This document shows, one piece after another, positions 1 to 64,000 of a DNA stretch of 64,000 bases. A program made the translations under genes and the position numbers. Source of the stretch: Karstenula rhodostoma CBS 690.94 (taxonomy: Eukaryota; Ascomycota; Dothideomycetes; Pleosporales; Didymosphaeriaceae). Every line of letters begins with the position of its first letter. Position 1 is the stretch's first letter. The notes beneath the pieces are model-generated. The model searched no databases. It worked only from the letters and a program-made list of their open reading frames with translations, and had not been told where the DNA came from. The stretch is taken from NCBI GenBank assembly GCA_010093485.1, contig MU001495.1, positions 1,197,535-1,261,534 on the forward strand, written 5' to 3'.

Positions 1-365
1 GTTGAAGAAGTGGGGCCTTCTGTATGCCCCACTACTTGACAACTTGCGAAGACTCAGCGGCCTGTAACGAAGGTTGTGCTTTGGTCTCCAATCGACCGTG
101 GACGAGCTGTTCCTCGAAGCATTGCAAATACGCTCCGGTGAACACAAAGACAACACGTGCATGAGCTCCTGGATAAGAGAAAGACTATTCTCCAACCGTG
201 TGGTATTCTGATTCAGGCACGAACATGGAAGACGTGGTAATTGCGGCCCTGCATATGCACGGCGAGGCACGACAACTCATTCGGTGCTTCCGTCTTACAC
301 ACTCTTGTATAAAGAGCGGCCCGCCTCAATGTCTGCCACGCCAGCTCTAGTGACTCGATTCCACG
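1..365. other. Left edge, no gene seen
   Basis: I see no convincing coding region here. The stretch directly precedes the DUF8021 gene and probably holds its promoter and 5' leader, together with the end of whatever lies left of the window. Confidence 0.4.
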
Positions 366-1217
366 ATGCGACTCTTTTCCCTCGCCATTGTTGCCTCGAC
401 AGCTTCGGCCGACTGCACTCGTGCCTTCCTCAAGACCGCTGCGGCAGACTACCTAGCCGCCCAAATCTCCGGCAGACCATCCACCTTCACCATCCATGCG
501 GCATCAAACTTCACGTACTTTGAGAACAACAACGCGCTCAGCCCCAACTCGACCAACAGCACTCTCACCTACCCCCTCAAAGTCGACTACAACTACTCCG
601 TCTACGACACGGTTCGCTGCGCAACTTTCACCGAGATGGTCGCAGCCAGAGATCCGCACCCTTTCATCATACATACGCGCATCGAGTACGGCCAGGGTGA
701 CGGGCAAGCACAGTTGCTTGAGGCTATTGTGACCGACCGTGGAGACTGGTTGTTCAACGCGACGACCGCGCTGCAGTACATCACCGCCGAACCGTGGCCA
801 CCAGTTGCAGAGGAAAAACAAGAAACCCGAGAATATCTTCAAAAGATCGGTGACCTGTACTTTGACCGCTTCGGCAACAAGAGTGTAGTCATTCCCTGGG
901 GACTACCTTGCTACAGAGTTGAGGGAGGATTGTACGCCAACGGGACAATGAACAACGCCACGGGTATCTGCGAGCAAGCGCTACCAAGCACGATCATCGT
1001 GCCTTACCGGAGGTACGTTGTGGATGAGGAGGCGGGCGTGGTAGATGTCTTTGTGGGGTTTCCCGGGCTGGATAGGACGCAGGGGAAGGATCCGATGCCG
1101 GATGGTCACTTGATCAGGGTCGAAGATCACAAGATCAAGTTCATGCATACCGCAAGTGCTTGTGTAGTTCCCGGTTGCGGAGAGTTTGACCCCGATGATC
1201 CATTCAAGGATACGTAG
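366..1217 (+). CDS. Secreted DUF8021-family protein
   Basis: A single uninterrupted frame encodes 283 residues. Residues 1-15 (MRLFSLAIVASTASA) form a signal peptide, so the product is probably extracellular. The body matches my recollection of the fungal DUF8021 family: an early CTRAFL segment, YDTVRCATFTEM near residue 82, RGDWLFNATTALQYI near 126, LYFDRFGNKSVVIPWGLPC near 165, and RRYVVDEEAGVVDVFVGFPGLDR near 215. The cysteines of the PWGLPC and VVPGCG segments could form disulfides, and several N-x-S/T sites suggest glycosylation. The length is normal and nothing is broken. The biochemical function of the family is unknown to me. The neighbour downstream, also secreted, is on the same strand but 700 bp away. 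Confidence 0.85.
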   Translation: MRLFSLAIVASTASADCTRAFLKTAAADYLAAQISGRPSTFTIHAASNFTYFENNNALSPNSTNSTLTYPLKVDYNYSVYDTVRCATFTEMVAARDPHPFIIHTRIEYGQGDGQAQLLEAIVTDRGDWLFNATTALQYITAEPWPPVAEEKQETREYLQKIGDLYFDRFGNKSVVIPWGLPCYRVEGGLYANGTMNNATGICEQALPSTIIVPYRRYVVDEEAGVVDVFVGFPGLDRTQGKDPMPDGHLIRVEDHKIKFMHTASACVVPGCGEFDPDDPFKDT

Positions 1218-1920
1218 AAGGATGGGCAGGGATGGAGGAGCAGGTAGGGTCCCTGAAAACGTAAGGTCTCTGCAGCAACAGAGAGGAGAAGATGTCGCAC
1301 CATCTAAGCACTCGTTTCCATGAACGATACCTTTGTAAAGGATTGAGCGTGGTGCTTGGTGTTGCTTTCGGGTGCACGGACCCCGGCTTCACAATTGCCT
1401 CGGTCCCTCGCTGCAATGAACTCTCCTTGACAATAGCCCGATGCCCGAAAAGACATACGTAACTCGCATCGCTTGACTGCCACTTTATAGGTTTCATCCA
1501 ACATGGCCACGATTCGACGCTTGCACTGGTCGACCCGAATGACACATGCAACAAAGGCAATGACAACATCAAAGCACCTTCATGAAGTGAAGTTCATAGC
1601 AGTGGCGCATGGGCAGTGGCGCATGTGCAGTGCAGCCATGTCATGGACGGAGACGCTACCCCGGATTTTGGAAGGCGACATGCAAGGCCCAGTTTTTACT
1701 CTGCTCCGCCCCTAGGCACAACTTGTTATTGATCATCTGCCAGCCTCCTATAGATGGAGCTTAGGTTGAATGTAGAAATAATGGGGTTTATCCGCTAATC
1801 ACAGCAGCCGGAAGAAATCCCAGGCCGAAAGAACCGGAAGCGTGATTGACAAGAGTCAGGGACGGAATGTATATATTACCTCGAGGTCCATCTACACGGT
1901 GAAGGCGTAAGACACAGAAA
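1218..1920. other. Intergenic; promoter of BNR gene
   Basis: No supported gene. A TATATATTA element at about 1869-1877 lies roughly 45-50 bp before the ATG at 1921 and is a candidate TATA box. Near 1598-1635 a short duplicated phrase (gtggcgcat / gcagtggcgcat) is visible. Confidence 0.4.
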
Positions 1921-3234
1921 ATGGGGTTCCTCGCTCGGACAGTTGCCATTGCAGCCTCGCTGCTATCACTCGCCAGCGCCGTTTCCATCTCGTCGACAAA
2001 AACGTTCAACATCAGTAACGATGTCGAGGGTTCAGTTCACCTGAACGCCCTTGCGTTTCAGCAAAGCCCTCTGACGACTTTCGGCGATTATCAATACGTA
2101 GCCTTCTACAAGACCGCATCCGGCTATGGAAAGCACTACGTTAATCTCGGTCGAAGGCGCATCGCACCATCGCTCGGCGATTGGCAATCGTTTGCTTTTA
2201 CCGACTACGTTCAGCAGACGCTCGATGAGCACAATACAATTAGCATGGGTATTAGCGGAGACGGCAAGATCCATCTGAGTTTCGACCACCATGATGTGCC
2301 GCTCAACTACCGCGTCTCCACATCTGGTATCGCCAAAACCATACCATCTGACTGGAGCATGAGCACTTTCGGTGGTTCGGTCCAGCACAGCCTACTCGGA
2401 TCTACAGGACCATGGACTCCTCTCACCTACCCGCGTTTTGAGCGTCTTGCGAATGGCGACATGCTTATGGAATTTCGTATCGGTCAAAGTGGATCCGGCG
2501 ACTCATACATCCACCGCTACTCCGCATCCTCCGGCTCCTGGAGTGCAGTCGGGAAATACTTGCAGGGCGAAGACAATAACGCCTACATCAACGGGTTCAC
2601 TTCCTCGAATGGCAAGCTCTTCACCAGCTGGACCGTACGTGAAACGCCCGACGCAAGTACCAACCACGACTTCTACTTCGCGCTCTCGGAAGACGATGGC
2701 AAGACCTGGAAAGCCTCGAGCGGCAGCACAGTTGCGAAACCCATCACGCCGTCGACTGCCGGCATCAAGGTCTTTACCATAGCGCAAAACAAGCAGATCA
2801 TGAACCAAGAAGCGCAAACCGCCGACGAAAAGGGAAACTTCCACGCACTAATGCGCGACAACACTTCCGGAACAGCGCGCTTCTACCACTACAGACGGAC
2901 GGCGACCGGTACCTTCACCAAGACTGCGATCAACGCTCCCGGTCTTTCCAACCCTCCCTATCTCGCATATCGAGGCAAGCTCGCTGCCAAGGGTGACAGT
3001 CTGATAGCGATTCTGCCGGATGCACCCAAGAATACTACCACGCTGTACGGCGCGACTGCCGGCGGAAACTACCAGGACTGGAAGCTCCTGGCTACGATCC
3101 AGAATACGGCTGGTGAGCCAGGAGTCGACGAGGAAAGGCTGCAGCAGAGCAATATTTTGAGCGTGTTTATACGGCAAGGAGGGCCATTTGGTGAGCGGAA
3201 GATTCAGGTGTGGGACTACGATGTGAAGTGGTAG
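1921..3234 (+). CDS. Secreted BNR-repeat beta-propeller protein, possible polysaccharide lyase
   Basis: An intronless frame of 437 residues opens with a signal peptide (about residues 1-20, ending in SLASA). The rest has the repeated aromatic/Asp-rich strands of a BNR_4-type seven-bladed propeller: DGKIHLSFDHHDVPLNYR near 105, TYPRFERLANGDMLMEFRIGQSGSGD near 168, YINGF near 220, LSEDDGKTWKASSG near 255 (an Asp-box-like SxDxGxTW), and NQEAQTADEKGNFHALMRD near 290. In established knowledge this superfamily includes rhamnose-glucuronate lyases and hydrolases acting on gum-arabic-type side chains (PL42/GH145) and ulvan lyases. I infer an extracellular role in plant polysaccharide breakdown; the exact family is not settled. 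The start is supported by the signal peptide and the upstream TATA-like box. Confidence 0.75.
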   Translation: MGFLARTVAIAASLLSLASAVSISSTKTFNISNDVEGSVHLNALAFQQSPLTTFGDYQYVAFYKTASGYGKHYVNLGRRRIAPSLGDWQSFAFTDYVQQTLDEHNTISMGISGDGKIHLSFDHHDVPLNYRVSTSGIAKTIPSDWSMSTFGGSVQHSLLGSTGPWTPLTYPRFERLANGDMLMEFRIGQSGSGDSYIHRYSASSGSWSAVGKYLQGEDNNAYINGFTSSNGKLFTSWTVRETPDASTNHDFYFALSEDDGKTWKASSGSTVAKPITPSTAGIKVFTIAQNKQIMNQEAQTADEKGNFHALMRDNTSGTARFYHYRRTATGTFTKTAINAPGLSNPPYLAYRGKLAAKGDSLIAILPDAPKNTTTLYGATAGGNYQDWKLLATIQNTAGEPGVDEERLQQSNILSVFIRQGGPFGERKIQVWDYDVKW

Positions 3235-3989
3235 GGAAGGTGAGTACTTTCGATAGCGCGAATAAGGACCAATGCACGACACGGAGAAGAGAACATACCA
3301 AATCATTTCCATGATCTGGTGTGCCGCTACTTTGAGGCTTTGATGCTTGGATTACACTCATCTTGCGCTGTATGCCTTTGCGAGATAACGACGGCCTATC
3401 TGCGTGAGTCCATTGTGCACAATATAGTATGTGGAGCGTCAACATGATTTTGAGCCTCTCCATCTGATCCCGCAGCAGAGTAAGCGGGCTGCTTCCAGTC
3501 TGGAGTCATCCAACAGCTGTCAGGCGCCATCCCGCATCTCTCGATAGAATTGCTGCTCGGGTAGGTTTCCACTCGCTTGGGGCTGTCGTTCTTAGGCTAT
3601 TTGTGCAGGGATTGGAGTCTAGATGCTGGTACGCGAAGCCATCCCGAGGTTGCTATACCACGATTGTCGCACAGTACGCGCAAACGCAGCGGGTAGCGAG
3701 CGCCACCGCGGTCGCTCTAACACAAGCAGCGTCGGTATCGCCGCAATTGCCCTGGTGACCTTCTGCTTTCGTAGGCACTTGGAGTACGAACTGAAGGCTT
3801 CAGCTGAGTTTGACTTTGTGGCAACCTTGCGCTGAATAGAGGGCTAGAAGAAGTATGGTTTAGATTACAGAAATGGCTCAGTGTAGCGAGGCAATCACCT
3901 ATTTAAAGCAGGCTTGGGGTGTGCCACAAACGCAGAGAGCCTTGTTTCCAATACACGGAGAACATCAGCCAGGTTAAAAACGAGTACCA
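3235..3989. other. Intergenic, no gene seen
   Basis: Only a 70-codon plus-strand frame (3623-3835) occurs, without recognisable features. A TTTAAA motif near 3902 precedes the gene starting at 3990. Confidence 0.4.
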
Positions 3990-5587
3990 ATGTCTTCATC
4001 ACTTGAGAAAGAAGCAGATGGTGAGTGAAAATGTCATTGAAAGATGTCTTATGCTAAAGGAAGTACAGAACTGCTGGCTCAGTTCCAGGATGTGAAGCCC
4101 GACACCAGCTATCTTCTGAACGAGAAACGGATTAACGCCCTCGAAGCCTGTGATCATGGCGTGCTGGCTTCCATGGACGACGAGCTGGTCAAAGATTCCG
4201 AACCACTGTACACCATGATAACAGACCAAGGCGAGAATGCTTTCAACAAGATTCAGGACGAGCATGGTCGGGACGTCTACATATGTGCCACAAAACATGC
4301 TGCCCTGTGGGTTTACGCAAATGACAGCACAGCAGACAAGCCTGCGAGTCTTGAAATTGGAGTGATGAGCGCGAACGGTGGACAGGCATCATCCACTATC
4401 GTTGACGCGTTATGGGATCAGAAGGATCACATTATCATTGGGTCTCTGGCATTAGGCATCGGAGCTGTTGTCGGGAAGCAAATCACCGCAGCCTTGACGA
4501 AGAAAGCCGCAGAGGCTGCTGAGATTGTGGCCGCGGGCCTAGCTCGCGATGACGCCTACAAGATCCTCTCGGCCGCTCGCAAGAATGGTGACCCGGGCAA
4601 GATCAAAAGCGCCATCCAAAGGCTCGGAGATGCCAGAAAAACTGTCGATAAACTTTGGATGAAGAACATACCCAAGGGTGGCATGGGCGAGAAGATCATG
4701 CAGCTTGCGACCAAGTATCCCAAGTTCTCCGGCTTCCTCGGCGGTACTATCGTTAGCATCGTCATGACGATCGCATTCGAGATCATATGGCATTATATCA
4801 ACAAGGACCTGTTCATCAGTGCCAGGATCTACAACTGGGATACGCGAGCTTGGGAGATCGACGATTGGTACCACGACAATGGAATTCTGGTGGGCGACGT
4901 GGCTTTTGAGAAGAAACAGATTCCTGCCGCAGGTATGTCCCATGATCCGGGAATCATATTGCACAAGAAAGTGCAGCTGAGTCATATTCCAGTCAAAACG
5001 CAACCAACACCCTGGGGCGATCGTTTGGGCACATGGAAGTCGGTCAAATTCGTGGAATACAGCTTCCAGAACAGTACGTTGTCCCCGAATATCCATTTTT
5101 AGTGGATAACACGTGCTCATAAATCGTTCTCAAATCGCAGGCTTCACGATTTTGGACGGCATCGGCATTGCCCTCAGGGCGCGCTCAGTCGATGGCAAGA
5201 ATGGTGAGTGAAGAACCGAAAACCTCATGAAATCACAAGGACTGATGGACTCGATCGTAGGCATCGCCATGGGCTACTTGTGCTCATTCACCAAGTCCAA
5301 CCAGTTAATAATCAGAGAGAGTTACCCAGGGTCCATCAAAGATTTCTACTGGGACAACAACAACTGGCCATCTGAACGTCCGACAAAGGTTGAATGTGAG
5401 ACCGACGGCGGCGACGGCGGCAGGATCAAAGTAACAGCAAGCACGAATGCGTTGAACGGTGCGAAGGAGGGAAAGTATGACTTTGTTGTCAACATTGGGA
5501 ATCCTGGGAGGAAAGTTGAAGGGAGGTGAGTCCTTATATATACCGTCTGCATCTGTTCAATGACAGCAATGGGATTTTAGGCAGTGA
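3990..5587 (+). CDS. Unrecognised protein with central membrane-active helices and beta-rich ends
   Basis: I join five exons: 3990-4020, 4069-5073, 5141-5203, 5261-5525 and 5581-5587, giving 456 residues. The first intron has a perfect TGCTAA branch site and restores MSSSLEKEADELLAQFQDVKP. If the last intron is not spliced the protein ends at 5529, only one residue shorter. An N-terminal domain (about residues 1-115) includes YICATKHAALWVYAND. A long helical section follows, with two hydrophobic helices, IIIGSLALGIGAVVGKQI and FSGFLGGTIVSIVMTIAFEI, flanking an Ala-rich amphipathic helix. A C-terminal beta-rich domain has repeated W/Y/D motifs (IYNWDTRAWEIDDWYHDNG, IKDFYWDNNNWP). There is no signal peptide. 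The beta-helical hairpin-beta layout recalls membrane-inserting proteins, but that is inference only and I recognise no family. Confidence 0.75.
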
Positions 5588-6055
5588 AACGGACAGGGAA
5601 AGTTTGATTTCGTCCCACACAAATGTACGGCAGATGAATCACACGCACACGATCTGTTCAACGTGACATCCAGGAGTGCACTCTCAAGACTTGGTCCATT
5701 GATCGGTGAACCATGTCGAGGCGAGCGTAGTAGCGTATTCTTTCGTGATAAAGCGCACATAGGGAATACATTTAGCCAATCGTTTTAATACAGTAAATGT
5801 TGTCAATTAACTATGTGTGTGTTACACATGATTTGCTCAAGGCAGGTGGACAACACTAAAGTGTGTCATGTCGTACATCATCATTAATCGTGGACACGTA
5901 ATGTTGTAGCCTCCGCGCCGTTGCAATCATCGTCCTAAACCATATGCGTGGAAATAGAGTGGTCGAATAGCGTTTCCTTACGCCATGAAACCACGCCATA
6001 CCCTCCTAATTGTGAAAATTGCTGATTTCATGTATCGCATGTTCGAGATGGTCGC
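5588..6055. other. Convergent intergenic region
   Basis: This is the shared 3' region between the plus-strand gene ending at 5587 and the minus-strand MYND gene ending at 6056. It is moderately A+T-rich and presumably holds both 3' UTRs. I see no gene. Confidence 0.4.
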
Positions 6056-6909
6056 TCAATAAAGAGCGGGATCGCACACCTTCTTGTGGACCTTCCAGTG
6101 CTTCTTCTGGCATGCCGCACTGCAGTACCTCCTAACCTTGCACTTTCCACACTGCATCAGCGCGGAGCTATTCGCCTGAGCCGTGGCGCCGCAGCCTCCA
6201 CAAGCATCCGGTTTGGCATGCTGTGCACGAAGCTCCTTGATGACCGCGGAAGTGGAAGAATCACCCATACCGGTGTTGAAGAGGCCACCTGGACCGATGA
6301 CGTTCATGCCGACGTAGCCGAAGGGATTTGGTTTGTAATCCTCGTCACTCATGGAATTGGCAGTCTCGATAAGACTCTTGGACTCGAAATCATATGGGAC
6401 GCCATTGGTGAAACCATCCGGTCCGAAGAGAGCCTTGCGCATTTGCTTCAGAGCGCCAGGCATCAAACCACCTTCGGTGTAGACCATCTTGAGCATGATG
6501 AGGTATTCGGCCGGGAGAGAGCAGCCGAGACCCATAGCGCATGCGCCGAGGAGAACATAGGCGTAGCACGGATCTTGGAGGAAGCTCCACTTGGACGGCG
6601 GCGCGAGCATGGCGGCTTTCTTCTCCTTGATGAGGTCTACAAGCACGCCGGAATCGAGGTGCTGGCGGACGATGTCGGGGTGCGTGGGATGTAGGAGGCT
6701 AAAGTAGACATGCTCTTCAGCATCTGCGTCACCGTCTGCATTGGCTTTGGCAACGGCCTCCTCCTCCAGCTTGTCGAGGCCTGCTTCGGCACCCATGTCG
6801 GAGACCATGTCGAAGTCATGGTCCGACTGAAAGAGGTCTGAGAGCTTAGTATGGCTCGTACTATTTTGGGTGGATGGCCAGTGGACTTACCGTGACCCCA
6901 GGCACCCAT
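6056..6909 (-). CDS. MYND-type zinc-finger protein
   Basis: Two exons, complement of 6891-6909 and 6056-6837, give 266 residues. The joined start reads MGAWGHDLFQSDHDFDMVSDM; this MGAWGxxLF.SD opening is common to a group of fungal MYND proteins and fixes the start. The C-terminus is a complete MYND finger: CGGCGATAQANSSALMQC, CGKCKVRRYCSAACQ and KKHWKVHKKVC supply the Cys/His zinc ligands in the usual spacing. The central 180 residues (YAYVLLGACAMGLGCSLPAEYL) are helical and uncharacterised. MYND fingers bind proline-rich peptides, so a protein-protein adaptor role is likely. It is probably cytosolic or nuclear, with no signal peptide or membrane segment. The 53-bp intron (6838-6890) has a GTAAGT donor. 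Confidence 0.85.
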
Positions 6910-7809
6910 ATTTGCGACGGAGTTTTTGTTCGAGCGGTGCGGATCTGTGGCGTTTAGCTTCTGTGGAGTTCGGTGACTGCTGGATCACAGCTGCAGGGCG
7001 TACCGCTTGTTGCTTGTCTTTGTACCTCAATGCAGCGGGCGGTGATGTGGGGTGGAGAGAGGATGAAGCTGGTGTGATTTCTCTAGTTCGCGTAGGCAGC
7101 GGTGCAGGTAAAACGCGTCGTGTCACGCTGCGTAGAAAATGGAAGTCGCGATGACGCGCTATCACGTGACGCGTGTGACACCTGGGCAGCCCTTGAGACT
7201 CACCCCATACCTTCTACGCATCCAGACTCAACCCATACCTTCTACGCATCCGGCCTCTACCGAAGCGCTAGCTCACAGCTCGTCTCGGGTCGCATCTCAT
7301 GGATGATATCTGAGTCCACGGGGACTCATCGTCCTGCAGCACGCTTCCTTTTGTATCACTTTTGGACGGCAGTCCATGTCCATGTCCATATTTGTCTATC
7401 ACTTTACGGGATACTACTTTGTAGTTCGAGTCAACAATCAGAAAACCATCGTCCTGCAGCAACTCTGCTGAGCCTGTCGCATGTGCGATCGGACGGGACG
7501 AGCTGGCTTCTCCTGTCAAATGAACTTGGCTTCCTAGCTAACAAAATGGCCAATCCGAACACAGGATCACATATTCTGGCCTAAGTCGCTCAGCAACGAG
7601 CATCGTGAGTTTTGGTCTGATGCATGGCCAGACCATGTTTACGCGAGTTGGAGACGCTTGGCGGGGCTCGTTTTCTCCGCTCGGATTTGCGCGTCGTGTG
7701 CGGCTTCTCCGCTCCACGAGCAGGGATGCTGCGCCTCGACCTGGGAAGAGGGTTGCGAGCACTGAGCAGCGACTTCTCCGGAACCCAAATTACACACGTC
7801 AAGGACATT
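6910..7809. other. Divergent intergenic region with short direct repeats
   Basis: This region separates the minus-strand MYND gene from the plus-strand P450. ORFs here look like chance frames. Two short direct repeats are visible: CCATACCTTCTACGCATCC at about 7206 and 7235, and ATCGTCCTGCAGCA at about 7328 and 7449. No tRNA or other RNA gene was recognised. Confidence 0.45.
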
Positions 7810-9551
7810 ATGGCAAGGCAGGATTTCTCATTGCTTCAGGTGGCACTGTATATTGGTGGCGCGGTCGGTTCTCTAGAGCCCTCTCGATAGGCTAAACTAA
7901 CGACTGAAGTATCTCGCCTTTAGTGCCTGTCGAGCGGTGTACAACGTCTACTTGCATCCGCTGGCCAAAATTCCTGGGCCCAAATTACGTGCTGCGTTCT
8001 ACTTTCCCCACAATCTCGAGCTTGTTGCCGGTGATATCGTTCACAACTGGCACAAGCTGCACGAGCAGTACGGCGAAGTCGTTCGCGTGTCTCCGTCATG
8101 GATCTCCTTCACCAACCCCGACGCGTGGCGAGGTAAGATGGCCTTCTGTAGGCTTTTCCCCTGCATGTTAGCTAATGAATCAAGATATATACGGCTATGG
8201 AAACGGGAAACCGATCCCCAAAGATCCGCTCGTGTACAACACTGCTGAGAATAGAACCCGTCCCGCAAACATCCTTTGTAGGTACTACCAATGAGACACA
8301 TCATATGAAGCTGATATTTCATAAATCATAGCTTCGAACGATGCAGACCATGCCCGTATACGCCGCTGTATGAACCACGCCTTCTCCGACCAAGCCCTCC
8401 GCAGCCAAGAACCCATCATCGGCTCCTACATTACGCTGCTTATCTCTAAGCTGCAGGCTATGGCAAGAGATGGTACTCCTGTAGATATCATGCGCTACGT
8501 CAATTACACTACCTTCGACATTCTTGGAGACCTTTGTTTTGGGGAGTCATTCAATGCATTGGAGTCGGAGGAATACAGCGAGTGGATGGCCAATCTCTTC
8601 AAAGGCATCAAACTTGTACCCTTCGTCCGACTATTCAAGCAATATCCAATCATCGGTCTGCCATTCTGGATCTTGACCAAGATATTTCCGCAAATACTGG
8701 CAGCGAGGACCAAGCATGACAACTACACTGTAGAAAAGACGGCCAAGAGGATAGAGAAGAACACAGATAGAAAAGACTTCATGAGGTAAGAGTGTTTCGT
8801 CCGTGATTAACATACGCACGCTCATGCTCTCAGCTATATATTGAAACACAACGACGAGAAAGGCATGACCAGAGATGAGATCATGCGTACCTCAGGTGTC
8901 CTTATCGTAGCCGGCAGCGAAACCTCGGCCACCCTCCTCAGCGGAGCAATATACTACCTCCTCTCAAACCCAACATGGCTCGAAAAAGTCAGAGAAGAAC
9001 TCGATGGCGCATTCAAGACAGAATCTGACATGACGTTCGCGCCGCTAGGCCAGTTGAAAGTACTTAATGCTGTGCTCACCGAAACCTTTCGCATGTATCC
9101 CCCAGTACCTGTCATTCTGCCTCGCGCAACGGTAAAAGGAGATGCAATAGTATGCGGGACGTTCATCCCGAAAGGCTGTACCGTAGGCGTCACGTCGTAT
9201 GCGGCGTCTCGCTCGTCGCATAACTTCAGACACCCCGACATATTTGCGCCACAGAGGCATCTCGGTGACCCGGAATTTAGTGATGATAAACGGACTGTCA
9301 TACAGCCCTTCTCCGTTGGGCCAAGAAACTGCATCGGCCAGGTACGTAATGTTTCGTTCAACTGTGGATGCAGCACTGACAGTCTCCAGACCATGGCGTG
9401 GCTTGAGTTGCGAGCGATTCTTGCTAAACTGTTGTGGCACTTCGACATGGAGCTTGTGGATAAATCGCAGAAGTGGGACCAGCATAAGGTCTTCGTTTTG
9501 TGGGACAAACCGGCGCTTATGGTCAGGCTAAAAATGAGGAAGCATGGGTAA
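7810..9551 (+). CDS. Cytochrome P450 monooxygenase (CYP65-like)
   Basis: Six exons (7810-7863, 7910-8132, 8185-8277, 8332-8785, 8834-9341, 9390-9551) join in phase to 497 residues, a normal full length. The N-terminal hydrophobic anchor leads to YLAFSACRAVYNVYLHPLAKIPGPK, the proline-rich hinge typical of ER P450s. The I-helix oxygen motif is AGSETS, the K-helix ExxR is ETFR, and the haem loop is FSVGPRNCIG with its ligand cysteine. The hinge and general pattern resemble CYP65/trichothecene C-15 hydroxylase-like enzymes, which often act in secondary metabolism; substrate unknown. Exon 1 is the least certain: I chose the GTCGGT donor at 7864 because it restores phase with the YLAF exon. No biosynthetic core enzyme lies beside it; the neighbours are a MYND protein and a hypothetical gene. 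Confidence 0.9.
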
Positions 9552-9886
9552 TGTGGGATGGTTGGTCGTCCGAACTGCAACTCTGGGGACATCGTGGAGA
9601 AGGAGCAATACCTGGGACAAGATACGAAGAGTGTCAAGAGAAATTAGGGGATTCGCACTGGTTCTACGCGAGAACGAGTATGGTACTGGGTCCACGGCCT
9701 CCACCTAAAATCCCAACACATTTCTTTCCCAAAGTCATGCAGTCTGGTAGCGAGCCCCGAATGCGCACGAAATATCAGTGCAGGAAAGAAACATCAATGA
9801 ACACTGGACGTACTGATCCTCTATTCACCATCTCTTGCAGTGCGCTCTGTCACACTCATTCCTGATCCAACACAGGTCATTGAGCC

Positions 9887-10642
9887 ATGTCTCCTCGCTC
9901 CAACCAAAGCCACAAAGGCTCAGACAGTTTGAGCCACGTGGCAAGCCAACGGCAAGGGCCCGAAAGCGCGAAGGCTCATAGTACAAGGAAACGTAAGTGA
10001 AGTTTTTCCTACTTCTTCTGGTGTGTCGAATAATGTGTTGCGAAAAGCAGTGTCCCTGCGCCATTTCTAACATGTTCAGGCGGATACGTCGTCCAAAGGA
10101 ACATGCGAACAAGGTGGCGTAAGTGATTCCAAGCCGGATAATGTTCTAGAGATGCGCTTTTCACAGCGGCCTCCAAGGCATGGAGCCCCTTCTCTACCCA
10201 TCCACTAACGCAGGCAGACCCTTATCCAAATCAAGCAAGAATTATCCACAGACGACTACGCGGCGGCAAATTGCAGAGCGATTTCATATCATTGGTCTTG
10301 GGATCGCATATCAATCTCCAACCGGAGCAAATCTCTAGGCTGTTGAGTCAAAGCATGCATACGTGGGTGGAGCACGGACCCGAGGAATCCGAAGTGAAGA
10401 TATCCGAGTGCATCAGGAAAGCCGCTGAAAGAAAGCACGCTGACGATATCGACGCGATGGTACAGCTCGCCGAAAAGCTAAAGAAGATAGATGTCGAAGA
10501 GCCGGACGATGGTCTCTCCAAGGCCAAGCCGTTCGAAGATGATGAGATGGGTGATATCCTGCCCAAAACCAGGCAAATTAGGGATGTCGAGATGGGGGGC
10601 GTGCCGGAATCGTCCGAAGCGTCAATGGATACTAGTATCTGA
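9887..10642 (+). CDS. Hypothetical protein, acidic C-terminus
   Basis: Three exons (9887-9992, 10080-10118, 10167-10642) join in phase to 206 residues. The first intron has a TTCTAAC branch site and both donors are GTAAGT, which is good evidence for a real gene. The N-terminal 75 residues are basic and Ser/Arg-rich (MSPRSNQSHKGSDSLSH). A central helical block (DFISLVLGSHINLQPEQISRLL through AMVQLAEKLKKIDVEE) follows, then an acidic, Asp/Glu/Met-rich tail. No signal peptide, membrane segment or known domain is seen. I do not recognise a family. It starts about 335 bp after the P450 on the same strand, but no functional link is implied. Confidence 0.65.
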
Positions 10643-11766
10643 GGCCGAACGAGGGTTGGACGAAAGGAAGAACCGACCTGATACACTCTCCATACCGTAT
10701 AAACTCACCGATAGGGGTTCGGGCGTTCACTATATTTCAGCCCTCTGAAGTATAGACTATACTACTTAACGTAAGGATTTTCTTTTTAGTTCTTTAGCTA
10801 AGATACCCCTTTTCCTTAATAAGGTAAAGAAGATATTTTAGAAGGCTAAAATACAGTAACTGTTAGATCTCCTATCGGTGAGTTTATATAGTATTGGCTT
10901 GGGTTGGACTATGCTGCGAAAATACGATGGAGGTGGTCAAGCCATGGGCAGTCTTGGCACACAGTGTAAACGCTGGAGACGCTGTCCATGTACGATCTGG
11001 CAGCGAATCGGCCCGTTTTTGGGACAGGCCAGTTTACAGAAAGGATAAACAATGGTCGGTGATGATTGGATCTTTTCCGCCATATGTCTTACTAGCTCTA
11101 TCTCAAAGCGGACTGTCATTGGTGAAGGGCTGAGATAAAAGCAGACTCAACAATGTTGTCTCGCTGCAGGGTCCAGGTTGAGGGAAAGACTGCCGAGCGA
11201 ATTGTTCTAGAATCGGGGTGGTTGCTCATTTAAGTCGTGAACAACGTTGCTAGCTACCGCGAGTCGGCCCATTGTAGTGCTTGGCAGAGCCGCACATCTA
11301 TGCCCTCTGCAGCGTAGTGTGGCGCTTATACTTGGAAAATGTCCTGTCACTTGCGAATCTCCTTGCAGAACGTAATTGAACCCCCAGAAGTTGTTCGCGT
11401 GAGGGAAATGCGGGGTGACCCGTGGAGGACGGAACCGAGGCGGTGACGCAGAAAATCAGACACATGGAAACTGTGTTAGCGGCCCAGTTACCCTGGACTG
11501 CTTTTCTCGCTTTAGCGATAGGTCTTTCGCCTCCATGCATGTTATCTCGAATGTGGAGAACCCGTGTCGTGTGTCTGGTGGCGCTGAGATAGTCCAGATA
11601 AGATACACAGTATCCCGCCGCACCTAAGGCATGATAACCACCATGGACTGGCTCTTGTGCTGGCTATAAAGGCCTGCATTATCCCGCTGGGGTGCGGACA
11701 GTAGACATTGGAAAATTGAACACCCACTTCTCATTCCTCTCCCCTTTGTCCCCAGCGTCCATCGTC
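10643..11766. other. Intergenic region with AT-rich island; permease promoter
   Basis: Positions about 10745-10870 form a small A+T-rich island (ttctttttagttctttagctaag...) like the degraded block after 53.5 kb, perhaps a relic of a repeat. The rest is of normal composition without a supported gene. TATAAA at 11665-11670 lies about 97 bp before the permease ATG and is a plausible TATA box. Confidence 0.45.
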
Positions 11767-13505
11767 ATGGGGCGTCAAGATGAGCCCAATATCGACATTT
11801 TGCAAACCGCAAGCCGGCCCGAAGCTGAACTCGGTGACGTCTCCAACTACAAGATCCAAGAAGCTCTCAACCCTGGCTCTCTACATACCCATCGTGGCCT
11901 TCGACCTCGTCATGTCCAACTTGCCGCCATCGCAGGTGGTATTGGTGTTGGCCTCTTCGTTGGAATCGGCAAAATCCTGGTCAATGCCGGCCCCCTCTCT
12001 CTGCTCCTTGGTTACCTGATATACGGTATTGGCTTTATCTGGCCATGCAATTTGTGCACAGCCGAGATGGTGACATGGCTACCCATCCGCGGCAGTGTCT
12101 TCGGATTGGCAACGCGATATGTTGACCCTGCACTCGGTTTCGCGCTTGGATGGACTTACTTCTATGCTGGAGCAATGTTCGTGTGTACCGAGACCAGTGC
12201 CGTAGCAACAGTGGTGCAATTTTGGGATGTTGATGTAAGTCCGGCCGTATGGGTGGCAATGGTCCTCATTCTTTGCACGTTCTTCAATCTCGTAGCTGTC
12301 AAGTAAGTGGATCTCCCGATCGACCCGACGGCATCTCTAACAGACCCAACAGGTGGTACGGCGAGTCCGAGTTCTTAATGTCGATTACCAAAATTTTGCT
12401 CCTCATCGGCCTGGTCCTCTTCACCTTCATCACAATGGTTGGCGGTAATCCTAAGCACGACGCATACGGGTTCCGAGCCTGGACGGGCGGAAATGCGATG
12501 CATCCGTATTATGCTGAGGGTGCTACTGGACGGTTGCTTGGTATAGGGATCTCTATTCGGTTCGCCGTTTTCACCCTCGCCGGACCAGACTTCATCAGTT
12601 TGTCTGCTGGAGAGATACAAAACCCTCGACGGACTATTCCGCGCCTCGCTCGGCTCATTTTCTACCGCTTGGTCGGGTTCTACATCATTGGCAGTCTCGC
12701 TGTTGGAATCATCTGTTCGTCGCGCGATTCCAACTTGATCCTTGCTATCAAAGGAGGCGAGCCTGGTGCTGCTGCTTCCCCTTGGGTTATCGGAATACGC
12801 AACGCTGGTGTCACCGGCGGTCTGCCTGGTCTTATCAATACTCTGATCTTGGTCTCCGCCATTTCATGCGGTAACGCATTCGTGTATCAGACCAGCCGGA
12901 CGCTGTACTCCTTAGCGCAAGAAGGGCAGGCTCCGAAGATCTTCCTGACTTGTTCCAAGAGCGGTATCCCTTACTACTGTGTCTTGGCCGTCACATCAAT
13001 CGGATGCATTACTTTCCTGGTCGCGGACAACTCTGCGATTACAGTGTTTGGATGGTTCGTTGACCTGGCAACTTCCGGACTCATTGTCAACTTCGTCGCG
13101 TTCTTCTGGGTATACCTGGGCTGGTACCGCGCCCTCAAAGCTCAGAACTTTGATCGCAAGAATCTGCCGTACTACTGCAACTTTGCCCCGTATACTGCAT
13201 GGTTTGGACTGATTTTCGGCTGTCTTATTATCCTGTTCCTGGGCTTTGATTCATTCTCGCCGTTCTCGATCCAGTCGTTCATCACCACATATTTTGGCAT
13301 TGCATGGGCCGCCTTCATGTTCACACTGTGGAAGATTGTCAAGAAGACCAAATTTGCCGATCCAGCAACCGTAGACATATACCATGGGAAGGCGGAGGTC
13401 GATGCTGAATGCGCTATATGGGAGGATGGAGGATTGGAGGAGAATGAGAAACAAGGTTTGGCCGAAATGAGCGTGGTGCGGAGGACGTGGGAAAGGATCT
13501 GGTAG
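11767..13505 (+). CDS. Amino-acid permease (YAT/APC family)
   Basis: Two exons (11767-12302 and 12353-13505; 50-bp intron with a TCTAAC branch) give 562 residues, the usual size of fungal amino-acid permeases. The N-terminal hydrophilic tail leads into LRPRHVQLAAIAGGIGVGLFVGIGKIL, the characteristic first transmembrane segment and substrate-binding glycine run (usually GxIGTGLFxG). About 12 hydrophobic helices follow. The conserved FAGxE segment appears as TLAGPDFISLSAGEIQNPRRTIPRL, and the late helix FWVYLGWYRALKAQNFDRKNLPY is typical of the family. It should import amino acids across the plasma membrane by proton symport; specificity cannot be read from sequence. The start is the first ATG after a TATAAA box. 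Confidence 0.92.
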
Positions 13506-15568
13506 ATTTGTTTAACGAACTTGATTGAACAGTGCCATCGTAGGATGCATATCAAGACGTGCTGTCATGTCTAGGTAGAAACGGGCTGCCTAAAAGGAAT
13601 TGCATGTTATGTTGTGCCGAACTTGTGCATGATTTCAAGAGCCGTGTAAGTGCCTGCTTGTAAAATCTAATGAATGTCAAGAGACCAGAATGTAATTGAT
13701 GGGAGTGTTCCAGAGGTACTATTTAGGGCTGGACTTTGGGAAAGAGTAGCCGATTAGTCATCGACATCTGCGGCCACACCATTGCGCCATCGTGTCCGCC
13801 ATCTTGATTATGGATCGGAACCTATTGAAGCTCCCTGTCAGACGATTTTGTTGCATGAGGCGCAGTTCAACGGTACGGGCCGATGCCAAACCCTACACTC
13901 GGGAGTCCAACAAATCCAACATGCGCCCACGAGGCGTAGCAAACGTTTAAATTTGACTTGTAAACGTGTTACCGAGAGCCACTGGTCAACAGCTTGGAAG
14001 TAGAATTAGGGATATCTGTTTGATGGGTTGAAGGGAGAAAAACCATTATTTGACATGGGACTTGATCGTGTTTGACAGGAAGAGGACGCGGCTCTAGCAA
14101 CGTCTTGAGCCACACTCGAATAAGATTGCCAAGATTGCGTGTGGACAATGAATATCTGAAGAGGGCTTCAGGATACATCAGACCCTTCAGCAGAGCTCTC
14201 CTGCGGTTACCCAAGGTATGCTTTTAGCGCAGTCGCAAGGTGCGCGGCTCTCAAGACAGGCTGAGGCTGCATGCAGAGCTTCACCACGCAAGAAAGTCTC
14301 CTTTCAAACCAAGGCTCTTTATATCCTGGTTGCACAAGACCACAGCGGGGGTTCCGGAATGTGCAATTCATGACAGTTTCGTCAAAGGTTACACAAGCGC
14401 ATGCAGCAGCCGCGCGTTTCCCTTTCATACTGGCACAAAGCCCAAAACAGGCTCCTATGCTCGCAGGAGTTGCGTGTAGTCTACACGTCGATTGGCTCCC
14501 CAGAAAGCGGTCGTCCTTCCGACGGTCGGGTCCTTTCACGAGCGAATGTCAGGCGACCAAATGGTCCGGATCGATGGCACGATGCTAGCAGCCGAGCGTG
14601 CTATCGTACATGCGTCGCAGACAAAGACAAGCGTGCAGCTGCACCAAGTCCGGGAATGCCAATGTCGGGTGTTTGTGACTGCGCGGGAGCGGCGTTCGGA
14701 GATGAGATTGCAATGTGCGCGCTTCCTGTTCGCCCAGGCCTCGACTCGATTGGAATCAAAGCAAGCAACAATTCCGTGCAGTCTCCAGCGCGCGCGTCTA
14801 CCGCCGCTCGTTCGGAAGACGGCATGAAGACTGAAGAGTGCAAGCAAGCAAGCGTTCCGTTCCGTTCCGTTGCGTTTCCCTCTCATCTCGACTCCACCGC
14901 TGGCGCATCCATCATGCCATCCCGACAATGTACCCTTCGCGTGCATGTTTCGCCATTGTCCGTCCGTGATTTGCCTGCCCCACACCCTCCCGTTTCAAAC
15001 CCTCCTGGCCCGCACCTGTCAATCCACAAACCCGCGCGCGCTGTTTGACGTGCCGCAGGACTCCGAGACAGTCGTTGCCGCCGCGAGATGAAAGCTTACC
15101 TGGACGTTGCCGCTGGGAGGATGACGTGCCTGTCGGCGAGATGAGAGGGTGCGCGCGCATGCAGCGTGGCTGCGCTTGGCAGGAACGCCCCCTACCCATG
15201 GCAGTCAGCCACCACGCACGTTGTTTGGCGCAGGGGTAGCGCTGCAGAAGAGGGGAGCATTTTGTGGGCATCCAGTGGACATTCTGTGGACATTTCTGTG
15301 GGCTTCGGGTGGGGATTGCAGTGATTACTTTCTTGTTCCCTGAAACGAGACTCTTATTAAAATTTACGACGCAGTGTTTAGTTTGTACATGATTGACCCC
15401 AGAGATGACGCGCATGACCATGTCAGGTCCCACATCATCCGTAATCATCGCCCACGACATGCAAGAAACAGGATGCGAGAACGCTGAACAAGGAGTGTAG
15501 TGGAAAAAATGAGAATGGTATTTTGTCTAGTCAAAGAAGATGCGATACGGAAAAGTTCGTAGCAGGGT
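13506..15568. other. Two-kilobase gene-free region
   Basis: Overlapping ORFs on both strands between 14.2 and 15.1 kb show neither recognisable domains nor consistent splice structure, and I treat them as chance frames. A TTCCG pentanucleotide run occurs near 14865-14882. A phrase around GTGGAC/TGTGGGC is repeated near 15266-15305. I see no RNA gene. Confidence 0.4.
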
Positions 15569-16679
15569 CTAGTAGTTGTACTTGTAGCACAAGGGCGAGC
15601 TCAGGGTGTTCATAACATCCCTGATCTTCATGTTGGGCTTCAGCCCGTTGAGGGAGATTTGCGTGTCGAGGGTAAGAGCTTGGTTGTTGGGGCCAACGCC
15701 GTCAATGTAACCAGTGCGGGAAGAGTCGTCGTTCTGCCAGATGCGGAAGTGACGGTCGACCATGCCGTGGTGCAGCCAGAAGACTGGGTCACCGGGAGAA
15801 GCGTATACGTCGCGCATGACGCCACCGATGCCGTTGTGGCCATAGGCGTGGGCGCCCTGCTCAGCGCACTTGGCAAAGTCCTGGTAGTCCTTCAGAGCCC
15901 GGCAACCGTTGACGATGTTCGCGTTGGTGTTGGCCGTGTCGGTGGCGCTGCCGCTGCGGGCAAGGCAGTGGTACTGGTTGAACTGGGCCGTGCTGGGACC
16001 AACGTTCAAGGCAAGGTTGGCGAATTGCTGCGGTAGGTCAGTTATGCACTCGTCAAGAACTGGCAGCGTGTGCACTTACGCCATTGGTAACGCAGTTTCC
16101 GCCGAGGTTGATGGCACCGAGCCACTTGTCGGAGAAGATGGACGACTGCGAGAAGCGGCCGGCAAACTTGGTCTCGTCGAACCAGGGGAGAGAGTCGGTG
16201 AAACCGCACTCATCCCTCAGCACCTGCTCGAAAGACCACAGGAAGGCGCGGTGCCACACGATGAACTTGCGGTTGTTGTGTACGTTGTCGGTAACGGTCT
16301 GGTGGACCTGGACGAAGTCCTCGTAGCGGTTCTTGGAACCAGGGTAGTTGCCCTTGGAAGGCTTGCCAAGCAGGCACTTGACACCGTTGACAAAGTTTTG
16401 CTTGGTGGTGTCGGAGCTGTCGTGCCACTCGGTGCGGGTCCTGACGTTGCTGCAGGTGGCGGCAGCGGCGAAGGGGCTGAAGTCGGCGTCGGGCCCCGGT
16501 CCGTCGGTCTGGTTGGAGATCATCTCGGTGATGTCGGTGAGGGAGAGGGTGTGGATCTCATGCGTGTTGAAGATGTTGAGCTCGAGCTTGGGGGCTCCGG
16601 TGGGGATGGGCAGGGCGGGGATGGAGAGCACGGCGGCGGATGCGCCGGCGGCGAGGCCGAGGAGGGTGAACTTGGCCAT
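15569..16679 (-). CDS. Secreted tyrosinase (type-3 copper oxidase)
   Basis: Two exons, complement of 16080-16679 and 15569-16027 with a 52-bp intron, give 352 residues. A signal peptide spans about residues 1-15 (MAKFTLLGLAAGASA). The copper-A site is QVHQTVTDNVHNNRKFIVWHRAFL, holding three histidines and the conserved HRxFL. Copper-B is DPVFWLHHGMVDRHFRIW, with the HH and the third histidine. There is no long C-terminal shielding domain, so this is a short-type secreted tyrosinase. Such enzymes oxidise phenols or tyrosine to quinones. Short tyrosinases also occur in some fungal RiPP clusters (UstQ in ustiloxin), and a RiPP precursor lies 37 kb to the right; a link is unproven. All copper ligands appear present. 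Confidence 0.93.
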
Positions 16680-18612
16680 GGTGGTGAAGGGAGCGAATGT
16701 TGCAGGGCGGATTAAAAATTACCAACTGAATGGGTTCTTGGCTGGGTAAACGAATGGCTGCTCTGCAAGGACTTGCAAGGGCGTGGGACAACGAGTGCAA
16801 ACGGAAGCGGATGGGAACAGGCAAATCTTATATCCATCCCAATCCCCTTTGAACGCTGCGGATACGACGCTGGTCCATGCGAGTTCGCGAGACCATGCCC
16901 GTCCTGGGCCCCTGGGCGCGCGCGGGTCCAAGGCGCTAAGAGGGCGGCGCATGGATCGGGCTTGGATCAGCAGCTTTCGATACTGCCTGTGTTCGGCCGA
17001 CAGGGCCTGCACGCATTGCCTCAGCGTGCAGCCACCTGCGCCCTGGAAGCCTTGGGGGAATGCATTGGCATACGGCTTCCATCCTGTGCCTCTGGTAATT
17101 GCAGGGCATGAGGACCGCCACGGAAATAGCCAGCCTCGCCCAGCACGTGCGTCGCCGCCGGTGCCCTGAGACGAGACCTGACCTGACCTGACCTGGCCAG
17201 CGCCTCACGAGATGCAATTTCACTACACGACCGCGCAGAAGCCACCAGCAACCGGACATCCAAGACGCACACGCCGGCCCTGGCGTCCTTCCCATTGCAG
17301 CGCGCGCTGCGCCGATCCGACCATCGCCGATGGCCTCGTACTCGGAGGAAGAAGTCCTGCGTATTCTCCTTGTCATGCTGACCACGCCTGCCTCTCCCAC
17401 AAGGCGGCCAATGACAGGGCACTACGCCCGAACAAGCTTTGCGCCCGCTCCTCCCAAAAATACCACCTGCTATCGAGATCAGCTCACCGCTAGCCCGCCG
17501 ACTATCCTTGGATCGAAAGATGCAACCTCAGGCCAAACTATACGCCGTGCTGTGGGTGGCCAGTAAGGTATGCCACGTCGTATGCCACGTCCAAGGATTC
17601 AATAAATATTGCCTAATACGGACGACTGTCGGCCTCGCACTCATCTCGGCGTACATGGTAAAGGCACAAAGTGCGGGGTTCGTTCTCCTGCGTGACGTGG
17701 GAAATGCGGCATCGAGAAAGCTGCAGACGCCGTGGCAGTGGTGCCTCGTTGTTGGAGCGGTGACATTGCGCGCAGCATGGCATTTGGGAACCTCCAGCTT
17801 TGTTGTTAACCGGAAAGGGGTAGCACTGCTGGTGCTGCGTCATCTCCTGTACGGGATGCCTTCATTAGATGCAACTCGGTGCCAGAGCATCATCGCTCAG
17901 CTGCCCCAGCTTTTTCGGACCGTTATCTCGACTACGCTACCATTCCACCAGCAAGCATCATGCTATCATTATCAATCGATAGTTCCTTTTGTGGACCAAG
18001 AGGTTCTTGATTTCGTGCAGACCGGGCGGTCCTGCCGAGTAGCCGCAGCCGAGCAGAAGCTTTGCTGGCTCGTCTGCCGGGTATTAGAGGCTGGCCTGGG
18101 AGCACATCAACGACTGCGCAGAGCAGGGCTGGTGCTGTAGTACCCGAGACGTCGGTCATCAGCCGTGAGCCACAGCTACACATGCATCGCGAACGCAGGG
18201 AAAGATGCACAACATGTTCCACGTCACGAGACAACTGGCAGCCCGGGGGCGGAAACGATGGACGACTGGAGAGGAGCTGTCGAATAAGTGTTTTGTGTAG
18301 ACTGCAAGGAATACGCCGACTGACTATAGGAACGGTTGAGCACATTTGCCTAGGCTTTGGTCTCCACGACATGCAAAGCACCGTGAGATTCTGCGAGGAA
18401 GGCGCGAGGCGCGAGGCTACTACCCACCAGGTCGGGAGAAGGCGCGAACTCAATGCATTTCAGGTTGGAGGAAGGCACGAGGAACGACACACGCAGCAAC
18501 CCGAGCATATCCTACCTCCACCCTCTTCGTCGTACGTAGTCACGCGCTGCATTCCACACTTAGTCATCGCGTAGCCACGCCAACCGTATTCCAACGCCTC
18601 CTCGTCGCACTC
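16680..18612. other. Gene-free region with short tandem repeats
   Basis: No supported gene; a 233-codon plus-strand frame (17439-18140) has no domain or signal and is likely chance. A CCTGA pentamer tandem is at about 17168-17190, and TATGCCACGTC is repeated at about 17569-17591. The start of this region contains the promoter of the tyrosinase. Confidence 0.4.
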
Positions 18613-19078
18613 ATGGGCAGCGAGCCCAAGGTAAGACTGCACTCGACTCATGTCCAGGAGCAGCAGACTCATCACCGGGATCCTTGACGAAAAGCATCTC
18701 AGCCAGCGATGATAGAGCTGGACGCCGTCAACCTACACCCAACGCCCCTTTCACACCCCGCCGCCCCGTCTGACTCCACGCAACCCACTGTACCCAGCTT
18801 GACGACACCTGTCCCGACTGCCAACCACAAACGCGACCACAACTTCAAACCCCGCCTCACCAAGCCTTGAACAGCCACACCCGCACTCAAACATCCCATT
18901 GTTTCTGCCCCTCAACAACACAGGTGTCTAAGACTCAGCCCAAGCCCGCCGTCGCGCAACACATGCGCGCGCCGCGTATCACAAGGCTGAGGCGCACGCG
19001 TACATGCACGACATCACAAGGGCTCAGCGCCGTTCCAACGCCTCCGACCGCCGCTCTGGACCCTCGGGATCGTCGTGA
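18613..19078 (+). pseudogene. Possible small spliced gene, frame disturbed
   Basis: An ATG at 18613 opens MGSEPK and meets a GTAAGA donor at 18631. A cacag acceptor at 18923 would continue with VSKTQPKPAVAQHMR. Two bases out of phase from that point, from about 18966 on, another frame gives AAYHKAEAHAYMHDITRAQ and ends at 19078. This looks much more protein-like than the in-phase continuation. A two-base change in the GCGCGCGC run at about 18964-18972 would connect them. I infer a small conserved protein of about 55-60 residues, either broken or mis-sequenced. It could equally be chance; I recognise no family. Confidence 0.3.
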
Positions 19079-19537
19079 CGTGAGCGCCTCCCTGTGCGAC
19101 GGGGTCGGTGCGGTCTGGCAAGCGAGGTGGTGCAGAGAGAATGCGAGGGCGTGGCATGGGGATGGCTAGGTTGCAGGTACGCTGGGCTGGGACAGTGGTG
19201 TGTGTGTGTGCGTGATGCAACGGATTGGGCAGCTTGCAAGTTGGGGGCACCGGAAGACAGTAGGCCTGATGTCTGCTGTAACGAGAACCGATGAAGATGG
19301 ATTCCTGCTCCGTAACAATGCCAAGGACGCAAGCCATGAGTGAGCGCAAAAATGCTATGCCACAGGACATAACGCCCGCAGAAAAACCGAACATGATCGC
19401 ACAGGAAACATGAACATCCTTCTTGATGACGCGAACGGAAGATGGATCAACAAGGGACCAGAAGGAACCTAGAACATGACCACCCGTCCAGTGCATCCAA
19501 CTCCCGAATTACTTTTATCCAACCCCCAGGCGCCATC

Positions 19538-21407
19538 TCAATCTTCGTAGTCTGCGACCGCCACGCTATCCGTATCGCTGATATGAACATGGTGCGGGTG
19601 AATAGCTTCCTGCACAGCATCCTTGACGATGTTCTCAACCTTCACGCTGTCTACGTGTTCATTAGGCACCCATAACAGTTGTAGCGCACCAACGACGGCG
19701 CATCCAGCCAGGAAGAACCACGCCGCTGCGCTGCCTCCCGCCGAGTACACAACTCCCACGAGCGGACTGGAGACAGTGCGTGCAAGACAGCATGCCGACA
19801 TAGCCGCGCCGTTGACACGGCCCAGCACGAGCGGTGAGGGCGTTGCATTCTTGAGTAAAATGAGGGCGCATGGGAAGACGAGGATGCCGAAAAGCCCCTG
19901 CAGGAAGAGCGAGAGGTAGACGCCCGGCGAGACGAGCTTTTCCGGAAGGGCGCTGATGAACGGGACAATGACGTAGGTTGTTGGGTACAGGATAATCATG
20001 CTGATAAACGTGTTCCAGACGCCTACTTTCTCCACGACGAACGGGAAGATGACGCCCTGCGTGAACAAAGCGATCAAACCGTTGACCGCGAGGAAGGTGC
20101 CCACATCGTGGAGATCGAGACCCAAGCCGCCAGTGAAGTCGATGCCGTCCTTGGTGGATTCGTCAAGGAGATAGACGGGTAAGTTGGTGATGTAGGCCAT
20201 TTGATGGAAAGCAATGATAGTCAAGGCGAGCGTGAGCATAACGACTGTGTGGTTGAAAGTCTTCTTGGGACCTGTGGGGTTAGGACGGGTGATCGGCGCT
20301 GGTAGGACCTCATGGTGCGCCATCCTGATGTTGTGCATGGTTCCGAAAGAGTCCCGGCGGATATCGAAGCGTTGGTCGATTGCTGACGGCATACCATCTT
20401 CAAGGAAAGAAGGCTTCTTGCGAATTTGACGCAGACCGTCGACAATGGACATGGAGCGGTTACGAAAGCTACTATTAGAAAATGCCCGGGAGCGGGAGGC
20501 GCGAGTAACGGAGGCACGTGATATCGAGCTGCGATCGCGGGGTCGTCCAGCGTCCCGAGGTAGGGTCGAATGGGCGTTTGAGAGCAAAGGAGCGCGCTCG
20601 TTGATGGTGGGATCGAACAAGGCCGCTTGTGTCGTCTCTTCTTCGATGTCTTCCTGCATGGGGAGGGTCTCTTCTAGGAAGAAAATACCCTGAATGATGG
20701 CCAAAACGATTCCAAGAGCGGCCACGAGGTTAGGCAGCAAATACGGGTACCTGCCAAACACGCCATCCTCGGAGAAGGTTCCTGGGTAATACTTGGCAGG
20801 CTGCGCAAGGAAACCACCCATGGCCGATCCAATGATACCGCCCAGGGTCCAGACGAAAGGTTGCGTCGCATATGCCTTGGCTGTTCGCGATTAGCTTCGA
20901 TTCAATTCCGCGTCCATCTCGTTACTCACGCTCGTGCGCAGGGTTCTTGACCATTTCCTGGACCATGGTCTGCATGATGGCAACATTTCCGTTCAGGGCG
21001 CCGCCGACAAAGCGCGCCAGCAGAGCAACCCAGTACGTCTTCGCAAAGCCAAAGGCAAGACTGCTGAGAGCAACGCCGGCCAAGCCAATCAGCGCCACAG
21101 GCTTCCTCCCGTACACATCGGAGATGGCACCCCAGCCCAGGGCAGTGATGGCTTCTGCGACAGCGTAGGCCGAGAGCAAGAGTCCCGAGTAGAACGAAGC
21201 ATCCTTCTCATGAATGCCCAAATCTTTTACCATGACGTACGAGTAGGCCAGGATGGAGTTGAAGGCAAGGGGTTCGGAGAATCGGCATATTCCTGCGGTC
21301 CACCTATCAGCTTCAAGCGGCGCTGGTGGCGCTCACAATTGGATGCACGCACCGACAATGACAAGCTGCTTCCAAGGGAAGGGCTCGTCTTTCGGATTCA
21401 GAGGCAT
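19538..21407 (-). CDS. MFS transporter (DHA1-like)
   Basis: Three exons, complement of 21353-21407, 20930-21292 and 19538-20880, give 586 residues. The joined start MPLNPKDEPFPWKQLVIVG-ICRFSEPLAFNSILAY is typical of the Tet/ZIFL/YCR023C-like group of drug:H+ antiporters. Motif A is GWGAISDVYGRKPV between helices 2 and 3, and NPAHEPKAYATQPFVWTLGG marks the loop and helix 5 region. A long Ser/Arg-rich cytosolic loop (about residues 225-335, SNSSFRNRSMSIVDGL) separates the two six-helix halves. The product should be a membrane exporter of small molecules; substrate unknown. Both introns (60 and 49 bp) have plausible branch sites (GCTGATA, GCTAATC). It is adjacent to a secreted FAD oxidase on the same strand. 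Confidence 0.9.
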
Positions 21408-22074
21408 TGTAGATTGGACAGGGCGATTGAGAGAGATTGAGAGGGCGTCGCAGTCAGGGTTTTTGAGAAGGTGATAACGAGCTTCACTAGCGCCCGCGCA
21501 CGAACCCCTCGCGCCCCACCTGACTCCAACTTCGCTTCCCTCGCCGCGGGTACATGTCGGTACGGCGCGCGTTGACCCAGGCGCGCCGTGTCTGCATCGC
21601 GTCCATGGCAGCAGTTGCATGGTGTTCGGGAAATCTACATGGACATCTACATGCACATGTCCATCTACATCGACTTGGCCTGCATGTTTACCGTGGTGCG
21701 CGCCTGTCCGCGCAGACAACCGACGGCGTCCAGCCTTGGCCAGGTTGATGGCCTGCGAGACGGGCGCACAGGGCTGCAGTCAGTTGCGTAGCGGCTCGCG
21801 CCTCTCTCTCATCATGACGTAGGCCACCACGTGCTCGCGTATCTCGCGCTTGGAACGCCAAAGGGATCGCGAATGGCATGTCTGGTCAAGTACATACCTC
21901 CCGTCTTCCCGCTTGATCGTTGATCGTTGATGATATCATAATGGTTGCTGACCGCTGATAGCAACATACCTTGTATTCACCCCGGAACAGTGGGGCCCCG
22001 CGCTACCCGAGTCCTCACCGCCTATCTGTTGCCCTGGGAAGCCCGACTCCGTCCATTGCGTTGGCCTCCACCCG
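21408..22074. other. Intergenic, no gene seen
   Basis: This is the promoter side of the MFS gene and the 3' side of the FAD oxidase. A repeated TACATGGACATCTACATG-like phrase lies near 21636-21675, a short imperfect tandem. Confidence 0.4.
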
Positions 22075-23796
22075 TTATCCACCACGCGACTGCAAGCCGG
22101 TCAACTTGAAGTACCCCGGCTCCAGCTCCTGAAACACGCCCTTTGGATCGTACCTGTGCGCCACTGCCTGCAGCCTCCCGAGGTTCTCTGCCCCGTAACT
22201 CGCAATGACATCCTGGAACTGGCTCGCATAGTTCATATAAATGTACTCCACAAACAACCCCCTCTTCTTCCCCTCCTCAACCGACCTCTCAATGACCCTC
22301 CTATTAGTCCCAAGCACCCGCTCATCGTCCGCCTCGTCCGCCCACATCGTGTTCGTCGATGACAAAAGCAGAGGACCGTCTTCTTCCGACAGGCCGAGTG
22401 CGTTTCCGCCATGTTTAGCGAAATTGCGCAACATGGGGACCGTGATGACTTGCAGCGTAAGAGCGGGCATCACAGCGGCGGCATCAGCGATGGCCAAGAC
22501 CTCTTCAAAAAACACATCCTTGGTGAAAGCCGTAAAGTCCCGATCAAGCTTGAAAGCGGCCACCCAGTAGGTTTCGCGCAAGCCGTTGGGGTTGCTGGTG
22601 TTTATCTGCAACGTCACGTTGGCAAGCGTGCGGATCATAGTACCGTCTTGTATGGCCGGGATGGCTAGGTACTCGGAGAATATGGAGGCGTTGGCGATTG
22701 GCTTGGAGTATTCAAGCTCGGACGACGCGAATCTGGTGTTTTGCGCGTATGCGAACGACAGGATTTGGGCTGCGGCGACGTCCTTGGGTGAATTGATCCC
22801 GAGGTTGTAAAAGGCATCGACGACGGCCGCGAATTGCGCTTCAAGGTGCAATCGTGAGCCTCCCCACATCAAGCCCTGCGGTATGGTCTCGAGCTCAAAC
22901 TTGGTCACAATACCGAAGTTGTTGCCGCCCCCGCGTAGACTCCAGTATAGATCGGCATGGCTGTTCGGCGATGCAGTGATGATGGCTCCCGACGCCATAA
23001 CAACTTCAAAGGAAGCCACGTTGTCGCATGCGAATCCATATTCGCTCGAGAAAAAAGAGATGCCCCCGCCCAGGGTCAATCCTCCGACGCCAATGGCAGA
23101 GACACGGCCTCCAATGACCGCTAGATTCTCGGGTTCAAGACCGTGGTACACGTCGTACCACGTATTTCCAGGCTCAATGCTCGCGGTTGCCCTATTCTCT
23201 GATAACTCTATGTTCTTCATATCTTGGAAGGAGACTGTGATGCCGCCTTGGATGCTACTGGCACCCGCAAACGCTGCGTGGCCGCCACTTTTGACCGCGA
23301 AGGGACATTGTGTGAGTCGGGCAATTAACACGAGAATAGAGACTTCCCGGGAAACAGTGGGCCTAAAGACACAGTTTGGCGCCACAGAAGCTTGTTGTAC
23401 AGACCAGTATGATTTGCGAAATGCATCGTAGGTGGAAGTGTTTTGAGTGAGGACCTTGTCGTCAAACAGGTGGTGGAGGGATGAGCACTGTTAACTGTGG
23501 TCAGCTCGTTCTGGAGGACACAACCAACTCAATGTTCTGATATGGCGTTTCTTTCTAAGTTGATACGGAACACCGGGATGGCGTTGTAAAAAGCTATGAG
23601 CGTTTACCGCAAATTCGCATGCACTTGCTGGTGAGCTAAGCGAATGTCGCGACAGCACTGGAATACTCGACACATCAACGCCATTTTCGAGGAGAGCTTG
23701 CGTAATGTCGGTCTCCGAAGGTTCGAACGCGTCGTGAGTCAATGCATTGGCGCATGCTACAACATAAAGTAGAGCTGTTGCCCAGATACCCCACAT
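22075..23796 (-). CDS. Secreted FAD-linked oxidoreductase (PCMH/BBE-like)
   Basis: Two exons, complement of 23608-23796 and 22075-23487, give 533 residues. A signal peptide covers about residues 1-18 (MWGIWATALLYVVACANA). The FAD-binding PCMH domain shows PFAVKSGGHAAFAGAS (the GGH that often carries the 8-alpha-histidyl flavin), GGLTLGGGISFFSSEYGFACDNV and GGGNNFGIVTKFELETIP. The C-terminal berberine-bridge-type segment is ENLGRLQAVAHRYDPKGVFQ. Family members oxidise sugars, alkaloids or polyketides such as solanapyrone precursors; the substrate is unknown. The 120-bp intron is longer than its neighbours, but both sides are in phase and restore continuous homology (CEFA-CSSLHHLFDDKVLT). It is secreted and lies beside an MFS gene. 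Nothing is broken. Confidence 0.88.
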
Positions 23797-24419
23797 TGTG
23801 GCAGACAGATCGAATAGACGCGACGACTCTGGTGATATTCAATGACCAACGCGAAGTATAATCGGAAGCAAAGACCGCCGGACCTTGGGTCAGTGTATAC
23901 AGGAAAGCTTCGACCCGTCATGAGGTCTTTCGCCACTTTGTGGTAGCTGCTTGTGCCGTTGCACAGCACCTTGCCGAGCAAGATACCCTGTATGCGGGGC
24001 ATATCGTCGTACATGATACATACAGCACTCAGTAAACAGTATCCGCACAAAGATCGAGCCGAGCCCCAGGATATCGAGATAATTCCTTGCTCCTCCTTGT
24101 ATACTACAAGATCACCATGAAAGCACTCTCCACCTACGTTCCACCCTTCCCAAATATCCCCACGTCCGCACTTGCCCTCACAGCCCACGCCGCCAGTGGG
24201 CTTGGAGAAGTTCATGTTGTCAACTCCCACAGGAACCGGTGAGCAATACTCGCTGGTCATCCCAAAATGTGCACTCAAGTCGCCTAGTACGCTAAGCCAA
24301 GTCAGTACCCTGCGATTAACAAGTGGTCGTACATGTCCCAAAATCGGATGCGAAAGAGGGCTAACGTGTCTGGTGAATGTCGATACCATGTCTAAATTTT
24401 GTACATTGTGTCGATGCAA
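23797..24419 (-). other. Uncertain cysteine-containing ORF
   Basis: One minus-strand frame spans this interval and contains a cysteine-bearing stretch at about 24060-24250 (EYCSPVPVGVD, GCEGKCGRGDIWEGWN, GECFHGDLVVY). An acceptor-like CTTAGCGTACTAG stands just upstream at about 24282. No signal peptide or clear start is found, and the frame simply runs into the FAD-oxidase promoter. It may be a fragment of a small cysteine-rich protein gene or chance; I would not annotate it as a gene without expression data. Confidence 0.2.
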
Positions 24420-24499
24420 CGGCTCCGATGCTGAACACGCTACTCTTACAGCCGAATGTATATGTCCAACAAGCTATTTTACAGCAGCTTCTATGCGCT

Positions 24500-25764
24500 T
24501 TACTCGTCTGCTTCATCGGCATCCTCCTCGCAGGCTCGAATTGCCGTCTTCACATATCCGACATAGCCCTCGGGATCTGCGCTTGCAAGTTCCTGGCCCT
24601 CTCTTTTCCTTAGTCTCTCGCAAGCGTCCTCGCCCTTTTGGAGTAGGTCGCGCAACTGACGCTGCACGCGCTCTGCGTCTTCGGCCATGGGCATGTCGGC
24701 ATCTAGAACGGTACGCGCGGTGCTGAGCGAGTTCCATATGGGGATGAGCGTGCACAGGTCGTTGTGCAGCGCAGCGAGTGCTCGCATCTGCTGGTATCCT
24801 TTGCCAAAATCGGCTTCGGTCTTTGCGGCGGAGGCTTCTATCCTCTCCATGTCGGACTGCAGTCGTTAGGATGACATTGTCAGGGAAGGGGGGAGTGGCC
24901 TACGGCTAAGAAGTCTTGCTGCTTCAAGGCATTCATTAAGCGCGAAGCATAACGCTTGACCTTGGCGGCGTCGGCCTCGTGGCGGTATGAAAGCTCGGCG
25001 GCCATTTCCAGCGGCACGGCGACGACGGTGGGGTGGGTGCGGTAGTCTTGCTGCTTGCCGGCGGGATGGCCCAGATGCTCTTGGTTGTCCATGAGCTCGA
25101 CGACCTGCTCGGCCATGCTCAGGGCCTTGCTGAGGTCGTCCTTCTCCCAGCCCGCGCGCCAGGCCCTGTCCCTCACGCTGCGCAGCACGGCGAGGATCAG
25201 CTCGAAGTTCCTCAGGCGCAGGCCCGTGGCCTTGGGGCGCTGGACCAGCTTCAGGACCAGATGCTGCATGCCGGCCCTGTTCAGGAGCCGCACGGCCATG
25301 ACCATCTGCTCCGGGCGCAGACGCAGGCCGGCGTTGGCGTAGCCCTCGAGCGCGCGCACGACATTCTCCCAGTCCTCGGGGGTCTTGCTCGCGCGGAGGA
25401 TGTTGCGGAGGTGCACGCGGTAGGCGGGGATGTCCTTGTTGCGGTCCATGTGCTCGAGCGGCAGCGTGACGTCGCCGAGGGTGATGTCGATGGGCTCCTG
25501 CTCGAGCTTGGTGCGGTTCTCGGGCTTGTACACGAGCCGCTCCTGCTCCGGCGTGAGGTGGTGCGGCAGGAGCACTCGAGCGTTCAGCGTCGACAGCAAC
25601 TGCGAGAGCTCGGGCGACGACGCCTCGAGGAAGACGGGCAGCGCGCCGCGGTGGCGCGCCGCGCTGATGGAGAAGGCGCGATGCGAGCCATTGCCGAGGA
25701 AGCCGAAGGCGGCGAGGGGGCTGTCGAAGCGCGCCGGGCGGCAGCTCCGCCGTATCGAATGCAT
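24500..25764 (-). CDS. Conserved mitochondrial protein of unknown function
   Basis: Two exons, complement of 24904-25764 and 24500-24856 (47-bp intron with a CTAACGAC branch), give 405 residues. The start MHSIRRSCRPARFDSPLAAFGFLGNGSHRAFSIS is rich in Arg/Ser and lacks acidic residues, as expected of a mitochondrial presequence. I prefer it over an in-frame ATG 39 codons upstream because that one lies close to the divergent NAA38 gene. The body is helical (VHLRNILRASKTPEDWENVVRALEGYANAGLRLRPEQMVMAVRLLNRAG) with the spacing of helical-repeat proteins, and the last 110 residues are acidic coiled coil (IEASAAKTEADFGKGYQQMRAL). I infer a mitochondrial organelle protein, perhaps in RNA or ribosome metabolism, but recognise no named family. 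Confidence 0.8.
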
Positions 25765-25982
25765 TGTGAGTGGGAATGTGCAGCAACAGTGTACGGAAAC
25801 TGTACACGCACCGGCCGAGACTCGAGCCGCCAGAACTTTTGCTCGCACTGATGACAGCGCGCCGCGCCAAGCCTGGAGCACCGATGCACCGACGTCGCCC
25901 GCTCACGTGGCCCGTCTCTTCATCACCACTGCATCGCCTACGCTGCTGGGCGCCTGCTGCTGGCTCCACATCAGCCAACGCC
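25765..25982. promoter_or_regulatory. Bidirectional promoter, mitochondrial protein / NAA38
   Basis: Only 218 bp separate the divergent start codons at 25764 (minus) and 25983 (plus), so the two genes must share this promoter. No TATA box is evident, as is common for housekeeping genes. Confidence 0.6.
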
Positions 25983-26412
25983 ATGCACAACACCGAGGCC
26001 ACCGTCTACCTCTCCCAGTTCATCGGCCGCCCGCTGCGCATCCACACCTCCGACGGCCGCGTCTTCGGCGGACAGATGAAATGTACCGACAAGGTATCCC
26101 TCCCTCCCTCCCACTTGTTGAGTCCCATGAGAGCACCCTGCACCCGTCGTGGTGATGGACCCTTCCTTCCTGCTGTAATCGCGCCTGATCCCATCACAGG
26201 ACCGCAATATCATTCTTGCCCTCACCTATGAGTACCGTGCACCATCTGCAGAGGTGATCCGCAAAGCTGTCCAAGAGTCTGGGAACCCATCGGCCCCCGT
26301 CAACTGGAACAGCCGCTATGTTGGGCTTGTCGTCATTCCGGGCGCCCATGTAAAGAAGATCGAATTCGAGGAAAACATCCTCTCGGGCCCGCCCGGTGGA
26401 GTGGTGGTTTAA
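25983..26412 (+). CDS. NAA38: NatC N-acetyltransferase auxiliary subunit (Lsm-domain, Naa38-like)
   Basis: Two exons (25983-26093, 26200-26412; 106-bp intron) give 107 residues. The protein is an Lsm fold: FIGRPLRIHTSDGRVFGGQMKCTDKDRNIILALTYEY contains the Sm1 pattern with the D-G-R-V and CTDKDRNIIL signature, and RYVGLVVIPGAHVKKIEFEE is Sm2 with the GLVVIPG turn. The combination CTDKDRNIIL/GLVVIPG is characteristic of LSMD1/Naa38, the small subunit of the NatC complex with Naa30 and Naa35. NatC acetylates N-termini beginning Met-Leu, Met-Ile, Met-Phe and similar. LSM8 is the main alternative but fits less well. The small size and the exon junction inside the Sm1 motif are normal. Confidence 0.82.
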
Positions 26413-27107
26413 GCGGGTGCCTCAACAAGACCGTTGTTCGCTATCATTGTGCGGAAACTCTCAACCCATGTCTGACCGTGCTGCCATCCAGCAGTCAGTG
26501 CGCATGATGAGACCTGCTCGTGCCAATCCCTGAACACGGGCTCGTGAGCAGCCATGAGTTGCACATGCGGTAGAGTCCAGATACTCATCTATTCATGGCG
26601 TTGATATTTGCGTACATCGCTCCGTCCGTATCTAGGTGAGTGCGATCCACGGCAAAGCGATTACTCGACTTTGGCACTAGGACCAACGCTCAATAGACTG
26701 TACCATGGTTTGCAGCCACCATGGGAAAGAAGCCCACGACTAGACTGACATTATCTCTGTCATGTACATTCTCGAGTGAATTGTTCCATCGCATACCCTG
26801 TAAACCGCACCGTGCTTATCCCCAATCCGCTGTCCTTCACTCACTTATTGTGTTGGGCATCATTCACTCATCTTCTATTGTTCTGCACCACACAATAGGT
26901 TTGTCTCCATCTCCAGCCTCCAGCAGCAGTACTATAAAAGTAGCGCCTTCTACGCAACCTATTGACTCTTGCGTACTTCCCATCCATCACACTACTTCGC
27001 AAAACCTCTTCATTTTTGTGCGCTGGAAATCCACACACATATTCGTTAAACTTCCCGATTCTTACCCAATACGGTCCATCACCCGTCTACCGACGACCTA
27101 AGCAAAC
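26413..27107. other. Intergenic; promoter of F-box-like gene
   Basis: No supported gene. TATAAA at 26933-26938 lies about 170 bp upstream of the ATG at 27108 and may be its TATA box. The C/T-rich run before the ATG is typical of fungal 5' leaders. Confidence 0.4.
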
Positions 27108-27632
27108 ATGGCACCAGTCAAACCAACGAATCGCCCCACTAAGGCTCAAGATGCAACGACCTGCAAACTCCCTTCGAACGGCCCTTCTGCAGGAAACGCA
27201 CACTCTCCACAAAACTCCACCGGCGTCACCAAAGTTCTCAAGCGGCGTCGTAAGAAGACACACCCGAAGGTTTTGGGACCCCTAGACACCCACTACGGCA
27301 GCCGTTCCGACACGGCATCTCCCCTTCTGGCCCTCCCCTTCGAAATTCGTCGCATGATCTGGTGCCATGCCCTTACCAGCTCCAACAAACGCCTTCGATA
27401 CGATACAAATTCTTCAAAGCTCGACCTCTCGCCGATAGGAGCAGCACTATCCGCAACGTGCCACCAGATTGCGCTGGAGACAAGGCACATGCCCCTGGAA
27501 CTGAACAAGCTATGCTTTGACGTGCAGGGATTCCTCAGGTGTCAGCGGAGGCTGATGTCGATGGAAGGAGAGGTGGAGTGGGAGTTGATGAGCAATCGGA
27601 GGATGAACATGTTTGGGCACGAGGAAAAGTGA
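27108..27632 (+). CDS. 2EXR/F-box-like domain protein
   Basis: A single exon of 174 residues. After a basic, disordered N-terminus with KRRRKKTHPK near residue 46, the segment LLALPFEIRRMIWCHAL has the LPxEIRxxI helix typical of fungal F-box-like and 2EXR domains. ALSATCHQIALETRHMPLELNKLCFDV then follows the usual second half (LLxTCRQIxxEA...N). Members are very common in Pleosporales and mostly uncharacterised; some act as SCF substrate adaptors. The protein is shorter than most relatives (200-400 residues) and could be truncated at its C-terminus. Confidence 0.7.
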   Translation: MAPVKPTNRPTKAQDATTCKLPSNGPSAGNAHSPQNSTGVTKVLKRRRKKTHPKVLGPLDTHYGSRSDTASPLLALPFEIRRMIWCHALTSSNKRLRYDTNSSKLDLSPIGAALSATCHQIALETRHMPLELNKLCFDVQGFLRCQRRLMSMEGEVEWELMSNRRMNMFGHEEK

Positions 27633-28370
27633 ACTGGGGAGGAGATGGACCGCGTGCAAGCAGATAGTTAAAAGGGACTTTTCAAGCGAACTGGGAAGAT
27701 GCATTCCAACCCGAGTGAGCTCTTTACTTTACCTTGGGTAGATCAGGACGCTGGACGTCCTAGAAGATGTACCATCATGATGTAACCATATCTGGTTGGC
27801 ACGAAATTTCTGTGTACGGTAATAAAATACCGTCTTTACTTCGCAGGGAATACAAGTGCGTGGGCTAGCGCCTGTCTAGCTAATTATTTATGCACCAGAC
27901 GTGTAACATGCAGACCTATCGTTTATATAGGCAAAGAAGTGACAACGTGGCGTGGTGGTTGGGCTATTGTTTAGTAAGCAGGCGCTGCTTCACGTAACAA
28001 ATTGCAAGAGTGATTGGACATGTAAGTTTTGAAATGGATCGAAATATATACAAGAGAATTGTAACAGGATCAAAGCAATAGACAGGAATGCCGACGGGCT
28101 TCTATCACACTCCATGCTTTCACACATATGTTTTCTTTGCACTCTGTCTCTGTACAAAGATCAGCTTTGCAAGGGCAATGATCGAAGTCGTAGTCAAATT
28201 CACCTGGCATCTGTAGCCGCTCACACACTGGGTTTGGCCTTTCCATCCAACTCCACCGCACTGCTCACCCTGCAAGCAACAACATCAAACCCTGACACAT
28301 GCGGCGCAAACCCAGTATGCAACGGCGTCGATCATTCCTTCTACCGCTCGACCGCAATAAAAAAGTGCAT
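27633..28370. other. Intergenic, no gene seen
   Basis: A moderately A+T-rich convergent region between the F-box-like gene and the cellobiose dehydrogenase gene. It probably contains both 3' UTRs. No coding or RNA feature is supported. Confidence 0.4.
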
Positions 28371-30929
28371 TTAAGCACCTACCGCGGCGGCTTTGGACTT
28401 CAATGCCAGAATCTTCTTGGCTGCATGTTCTCCGACGGTGACGATGTATGAGGTCGGGTTTGTGGTAATGTGGCTGTACAAGTCAGTACGTCTTCAAGGC
28501 TTCGTGGAAAAAGAATATGGCTTACCCAGGGAAGATGGAAGCATCGACAACGTGAATGTTGTCCGTGCCATATACTTGTAGGTTAGTATCAACAACGGCA
28601 GTTCCACCCTTGAGGCCGCTGTCGGTGCCAACCTTGGCGGTACCTATCCAGTGGTTTGCACGACGAGCAGAAGGGGTTTTGGGAAGGCTTGCGACGTAAT
28701 CCTCGATGGAGACACCGGGTGCAGGAACCTCCCAGGTGATTGATGGCAACTTGGAAATGGCCTTCTGCATACTCTTCAAGCTGGCGATGACAGCGTCGGT
28801 ATCGGCCTGCTGGGAAAGGTAGGGAGCCTTGCTGACAGTCATGCCGAGAGCGCCGTTGATGGTAGCAACACCACGCGAGGTCGAACCACGGCCGAGATAG
28901 TTGGAGATGGTCATGGAGTAGTTGTCACCTTCCTTGGGACCTTCAACACGAGCAGTCCACTGGAATTGGCGATCTTTACCATCAGAACCCTTAATAACCT
29001 CCCAAGCAAGAGGGCCGATGTTGGGTGCGGATTGAGCAAGAATACCAGCACGGCTCTCGAGGTACAGCTTCTTGTCAGCCGGGATGGGGTCAGTCCAGGC
29101 TTGGTAAAAGTCGTAGAAGGAGACATTCTGGTGCTGGACGACGAGATCGGTGTTGACGTGATCATTCAAGTTTTGGCCAACGGGAAGGTTGATCCACTGG
29201 GACGAGTTGATGAACGAAGGACCATCCTGTGCACTGTTCTTGACAACGTTAAGCTGGTCGGTTGGGCCAATACCGCTTCGGAAGAGAAGCTTAGAGGACC
29301 CAAAGGCACCGGCGGATAGGATCACACGTCCGCCAGCATTGAGCTTGACGGTACCACAGTAGCCGCTCTCGAGCTCTACACCGGTCGCCTTGCTGCCGGT
29401 ACGAACAACACGCCTGACAGCGGTGTTGGTAAGTAATTTGAAGTTGCTTCTTTGGAGAGCGGTGACGAGGTAGGTTCCCAGAGGTCCTTGCCTCTGGCCG
29501 CCCTCGTACATGAATGGCGAGTGCGAAAAGACGCGGTTCTTCTGGTCGGGGACATCGTTGGCAGTGACCTGCTTCCAGCCATCCGCGGCGAAGGCCGAAG
29601 CAAGCACATTGAAGCCTTCCTGCTTGTAGCGCTTGCCATCTGAAGAAGGAGTATCGGTTCCCGGGATACGCTTGAACACAGCATCCACAGAAGACTTGAT
29701 ATCGGCCGACTTCCAGCCCGATGGGAAGTTGGTATCCCAATCGACCGCAACAGGCTTCCACCAAAGAGCAGCATTGACAGCAGTCCCTCCTCCGAGGACG
29801 CATCCGGCCATCTGATCAGTGTCCGAGCATGCAATACCGGCAGAGTCGACCCAGATCTGGTTGCAAAGACCGGGAACGTCAAATCGGGTAAGCTGGTAAT
29901 CCTTGAGCCAGTCGGGCTTCATGGTTCCACCGAAGCGGGCCAGGGATGGCGGGCCCTTCTCGATGAGCAGAACCTTCTTGCCAGCCTCAGAAAGTCTGTC
30001 GGCGACCGGGATACCTCCAGCGCCAGCCCCCACAACAATATAGTCATAGGTTTCAGTTGGAGCGGGCTTACCAGCACAGCTTGTCGGGCCTGCAGAGGCT
30101 GAGGATGTAGGAGATGAGGTGACAGTGGGAGTGGCTGTCGGAGTGCCACCTGGTATCCAACTGGGGTATTTAGCGTTCCTGGCGTTTGCAACTGGGATAC
30201 CAAAGATTCCCTGCCCATTGTTGTGCTGAATCCATGGGTTGGACGGAAGAGCCTTGTGCTGGGCCCATCCGATGACTTGAACCTCATCGGGGATCTGTGA
30301 GCCAGTTGCACCCTTATGATCCCAGACCCAGCACCATTCGCATCGGTAGATCAACTCAAAGCTGTCAGTGCTAACAGAGTGCGAAATTTGTGTGATTGTA
30401 GCGTTGCCGGCGTAGTCTTCGGGGGCGTAGTATCCTCTGCAGCTTTTTAGCGCTCATAATCCGAAAGACCCTGTAGGACACTTACCCTGCCCATGCAAAT
30501 TGAGTCTTGACGTTGGTGCCATCGGGCGAGGCTACAAGCAGTAGAGAGTTGGCCATACCACCTGCGTGGCTGATGCCACTCCATCCTTCCCCACCCGGTG
30601 TAGAACCTTTCTACTGCTAGTCAGAAACAATCCTCGCGATCCACTCACTCAACCTGGAGCGCTCACAATGTAACCAATGTATTCAGCATTACCTGATCCG
30701 GTCGCGGGGAGAGCATAACCCCACTCCAGGCCGCCACTGGTCTCAGCGGTGGAGATGGTTTGACGATAGAAGGTAATCCCAGTGCCAGGATGTGTGAACG
30801 AGTCCTGGGCAAAAGCCGCCGGGATGGCTGCATTTGTCAGTCGCAGCTCGCTCTGCAGATCGGGTGGCTCGTCGTCTTACAAAGAGCGGACAGCAGCGAA
30901 GCTGCATTGAAAGCGGTAAAGCCCTTCAT
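28371..30929 (-). CDS. cdh: Cellobiose dehydrogenase (cytochrome-GMC flavocytochrome)
   Basis: Five exons, complement of 30881-30929, 30654-30827, 30486-30606, 28526-30436 and 28371-28473, join in phase to 785 residues. A signal peptide (MKGFTAFNAASLLSALSIPAAFAQ) is split by intron 1. The b-type cytochrome (DOMON) domain spans about 24-220 and includes GGMANSLLLVASPDG, supplying the probable haem Met. A Pro/Thr/Ser linker is at about 245-275. The GMC domain starts YDYIVVGAGAGGIPVADRLSEAG (FAD Rossmann) and carries ANHWIGTAKVG with the catalytic His, and HITTNP with the paired Asn/His region. There is no cellulose-binding module. CDH oxidises cellobiose and passes electrons through the cytochrome to lytic polysaccharide monooxygenases. 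A TATATAA element (minus strand, about 31033-31040) sits about 105 bp before the ATG. Confidence 0.95.
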
Positions 30930-33609
30930 CTTGAATTATCGGCACCGCAAAAGCAGTGCAGGCTGGGCGGGATGTCGAGGAGAGGAGAGCAGTCAATGGC
31001 CACTGGCTGGACCCATGCCGTTCCACGTCCCCGTTATATACATTTTGCTTTACCCCGGACCCAGAAAAACGCCTTAGGCGTGGAGTACATCTCACGCGCC
31101 ACGAAGGGGCGTGACAGCCATCGCGGAGGCTCGCTGCATCTCTCCAGGAACCAGGATCGCCGCTACCCCATACCCCAGCCAGGCCCAGGCTATTCCAAAG
31201 TAAAGGGCCGGCTGAGGAAAGAGGGCGGTGCGATTCGCTGGGACATCACATGGCAGTCCGGATGGGGAGGGTAAGCAACATGCAATCTGCGCAAGAATAG
31301 ACGAGGAACGGAATAGATTGAGGTTGATTGATGAAGGACGGGACACAGGCCCAGTTGCCGGCATGCCCTGATGCTTAGAGTCGCTTGCATGCCCCAGTGA
31401 GGCTTAGTGCCGCGCGCGCGCCAACACCGGCGATCCACCGAACGGTGGTAGGCGGAACTTCTCTCGAGCGCTCCAACACCTCGAATCCTCCTTGAATTCC
31501 TCATGACACAAGCCGATAGCGTGTGCAGCTGTCATTCCATCGTCAAACTTCTGGCCCTATTCCAGGGCCCGCAGATCCTGCGTGGCAATGCCTCCAAATG
31601 AAAGGTCACCCCTTGTCAATAGCAGACTTCTTCCGCTTTTAAACGCTGAGGATTGAAACACCGCCTCCCGCCAATGGGCGGTACCTGATTATATTGACAC
31701 TGGGCGGAAAATCCCAAATTTACAGTCCTGCTGGTGGCCTTGGTATTTTTCATATCTTCACACACCAGCAATCTCCCGGAACAGTTCCCTCTACCCACCG
31801 GCATTTTGCGTCCAGATCCACCTCCGGCAGCTCGGCTCAAGCACTTGCTTCCTGATCGGGGCGATACCTACGGACTTGGTGCATCCTCAAGATGCCGAAG
31901 CCATCATCACTTTCTGGCCTGGTCACCTTGCACGTGGGACATCCTGCAGTTTGGCTCTATATGCTCTCCCGAAACATCGAACGGGGGCCCATCAATCTTT
32001 CCCACGAGGGAGCATCATGCACAAATACCAGTCTAGGTGGAATATGTCTGAACGTTGTAACCCACTGCATGCCCGAAATGGACGACTCTTCGTACAAGAT
32101 GATACCTTTGAACGAAATGTGTGTCAAGAGCAAGTTTGTCACTCCCAGTAGCCCAACGTAAAGTATCGGATTGCCACGTGCACACTCTTCCCTAGTGCTA
32201 GAGCGCACACCACCTTTGCATAGCTGCAAGCCAACGGAGCGGCGCAATGACATGCAAAAAGGCATTCTCAATCCTATATGGAAACATATCCTTATCCCTG
32301 CACTCCGCTTTGTGTTAGAATAGACTGTCCATGCGACGGGAACACGGATCCAACTCAATAGCCATACTTCGGTCAAAGTTGATCCATCCATAGAAACCAA
32401 TCACGAATGTCACCTCCAACGTTTGCAACCGCGGGCGGGTACCCGAGCAACGCAATGCACAAGGGCTCTGGCATGCATGAATCCTCCGAGGAAAACGCTG
32501 TCCTAAGGCGTTATCAAGGCATGTAAGCGCTCATGTGGAATATTGCCACGGTGGATCTCGCTAAGGCAAGACAGTTGAGAGCCGACGAGTGACTCACGGC
32601 GGAATGGTACCATCCTCTGGACAGCACAGTCGGCAGCGATGCCGCGGATCCTAAGGATCCAGCTCACCTAGGTCTTGTGATGGTCTACCTCGATAATGCC
32701 TTGACGGCAAAGGTGACTGGCCTTGAATGCACGTTCCACAGGCCTTCATAGTGAATTGCGAAATCGAAGTTAACTTTGAAGGATTCAACGAATACAAAGA
32801 TGGACACAGATGGAGTAGGTCATGATGAAGCTGTGACAAGAAAGGCAAATTACATCTCACACCCTCACCATGCATCCTAAGCGGCCAGCAAATACTTGTA
32901 TTTCGAACCACACAGTATCATACTGTGCCCAGGTTTTGGAGAACCATCTTATGGATCTAAATATAGCGAAGACATAATACCCTTCAGGGAACGAAGCATC
33001 GCTTTGCACGGCGCTCTGAGCCACCCTAGTGCTCGGCTGTGTACGAAAGCTCAACGCATATGGAGGAGGAAGCGCAAGCCCATCATCAACCGTTAGCCTC
33101 CGAGGAGCTTACAGAGGTTGGCATCGAGTTTCAACTGTTTTGGTTTGCGCAAAGTTCCTCCACGGTCCCTGGGCCTAGATCATCCATTTGCCAACGGTTG
33201 AGTTTCTGGTAGTCGTACAACTGTGGCACCACGGGTAGTGGAAAGATACACAAACTCCTTGTCTCCAGGGCTTGTGTCTCAGCTACATCCACACAGATTG
33301 ATTACACTACGACCACCAGGCCTTTGCCATGACTCAGACCAGTATTCGTGCTACGTGACAATCCTCACTGTGAAGAGGTTATTCCCGTACCTGCCCCACA
33401 ACTCAGTCACGTGCAATCGCCGCGCCGCGCCTGTGCATCATCTGCAGGGCGGCTTGTTAGTTCCCGAGAGCGGTCTCCGCAATCAACACTGCACCTTCAC
33501 AATCCACTCTACACTTTGATCTGCAACTTTGTACTCCTGCTTCTTTTAACCGGACCAGATTGCACTTGCGCTGCAATCCCAAAGCACACACACAGTCGAT
33601 CTAGACAAT
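30930..33609. other. 2.7-kb gene-poor region
   Basis: Many short overlapping frames occur but none has a domain, signal peptide or coherent splice pattern. The left end holds the CDH promoter; an AAGGATCC-type short palindrome (cggatcctaaggatccag) is at about 32645-32661. I see no transposon, tRNA or other RNA gene. Confidence 0.4.
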
Positions 33610-34499
33610 ATGCACGACGAACGTGAGTCCTAGATCTCGATCCCAGACCCCACGTTGCGCTTGCCCGCCAGATGCCCTGCACGCAGAGCGGCTTGGCTCC
33701 TTTTCGTGGGGCGCCACCAGTTGCGCGTGCTTGCCCGTATGGAATCTCCGAGAAACCACGGCTCCGTGTTCGGTGTCGGGGTTGCGCCGATCTCACGAAC
33801 GAGGTGCGCGCAGTAGATGCGATGCGTCGCGCTCCGTCCCCGCCACACGGCTATCCCGCTCTGCAACTCGCCGACACCATTGACCTTCTGTGACATGCTA
33901 ACGACACCACAGACCCGCACCCCCTCCTCGCCCAAGTCCCCCTGACCGTCTCTCCTTTCGTTTCCCTGCCGACCGCAACCCCCCTCCCCTACACCTACAA
34001 ACAACTCCCATCCACGCTTCCCCCAAGCGTCCTCTCCTCAAACGCCACTTCCGACCCCACGCAACCACAATCGCAGTCCCAGCCCCAACCGCCACCCGCC
34101 TACGTCGTGTCCAGCTCCGGTACAACCGCGACCCCCGACCAGATTCTCAGTTCGTGCCTCGCGCTCCAATCACATCTGCAGAACCTCGAGAACGAAGCGC
34201 GAAGTACGCTAAAGGCGTGGGAAGATAAGCGGAAGGCGGAGGACTTGGCAGAAAAGAGGAGGGTTGCACCCGGGTGGTTAGATGGCGATGTGAAGCTTTT
34301 GAGGCCGGAGAACGTTGGTAGTGGGGACGCAGAGATGGGCGAGGCAAGCGCGCATGGTCAGGGCCAGGCAGAACAGGGGTCACATCAACGGACGACAAGC
34401 GTTGGAATCAAGGCTCTCATGGAGCGGCGGGACGGCGTGCCGGACCCTAGCGAAGGGGAAGAACTAGACAGAGCGTTTGGAGGCATGGACTTGAAGTAG
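33610..34499 (+). CDS. Conserved small protein with coiled coil, unknown function
   Basis: Two exons (33610-33622 and 33913-34499; 290-bp intron with a GTGAGT donor and a GCTAACGAC branch site) give 199 residues. The first exon encodes only MHDE plus one base, yet the join restores one long frame: PLLAQVPLTVSPFVSLPTATPLPYTYKQLPSTLPP, a Gln/Pro-rich spacer (QPQSQSQPQPPP), then a helix (QILSSCLALQSHLQNLENEARSTLKAWEDKRKAEDLAEKRRVAPGWLD). No signal or membrane segment is present, and the tail is acidic. The pattern suggests a small subunit of a nuclear complex, but I cannot name it. The long first intron is unusual for this window. Confidence 0.65.
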
Positions 34500-34898
34500 C
34501 TCCCGGGTGCAGTACACGTGGCCCAGCGGAATGTCCGAGACCTATAATCATCATTGCACCAACACGGGTTCGACCAGCGGCGACCATGAATAATTAATTT
34601 ACCTGTCTGGGGACCTACGCTAGTGTAGCTGTCTGCCGAACCTCTACCTCTTCTGGTGCAACTAACACGCCAGTCGGAAGGCACAACACACGATGCATCA
34701 TCCTTCTTCGTGCGGTACCAAGCCGATATTTCCATAACATACTACCCTTTCAGATTCCTCCAAGCCAACACCCACATCGATTACAAACATATGAAAGATT
34801 AAAAAAAAAAAACAAGGGGAATCACGAAATGCAAAGTAATTAGGCTCGTGTCACGCGCCAGCTGAAGCCCACACTCCCTCGACGCCTTGGAGATATGC
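34500..34898. other. Convergent 3' region
   Basis: This is the shared downstream region of the coiled-coil gene and the septin gene. It contains an A run of about 13 bases at 34800-34813 and no gene. Confidence 0.4.
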
Positions 34899-36298
34899 TT
34901 AACGACGGCCGTGCGAGCGGTTGCCCATGGTGCTCTGCAGCGACTCGACTTCGGCCTCTAGGTTCTTGATCATGGCATGGCTGGCCTCAAGGTCCTTGTT
35001 GAGGCGGTCGCGCTCCGAAATGAGCTTCTGCTCCCATTGCCTGAATCGCTGCTCCTCGACCTTGACCTGCTCCGTGAAACGCTTGCGGAGCGCCTCCTCT
35101 TCCTCCTTGAACTTGGGGTTGTCGAGCTTCCGTGGGCGGGCCTCGCCGAATTTGCGTGTCTCCATCTGCTGCGCGCGGTATGCCTCGTAGTGGTTTTCTT
35201 CGGTCGTGTGGATGAGGTCGAGCATGTGAGTCCGGATAAGGATAGCACGGAGCTTTTTGAAGTCGCAGTGTTCCTCGTTCTCAACCTCGGCAACACCCCA
35301 AGCATACTGACGGCCCTTGACGGTGCGGCCGTCGTTGGTCTGAACATCCTTCTCGGAACCGATAACGGAGAAGGGCATAGCGTTGATCAGACCCTGAGCG
35401 TGTGCCATGGCGGCCTGGTCGTCATCCTCGAGCTGGGGTTGGTAGAACTTGATCCCCTGTGCCTCAAGAACGGCGCGCACCTGATTGCGATTAGTGCCTG
35501 TGCAACTTTGTGTAGCGTGCAACGTACCCTAGACTTGAACTTGGCCAGATCAGAGGGGCTCAAAGTATCCGCCTTTGCCACCACGGGGATAAGGTTGACA
35601 CGCGTGCAAAGTTTCTTCATCACCTCAATATCGAGGGGCTTCAGCGTGTGGCCGGTGGGGCGGATGAAGTACAGGCAGGCGTGCACGCGGAGATCGATCT
35701 TATCGCTGCGTTTCGGCTGCTGCTCCTGCAACATGAACGACTCGTGCTGGTCGTCGAGGAACTCAATGATGGGCTGCCAGGAGTCGCGGTTGTTGACATA
35801 GTCGCCGAAGCCAGGAGTGTCGATGACGGTCAAACGGACTTTGCGTGTCAGTATGTGGAAACTGGGGGTGAAGATGGCCGCATATACCCTTGAAGAACTT
35901 CTCCTCGAGCTCTGCCTTTGTGATCTCAATCTCGACCGTCTTGTCCATCTGCTTCACGTGGCGGCGCTTGTGGTCGGCATAGTTCTTGATGGTGGTGGAG
36001 AAAAGCGTGTTGATGAAGGTCGTCTTGCCGAGGCCAGACTCGCCGGCAACCTGGGCCTGTCAGCATGTCTCCCTGGGCCTGGGTGTAGAACGGCGCGCGT
36101 ACCATGATGGTGAAGTTCGCACCGCGCTTGGCGACAATCTTGTGCCTGTCTCATGTTAGGCTCGCAGAAGGTCTTCTGTTTGTCGAGGGCGTACCTCTGG
36201 TTGGGCAACTGCAATACAGGTCAGTACAAGGCTCGGGAAGCTGCTGGGCGGTGTATACGTACATTGGCAATGCCAATTGGGGACGCGGAGTCGGCCAT
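34899..36298 (-). CDS. Septin GTPase (Cdc3/AspB or Cdc12/AspC group)
   Basis: Six exons, complement of 36263-36298, 36195-36208, 36103-36145, 35888-36050, 35528-35838 and 34899-35480, give 382 residues. The joined N-terminus MADSASPIGIANLPNQRHKIVAKRG leads to the P-loop GESGLGKT (G1), DTPGFGD (G3) and AKAD (G4). The septin-unique element is around VGVAEVENEEHCDFKKLR-like sequence (WGVAEVENEEHCDFKKLR). A C-terminal coiled coil of about 75 residues (EEEALRKRFTEQVKVEEQRFRQWEQKL) mediates filament partner pairing. Septins polymerise at septa, hyphal tips and appressoria. All introns are 47-54 bp, and a 14-base exon 2 is notable. The gene is divergent from PWP2 with a 439-bp shared promoter. Confidence 0.95.
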
Positions 36299-36737
36299 TG
36301 TGCTGTGAAGGGTGCGTCTGCTGTGTGTTGAGAGCGGGCGTCTGGTGCGGCGTGTTAGCGGAGGCACGCCCAGCTTGAGGCAGCGGCAGTGTGCGAGCTT
36401 ACAAGCGTCAAGGTGCACCTCGAAGGCAAAGTACGTTCCTGGACGCGTGCAGCTGCGGGCGCGGGGTGGGGGTGAGGCAGGCTGACCGGTTTCCGAGGAC
36501 TGTGGTGTGCAGAGCGTGGTGTTGCTGCTGTAGCGCTGGTGGACAATTTGGCGTCTCCTTTCCAGCACTGAGCACGCCCTCTCGGCAAGCGCTGGTACCG
36601 AACGGGGAAGGCGCGCTAGTGGATCGCGCCGGGGGACTTCACTAGCGGTCCGAGCTCCATCTCAAAAAAAAAGTTCACGGCAGGCACCCCCGCCCGTGGC
36701 CTGCGATAGCGACGACGCGCCACTGTCATCCCGCACA
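36299..36737. promoter_or_regulatory. Bidirectional promoter, septin / PWP2
   Basis: A 439-bp region between divergent start codons at 36298 (minus) and 36738 (plus). No clear TATA box; an A9 tract lies at about 36663-36671. Confidence 0.6.
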
Positions 36738-39557
36738 ATGAAGACTGATTTCCAGGTGAGCACTGCACTCCGCGCTGTCGTAGCGAGGCTTGGCTGACCA
36801 TTGCGACAGTTCTCCAATCTGCTGGGCACCGTTTACAGCAGAGGCAACCTTGTATTCACCCCAGATGGCACGTGCCTGCTGTCGCCTGTGGGCAACCGCG
36901 TGAGCGTCTTCGATCTAGTCAAGTACGCTTCGTAGCCCGTAGACCGGAGAAGAAGGAACAAGCAGCTGATTGCGCGACAGCTCGACATCCTACACACTTC
37001 CCTTTGCACACCGCAAAAACATCGTCCGACTCGCACTCAATCCGAAGGGCAACCTTCTCCTCACAGTAGATCTCGACGGCCATGCCATCTTGACCAACGT
37101 ACCTCGCCGCATCGTCCTCTACCACTTTTCTCTCCGCGGCGAAGTCAATGCGCTCGTCTTTGCCCCCGATGGGAGACACTTCGCAGTTGGAATAGGAAGA
37201 AACATTGAAATATGGAGAACACCGTCAACGCCGGACGTTGCAGACGGCGACCTCGAGTTCGCGCCCTTCGTGCGAGACCGGATATTCACAGGGCACCACG
37301 ACACCGTGACCACGATTGAATGGTCCAGAGACTCGCGCTTTCTGCTCAGCGCATCCAAGGACATAACCACCCGGATATGGAGCATGGAAGCGGAAGAAGG
37401 GTTCAGACCCACGACGCTTTCGGCGCATAAGCAGGCTGTTGTGGGCGCTTGGTTCAGTGCCGATCAAGAAACGATATATACAGTCAGTAAGGATGGTGCG
37501 CTTTTCGTGTGGAAGTACATGCTGCGCTATGATGCGCCAGAAGGTGCGGATGAAAAGGACGACAAGAACCTGGCGTGGGGTATCGCTGAGCGTTTCTACT
37601 TCCACCAGAACAATGCCCATGTCACTTGCGCGAGCTTCCACCCGGAAACGAAACTGCTGGTAACTGGCTTTTCGCATGGCCTCTTCTTCATTCACGAGCT
37701 TCCCACGTTCAGCGAGATACAAAACCTAAGGTAGTTTCCGCTAACATTGGTCGCAACCTACCCTGCTAACCTGCTTCCAGCATTTCACAAAATGACATTG
37801 ATTATGTCGCAATAAACAAAACAGGAGAATGGCTTGCGTTCGGCGCCTCAAAGCTGGGGCAGCTGCTTGTGTGGGAGTGGCAGTCTGAGTCGTACATCCT
37901 GAAGCAACAAGCTCACCACGACGTGATGAATAACATCGCCTACTCACCTGAGGGCCAGCGCATCATCACTGCTGCCGATGACGGCAAGATCAAAGTCTGG
38001 GACGTCAACTCAGGGTTCTGCGTGGTTACCTTCACTGAGCACATTGGTGCGGTCACAGCCTGCGAATTCGCAAAGAGGGGGAACGTTTTGTTCACCACAA
38101 GTCTGGACGGGTCTGTAAGAGCTTGGGATCTTATAAGATATCGCAATTTCCGAACATTCACGGCACCCTCGAAAATCCAGTTCACGTCGTTGGCGGTCGA
38201 TCCGAGTGGCGAAGTCGTATGCGCAGGGTCCCTTGATTCGTTTGATATTCACATTTGGTCTGTCCAGACCGGGCAGCTGTTGGATCGATTAACCGGCCAC
38301 GAAGGCCCTGTAATGTCCCTAGCATTCTCACCAGACGGGAGCACGCTGGTGAGTGGCAGCTGGGATCGGACTGTGCGCTTGTGGAACATTTTCGCTCGAT
38401 CACAAACGAGCGAGCCCTTGCAGCTCATGGCCGACGTAACATCTGTCGCTGTACGGCCGGATAATAAACAAATTGCTGTTACTACATTGGATGGTCAACT
38501 GACCTTCTGGTCAATATCGGAAGCTTCACAACAGTCAGGTGTTGATGCGCGACGGGACGTCTCTGGTGGTCGCAAGATGACCGATCGACGGACCGCTGCA
38601 AATGTTGCTGGAACCAAAGCCTTCGACACGGTAAGATACAGTGCCGACGGAACGTGTGTGCTTGCCGGAGGCAAGAGCAAGTACATCTGCCTGTACGACG
38701 TCCAATCTGGTGTTCTGATCAAAAAGTTTACCGTTTCTGTCAACCTGTCGCTCGACGGAACGCAAGAGTTCTTGAACAGCAGACTGCTCACTGAAGCTGG
38801 TCCCCAGGGTCTGTTAGATGAGCAAGGTGAAGAGTCGGATCTCGATAACCGACGAGACTCTACACTTCCCGGTGCACAGCGTGGAGCAGGTGCAAGAAGA
38901 ACACGAGCGGTAGTACGCGTACCAGCCGTAGCATTTTCGCCAACCGGTAGAGCGTTCTGCGCCGCTTCGACGGAGGGTCTCCTCATCTACTCATTGGACG
39001 CGACTTTCCAATTCGATCCTTTCGACCTCGATATTACCGTCACACCCGGAACAACTCTCTCGACCCTTGCGCAAAGGGAATTTCTAAAGGCACTCGTTAT
39101 GGCGTTCCGGCTCAACGAGCGCAATCTCATCCGCCGCGTGTTTGAGGCGACACCTACTACAGACATAGCGCTAGTAGTCAAGGACCTGCCCAAGGTTTAT
39201 CTTGGACGTCTAGTTCGCTTTGTCGCGCTACAAGCCGACGAATCGCCACACCTTGAATTCAATCTGATGTGGATCGAGGCTCTACTGAGCAAGCACGGTC
39301 GATGGATGAAGGAGAACCGAGCAGGTATGGAAGCAGAACTACGAAGTGTCGAGAAGGCGGTACGGCGGATACAAGCAGAATTGGCTCGATTGGCTGATGA
39401 GAACATCTATCGCATTGAGTACTTGCTTGCGCAACCTATTGAAAAGAAGGAACAAACGTTGCAACTGGACTTCAGTGTCAAAGAGGTGGAGGATGGTATG
39501 GACGAAGTTATGGAGGATGGCTCTGATGACGAAGGGGACTGGATGGGCTTCGACTGA
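36738..39557 (+). CDS. PWP2: Periodic tryptophan protein 2 (U3 snoRNP / SSU processome WD40 protein)
   Basis: Four exons (36738-36755, 36810-36922, 36981-37730, 37781-39557) join in phase to 885 residues, matching the usual length. The start MKTDFQFSNLLGTVYSRGNLVFTPDGTCLLSPVGNRVSVFDLV is the conserved Pwp2 opening. Two WD40 propellers follow with clear repeats (DGKIKVWDVNSGFCVVTFTEH, DGSVRAWDLIRYRNFRTF, GSWDRTVRLWNIFAR). The C-terminal Utp12/UTP-B assembly domain (LAQREFLKALVMAFRLNERNLIRRVFEATP) ends in an acidic tail. Pwp2/Utp1 is a core member of the UTP-B subcomplex that processes 18S rRNA precursors in the nucleolus. Housekeeping; intact. Confidence 0.96.
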
Positions 39558-40697
39558 GATTCCAGATGGCGCGATACCCTAGACTCAACGCTCACAGCGA
39601 GTGCAAAAAAAAAAGAGCACCTGCGGCGAAATGGATTTCCACTGTGCTTGGACGCGGGATGGTAAGTAATATAAGCCTGCAAGGGGTTGGCTCGCTTTCC
39701 CATTTGCCCTCCGTCTCCCAGTCCGCGATTTCAATAATGGCGATTACCAACCACCTCGCCCAACTGTACAACCACTCACGTTTGCCGGCTGTCATACTGT
39801 TTTGACAGCATCCTTGACGCTGACACGACATCTCTGCGATCCCATGTTTCTCTTCTTACACCTTGGCGAAAAGTTTGCGCACGTCTATGCGGCAGTGGCG
39901 ACCACCATCTCAACGGCAGCACAGACGTTTGATCGGATAAGATCCGAACGCCCTGCCTCATAAGGTATGTCGCATTCTGGAATCGTCAGTGCTAAGCTTT
40001 GCGGTGCTGATCAAGCAGTGTTTGTGCCATAAACCGCGGCTTAGCCTTTGTTGGTGCTAGCGGGTGCTAGCGAGCCCTACTGCGAAACGCGAAGCAACGT
40101 CTTCGAAACCTACCCTGCGGCACGACACATTGGATAACCGGCAACTCCACGCGAAAACAGCACAGGCCAATGTGTCAAACAGTGCATGGCGTGATGCCCG
40201 TCATTGCTATGGCTTGGCAGGGAGACACACAGAAACACAGAGCACGAGGCTCCGCGACAAGCTGCCGCACTACAGGGGCATTAGGGCCGTCGGAACACAT
40301 GCATTGCTGGTTGTATTTCCGTGTTTGTCACGCGATCCGGGCCGCTCGTTCTTATACACCCCTACTGTGAACACCACCTGAGGCAGGGAGTGGGGTTCGC
40401 AGGCACCTACACCCACACACCACCATCTAGTGGCATCGTACAGTGGGCCCATATGGGACATTGAAGCGTGAAAGGAGCAAGTATGCGTCGTTTAGCGCCC
40501 GAGGCCTATGCAAGCTAGGCCATGACAGGCCATTCAGGTTACAATATAAGGTGTCTGGCAGTCCGCTGTGGGAGAACCATCCACTGATCATCATTCACTT
40601 CTGGGATACTGGTGATCCGTTCTTTCTAGTCTCTCTTTTATTCTTAATCCTTTTCGATTCGATTCGTCGCGCTGTGCGCTCTACCATTTCACTCAAA
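39558..40697. other. Intergenic, no gene seen
   Basis: No supported gene. An A10-11 tract is at about 39605-39615. A small duplication GGTGCTAGC (gttggtgctagcgggtgctagcg) occurs at about 40050-40071. The last 150 bp, with a TATAAG at about 40544 and a C/T-rich leader, form the probable promoter of the Egh16-like gene. Confidence 0.4.
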
Positions 40698-42205
40698 ATG
40701 CATTACCAGATCTCTATCCTGGCGCTAGCCGCTATCTTTTCTTCCGTCCAGGCCCATGGAACCATCGAGTCAGCCATTGGCGAGTCTGGGGAAAGCAAGG
40801 GATTCAAAGTCGACGACTCCCTTGCTCGTAACTGTACTGGCATTAGCCCGTGCCAGCAGGACACCACCATCATCAGAGACAGCGAGATCACGCAGAATAT
40901 TGTCAACTCTTGCGGCCGAACAGAGATCGATGGCAACATCGATGTTGGAGGCGAAACCGAGAAGGCCATTGCAGCCAACAAGGTCACGACTGTCAAGAGA
41001 GGCTCACAGCTCGCTGTTACCATCCACCAAGTCAATGCCGATGGCGCCGGCCCTTACGAGTGTGACCTCGACGTAACCAGCAATGCAGCAACCAGCTTCG
41101 TCCAGCTCCAAGTCACCAACAACGTCCCCGGCGCAAACGGCCTCTCACAAGCCGAGGCTACCGACTTCACTATCAACGTGCAAATGCCTGATGACTTCAA
41201 CTGCGTTGGTGCATCCACGGGTGATATTTGCACTGTTCGATGCCGCAACACTGCTGTCGCCGGCCCCTTTGGTGGTTGCTTTCCGGTTCAGCAAACTGAC
41301 GGAACGGGTCGCGCCGACAACCAGACTGCTGATTGTAAGTTCAAACAATGTTCCCATGTACAGCGTTGCGTGAGCGCAATGACTCATTTGTTGCCCCAGC
41401 CGTCACTACTGCCCAGACTCTTGATGGCATCAACAAGCAGATTGCCCAGAACAAGAAAGATCTCCCTGCTGCTATTGCTGCTATTGCTGCCGCTGGCGCG
41501 GTTGGCGGCAATGCTGACGCTAGCCGTGTCTCCGGTGCGTTGCTTCCTTCCGCTACGTCCTTCTCATGAGCTCTTTGCTAACTATCATATCAGCTCTTGT
41601 CCCTGCTGCGAGCCAGACTGCTGCCGCTGGTACTGGGAATGCCGCGACCGGCAACACTGGCAACGCCAACACTGGAAACGGGAACAACGGTAACGGCCGT
41701 AACAGAAACAACGGTAATGGAAACGCCGCCAATGCTGCGGATGGCAATGCTGCGAATGGCAATGCTGCGAATGGCAATGCTGCGAATGAAAACGCTGGTA
41801 ATGGCCAGGCAGCGAATGGTAATGGCCAGGCAGCGAATGGTAACGGCCAGGCAGCGAATGGTAACGGCCAGGCAGCGAATGGTAACGGCCAGGCAGCGAA
41901 TGGTAACGGCCAGGCAGCNNNNNNNNNNCCAGGCAGCGAATGGTAACGGCCAGGCAGCGAATGGTAACGGCCAGGCAGCGAATGGTAACGGCCAGGCAGC
42001 GAATGGTAACGGCCAGGCAGCGACCGGCAATGGCGGCAACAGGAATAATGGCAATGGAAACGCCGCAAACGCCGGGAATGGCAACGCTGCGAATGGTAAT
42101 GGCCAGGCAGCGACTGGCAACGGCCGTAACAGGAACAACAACAACAAGCGTGAGAGGAGCCGCAAGTTCCTTTCTCGCTTCATCAACCCCAACGCCATGG
42201 CTTAG
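40698..42205 (+). CDS. Secreted Egh16-like (GAS1/MAS3-type) protein with C-terminal Asn/Gly repeats; assembly gap inside
   Basis: Three exons (40698-41334, 41400-41534, 41594-42205). Signal peptide about 1-18 (MHYQISILALAAIFSSVQA) is followed at once by HGTIESAIGESGESKGFKVD, the typical start of Egh16/DUF3129 proteins, which include Blumeria gEgh16 and Magnaporthe GAS1/GAS2 appressorial proteins. Paired cysteines (NCTGISPCQQD, NSCGRTEIDG, YECDLDV, FNCVGAS, CTVRCRN, GGCFPV) match the family. After an Ala-rich segment comes a low-complexity tail of GNGQAAN heptads encoded by 21-bp tandem repeats. Ten Ns at 41919-41928 break it, and frames before and after differ by two bases. The protein ends KFLSRFINPNAMA. 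The likely site of action is outside the hypha or in the wall during infection structures. Confidence 0.88.
41793..42028 (+). repeat. 21-bp tandem repeat coding for GNGQAAN, interrupted by a 10-N gap
   Basis: Near-identical copies of a 21-bp unit (aacggccaggcagcgaatggt, first copies aatggcc) run head to tail on both sides of ten Ns at 41919-41928. The left flank stops after ...aacggccaggcagc and the right resumes at ccaggcagcg. A perfect unit would therefore need 12 bases there, or 12 plus multiples of 21. Confidence 0.9.
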
Positions 42206-43125
42206 ATACCACGGCCCATCGCTACGTTAAATTGTCTTTCATGATTGTCAAGAATATGGAAGATACAAGGGGTGAAATAGAAGTTATGTGGGCCTGTCGT
42301 GCATAGTTTAGAAGCTGATATCGCATGATGAACTTTTTGTATTGTATATACCACTCTGTTTTTAATCTGTCGATATGTAGGATTTGGAAAACAGGTTCAC
42401 TCCATTTATTACTTGGCATACATAAGTGATGTGTGGAAAACTACCTTCCTCCTAATCAGGAGTAACTAGAGAGGACCGGAGTCCTGTGTCAACTACGAGA
42501 TGATGAAACCCAGTGAGTAATCTCAGACAACTCTTAGCCCACCCGAGGATACTTCAGGACATCCCGCTGACACTGAACCCTCATGTGCTCCGAGGACCCG
42601 CATGCTTCATATGTACACCATGATGTTTCTACTACATTGACCAGGTGATATGCTGAGCGAATGGCTCAGGAACCTGCAGCCGCGCTCATGCGCCGTAGTG
42701 AGGGTGAACATGTGTTCCAAACAACTTACACTTCGGGAGGCTGCTACAACCTTGAAATGCTTATAGCACCTGATGTTATGGGTGTGTCCGCTCGTGTCCT
42801 CTACTTGAAGGTACTCGTAGTTTTGGGAAGGTGTTGTATAGCTGTGTATTGGTTCAAGGAAATTGCATCAAGATGGTTTTTGAAGACGGAACTTCGGGCC
42901 ATTGCATCTCGAAGCATCGAGCATAATAGCATGTTTTTAGTAGACGATCCCTGGAGGCCGACAGGCGCGCTAGCTGCTCTAGGTCTACTCTACCCCACCC
43001 ATCCCAACCTCCCTCCGCCGATATCGTATTTCGTCAACATCTACGCGCACATAGCCTTTCACACCGCAGCTCGTTATCACTCAGAAACTTCCCGTTTCCT
43101 GATTTTGTGACTCTCGTAGGTCGAG
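42206..43125. other. Intergenic, no gene seen
   Basis: A 149-codon frame at 42661-43110 has no recognisable feature and lies in what should be the promoter of the next gene. I regard it as chance. Confidence 0.4.
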
Positions 43126-43941
43126 ATGGCGTCCAATTGCCCCGCGATAAGCCGATCGTCCTCGCATACCCCGTACAATGTGACAGAAATACGCCTGCAG
43201 CGATGGGAAGATAGCCCGAGAGACAATCGGAAGAGACTAGAGCTCTGCTGGGGTTATAATGATTGTGGAGACTGCCATCGCAGCAAAGGGCATTGCGGAT
43301 GGTGTGCAATTGTGAGTCTATTCTCGCTCGATCCCCCCCCTCCCCCCCCTGCTTTTATCTGCTCCTCACAATCTACCATTCTTCCGTATTCTGCCCTGCA
43401 TCCTCAACGAGTGTTCAGTATATACCCCTGTACTCTTGACCATGTTGCTAACACGAATTAGTCAAGCACATGTCTCCCGCTACCCATAGATCCTTTGTCT
43501 CGTGCTTTCCCTCTCCTGTCTCCAATCCGGTACAAGTTCCTTTGCGCAACTGGCCCCGAGCGCTTTGAATTACGTACGAGCGGTCTTGGGTGCCAAGTTT
43601 CGACCATTACCTTCCTGACCTCCATCGTCACCCTCTTCTGCACGCTGTTCGGTGTTCTATTTATTTACCTCGTTGTTTACGCGGCTAAGAGGATTAACTT
43701 CATGCTGAACGCGAAGAAGGGTGGCTGGGTGGTTTATGCTGATGGGAGGGGCGGCATTTGGGTCAGGAAGAGCAAGCGTTGGGAGAGGTGGTGGAGGCGA
43801 ACTATCGGACGGCTCAGAGAGGATGAGATTCTCGAAGTCGATGGAGGGACACGAGAGAGAAGTTGGTGGGCGTGGATTAGAGGGTCGGTACACCGCGAAG
43901 GGAGGATCGCGATTGGTGAGAGCCGACCGTTGCTTAGTTGA
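43126..43941 (+). CDS. Membrane protein with PSI-like cysteine domain
   Basis: Two exons (43126-43311 and 43462-43941; 150-bp intron) give 221 residues. The N-terminal part has the pattern CWGYNDCGDCHRSKGHCGWC plus SSTC across the splice junction. This is the spacing of a PSI (plexin-semaphorin-integrin) knot: C-x5-C-x2-C-x6-C-x2-C. One transmembrane helix follows (about residues 115-140, STITFLTSIVTLFCTLFGVLFIYLVVYAAKR). The tail is basic and Trp-rich (WVRKSKRWERWWRRTIGRLREDEI). There is no signal peptide, so insertion as a type III or signal-anchor protein with a luminal N-terminus is likely. Function unknown. The intron contains a C-rich run (cccccccctcccccccc) at about 43331-43349. Confidence 0.72.
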
Positions 43942-44228
43942 ATACCGTGCTTCGCCTTCACCTATCGTCACGATCCTGTTATCCGCAGCAACGTCACCGC
44001 AGATGCCGAGAGTGAGCGAGAACTGAAGAACCGATTTGAAAGGCGCGGTTCCTGTTGCGCTGGTGACCGCTTTAGTTTGCTTAGTCAACTTTGCCTACGG
44101 TGCTTAAATACCCGTCTCCCGTGCTCTGAACCGGAGCTGCACCCACTGTGGACAGATACTTTGCTGGGCGCCAGCTCTTGAATCCCGGACTCTTTCATTG
44201 CGACTTGCCTTGGTTGTCGTCTGCCACG

Positions 44229-46525
44229 ATGGCTACCCACGAATTCAGGCACAACCATCCCTACCATACCAACGTTCCACCTCCGTCCGAAAAGAGCTTC
44301 TCCGACAGCGAGTCGATCTACACCCCACTGAGCGACACCTTGTCACAGCCCCGCTCAGAGTCTTCGAGCCGCCTTGTGGAGTATCCTGCATGTCTCAATT
44401 GCAACGTGCCGGGCCACTTCAGTCGCAACTGTCCAGCTTCGTCCGATTCAGATGTTCGCTGCGGCTTCTATGCACAGCAAGGTATCACTTCCAAGGACTG
44501 TTGCGAGCCGCTACTATACCTCAAAGCGAATCCGGCAAGCGATGAGACTTCTTCAACCCGAGCTGCCACTGTCGATATGGTAAGTAGTGCGACGATAGCA
44601 CATTGAACTTGGCTGACTTGCACAGCAGCAAAGCAAGCTGGTCGAGTCACCGGTCCCCGAGTCAGCCGCCCGCTGTTTCACGCAGCTTAACCCTGTTTTG
44701 AACGGTAAGACTGTCGTTCCGTACAGTGCTGCTATCTTCCAGTCGGATGACGGAAAGTGAACCCGGTGATGTTTACGCTGATAGCGGTAAGACACTATAT
44801 TAGATAATGCTAACACGTGGAACAGTCAGCACACCTCGCGAATCCCTATCTGACCGAGCACCGCAAGCCAGGAAGGATGTGCGAAAGGCACCTCAAGCTT
44901 GGAACGGACCTACGGGTTGTACCGGGGTTTGCGAACTACGCAACGGTCACTTACGCCGCCCCGTCGATGAAATGTTTGGTATTCCTCTGCGAGATCTGCG
45001 ACCACAAGCTTCCCGTTGATGAATGGCGGGAGCACAACAAATCGGAAGGTCACTATGCGAACAAGAAAGAGGCGCTCCACAACCATGAGGCCAACCTGTC
45101 TGGTAATGCAATGCCCGCCGTCAATGCAAGCGTTAGTGACAACGATTACTATTGCGACCTTCATGACAATTGCGGAGCACGGCCATGCTCCGCTTGCGAA
45201 CTATTCCGGAATGCTCCTACAGCTAGTTACTTACCTCAGCTCAAACGGTTGGTGCAGATGATCGAACAACATAAGACAATGAGGGGTGACGACGATAGGG
45301 CCCACACAACCCTGGGCTCCTGTGTTTATTGCAGTGTTCAGGGATGCGCTGGTTGCAAGCCACCATCAGTGCTCACCAAAGGCGTCCGAGATGGCATTGA
45401 TCCTGAACCAACGTCGTTGCCGCCATCATCCGTCGTGAACGAATGGCCTATTTCCATAGCATCCCACGTGTGTTGCAACACCTGCGAACGCAAGGTTCAA
45501 GCCAAGGATTGGCAGTCGCACGTCAACAGGAAGAGCCACCGCAAGAAACAGGAGAACCGCAAAGAAGACGAGAATCGCAGGAAGGAGACGCTGAAGAGGA
45601 TGGGGGAGTGGAAAAAGAAGAAACATAACGATACCCACCGTTCCTGTGGTGTTTGGGGATGCGCCGGCGGATGCGCCGACTGCGACACTTCATCCGGTTT
45701 GCCTCAGCATGGCTTCATCTACGACTTGCTCACGCCCACCGCGGCAGACGTGGATGTGGGACAGCGGGAGGCTTTACTTGGGTACATATGGGGATCTTCT
45801 GACGAAGTGGAGAATAGCCAGAATAACGGGAACTCTTGGGGGGGGGGGGGGGCTCGATTCGTGCCGAGTCCCTGCGTTCCCCCAGTCCTAAGCCGGTTCG
45901 CAAATATACCGGTCCGTTCGTCCCCACGGACAGCGTTTCTAGCGAAAATGCGTCGGAATGCCGAACGTGGGGCAGGACCGTGCCTCCTTCTCACTCGAGC
46001 CATTCGCTAAGCAACAAGCCTACTGGATCTCCTGTCCGTCAGAATCTTGTTATCACGTATTGGATCACTATTGAGTATAGCGAGCGGAAGATACATCTCC
46101 CCATCGAGCCTGAGCAAGTCTCTGGATCTGAAAAAGACATCATTAATGGTGGCATGAAGAAAGTTTGGCAGTGGGTTCAAGGCCTGAAGATTGAGGATAA
46201 GGTCAGCCTGCAGGATGCATTCGACGTAGCGCGGGCTATGCACGGCGATACGACGGAGACTAATGGCGGACCCGACAAGAAGTTTGTCAGCGATACACAC
46301 CTCAACGGCGGAAATTTCTCCCAAGACCTCGATGAAGCTCGCAATCCCCCTTGGGACGCGGAGGAGCACTGGGACAACTCTCCTCACAGTGCCAACTCTC
46401 GCGCCTCCACTAAGAAGCAGAATTGCGAAAACACCGGTTGGAACGTCTGCGAAAACGATACTGGCGGTGCTTGGCCCACAAGCACAGGCGCCGGCTGGGG
46501 CGCTTTGGGTGCTTGGGGAGCCTGA
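44229..46525 (+). CDS. Zinc-finger protein (CCHC knuckle + U1-like C2H2), frameshifted at a poly-G tract
   Basis: Exons 44229-44579, 44626-44704 and 44830-46525. A CCHC knuckle, CLNCNVPGHFSRNC, is at about residues 58-71. Two U1-type C2H2 fingers follow, CEICDHKLPVDEWREHNKSEGH and CCNTCERKVQAKDWQSHVNRKSH, separated by cysteine pairs (CVYCSVQGCAGC), with CGVWGCAGGCADC after them. CCHC and U1-like fingers both bind RNA, so an RNA-binding role is likely. At 45838-45852 a run of 15 G breaks the frame. Upstream reads NSQNNGNSWGGGG and then a short nonsense tail; the other frame continues SIRAESLRSPSPKPVRKY for about 220 residues, including ITIEYSERKIHLPIEPEQV, to a stop at 46525. One extra G, or two fewer, restores a 700-residue protein. 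The third-exon acceptor at 44829 is chosen because it alone keeps phase. Confidence 0.7.
45838..45852 (+). repeat. 15-base G homopolymer inside a coding exon
   Basis: Fifteen consecutive G residues interrupt the zinc-finger ORF. They are flanked by tct-t and ctcgattc. Homopolymers of this length are prone both to replication slippage and to sequencing or assembly error. Confidence 0.9.
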
Positions 46526-47160
46526 ACCTCTTTGCCTCACGGCCTGCTCTTCCCCCCTCTTTCAGTCCTCAAGAAAGAGTTCATCCTAGACATGGTGATA
46601 GCAATCACGGAAACGCTTGGGCGGTTAAGGGAATTTAGCACGATTGAGTCTACTTGCAACTAACGGTATCTACGATAGTTTGCCTTCCATGGCGCTACCA
46701 TAACTGTGCGGTGAAAAATTCAGATTTCCTAGACTATCGCACTCCAAGAGTGGGCACACAATTTTCCAACACGATTGGCTTACAATATATGATTTACGCG
46801 GGGTTTTGCGTTTCATATCTGGATACTACAGCGCCTGTCCTTGGATAGCAGTGTATGCGCACCAGCGCAGTTTGACATGGCAACATGCTCGAGTAATTAC
46901 GATTTCTGAATCAATACGTGAGGATTCATTCATGTTTATATACCCTTGTGATAATCGAAAACGAAGCTGCGAATGTGTGTGTCGATAGTGGTGGTCATGG
47001 TATTGAGGTTGACTCCATCAGTGGTAATTGATCGAACGAAGAACATGATAATATCACTTCTAACTTTTTTTTTTTTTTAGAAGGGACGAACCAAATCAGA
47101 TATCCGTTCCATGTAAGCACGACACGCAAGCCCAAGCCCTTATCCACTTCCTTACTCCAC
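46526..47160. other. Intergenic, no gene seen
   Basis: A+T-leaning DNA between convergent genes. A T12 tract lies at about 47068-47079 in the 3' flank of the small membrane-protein gene. No coding or RNA feature is supported. Confidence 0.4.
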
Positions 47161-47415
47161 TCACCTCCGAATCCACCTCTTGATCCAGCTCTCCCCTTCC
47201 TTCGCTCCCTCGCTCTCACCAAGGCCATGCTCCACATCCCTCTGCTGATCTTCGCCTTGCGTAGTACCAGCCTGCATCTTTATCGCATCAATCCGTCGCA
47301 CAAAAACCTTCCTATTCTCGGCCGTAAGCACGACGTGGAGACAGTACGCTCCCACAACTACGAAGATGAGGACAGCGAAGACGACGCCGACTATGTCACG
47401 TTCCGAAAGGGCCAT
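47161..47415 (-). CDS. Small single-pass membrane protein
   Basis: A one-exon frame of 84 residues starting MALSERDIVGVVFAVLIFVVVGAYCLHVVL. It has one strong transmembrane helix (about residues 9-30). A short basic stretch (ENRKVFVRRIDAIKMQ) then predicts a cytosolic C-terminus, and a polar, Gln/Glu-rich tail ends WIKRWIRR. The clean N-terminal anchor and positive-inside pattern suggest a real gene. No family is recognised, and an ORF of this length could still be chance or the last exon of a longer gene. Confidence 0.45.
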   Translation of the reverse strand: MALSERDIVGVVFAVLIFVVVGAYCLHVVLTAENRKVFVRRIDAIKMQAGTTQGEDQQRDVEHGLGESEGAKEGESWIKRWIRR

Positions 47416-48316
47416 GTTAGTCGTTTCAGTTTTGGTCGTATGCTAGATTGCGTTGTTGGGAGTTTTGTTTGGCTCTTGGAGATTTGCTAGACCTCGAAAT
47501 GAGGATAATTGTGTTGGTGTTATGATGGAGGTGGGGGCGTGCGGCTGGGGGTATAAGTAGGTGCGATATAAGGAATGGCCGTGGCACGTTTTTGTCATGA
47601 ACATTGTGAGAAACTGCCGTGATCATCAAAGTGCGTTCTTTGGTGTGTGGTCATCTGGTATGCATGAACAACGGGAAAATGATTGATGCGCTGTGGACCG
47701 CACCGCCTTCTGCAAGTTCAACGATCATTCGAGCATACATACAACTCTGTGACATTCGGATTCACGTCAGAAGATGATGTTGGTTTGCAACGTCCGTAGA
47801 TTAGTCGTCCATACCATTCGCATCGAAGTTCCCGACCTTCAACCTACGCCTTATCAAGCCCCCCGTTTTTCAAATTAATTTTTTTGACAGGGTCGCATTC
47901 GCCCTGAATATCGCCTGGTACACTCACAACAGACCAAGATGCCAGCCTCGCACTTTCCCTAAACGGGTTGGTTCTGTCATCACTGTCATACCATCAAGCC
48001 ACCAAGCCCTCGCGACGCGCGCACGCTATATCAACCTTCATATATAGACGGATATTGCCGACATATGTTTTGCGCTGGCTGCACACGGATGACGCGAGAC
48101 TTTGGCGTGTTGGTACAGGAATACAGAGGTTGGCTGCATCGGGACGTGCTTCAGAATTGTCAACGACGGATGGCTGATGGCGCTGGAAGCGGCGATAGAG
48201 ATTGAGCGCGAAGCAATGACCGGTGAATGCGTAGGGCCGGTGGGTGTATATTCGCAGCGTTTACGCCGACCATGAACTATCGTTTGGCGAAGGAGCCAAT
48301 GTTCTAAGAGAATCCG
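47416..48316. other. Intergenic, no gene seen
   Basis: This region lies between the small membrane-protein gene and the 3' end of the QTRT2 gene. Several A+T-rich patches occur (for example aaattaatttttttgac near 47872-47889). No supported feature. Confidence 0.4.
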
Positions 48317-49882
48317 TCACTCTTTCACGTCATCTTCGATCTTCAAGACCTCCAGCTGGACAGCGTCGGCGTCATCCTCGATTCCCACAAGACCTATGAG
48401 CGCCTCGTCATCAATGACATCCATCATCTCTTGCTTCTTCTCCGGCTGCTGTCCATGGGCGGCCTTGAGCACCACTTTGCCCTTGCCACCCAACTCGCCG
48501 TTCCATCTCTTCGCATTCTTCTTCTCTTTCTTGGCATGCTCTTCGCTCCGGAAATGATAACCCCTGGCTCGTGGGCCCTGGCCAGTCTTCTCGGGCAGTT
48601 GCGGCTCGTAGAAGGCCTCAAAAGCGGCAACGTGTGCTTCGAAGGTGCCAGCGTCAATGGAGCTGCGGATGGAAGCGAAGAAGGATTCGACGACGGAATG
48701 GTTGTGCACCTGGATGAGGAACCAGCCGAGCATTTCCTTGGCGGAGAGGAGGTGTTGGACGTAGGCGCGGTGGTGCTTGGTGCACGCGTAGCATTGGCAG
48801 TGCTTGGACAAGGGCGTCACGGCGAGGGCGTGCTCGGCGTGCCACATGTCGATGCCCAGTGTCTGTCTCTCGTTGCTGTTCCCGTTTTCGGGGGGCGGGA
48901 AGGAAAAGTCGAGGGCTATGCCGGCGTCGGTGGCGGAGGCGATGAAGGGCACGGTCAGCAGGTCCATGCCTAGGCTGACCTGGCGGAGCAGCTCGTGGGG
49001 GCTGGCGGGGACGTGCAAGGACAGGCGCGGGAGGTGGTGCAGGGCGTCGGGCAGGTCGTCGAGCAGGAAGGCGTCGTAGATGGCCACGCCGCTGATGCTG
49101 TCGACCATGTCGTCGAGCAGGTGCTCGAGGTACCACGACTGCAGGTCGCGCTCAATGGGCAGGATGGGCGCGAAGATGGCGAAGCGCGGCTCGGCCGTGG
49201 CCATGGCGCTGCGCGTGGCTACGAGGTCGCGCAGCCAGGCCTCGGTGCGGTCGCTCATCTTGTCCTTGCGCTTGATGCCGATGGCTGGCTGGCCAAAGGG
49301 TATGTCTGCCATGCCCACGACCACGTCCGGCTGCAGCTTCCGGGCGGCCGCGGCGTAGTACTCGGAGCTCACCGACTTGTAGCCCACCGACGTCAACAGG
49401 CTGATGGCCGTGTTTGTGTGCGCGGCGGGCGTGGGTATCGGCGGGGTGCGGCGGGCGCCCAGCACGAGCGGCGTGTCCTGCGGGAGGGCGGCGAACTTGC
49501 GAAGCGGTTCGGGCACATTGTACTCGAAGATGGGCGGCGTCTTCTCCGGATGCTTCTCTACGACTGCGCCGTGTCAGCGCCATGTCAGTGCCGCCATGTC
49601 GGCGCACGCAATGCGCGTCGGGGGCAGCTGCAACCCACAGTCCTCCAGCCCAACGTACACGCCGTTGCTTCCCGCGTATTTGCGGAAGTTGTCCGGCGAC
49701 ATGTGCGGGACCACGCCGCGCGACGTGTTGGCCAGGAATGCCGGCGTCAGTATGGGCTTCCTGCTGGGCAGTGTCAAGCGACCCAGCCGCGGCGCGAGCG
49801 CGCCTGTCGTCTTCAAAAGCCCAAAGTCGACCATCTCCGGTGGGACCTGCGAAACGTCGGGCATTGGCGCCCCCAAGGACAT
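48317..49882 (-). CDS. QTRT2: Queuine tRNA-ribosyltransferase accessory subunit 2
   Basis: Two exons, complement of 49639-49882 and 48317-49563, give 496 residues. The 75-bp intron joins GVYVGLED to FVEKHPEKTPPIFEYN exactly at the place where fungal relatives continue, so a stop seen in the unspliced frame is not real. Conserved features are LPSRKPILTPAFLANTSRGVVPH, VGMADIPFG, and the zinc site CQCYACTKHHRAYVQHLLSAKEMLGWFLIQVHN (CxCxxC...H). The partner QTRT1 supplies the catalytic nucleophile; QTRT2 is the structural half of the heterodimer that exchanges guanine-34 for queuine in GUN-anticodon tRNAs. The acidic/Lys-rich C-terminal extension (KKEKKNAKRWNGELGGKG) is typical. An alternative start at Met7 (49864) is possible. 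Confidence 0.92.
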
Positions 49883-50677
49883 GCTGTCCACTGCACCGAG
49901 GCCAACTGAACGCGGCTCGAACTGCGCGTTGTGCTTTCGCGATTTTGCAACGGTCCCGGGACGAAGCGTGTGTGGGATGCGACGTGGGGCGCTTCGCGAT
50001 GCTGACCGAACATCAATCTTCAAAGTCACGTGATGGTGCGTCCCTCGCATACTGCACACCGCATACAAATGCAGAGGAGGGAACGGTGGTGTTTAGGAAA
50101 AGATTCGACTTCGATTGGTCCATGCTCTGGGGTGCAAGTCCCACGAGTTCGTACTGAGGGATCAGGTCTGTGGTGTTTTTGTGTGCCATTGCAACGTGAT
50201 TTCTCTCTGGTGGCCGTCACTCTTTTGGTCGTTTGATCTGGGATTGCCGCGGTCCTCCTGCAGCGTGGAAATCGAAGGCCGTATACAAGACTACGGCGCT
50301 GCCAAATGGGCGAGCAAAGGAAGGTTACGAATTCGCGCACTCGTTTCGCCAGGGCTGAAAAAGGGGGAAGCGGTCGGGTGCGCGTGTTCACGTGATTGGG
50401 CTTAAAAGACGGATACATGTAATAGTGCTATCTGGTCCCCGCGATCGTGTAGCACCACCTTCCACAACGCCACCCGTCCAACGCGGGCGTACATTGTCGA
50501 GCCTCGTCGCCTCTTTTTGCCTATAGAAGATAGTTTCCGCTCACGCAGGCAGCATGTTCTGCTTCATTTGGCCATTCTACAACCATTGCGTCACTCGGCA
50601 TTTTTATCCACGTTTGAGCGAAGCGACGGTTTTGGACAACACTTGAAAACTACAAACTCTACACGCCATGCCTCTAC
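49883..50677. other. Intergenic, no gene seen
   Basis: This is the promoter side of QTRT2 and the 3' side of the UstYa gene. ORFs here are short and featureless. It marks the change from housekeeping genes to the peptide locus. Confidence 0.4.
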
Positions 50678-51860
50678 TTATAAGTTGAAGTCCTTATCCG
50701 GATTCGCGCCATTGACGTGGTTCGGATTCACCTTATCCGGCCTAAAGTATTTATACCACATGTCCGCCTCTGGCAACTGCTTCACATCCTTGGGCTTCTC
50801 TAGCACCATACAGTCAGCATGTATAGAAAATCCCCTCGCGTTGGGAGCACCTACTCATTTTGACGTATTTCACCGGGTCCACCTGGTGTTCCCTCCGCCA
50901 CTGCGTCAAGGCATCGAAATTCGCAACACACTGCTTGTTGATGCTCATGTCGGGGAAGGGAAATGCTTCTTCGTTAACCCAGTGCATTGTGATAAGGTTG
51001 ACTATACTCGCGGGTACAAAGTCAGCTGAGTCACAAAAGTGGGTTTATGTACGAAGTGTCCATGTCCAAGACATAACGACTTTGTACCGGGGAGTATCGT
51101 ACGGTTGCCGCTGCATTGGATGGTCTGCATCAACATGTCGATGCAGTGATCCATATGGATCTCAAACATGACTTTAGGGTCTTGAGCGTGCGGGAATTGC
51201 ATTCTTGCAGTAGGGTAGTATTCTGGGTAGACGAGTTTGCGCAGCATGTTTAAGCAGTGCAGTTGGTGGTAGATGTCGAACGTAGAGGCATATGCGTCAT
51301 CGCCGAGACCGTAGATCTCATCCTGTACTGATAAGTGCGTGCAAAATCTTCGGACAGCGCAGTAGACGTACTTCAAGCTTAGTAGCTGTCGTAGGGTCTT
51401 TTCCCAACCCGCGGATCTGATCTGCTGTGATGGCAAAGACGCGTGTGATCTCCCACTCATTCCATATCGCATCTTTCTCTGCGTTTGGGGGACCACGCGC
51501 CACCGAGGGATGATGGTTGGGATACAGTGTCCCATTCACTGTCTTCACCTCTAGCGGGAGATGAATCGCATCGAGGAGAGGAGCTGTTAAAATCAGGAGC
51601 CGAAGTAGGGCACATTACTGGAGAGGCCTACAGTATGAATGAAGCTGCCGTAGTATCGGGTTGGGTCCCCGATTAATGACATGCGCAACCCACGACGAGG
51701 TATATAGTGATAACGTTGCTATAAACCACACAGCATTACACACAGTGAGGAGCTTGATTGCTCTTGGGGAGATCCCGCGGTTATCAGCGCTTCGCTTGTG
51801 TTTTTCCTCGTCTAGAAACGTTGTGCGTTCGTCCACCGAGTCGTCGCTATAGGGCAACAT
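50678..51860 (-). CDS. UstYa-family (DUF3328) oxidative cyclase of a predicted RiPP pathway
   Basis: Five exons, complement of 51632-51860, 51372-51583, 51103-51322, 50855-51001 and 50678-50799, join in phase to 309 residues. Short introns of 48-101 bp are typical of these genes. One N-terminal transmembrane helix (about 35-55, AIKLLTVCNAVWFIATLSLY) is followed by SYSPLLDAIHLPLE (residue 75 on), the conserved stalk segment created by the first splice. Both family signatures are complete: HQLHCLNMLRK at 166-176 and HMDHC at 203-207, then the CSGN turn. The C-terminal PFPDMSINKQCVANFDALTQW is also standard. In ustiloxin, asperipin, phomopsin and victorin pathways such proteins oxidatively cyclise peptide cores. 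The gene sits divergently from the repeat precursor at 53.0 kb, and all key residues are present. Confidence 0.95.
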
Positions 51861-53022
51861 GTGTTCGTGAGTGAAAAATATACACTAGTCTGAGCAGGTC
51901 CACTGCAGAGAAAGCAAAGGAAAGAGCGGATCGTTGTTACGAACTATGAACACACCTTTAACGATCAGTGTATTGCATATTCCCTGTAGCTTGATACTTG
52001 AATTCGTAGCGATTCCACGGAGAGGGGACTCGTTGGCTATCTTCATGATCGAGGGGTAGTACCAATGCCCGGTAGAGTCCGTGCGCCTCTGTGAACGTGA
52101 CCGGTTGAGCGGGTAGGTGCGGGCCTGAGAAGACCATGTTCCTATCGCACGAGTGATATCTACGATCTTTCCGTGGTCATATCGCGGCCAGGTAAATGTA
52201 GATTGTATAGATACAGTAAGGAATCCTTTGAGGTGGCAATCGACCATTCAACTGCAATTCCGGACTAAGCGTTGGCAAGACCCACTGGCGTAGGATCTAG
52301 GGAACTCGTATACGCTCGGCATTCACCCCACCTTCCTAACTAGGCAGGCAGGCAATTATGCTGCGTGATGTCAATCGTCGTACTGGTGAAGACTGACATC
52401 TGGAATCAGTTGACTGAACAGGTTTAGAACATTATACTGTCACACAGAGGGTACAGCTCCAGGACATGTCGAAAATTGTCTAACACTTGTGCGGCAAAGC
52501 TAAAGGGCTTGGCACGGTTCATCTACCATTGATGGACCTGCCTTTGTTTGTCCGCTTGTCGAAAGTCTTTCGGAATGATTGGATGCTCCCCACGAACGTC
52601 AGCATTACGGCCGCATGTGGTCACTAATGTATCGCTTTGCACTCGAGAGCTTGTTTTGCATCAAGTCCGTAAGTCTCTCGCATAGATAGTGATGACACAA
52701 CTTGGCGCAGCAGCAATCTGATCACTACTACTACCTTTACCGAAAATCCATTGGCCAGTCGGGTTTTGCCCATTGCATACCACCAAAGCCCCCTTACGAC
52801 ACCCACCACCACCTTCCGAATTCAGGTCTGTTCACCCCTCATATCTCGCACGATTACAAGCGATATCTCGAGTAATGGTTCCGCAACCTCTACAAAGAGC
52901 TTGGCAGCTTTATAGTAGGTACCCTCGTAGTATAAAGCAGGCATCTGATATTACACAATGTTAGACACAGCTTCGTCTTACCCTCTGACAAGCCTTCCCT
53001 CCATACAAACTTCAGCTTCACC
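51861..53022. promoter_or_regulatory. Shared divergent promoter region of the UstYa and precursor genes
   Basis: A 1.16-kb region separates the two divergent start codons. TATAAA at 52931-52936 is about 90 bp before the precursor ATG. On the other side an A/T-rich TATATTT (minus strand, about 51878-51885) precedes the UstYa ATG. Minus-strand ORFs at 51885-52247 and 52624-52812 have no recognisable features. I see no clear operator or palindrome. Confidence 0.5.
52931..52936 (+). promoter_or_regulatory. Candidate TATA box of precursor gene
   Basis: The sequence tataaa lies in the context cgtagtataaagcagg, 87 bases before the precursor start codon, a usual distance for a fungal core promoter. 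Confidence 0.5.
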
Positions 53023-53414
53023 ATGAAGGTCTCTATTCTATCTCTCCTGGCTTCTTTGGCTGCGGCCGCTCCGCTACCGGTAGGTCCAAGCTGCGTAGAC
53101 AACTGCGCGCCTACTTATTTAACTGATTACTGTATTAGAAAGATGACGCTGCGGTAGAATCGGCCACCTACGCACCTCTTGTATACACCGGCGGCTTGAA
53201 GAGGGATGCTGAAGCAGACCCGAAGGAGGCGGCCACATATGCACCTCTTGTATACACCGGCGGCTTGAAGAGGGATGCTGAAGCAGACCTGAAGGCGGCG
53301 GCCACATATGCACCCCTTGTATACGTTGGCGGCTTGAAGCGCGATGCGGAGGCCGATCCTGAAGCAGCAGCTACCTACGCACCTCTTGTATACACCGGCG
53401 GCTTGAAGAACTAG
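53023..53414 (+). CDS. Secreted repeat precursor peptide, predicted dikaritin-type RiPP precursor
   Basis: Two exons (53023-53079 and 53139-53414; 59-bp intron with a GTAGGT donor and an AACTGAT branch region) give 110 residues. The signal peptide MKVSILSLLASLAAAAPLP occupies exon 1. Exon 2 is almost nothing but four repeats: residues 20-41, 42-64, 65-87 and 88-110. Each is an acidic spacer (DAEADP-like) followed by ATYAPLVYTGGLK. Units 1-3 end in Lys-Arg, a Kex2 cleavage site, and the last ends Lys-Asn at the stop. Core variation is a single Thr-to-Val in unit 3. This layout is that of UstA-type precursors, where Kex2 releases several copies and UstYa-type enzymes crosslink a Tyr-containing core. 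Here YAPLVY is the natural candidate. A UstYa gene is the nearest neighbour. It could otherwise be a repeat effector or pheromone-like peptide. Confidence 0.88.
53139..53411 (+). repeat. Four tandem 66-69-bp units encoding the peptide core
   Basis: Units at 53139-53204, 53205-53273, 53274-53342 and 53343-53411. The spacer halves vary in sequence (KEAA, KAAA, EAAA, VESA) while the core-coding half is conserved at protein level, with mixed synonymous changes (ctt gta tac against gcc acc tac / gct acc tac). Selection on the core peptide is therefore likely, rather than mere recent duplication. Confidence 0.9.
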
Positions 53415-53490
53415 GGCGCTGGGAAGAGTGGGACGATCAAGCTGCCGCTTTCTTGTCAATCGAAGGGGAGCCGTAGCTTTGAAGGGATGT

Positions 53491-53508
53491 TATATAGTAC
53501 ACTATATA
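53491..53508. other. Perfect hairpin tatatagt-ac-actatata
   Basis: An 8-bp palindromic stem with a two-base loop lies 77 bases after the precursor stop codon, close to the A+T-rich boundary. It may belong to the 3' processing region or be the first part of the AT-rich block. Confidence 0.4.
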
Positions 53509-53960
53509 GTGTAGCACAAAAACAAGATCCTATCTTAAAAAACTAGACGGCATTTAGGCCACCGTTTTCGGACGCCTGTAACGCCATTTTCTAACGCTAA
53601 TTTGCTATAAAACCTCCCTAAACGCGCCAGCCTTCGCTTAGGCATATATACCCTTATTAGATATAAGGGTATTCTTAATAAATAAAGTTATAGTAAGTTA
53701 CTATAAGTAATTATATAAATAGATCTTTATAATTAAGATAATTAATTATATCTATAAAGCTTAGCTATATATAAGGTCTATATATAGTACTAAAATATAT
53801 TATATACTATATAGAATAGTATAGAATACTACTAAATAATAGTATACTAGTATTATAATTATAATAGAACTAGACTAGAAGAAAGGAAAGAATTATATAT
53901 AAAATATTAGTAATAAAGATAAAATTAATAGATACTTATATATATATTATATATAATTAC

Positions 53961-54025
53961 TATAAGGGTATATAAATTAATAAAATAAGGGGGATAAAAA
54001 GATATATTATACTTTACTAATATAA
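53961..54025 (+). repeat. Degraded copy of short dispersed repeat
   Basis: The phrase taagggggataaaaagatatattatactttactaatata matches the core of the better-preserved copies at 60.8 and 63.5 kb, with G/C positions changed to A/T. Confidence 0.6.
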
Positions 54026-54784
54026 AATATATTACTAATTTATATAAACTAAATTAGTATATTTATAATAAACCTTTATTATCTATAAAGATTTAAAAGA
54101 AAGTATATAGTAACTATAAAATCTAGTCTATTATTCTTTATCTAATTCTAGTAGTAATTATTATACTCTCCCTAGATAATATAGAAGTTAAACTACTAAT
54201 AATTATAAATAGAGTAAATATTTATTTAAATAGTTTTAAGCTCCTAATAGAATACTAATATATAGTTTAATTCTTTAAGTAAAAGTATAGATTTCTATAG
54301 ATAGTCTAGGTTTATAAAATCTAAAGGTTATTAAATAAAAGAATTTTACTAATATATTTAGTCTTAAATAGTTATAAAGTTCTCTATAAATAAGTTTTTA
54401 TTACTAAATTTATTCTTACTACTTTTATTACTATAATTAAGTATAGGATTATTAGAAAATATAAAGTCTAATACTTTACCTAATACTTATAAATTTAGGG
54501 ATATAGGAGTAGACTAGATAGATATTTATACTATTATAAATTAAATAGATTTTATATCTAAATTCTTTATATATAATAGTAAAAAAGTATATAGAGTTAA
54601 TTATATTATATTTAGTCTAGAAAAAAATATTAGAAGTAGAATCTAATAGGCTTTATATAATAAATAATAGCTATTTTAAAATAACCTTTATAGGGTTAGT
54701 CTTATTAGTATAAAGAGCTATAAAAGACTTAATAAAAATAATAGAATATAAAATATAAAATATAATTAAGTTATAATATTAGTA

Positions 54785-55140
54785 AGTTTAATTTTTTTTT
54801 TTTTTTTTTTTTAATATAAAGCTACTATTATAACTACCTAGTAATAAAGAAATATCTAGAGATTCTATATAAATCTATTAAATAACTCTAAAATATAATA
54901 CTATTTATAATAAAAGAGAAAGAAGAAAGGATACCTATAATACTAGACTTAATTAACTAAATATTAATTTATATAAGTATTATATAATATTATAATATAT
55001 AATACTATACTATAATACTATATAATACTAGTAGGATACTATACTTCTTATTTACTAATACCTAATATATAATTATAAAGAAGTTATAAGATATTAAAGA
55101 TATTATATATTAATAATATTATAATTAATAAAACTTATTT
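54785..55140 (-). repeat. Left arm of an inverted duplication, begins with T21
   Basis: The arm starts with a run of 21 T (54792-54812) and continues aatataaagctactattataactacctag. It reads as the reverse complement of 56615-56990, including the ...tactagtaggatactatacttctta... segment. A poly(A) tail at a repeat end is the mark of a SINE or LINE-type retroelement. Confidence 0.65.
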
Positions 55141-55170
55141 ACTAATAATAAGTAATTTATAATATATTAT

Positions 55171-55247
55171 ATATAATTACTATAAGGATAGGTAAATTAA
55201 TAATATAAGGGAGATAGAAAGGTATATTATACTTTACTAATATATAA
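55171..55247 (+). repeat. Degraded copy of short dispersed repeat
   Basis: The sequence ctataaggataggtaaattaataatataagggagatagaaaggtatattatactttactaatata follows the consensus of the copies at 60.8 and 63.5 kb, with many C-to-T/G-to-A changes. Confidence 0.6.
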
Positions 55248-55666
55248 ATAAATAGTAACTAAAAAAATAGTTAAGGCTTATTTAGTATCTATTTTATAAT
55301 ATTATATATAAATACTAGCTTTTATAGAAAGAGATTTATACTATATTCTACTCTATTAAAATAGCTAATAGAAATAAGTAATTAATTTTTAGTAATAAAT
55401 ATAATATAGTATATACTAGTAGTAAGTATATTAATAATCTAGATATATTTAAATATATATATTATAAAATTTAATATTAGTCTAGATTCTAATCTAGGCC
55501 TATAAAACTATATAGTATATTTATAATAAAAGAGGTAGCCTAGATTCTAATTTAGGCCTATAGGACTATATAGTATACTTATAATAGGAGAGAGCTTTTT
55601 ATTCTTCTTTAATATTTATTTTATATATTTTTATACTTTTTTAATTATTAGTATAATACTAACTAA

Positions 55667-55855
55667 TAGTTTTCGCGTAGGCAGGTTAATACTTAGTTAA
55701 TTAAGCCTAGTACTATAGGTACCCTTCTTTCTCTCTTATTATAAATAGTACTATCCTTTAGAGCTATTTAATAGAACTATATAGTACCTCTAGATATTTC
55801 CTTATTACTAGGTAGTTATAATAGTAACTTTATATTAAAAAAAAAAAAAAAAAAA
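55667..55855 (+). repeat. Poly(A)-tailed repeat copy (SINE/LINE-like)
   Basis: The copy runs from aggcaggttaatacttag through taggtacccttctttctc and gagctatttaatag to ggtagttataatagtaactttatatt, followed by 19 A (55837-55855). It matches copies at 56797-56976 (same strand) and at 54792 and 61231 (opposite strand). Confidence 0.65.
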
Positions 55856-56614
55856 CTAATAGTTATTTAATACTAACTCTCTTTATCTATATTTACTAAT
55901 ATTCTTAATTTTTATTTATAGCTTATAGCTTATAGCTTACTCTATTACTATTACTATTACTATTACTATTAATACTATCTACTTATTATTACTATTAATA
56001 TTATCTATCTATTATTACTATTAATATTACTTACTACTTTTTTATATATTTTATAAAGCTACTATTACTTACTTTATATTTATTAACTATATAGGTTACT
56101 CTAACTTAATTATAATTATCTTTACTATAAAGTCTAGCCCCTTTTAACTTTTAAAAATTATAATAATTAGCTCTTATTACTTAGTAGTAAAGTCCCTATT
56201 TATAATTAATTACTATAGAGGTAATTCTACTATAGATTAGTAATATTATATTAGTAATACTATATATATATATATATATATAAAAAACTTACTAATAAAC
56301 TCTATAATTATATAGTTTATAACTATAACTTATAGTATTTATATACTAAGTTAATTATACTAATAGAGGTTAACTTACTAGAGAATATACTTAATCTTAT
56401 AGAGGTCTATATTATTTAGACTTATACTATATATAGAATTAGTACTACTATTAGTATATATAAAGTTATATTTATTACTAATAATTAGTTACTTATTATT
56501 AACTATTTTAATAGAGATATAGTATAGGTTTTTTTCTATAAAAGCTAGCCTTTATATATAGTACTATAAGTTATTTACTACTAGTAAATAACCTCTCTTT
56601 TATATTCTTTTTTA

Positions 56615-56976
56615 AATTATAATATTATTAATATATAATATCCTTAATATTTTATAATATTTTTAATATTTCGTAACTTCTCTATAATTATATATTAGGT
56701 ATTAGTAAATAAGAAGTATATTACCCTACTAGTATTATATAGTATTATAGTATTATAGTATAGTATTATATATTATAATATTATATAATATTTATATAGG
56801 TTAATACTTAATTAATTAAGTCTAGTACTATAGGTACTCTTTCTTTTTTCTCTTTTATTATAAATAGTATTATCCCTTAGAGCTATTTAATAGATCTATA
56901 TAGTACTTCTAGATATTTCCTTATTACTAGGTAGTTATAATAGTAGCTTTATATTAAAAAAAAAAAAAAAAAAAAA
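56615..56976 (+). repeat. Right arm of inverted duplication with A21 tail
   Basis: The arm ends in 21 A (56956-56976) after ggtagttataatagtagctttatatt. Its preceding sequence, including the TCTAGTACTATAGGTACT core, is the inverted counterpart of 54785-55140 and shares its last about 170 bp with the copy at 55667. Confidence 0.65.
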
Positions 56977-57402
56977 CTAGATAAAAGGCCTTTAAAGAGG
57001 ACCTTAAATACTATAAAATCTATATTAAATAGTATAAAAATAATTACTATAAATATAAGAAAGAGTAAATAAGTATCTAGTAAATTATTATATTTATCTA
57101 ATTAATAGTATTACTATATCTATAATATATCTATTACCCCTATAATTAGCTACTTTACTAGTAGATATCTAGCCTTAAGCTAATAATTAGAGTTAATAAG
57201 TAATTTAAATAAGAATATATATATAATAGATACCTAATTTCTTTTAAACTAATAAGAAATATTTTATAATAGGATATATAGCTAGCTAAGTATAATTAAG
57301 TAACTACTAAAGTAGAGATATATTATATTACTAAAGTAATATAATTAAATATAATTACTAAAGACTTTCTACTATCTATAAATAAGGTTATACTTATATA
57401 GT

Positions 57403-57515
57403 TAGCCACTTTTTTAGTCCCCCTTTATTCGTGTATTGGTAAAGTATAACGTACCTTTTTATCCCCCCCTATTTTATTAAGTTACCCTACCTTATAGTGA
57501 ATCTCTATAATATAT
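57403..57515 (-). repeat. Short dispersed repeat, reverse orientation
   Basis: The sequence gccacttttttagtccccctttattcgtgtattggtaaagtataacg...ggtaaagtataac..accctaccttatagtgaatctc is the reverse complement of the copies at 60,766 and 63,494. It keeps several C and G residues unlike its surroundings. Confidence 0.8.
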
Positions 57516-58049
57516 ATAGTCTATAAACGTTTAGGATAATAGAAAAAAATAGCTAGTATAAGCTAAAAAGAAATAATAAAATAATTCTAAGAATATATAA
57601 TAATAAACTATCCTAATATAAAAGAAAAGTATAAAGCTACTTTTATAACTAAGGAAAAGACTTTTCTTACTAATAGTAGTAAAACTACTTAGAGTAATAA
57701 TAGGGATATTTCTTTTACTAAAATTATATTATCTAGAAGTTAGGGATATCCCTATAATTAATATTAAATTAAAAAACCTAATAAAAAGTAGCTATTAGAT
57801 TATAAGTAGGCTTTAAGGCTATTAAAGTATAAGCCTTTAACTACTATAAATAAATACCTAGTATATAGATAATAATATATAGTTAAAAAATACTATTACT
57901 TATATAAAAAGTAAGCCCCTATATAATAGAGACTAAATCTAAGTATTAATAAGTTAATAGTATATAAATAAAAGTATAATACTATATTCTATAAACTAAT
58001 TTAAAAATAAAGTAAACCTTATTTCTAAATACTAAAAATTAAACTATTA

Positions 58050-58890
58050 TATATACTAATACCTATCTAAATATTAGAGGCTAGTAATAAATAACTAGAG
58101 GGATAGAAAATTACTATAATATTTATAAACTTCTAAGTAACCTTTTAATCTAACCCTTATATATACCTATTATAAACCTTATTAATATTTAATTTATATA
58201 CTATATATTATATTTTTAATAATATTAATTAATTTATTTTACTCTAGCTACTAATACTAGGAGACTTTATATAGGTAAATAATATATAGGTTTAAATATA
58301 AGAATATAGAAGTATTTACCTTAGACTATAAAATTACTAAGAAAATAGTATAATTAGGCTTAATAATATAGCTTACTACCCTAACTTACTCTATAACCTA
58401 GTATCCTTTTAATTACTTAGATATTAAAAACTATAGTAGAATACTAAATTAGAATCTATAGTACTAAAATAGGCTAATAATACTATTATAGTAGAATTAT
58501 AAAAGTTATATAATTAAAAAGTATTAGAATATAAACTTACTAATAATATTTATACTACTATATAAAGTATAATATATACTATATATAAAGTAATAATATA
58601 TATAAAGTATAAAATAAAAACTATAAATATAACTATATAGTATAAATAACTAGACTATCTAGGACTAAATATATTTAAGTACTTAGTATAATAAGCTAAG
58701 GGGGTATATATTAAAAGTATCCCTATAGTAAAATATAATACTTATAAATAAACTAAATTAAAATAATAAATTAGATATATACCTTAATTAAATAATTAAG
58801 GACCTAATAAGTATATTATAATTAATTTTTATAACTTTAAACCTAATAGCTCTACTAAAGAGAAAAGCTAAATATTAATTATTAATTAAT
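58050..58890 (+). repeat. Large direct repeat, copy 1
   Basis: About 840 bp, beginning near the phrase aaatattagaggctagtaataa and running past ggactaaatatatttaagtacttag to the aatattaattattaattaat end. It is repeated in the same orientation at 62905-64000, with scattered transitions and one insertion in copy 2. Confidence 0.85.
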
Positions 58891-60765
58891 ATTTTAGCTA
58901 TATATAGGACTTTTATTTTAGAGATAACTATTTAGTAAAGATTATTATTAAGATACTTAATAGCTTTATACTATTTATAAAAGTATAGTTTAGTATAATA
59001 GTTAAAATTATTAAATTAGATAATAAAATCTTTATAGTAAAAGTAGATATTAAATATAAGTATATAAGCTAAGGTATTAAAATTAAGCCTTTAGTACTAG
59101 ATATATAAATATAAAATAGAGAAGCTAAGTACTTAGAAAGTATAATAAAAAAAAGTCTATATAATATAACTTAATATAAACCTTTTATAAGAAATAAAGC
59201 CTAAAATTACTAAAGCTATAGTATACCTATATAATTAAATACTAAATTATAAAAATTACTAGTACTTACTATATAAGATATTCTTTATAATAGTTACCCT
59301 TATTAATAAAATAGTAACTTAGTTTTAAAACTAAATCTAATATACCTTAAAGTATATAGAAGTAAAGCCTTTACTATAACTAATAATATATAGTATAGAA
59401 AAAGTAAGCTATAGAGACTTAAGCTAAAGGTATAAATTAAATACCTTATAAAATACTAATTAATAAATATCTAGTATATATAGAGTCTATTATTATTAAA
59501 TTAATTAATATTTATAATATTATATTTAATAAAAATATAGTATTTAATAGAATATAAGAAGAGCTTATAGATAACTTTATATATAGTATTCTAAAAGAGA
59601 TTATATTATAGATTAGGACTATAGAGAAACTACCTATTCTAATAACTAAACTAAAAATAACTTTATTCTATAAAAATAAATTAGTTATAATAAGTTATAA
59701 TAACTTATAATAATAAAAAGTATTAGAAGAGTTATTAGAAAGAAAGTATAATAGTATTTACCTATTACTATTATTAAGAATATAAATAATACTTAGTAAT
59801 ATTAGGATTTATAGAGCTCTATTAGGGTTTATAGAGCTCTAATTAGCTATAATAAGGGGTACCTTAACCTAAGTACTAAACTAATTTAGGATAAGTATAG
59901 TATATAACTAGTATTTTTAATAATCTTTTTTTATATAATAATCTAATTAATTCACTTCCTAAATAAAGGGATATTTAAGCTTTTTTTCTCTACTATAGTT
60001 ATAAGTCTAGTACTTAGAATATAGAATAATTCTTTCTATATACTTTACTACTTAAATATATACTCTTAGGTTCTCCTATTATACTAAAAGCCTTCTTTAT
60101 TTAATAAAACTATAAGTAATCTAACTATTCTAGTTACTTAGACTTAGCTTATTAATTAAATAAGCTAACCTTATTAATTTATAAGCTTATATTTTTAAGT
60201 AAACTCTAAAGGTATTTAGTCTAAAATTAATCTAGATAATCTAATAGTTCCCTTAATTAAGAATAATTACCTTATTTAACTAGTTATTTTAGAGGAACTA
60301 TACTAACTAGTTATTTTAGATAACCTTAAAGATTATAAGTAGGAGCTTAAATTATATAAAAAGGATAAAGAAAGCTATATTTTAAAAATTATAGAATATT
60401 ATACTATAGTCTCTAACTAATAAATATACTATTCTAAGCTATAAAATCTCTAGAACTAGGTTTATACTACTATCTCTTAAAATCTCCTTACTCTAGTAAT
60501 AATAAATATAATTAAAGATAATAAATCTAGCTTATAATATCTACTATATATACTAAAGAATAATCTAGTACCTACTAAAGAAATAACTAAAAACCTTATT
60601 TAAGTATAATATTATACTTATTTTAATAAAGTAAAGAGTAGATAGTAGAACCTAAAAACTTAGTTTAAAGAATAGTAGCTTCTCTACTATAAAGTAATTA
60701 TATATTTAATTAAAGAAACTAAAAAAGTACTTATAATTTATAATTTCTTTAAAGTCTTAAGTATA

Positions 60766-60935
60766 TATATTGTAGAGATTCACTATAAGGTAGGGTAACT
60801 TAATAAAGTAGGGGGGATAAAAAGGCGCGTTATACTTTACCAATATACAAACAAAGGGGGACCAAAAAAGCGGCTAAGGCGCGCCCAGCGTCTGTGCACA
60901 GGCTAACCAGAAAGGAGTCTTAAGTAAGAAGATTA
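60766..60935 (+). repeat. Short dispersed repeat, best-preserved copy
   Basis: The sequence starts tgtagagattcactataaggtagggtaac and includes aaaaaggcgcgttatactttacc and ggcgcgcccagcgtctgtgcacagg. Its C+G content is far above its surroundings, so this copy has largely escaped mutation, as expected of an element shorter than the RIP length threshold. Confidence 0.8.
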
Positions 60936-61230
60936 CCTCTAAGTAGTTCTACTTAATTAAGTAGTAAATCCTACTTAATAAGATATTTAAAAGGCCTATA
61001 ATAATACTTTCTAAAATTAGAAAGGTATTTCTAGTATTAATTTAGAAATAATTACTCTACCCTAATTATAAAAGAACTAGTATCTATATAATATTTAATA
61101 GTTAGACTACTAAACCTAGTAGGGAATTATTTAATAATATATAAAATAATAATTATTTTAGCTACCCCTATAAAAATATCTAATATAAATAGTAACTAAT
61201 TAAATACTAATATTTATAGATAGCTATTTC

Positions 61231-61310
61231 TTTTTTTTTTTTAATATAAAGTTACTATTATAACTATCTAGTAATAAAGAAATATCTAGAGGTACTATAT
61301 AGTTATTAGA
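61231..61310 (-). repeat. Truncated poly(A)-tailed repeat
   Basis: A run of 12 T (61231-61242) is followed by aatataaagttactattataactatctagtaataaagaaatatctagaggtactatatag. This is the first 70 bp of the element seen at 54792, after which similarity stops. Confidence 0.6.
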
Positions 61311-62904
61311 TTATATGTATATATTATTACCTATAGTATAGTATACTTACTATTATAGTAAGTTATAGTAACTACTAGTAGTAGTAGATAGTAAGTATAA
61401 AAGAAAAGGCTAGGATATTTTATACTATTAGGACTAGTATAAGGTACTAAAGTACTATTTAAAGGTATATCTTAGCTAGACTTAGAATAATAATTAACTA
61501 TAATAATTTATATAATTATATAATATATAACTAACCTATCTATATCTATAGTTTATAGTAATCTATTATTATTTATAGTAGATTTAATAATTAAAAGTTT
61601 TACTATTTTATTACTAACTATATATACTAAATAATATAGTACTACCTATTAAATTTATAAAAACCTTTCTTACTACCTCTATATAGTATATAGAATAGCT
61701 AATAGTACTAGAAATATAAGTAAAAGCTAACTAAGTATAGTATATATTTAACTTAATTAATAGTAAAGTACTAAAGTTATAACTATAAGTACTATAGCTA
61801 CTAGACCTATATTAATTTATATATAATAATAACCTAATACTAAGTAGCCTATATATCCTTATAAATATATAAAAGTTATAGTAGAACTTATAAGTTAAAT
61901 ACTATAAACTATAATCTAATTAGTATAAAATAGAACTAGTAAAATATTATATAGAGGTATAGGGAGTAGAGAAGTTTATATTATACCTATAGGGTTCTAT
62001 TATAGCTAATCTATTTAGTACCTATTATCTTTTTAAAAAACTATATAAAGAATAGATCCTCTTTATTATAAAAAAGGTAGGAGTTAATAATAAAAAAGTA
62101 AAACTATAAGTATAATATAAATACCTATATATTATCTAAAGTACTAAGAGGTTAACTAAATAAGACCTCTAGCTAGCTAAATATAATTATATAGTATTTA
62201 CTACTAAAAGGTAAGGCTATATAAAGACTATAGATAATATAACTATTTTTAATAATTTTATAAGAAGTATTATAGTATTAGATAAAGTATATACTACTAC
62301 TTTTAAATAGGCTTTCTAAAATAAATAAAAAATAATATACTAAAATATAATAAAAAGGTTTAGACTCTATATAGAGTACTATTATTTAGTTAAAGTTATA
62401 ATTAGAGCTATATTTATTACTAGAAAAGAACTAAATACTAGTATTAAAGGGGATACCTTTTATACTAGTAATAGTATACCTATATAAATATAAGGTACTT
62501 AAAAATAGAAATAAAGTATAATAATATCCTTATAGGGATTATATAACCCTAATCTACTTATACTATATAAATAAGTATCCTTTATATTATATAAATAAAG
62601 CTCTATACTATATAGGTAAAATACCTCTATACTATATAAGTAGGGAGGTTATAAAAGGAATAAAATACCTTACTAGTAAATAAAAAATTAAGGTATAAAT
62701 AAAGAAAAGTATCTTATATATTTTATAGAATATATACTAAAGGATTACTACTATACCTTTCTAGAAAAAGCTCTAGTATAGTAAAAACTATAATTAGAAT
62801 AGAATAGTTTTATTAAGTATAATATCTAAAATAATCCCTTAATATAAAAATAGATATATATATCTAAATAAGTATAATTTAGAATATTATAAATTAAATA
62901 GTTA

Positions 62905-64000
62905 TATATTCTTATACTAACCTAAATATTAAAGGCTAGTAATAAGTAACTAGAAGGATAGAAAATTACTATAATCCCTATAAGCTTTTAAGTAACCTCT
63001 TAATCTAACTCTTATATATATCTACTATAAATTTTATTAATTCTTAACTTAGGTATTATATATTATATCTTTAATAATATTAATTAATTTATTTTACTCT
63101 AGCTATTAATACTAGGAGACTTTATATAGATAGGTAATATATAAGTCTAGATATAAAAATATAAAAGTATTTACCTTAAATTATAAAGTTACTAGAGAAA
63201 TAGTATAATTAGACTTAATAATATAGTTTACTACCCTAACCTACTCTATAACCTAGTATTCTTTTAACTACTTAGATATTAAGGACTATAGTAGAATACT
63301 AAATTAGAATCTATAGTACTAAAATAGGCTAATAATACTATTATAATAGAATTATAAAAGCTATATAGTTAATAGGTACTAGAGTATAGACTTATTAATA
63401 GTATTTATACTATTATATAAAGTATAATATATACTATATATAAGGTAATAATATATATAAAGTATAAAGTAAAAACTATAAGTATAGCTATATTATAGAG
63501 ATTTACTATAAGGTAGGGTAACTTAATAAAGTAGGGGGGATAAAAAGGCGTGTTATACTTTACTAATATACGAATAAAGGGGGACTAAAAAAGTGGCTAA
63601 GGTATACCCAGCGTCTATATATAGGCTAACTAGAAAGGACGTAGTACCAAGCTAGCTAAAACGGGACTAGCGTGATACTAACCCTAAATAGACTTAGCGT
63701 GTGCCCGCTAATATATAAGAATTCTAATAATAGAGGTATAGCTATATAGTATAAATAACTAGGCTACCTAAAACTAAATATACTTAAGTACCTAGTATAA
63801 TAAACTAAGGGGGTATATATTAAAAATATCCCTATAGTAAAATATAATACCTATAGATAAGTTAAATTAAAATAATAGATTAGATATATACCTTAACTAA
63901 ATAATTAAGGATCTAGTAAATATATTATAATTAACTTTTATAACTTTAAACCTAATAGCTCTACTAAAGAGAAAAGCTAAATATTAATTACTAATTAATA
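62905..64000 (+). repeat. Large direct repeat, copy 2, cut by window end
   Basis: This matches copy 1 at 58050-58890 base for base in long stretches (taggtattatatattatatctttaataatattaattaattt; aagtacctagtataataaactaagggggtata). Its similarity is interrupted by the 242-bp insertion at 63494-63735. The right end lies outside the window. Confidence 0.85.
63494..63735 (+). mobile_element. 242-bp insertion with 12-bp target-site duplication
   Basis: Copy 2 of the direct repeat is split here. The 12 bases gtatagctatat stand directly before (63482-63493) and after (63736-63747) the insert, while copy 1 has the single, mutated form at the corresponding place. The insert begins tatagagatttactataaggtagggtaac like the other dispersed copies and ends in a segment with more G/C (cgggactagcgtgatac, cttagcgtgtgcccgc). 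No ORF and no clear terminal inverted repeat is visible. I infer a short non-autonomous element. Confidence 0.7.

Follow-up and report, generated by a model that had tools for sequence, protein, structure and literature searches.

A probable two-gene RiPP locus of dikaritin type in Karstenula rhodostoma, with a UstYa oxidase gene beside a Kex2-repeat precursor gene

In the genome of Karstenula rhodostoma (44.3 Mb assembled in 29 contigs), an intact UstYa/DUF3328 gene and a gene for a Kex2-repeat precursor peptide stand divergently on contig C4, part of which forms the window (the whole stretch of 64,000 nucleotides that was analysed). The two genes probably make up a minimal RiPP locus of dikaritin type, in which the UstYa protein is likely to modify the precursor encoded next to it. 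This reading is based on two intact genes, on the repeats with their Kex2 sites and the motifs of the UstYa protein, and also on a similar pair on contig C14 and a relative of the core in Kalmusia. According to the proposed mechanism, the precursor would enter the secretory pathway, Kex2 would cleave it after Lys-Arg, and other peptidases would remove the spacers and the C-terminal basic residues; a membrane-anchored UstYa oxidase would add an oxidative modification to the precursor, most likely a cross-link through one or both of the tyrosines of TYAPLVYTGGL. A compact locus of two genes with short, near-invariant cores offers a simple test of the action of one UstYa protein on one peptide.

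Structure and surroundings of the two genes

The gene models of both the UstYa protein and the precursor were made by hand, without transcript support (Table 1). The outer coordinates given by the sequence-only reading, 50678 and 53414, are exactly those of the two stop codons. That reading had also called the UstYa gene complete, and it is: five intact exons, separated by four introns of 48, 49, 101 and 55 bp that are all of the GT..AG type, encode a protein of 309 amino acids that matches PF11807 with 170.5 bits and contains the two HxxHC motifs of a DUF3328/UstYa protein, the enzyme that defines the dikaritins (PMC12048977). The His and Cys residues of HQLHC and HMDHC are invariant across 17 aligned UstYa sequences; across 52 UstYa sequences, in the numbering of the ortholog P0001, H163, H166, C167, H203 and C204 are invariant and H200 is conserved in at least 90%. 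The closest relatives are in Paraphaeosphaeria sporulosa (88% identity), Kalmusia sp. (81%) and Paraconiothyrium brasiliense (90%, with 77% of the query aligned), for a range of 81-90% in three related genera that all belong to the Didymosphaeriaceae (Pleosporales), and the alignment with the Paraphaeosphaeria and Kalmusia orthologs runs from end to end. In the AlphaFold model of P0001 (pLDDT 81.3), residues 160-175 and 193-214 form the two helices that carry the HxxHC motifs, and a helix of 29 residues at the N-terminus is long enough to serve as a membrane anchor. A search with the sequence of P0001 for solved structures gave a single match with an E value of 0.18 and thus no structure related to UstYa, and none of the 49 matches listed by Foldseek for the P0001 model against the PDB had an E value of 0.001 or less.

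The precursor is a protein of 110 amino acids encoded by two exons with an intron of 59 bp. It has no match in Pfam, and its N-terminus, MKVSILSLLASLAAAAPLP, resembles a signal peptide as judged by eye, so that a putative signal peptide and the Kex2-separated repeated cores expected of a dikaritin precursor are both present. The repeat is ATYAPLVY(T/V)GGL in four in-frame copies with successive spacings of 69, 69 and 69 bp, and since these four copies of 12 residues differ at one position, the repeat is not a product of chance. Every one of the four copies contains two tyrosines, and Tyr is the residue that in dikaritin cores is mostly the one suited to cross-linking. Five of the 13 codons in ATYAPLVYTGGLK vary among the four copies, four of them synonymously and one from Thr to Val; although the number of codons is small, four out of five exceeds the neutral synonymous fraction of 0.295, calculated with transitions weighted 2:1 (P 0.029). 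The four-copy precursor of the sequence-only reading is thus retained, but its view that Lys-Arg alone separates the copies had to be amended, as each Lys-Arg is followed by a spacer of nine residues (DAEADPKEA, DAEADLKAA and DAEADPEAA). The Kex2 sites proposed there were found after the first three copies, with the Lys belonging to the Kex2 site in each case, but not after the fourth copy, which ends in LKN.

The two genes are divergent neighbours, and the distance of 1.16 kb given by the sequence-only reading agrees with the 1162 bp between the start codons. This intergenic region presumably houses both promoters. A TATAAA element precedes the precursor gene, and the precursor gene of the C14 pair described below likewise has TATAAA, at -79. 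A promoter motif common to the C4 and C14 intergenic regions was considered and rejected: the regions share 11 9-mers versus 9.1 expected and two 10-mers versus 2.3 expected, and no 11-mers or 12-mers. Among the flanking features, the left neighbour matches PF01702 with 146.6 bits in the frame at 48317-49573 and with 21 bits, under the cut-off of 26.3, in the frame at 49574-50092, and the AT-rich block on the right has a TpA/ApT ratio of 1.55 versus 0.64 in bases 10001-50000 of the window. Pfam was applied to the two spliced proteins and to 12 raw reading frames of the window; genes for a peptidase, a transporter or a tyrosinase next to the pair were not recognised among these frames, and a methyltransferase gene may lie elsewhere in the window. 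A tyrosinase at 15569-16718, approximately 34 kb from the pair, was set aside as a cluster member on account of this distance and of the unrelated intervening genes for a septin, a Utp12-type WD40 protein and the tRNA-ribosyltransferase.

Table 1. Coordinates of the features discussed (positions in the window) and repeats of the precursors near other UstYa loci
Feature	Position	Strand	Detail or basis
Left neighbour, queuine tRNA-ribosyltransferase family gene (housekeeping)	48317..50092	minus	two reading frames, PF01702
UstYa/DUF3328 gene, start to stop codon	50678..51860	minus	splice model by hand, PF11807, ortholog alignment; stop at 50678
UstYa exons, in order of transcription	51860-51632, 51583-51372, 51322-51103, 51001-50855, 50799-50678	minus	splice model by hand
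UstYa exon 3, both HxxHC motifs	51103..51322	minus	HQLHC = residues 166-170, HMDHC = residues 203-207
Divergent intergenic region	51861..53022		1162 bp between the two start codons
TATAAA	52931..52936	plus	92 bp upstream of precursor start codon
Kex2-repeat precursor gene	53023..53414	plus	exons 53023-53079 and 53139-53414, splice model by hand; stop at 53414
Core copy 1	53163..53204	plus	ATYAPLVYTGGL + KR
Core copy 2	53232..53273	plus	ATYAPLVYTGGL + KR
Core copy 3	53301..53342	plus	ATYAPLVYVGGL + KR
Core copy 4	53370..53414	plus	ATYAPLVYTGGL, then KN + stop
AT-rich, RIP-like block, right side	53640..64000		15.5-23.9% GC per kb from 54001 on
Precursor near UstYa locus, C18			QWYDITYVDKR; mechanical Kex2-repeat scan
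Precursor near UstYa locus, C12			DSDDVWLWKKR; mechanical Kex2-repeat scan
Precursor near UstYa locus, C14			PLGFKINKR; mechanical Kex2-repeat scan

Pairing of UstYa genes with precursors and the relatives of the C4 pair

The pairing of a UstYa gene with a Kex2-repeat precursor, on which the sequence-only reading relied, exceeds chance in this genome and looks real, because sites of the Lys-Arg type are enriched near UstYa genes, a scan for Kex2 repeats finds precursors at other UstYa loci, and the C14 locus has a like layout. The genome contains 61 UstYa matches, which merge into 42 loci and, with flanks of 2 kb, cover 0.42% of the assembly. The DNA pattern for KR[DE]A[DE]A occurs at 35 sites (11 in a reversed control), which merge into 26 loci; six of these encode Lys-Ser, and the pairing test was limited to the 20 Lys-Arg loci. 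Three of the 20 have a UstYa match no farther than 2 kb away (P 0.00008), and when the C4 locus, the source of the pattern, is left out, this holds for two of 19 (P 0.0028; P 0.013 at 5 kb). Distances of 1, 2, 3 and 5 kb were tried, and at 1 kb there were no matches. The scan for Kex2-repeat frames, applied to 30 UstYa loci out of the 61 matches (102,876 bases, overlaps included), found such frames at four loci with three distinct precursors (Table 1), compared to none in a control consisting of bases 1-50600 of the window, which is half as long. At C4, C14, C12 and C18 alike, a minus-strand UstYa match is to the left of a plus-strand precursor, and C18 has an additional UstYa match on the plus strand.

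The pair on C14, which is unlinked to the C4 pair, consists of a minus-strand UstYa gene (139.6 bits to PF11807) and, after 1029 bp, a plus-strand gene for a Kex2-repeat precursor of 71 residues, again in divergent orientation. The UstYa proteins encoded at C4 and C14 share 32% identity. Comparison of 30 loci ranks a gene on C5 (locus L023) as the nearest UstYa paralog of the C4 gene, followed by the C18 and then the C14 gene; the idea that the C4 and C14 loci are one duplicated unit found no support, since the nearest paralog is at L023 and not at C14. The stretch scanned around L023 yielded no repeat precursor. When 25 UstYa relatives were compared with five UstYa loci, 15 scored higher with L023 and 10 with the C4 gene, and because of this preference of 15 for L023 the wider UstYa clade is not tied to the C4 precursor.

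One clear relative of the C4 precursor, N0V90_008126 of Kalmusia sp. IMI 367209 (here P0119), was identified by a protein search with a lengthened query (E 7.1e-13), in which 7992 candidates were scored and five proteins had E values of 10 or less, those of the other four being at least 2.3. P0119 and the C4 precursor have 50% identity over 102 aligned columns and score 72.8 bits pairwise. The first precursor search had found nothing with an E value of 1 or less, yet P0119 falls within its length range; as it missed a protein with this pairwise score, its negative result is not reliable. Neither precursor search found a precursor protein in Paraphaeosphaeria or Paraconiothyrium, which is a weak negative. 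P0119 unites both core types, TYAPLWYVGGLKR and PLGFKINK, in the order SYVRTEGVPLGFKINKR, two copies of STYAPLWYVGGLKR, then SYVRADRVPLGFKINK; it shares the N-terminus MKFSALALLSVAT with the C14 precursor, and its middle cores match C4. Against the Karstenula rhodostoma genome, P0119 has five matches, of which those at C4 have E values of 8.5e-13 and 2.5e-10 and those at C14 are weak (E 0.034 to 0.44). The two core types are thus joined in Kalmusia and divided between C4 and C14 in Karstenula rhodostoma, and divided versus chimeric core types in related fungi give a view of precursors gaining and losing cores. This splitting and joining of core types between loci and species is the more interesting lead. 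It is possible, though doubtful, that the unlinked C4 and C14 loci, with a divergent UstYa gene at each, each make up half of a single, combinatorial fungal RiPP system; if this were true, core modules would shift between precursors, enzyme genes would be recruited independently, and enzymes would not need to lie with all of their substrates. In Kalmusia, the precursor with TYAPLWY cores and the UstYa ortholog are on different contigs, of 2134233 bp and 2023348 bp respectively, and the linkage of the two genes is not conserved there unless a second, unannotated precursor exists.

Weighing the dikaritin-like reading

The divided arrangement in Kalmusia is counted against the dikaritin-like reading, as are the finding that the C4 and C14 UstYa genes are not each other's nearest paralogs and the preference of most of the 25 relatives for L023, a locus with no detected repeat precursor. 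The weak negative of the precursor searches for Paraphaeosphaeria and Paraconiothyrium, the failure to recognise further cluster genes among the frames compared with Pfam and the action of UstYa proteins in non-RiPP pathways weigh on the same side. Also counted against this reading is the spacer, not mentioned in the sequence-only reading, which is of the pheromone type as well. On account of this STE13-type spacer, it was considered that the precursor might be an alpha-pheromone or some other secreted signal peptide of linear form, processed by Kex2 and a Ste13-like dipeptidase, with the UstYa gene as a coincidental neighbour. The sequence DAEAD that follows each of the three Lys-Arg sites is the STE13 signature described in PMC6339444, and the exact core of Pleosporales pheromones, PYG(L/M)P(I/V)G, has no match in the genome by pattern search, so that the true pheromone gene of this fungus can be named only as a candidate. 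The run of STE13-type dipeptides is uninterrupted before copy 4 only (DA EA DP EA AA), being broken by KE before copy 2 and by DL before copy 3. The core TYAPL(V/W)Y(T/V)GGL falls outside both of the dothideomycete pheromone groups given in PMC6339444, which are PYG(L/M)P(I/V)G (Pleosporales) and a two-Cys type, and repeats of LPGQPIG-KR-EAEA at C14:1512727 and C15:1553327, the latter together with NCRFPGMPC, look closer to pheromones. Sites of the form KR[DE]A[DE]A are present at the C14 and C18 UstYa loci too, and only three of 216 putative fungal pheromones in PMC7329392 have a DUF3328 gene among their 15 nearest genes. The pheromone explanation is weakened by these observations and is rather unlikely.

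There is little chance that the UstYa protein acts on a substrate encoded elsewhere, such as a different precursor or a product of non-ribosomal origin, and that the adjacent gene encodes a separate small secreted peptide. Members of the UstYa family also function in non-RiPP pathways (PMC12048977), and both the scores of the 25 relatives and the two contigs of Kalmusia fit such an arrangement; against it, divergent adjacency is found at both C4 and C14, whose precursors are linked through P0119, and neither of the nearest flanks, the tRNA-ribosyltransferase gene on one side or the AT-rich DNA on the other, provides a visible alternative partner for the UstYa protein. A locus that has fallen silent or survives as a relic bordering an AT-rich block, with a product no longer made, would account for the abutting RIP-like DNA, but the reading frames and all splice sites of both genes are intact, the changes between repeats are mostly synonymous, and the UstYa protein is well conserved among relatives, which makes this explanation very improbable. 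The dikaritin-like reading is preferred.

Comparison with known systems

The core of asperipin-2a is FYYTGY, and to our knowledge a core of the YAPLVY type differs from those of the known dikaritins, as the sequence-only reading had stated. Literature searches gave no match for the string YAPLVY, no fungal-peptide title among those listed for GFKIN, and no fungal title for YTGG combined with pheromone, and the literature on RiPPs of Paraphaeosphaeria and on DUF3328, precursor peptides and Kex2 since 2021, supplementary files being outside its scope, held no pointer to the locus. The locus had also seemed to be of an unrecognised kind, an impression that is not supported: 1758 of 7878 fungal KEPs (22%) have a DUF3328 gene among their 15 nearest genes (PMC7329392, Umemura 2020). 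The YAPLVY core was not seen in the sections of that survey consulted; the survey includes Paraphaeosphaeria among its genera, and its figures or supplementary tables may list the core. As reported there, the counts of DUF3328 genes peak at the position adjacent to the KEP gene, and Tyr is present in 65.6% of the repeats of KEPs with a DUF3328 neighbour versus 38.2% of the repeats of those without one.

The number of dikaritins reported up to the end of 2022 was five, even though UstYa/KEP pairs are very common (PMC10512285). The five-gene definition of 2015 included a tyrosinase, a methyltransferase, several DUF3328 proteins and transporters or peptidases, and the tyrosinase and methyltransferase have since been dropped as requirements (PMC12048977). 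The ustiloxin and phomopsin clusters resemble the Karstenula locus in their Kex2-processed multicore precursors and DUF3328 enzymes, and differ in the additional genes of the five-gene definition, none of which was recognised beside the Karstenula pair among the 12 raw frames compared with Pfam. The asperipin-2a locus of Aspergillus flavus is alike in having a single UstYa-type gene and a repeat precursor (PMC7329392, PMC12048977, PMC10512285); asperipin-2a is made with four genes (PMC10512285), compared to the two seen here. Alpha-pheromone precursors of ascomycetes share the Kex2 repeats and the STE13-type spacer (PMC6339444), but a UstYa neighbour is rare among them (PMC7329392) and the Karstenula core fits neither dothideomycete group. 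The Kalmusia precursor is alike in its two STYAPLWYVGGLKR cores, and unlike in its two PLGFKINK cores and in its location on a contig other than that of the UstYa ortholog. The architecture of the UstYa/precursor pair is that of the KEPs with DUF3328 neighbours described in PMC7329392, and the locus most likely adds one example to this large known kind rather than a new class.

A second divergent pair and a chimeric Kalmusia precursor

A second UstYa/precursor pair, in addition to that of the window, is located on contig C14, where the two genes are separated by 1029 bp and the precursor, of 71 amino acids, contains two PLGFKINKR cores. A relative of the precursor of the window in Kalmusia sp. 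IMI 367209 (P0119; N0V90_008126) carries TYAPLWYVGGLKR as well as PLGFKINK cores within a single protein, and is, as read from its sequence, a chimeric precursor in which two core types are joined.

Features of the window and of other contigs of the genome assembly
Feature	Location	Remarks
UstYa/precursor pair (L016/L051)	C14:662.1-664.3 kb	divergent
Kex2-repeat precursor, QWYDITYVDKR cores (L002/L015)	C18:126.9-127.4 kb	flanked by two UstYa matches
Kex2-repeat precursor, DSDDVWLWKKR cores (L013)	C12, about 772.1-772.6 kb	UstYa match nearby
LPGQPIG-KR-EAEA repeats (L052/L053)	C14:1512727-1512865
LPGQPIG-KR-EAEA repeats (L055)	C15:1553327
Tyrosinase gene	window 15569-16718	minus strand; PF00264, matched in two frames
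Egh16-like protein gene	window 40431-41693	PF11327, 187.4 bits
AT-rich, RIP-like block	window 53640-64000	TpA/ApT 1.55

Other features of the window

Some 34 kb separate the tyrosinase gene from the UstYa gene. After the Egh16-like gene comes repetitive sequence that includes a short run of N, translated as X. The AT-rich block contains only 20 CpG in its roughly 10 kb.

Other Kex2-repeat loci

Two further precursors are close to UstYa matches (contigs C18 and C12). No UstYa match is close to the Kex2-repeat protein with numerous AVRGSNKR copies (L059, C17:311441-311799), nor to two others (L043, C5:1187739; L057, C16:1222410) in which the repeat ends mostly in WGKR or WGKEKR. The LPGQPIG-KR-EAEA loci, of which that on C15 additionally contains NCRFPGMPC, are probable alpha-pheromone genes; their repeats are spread over differing reading frames, as if introns split them.
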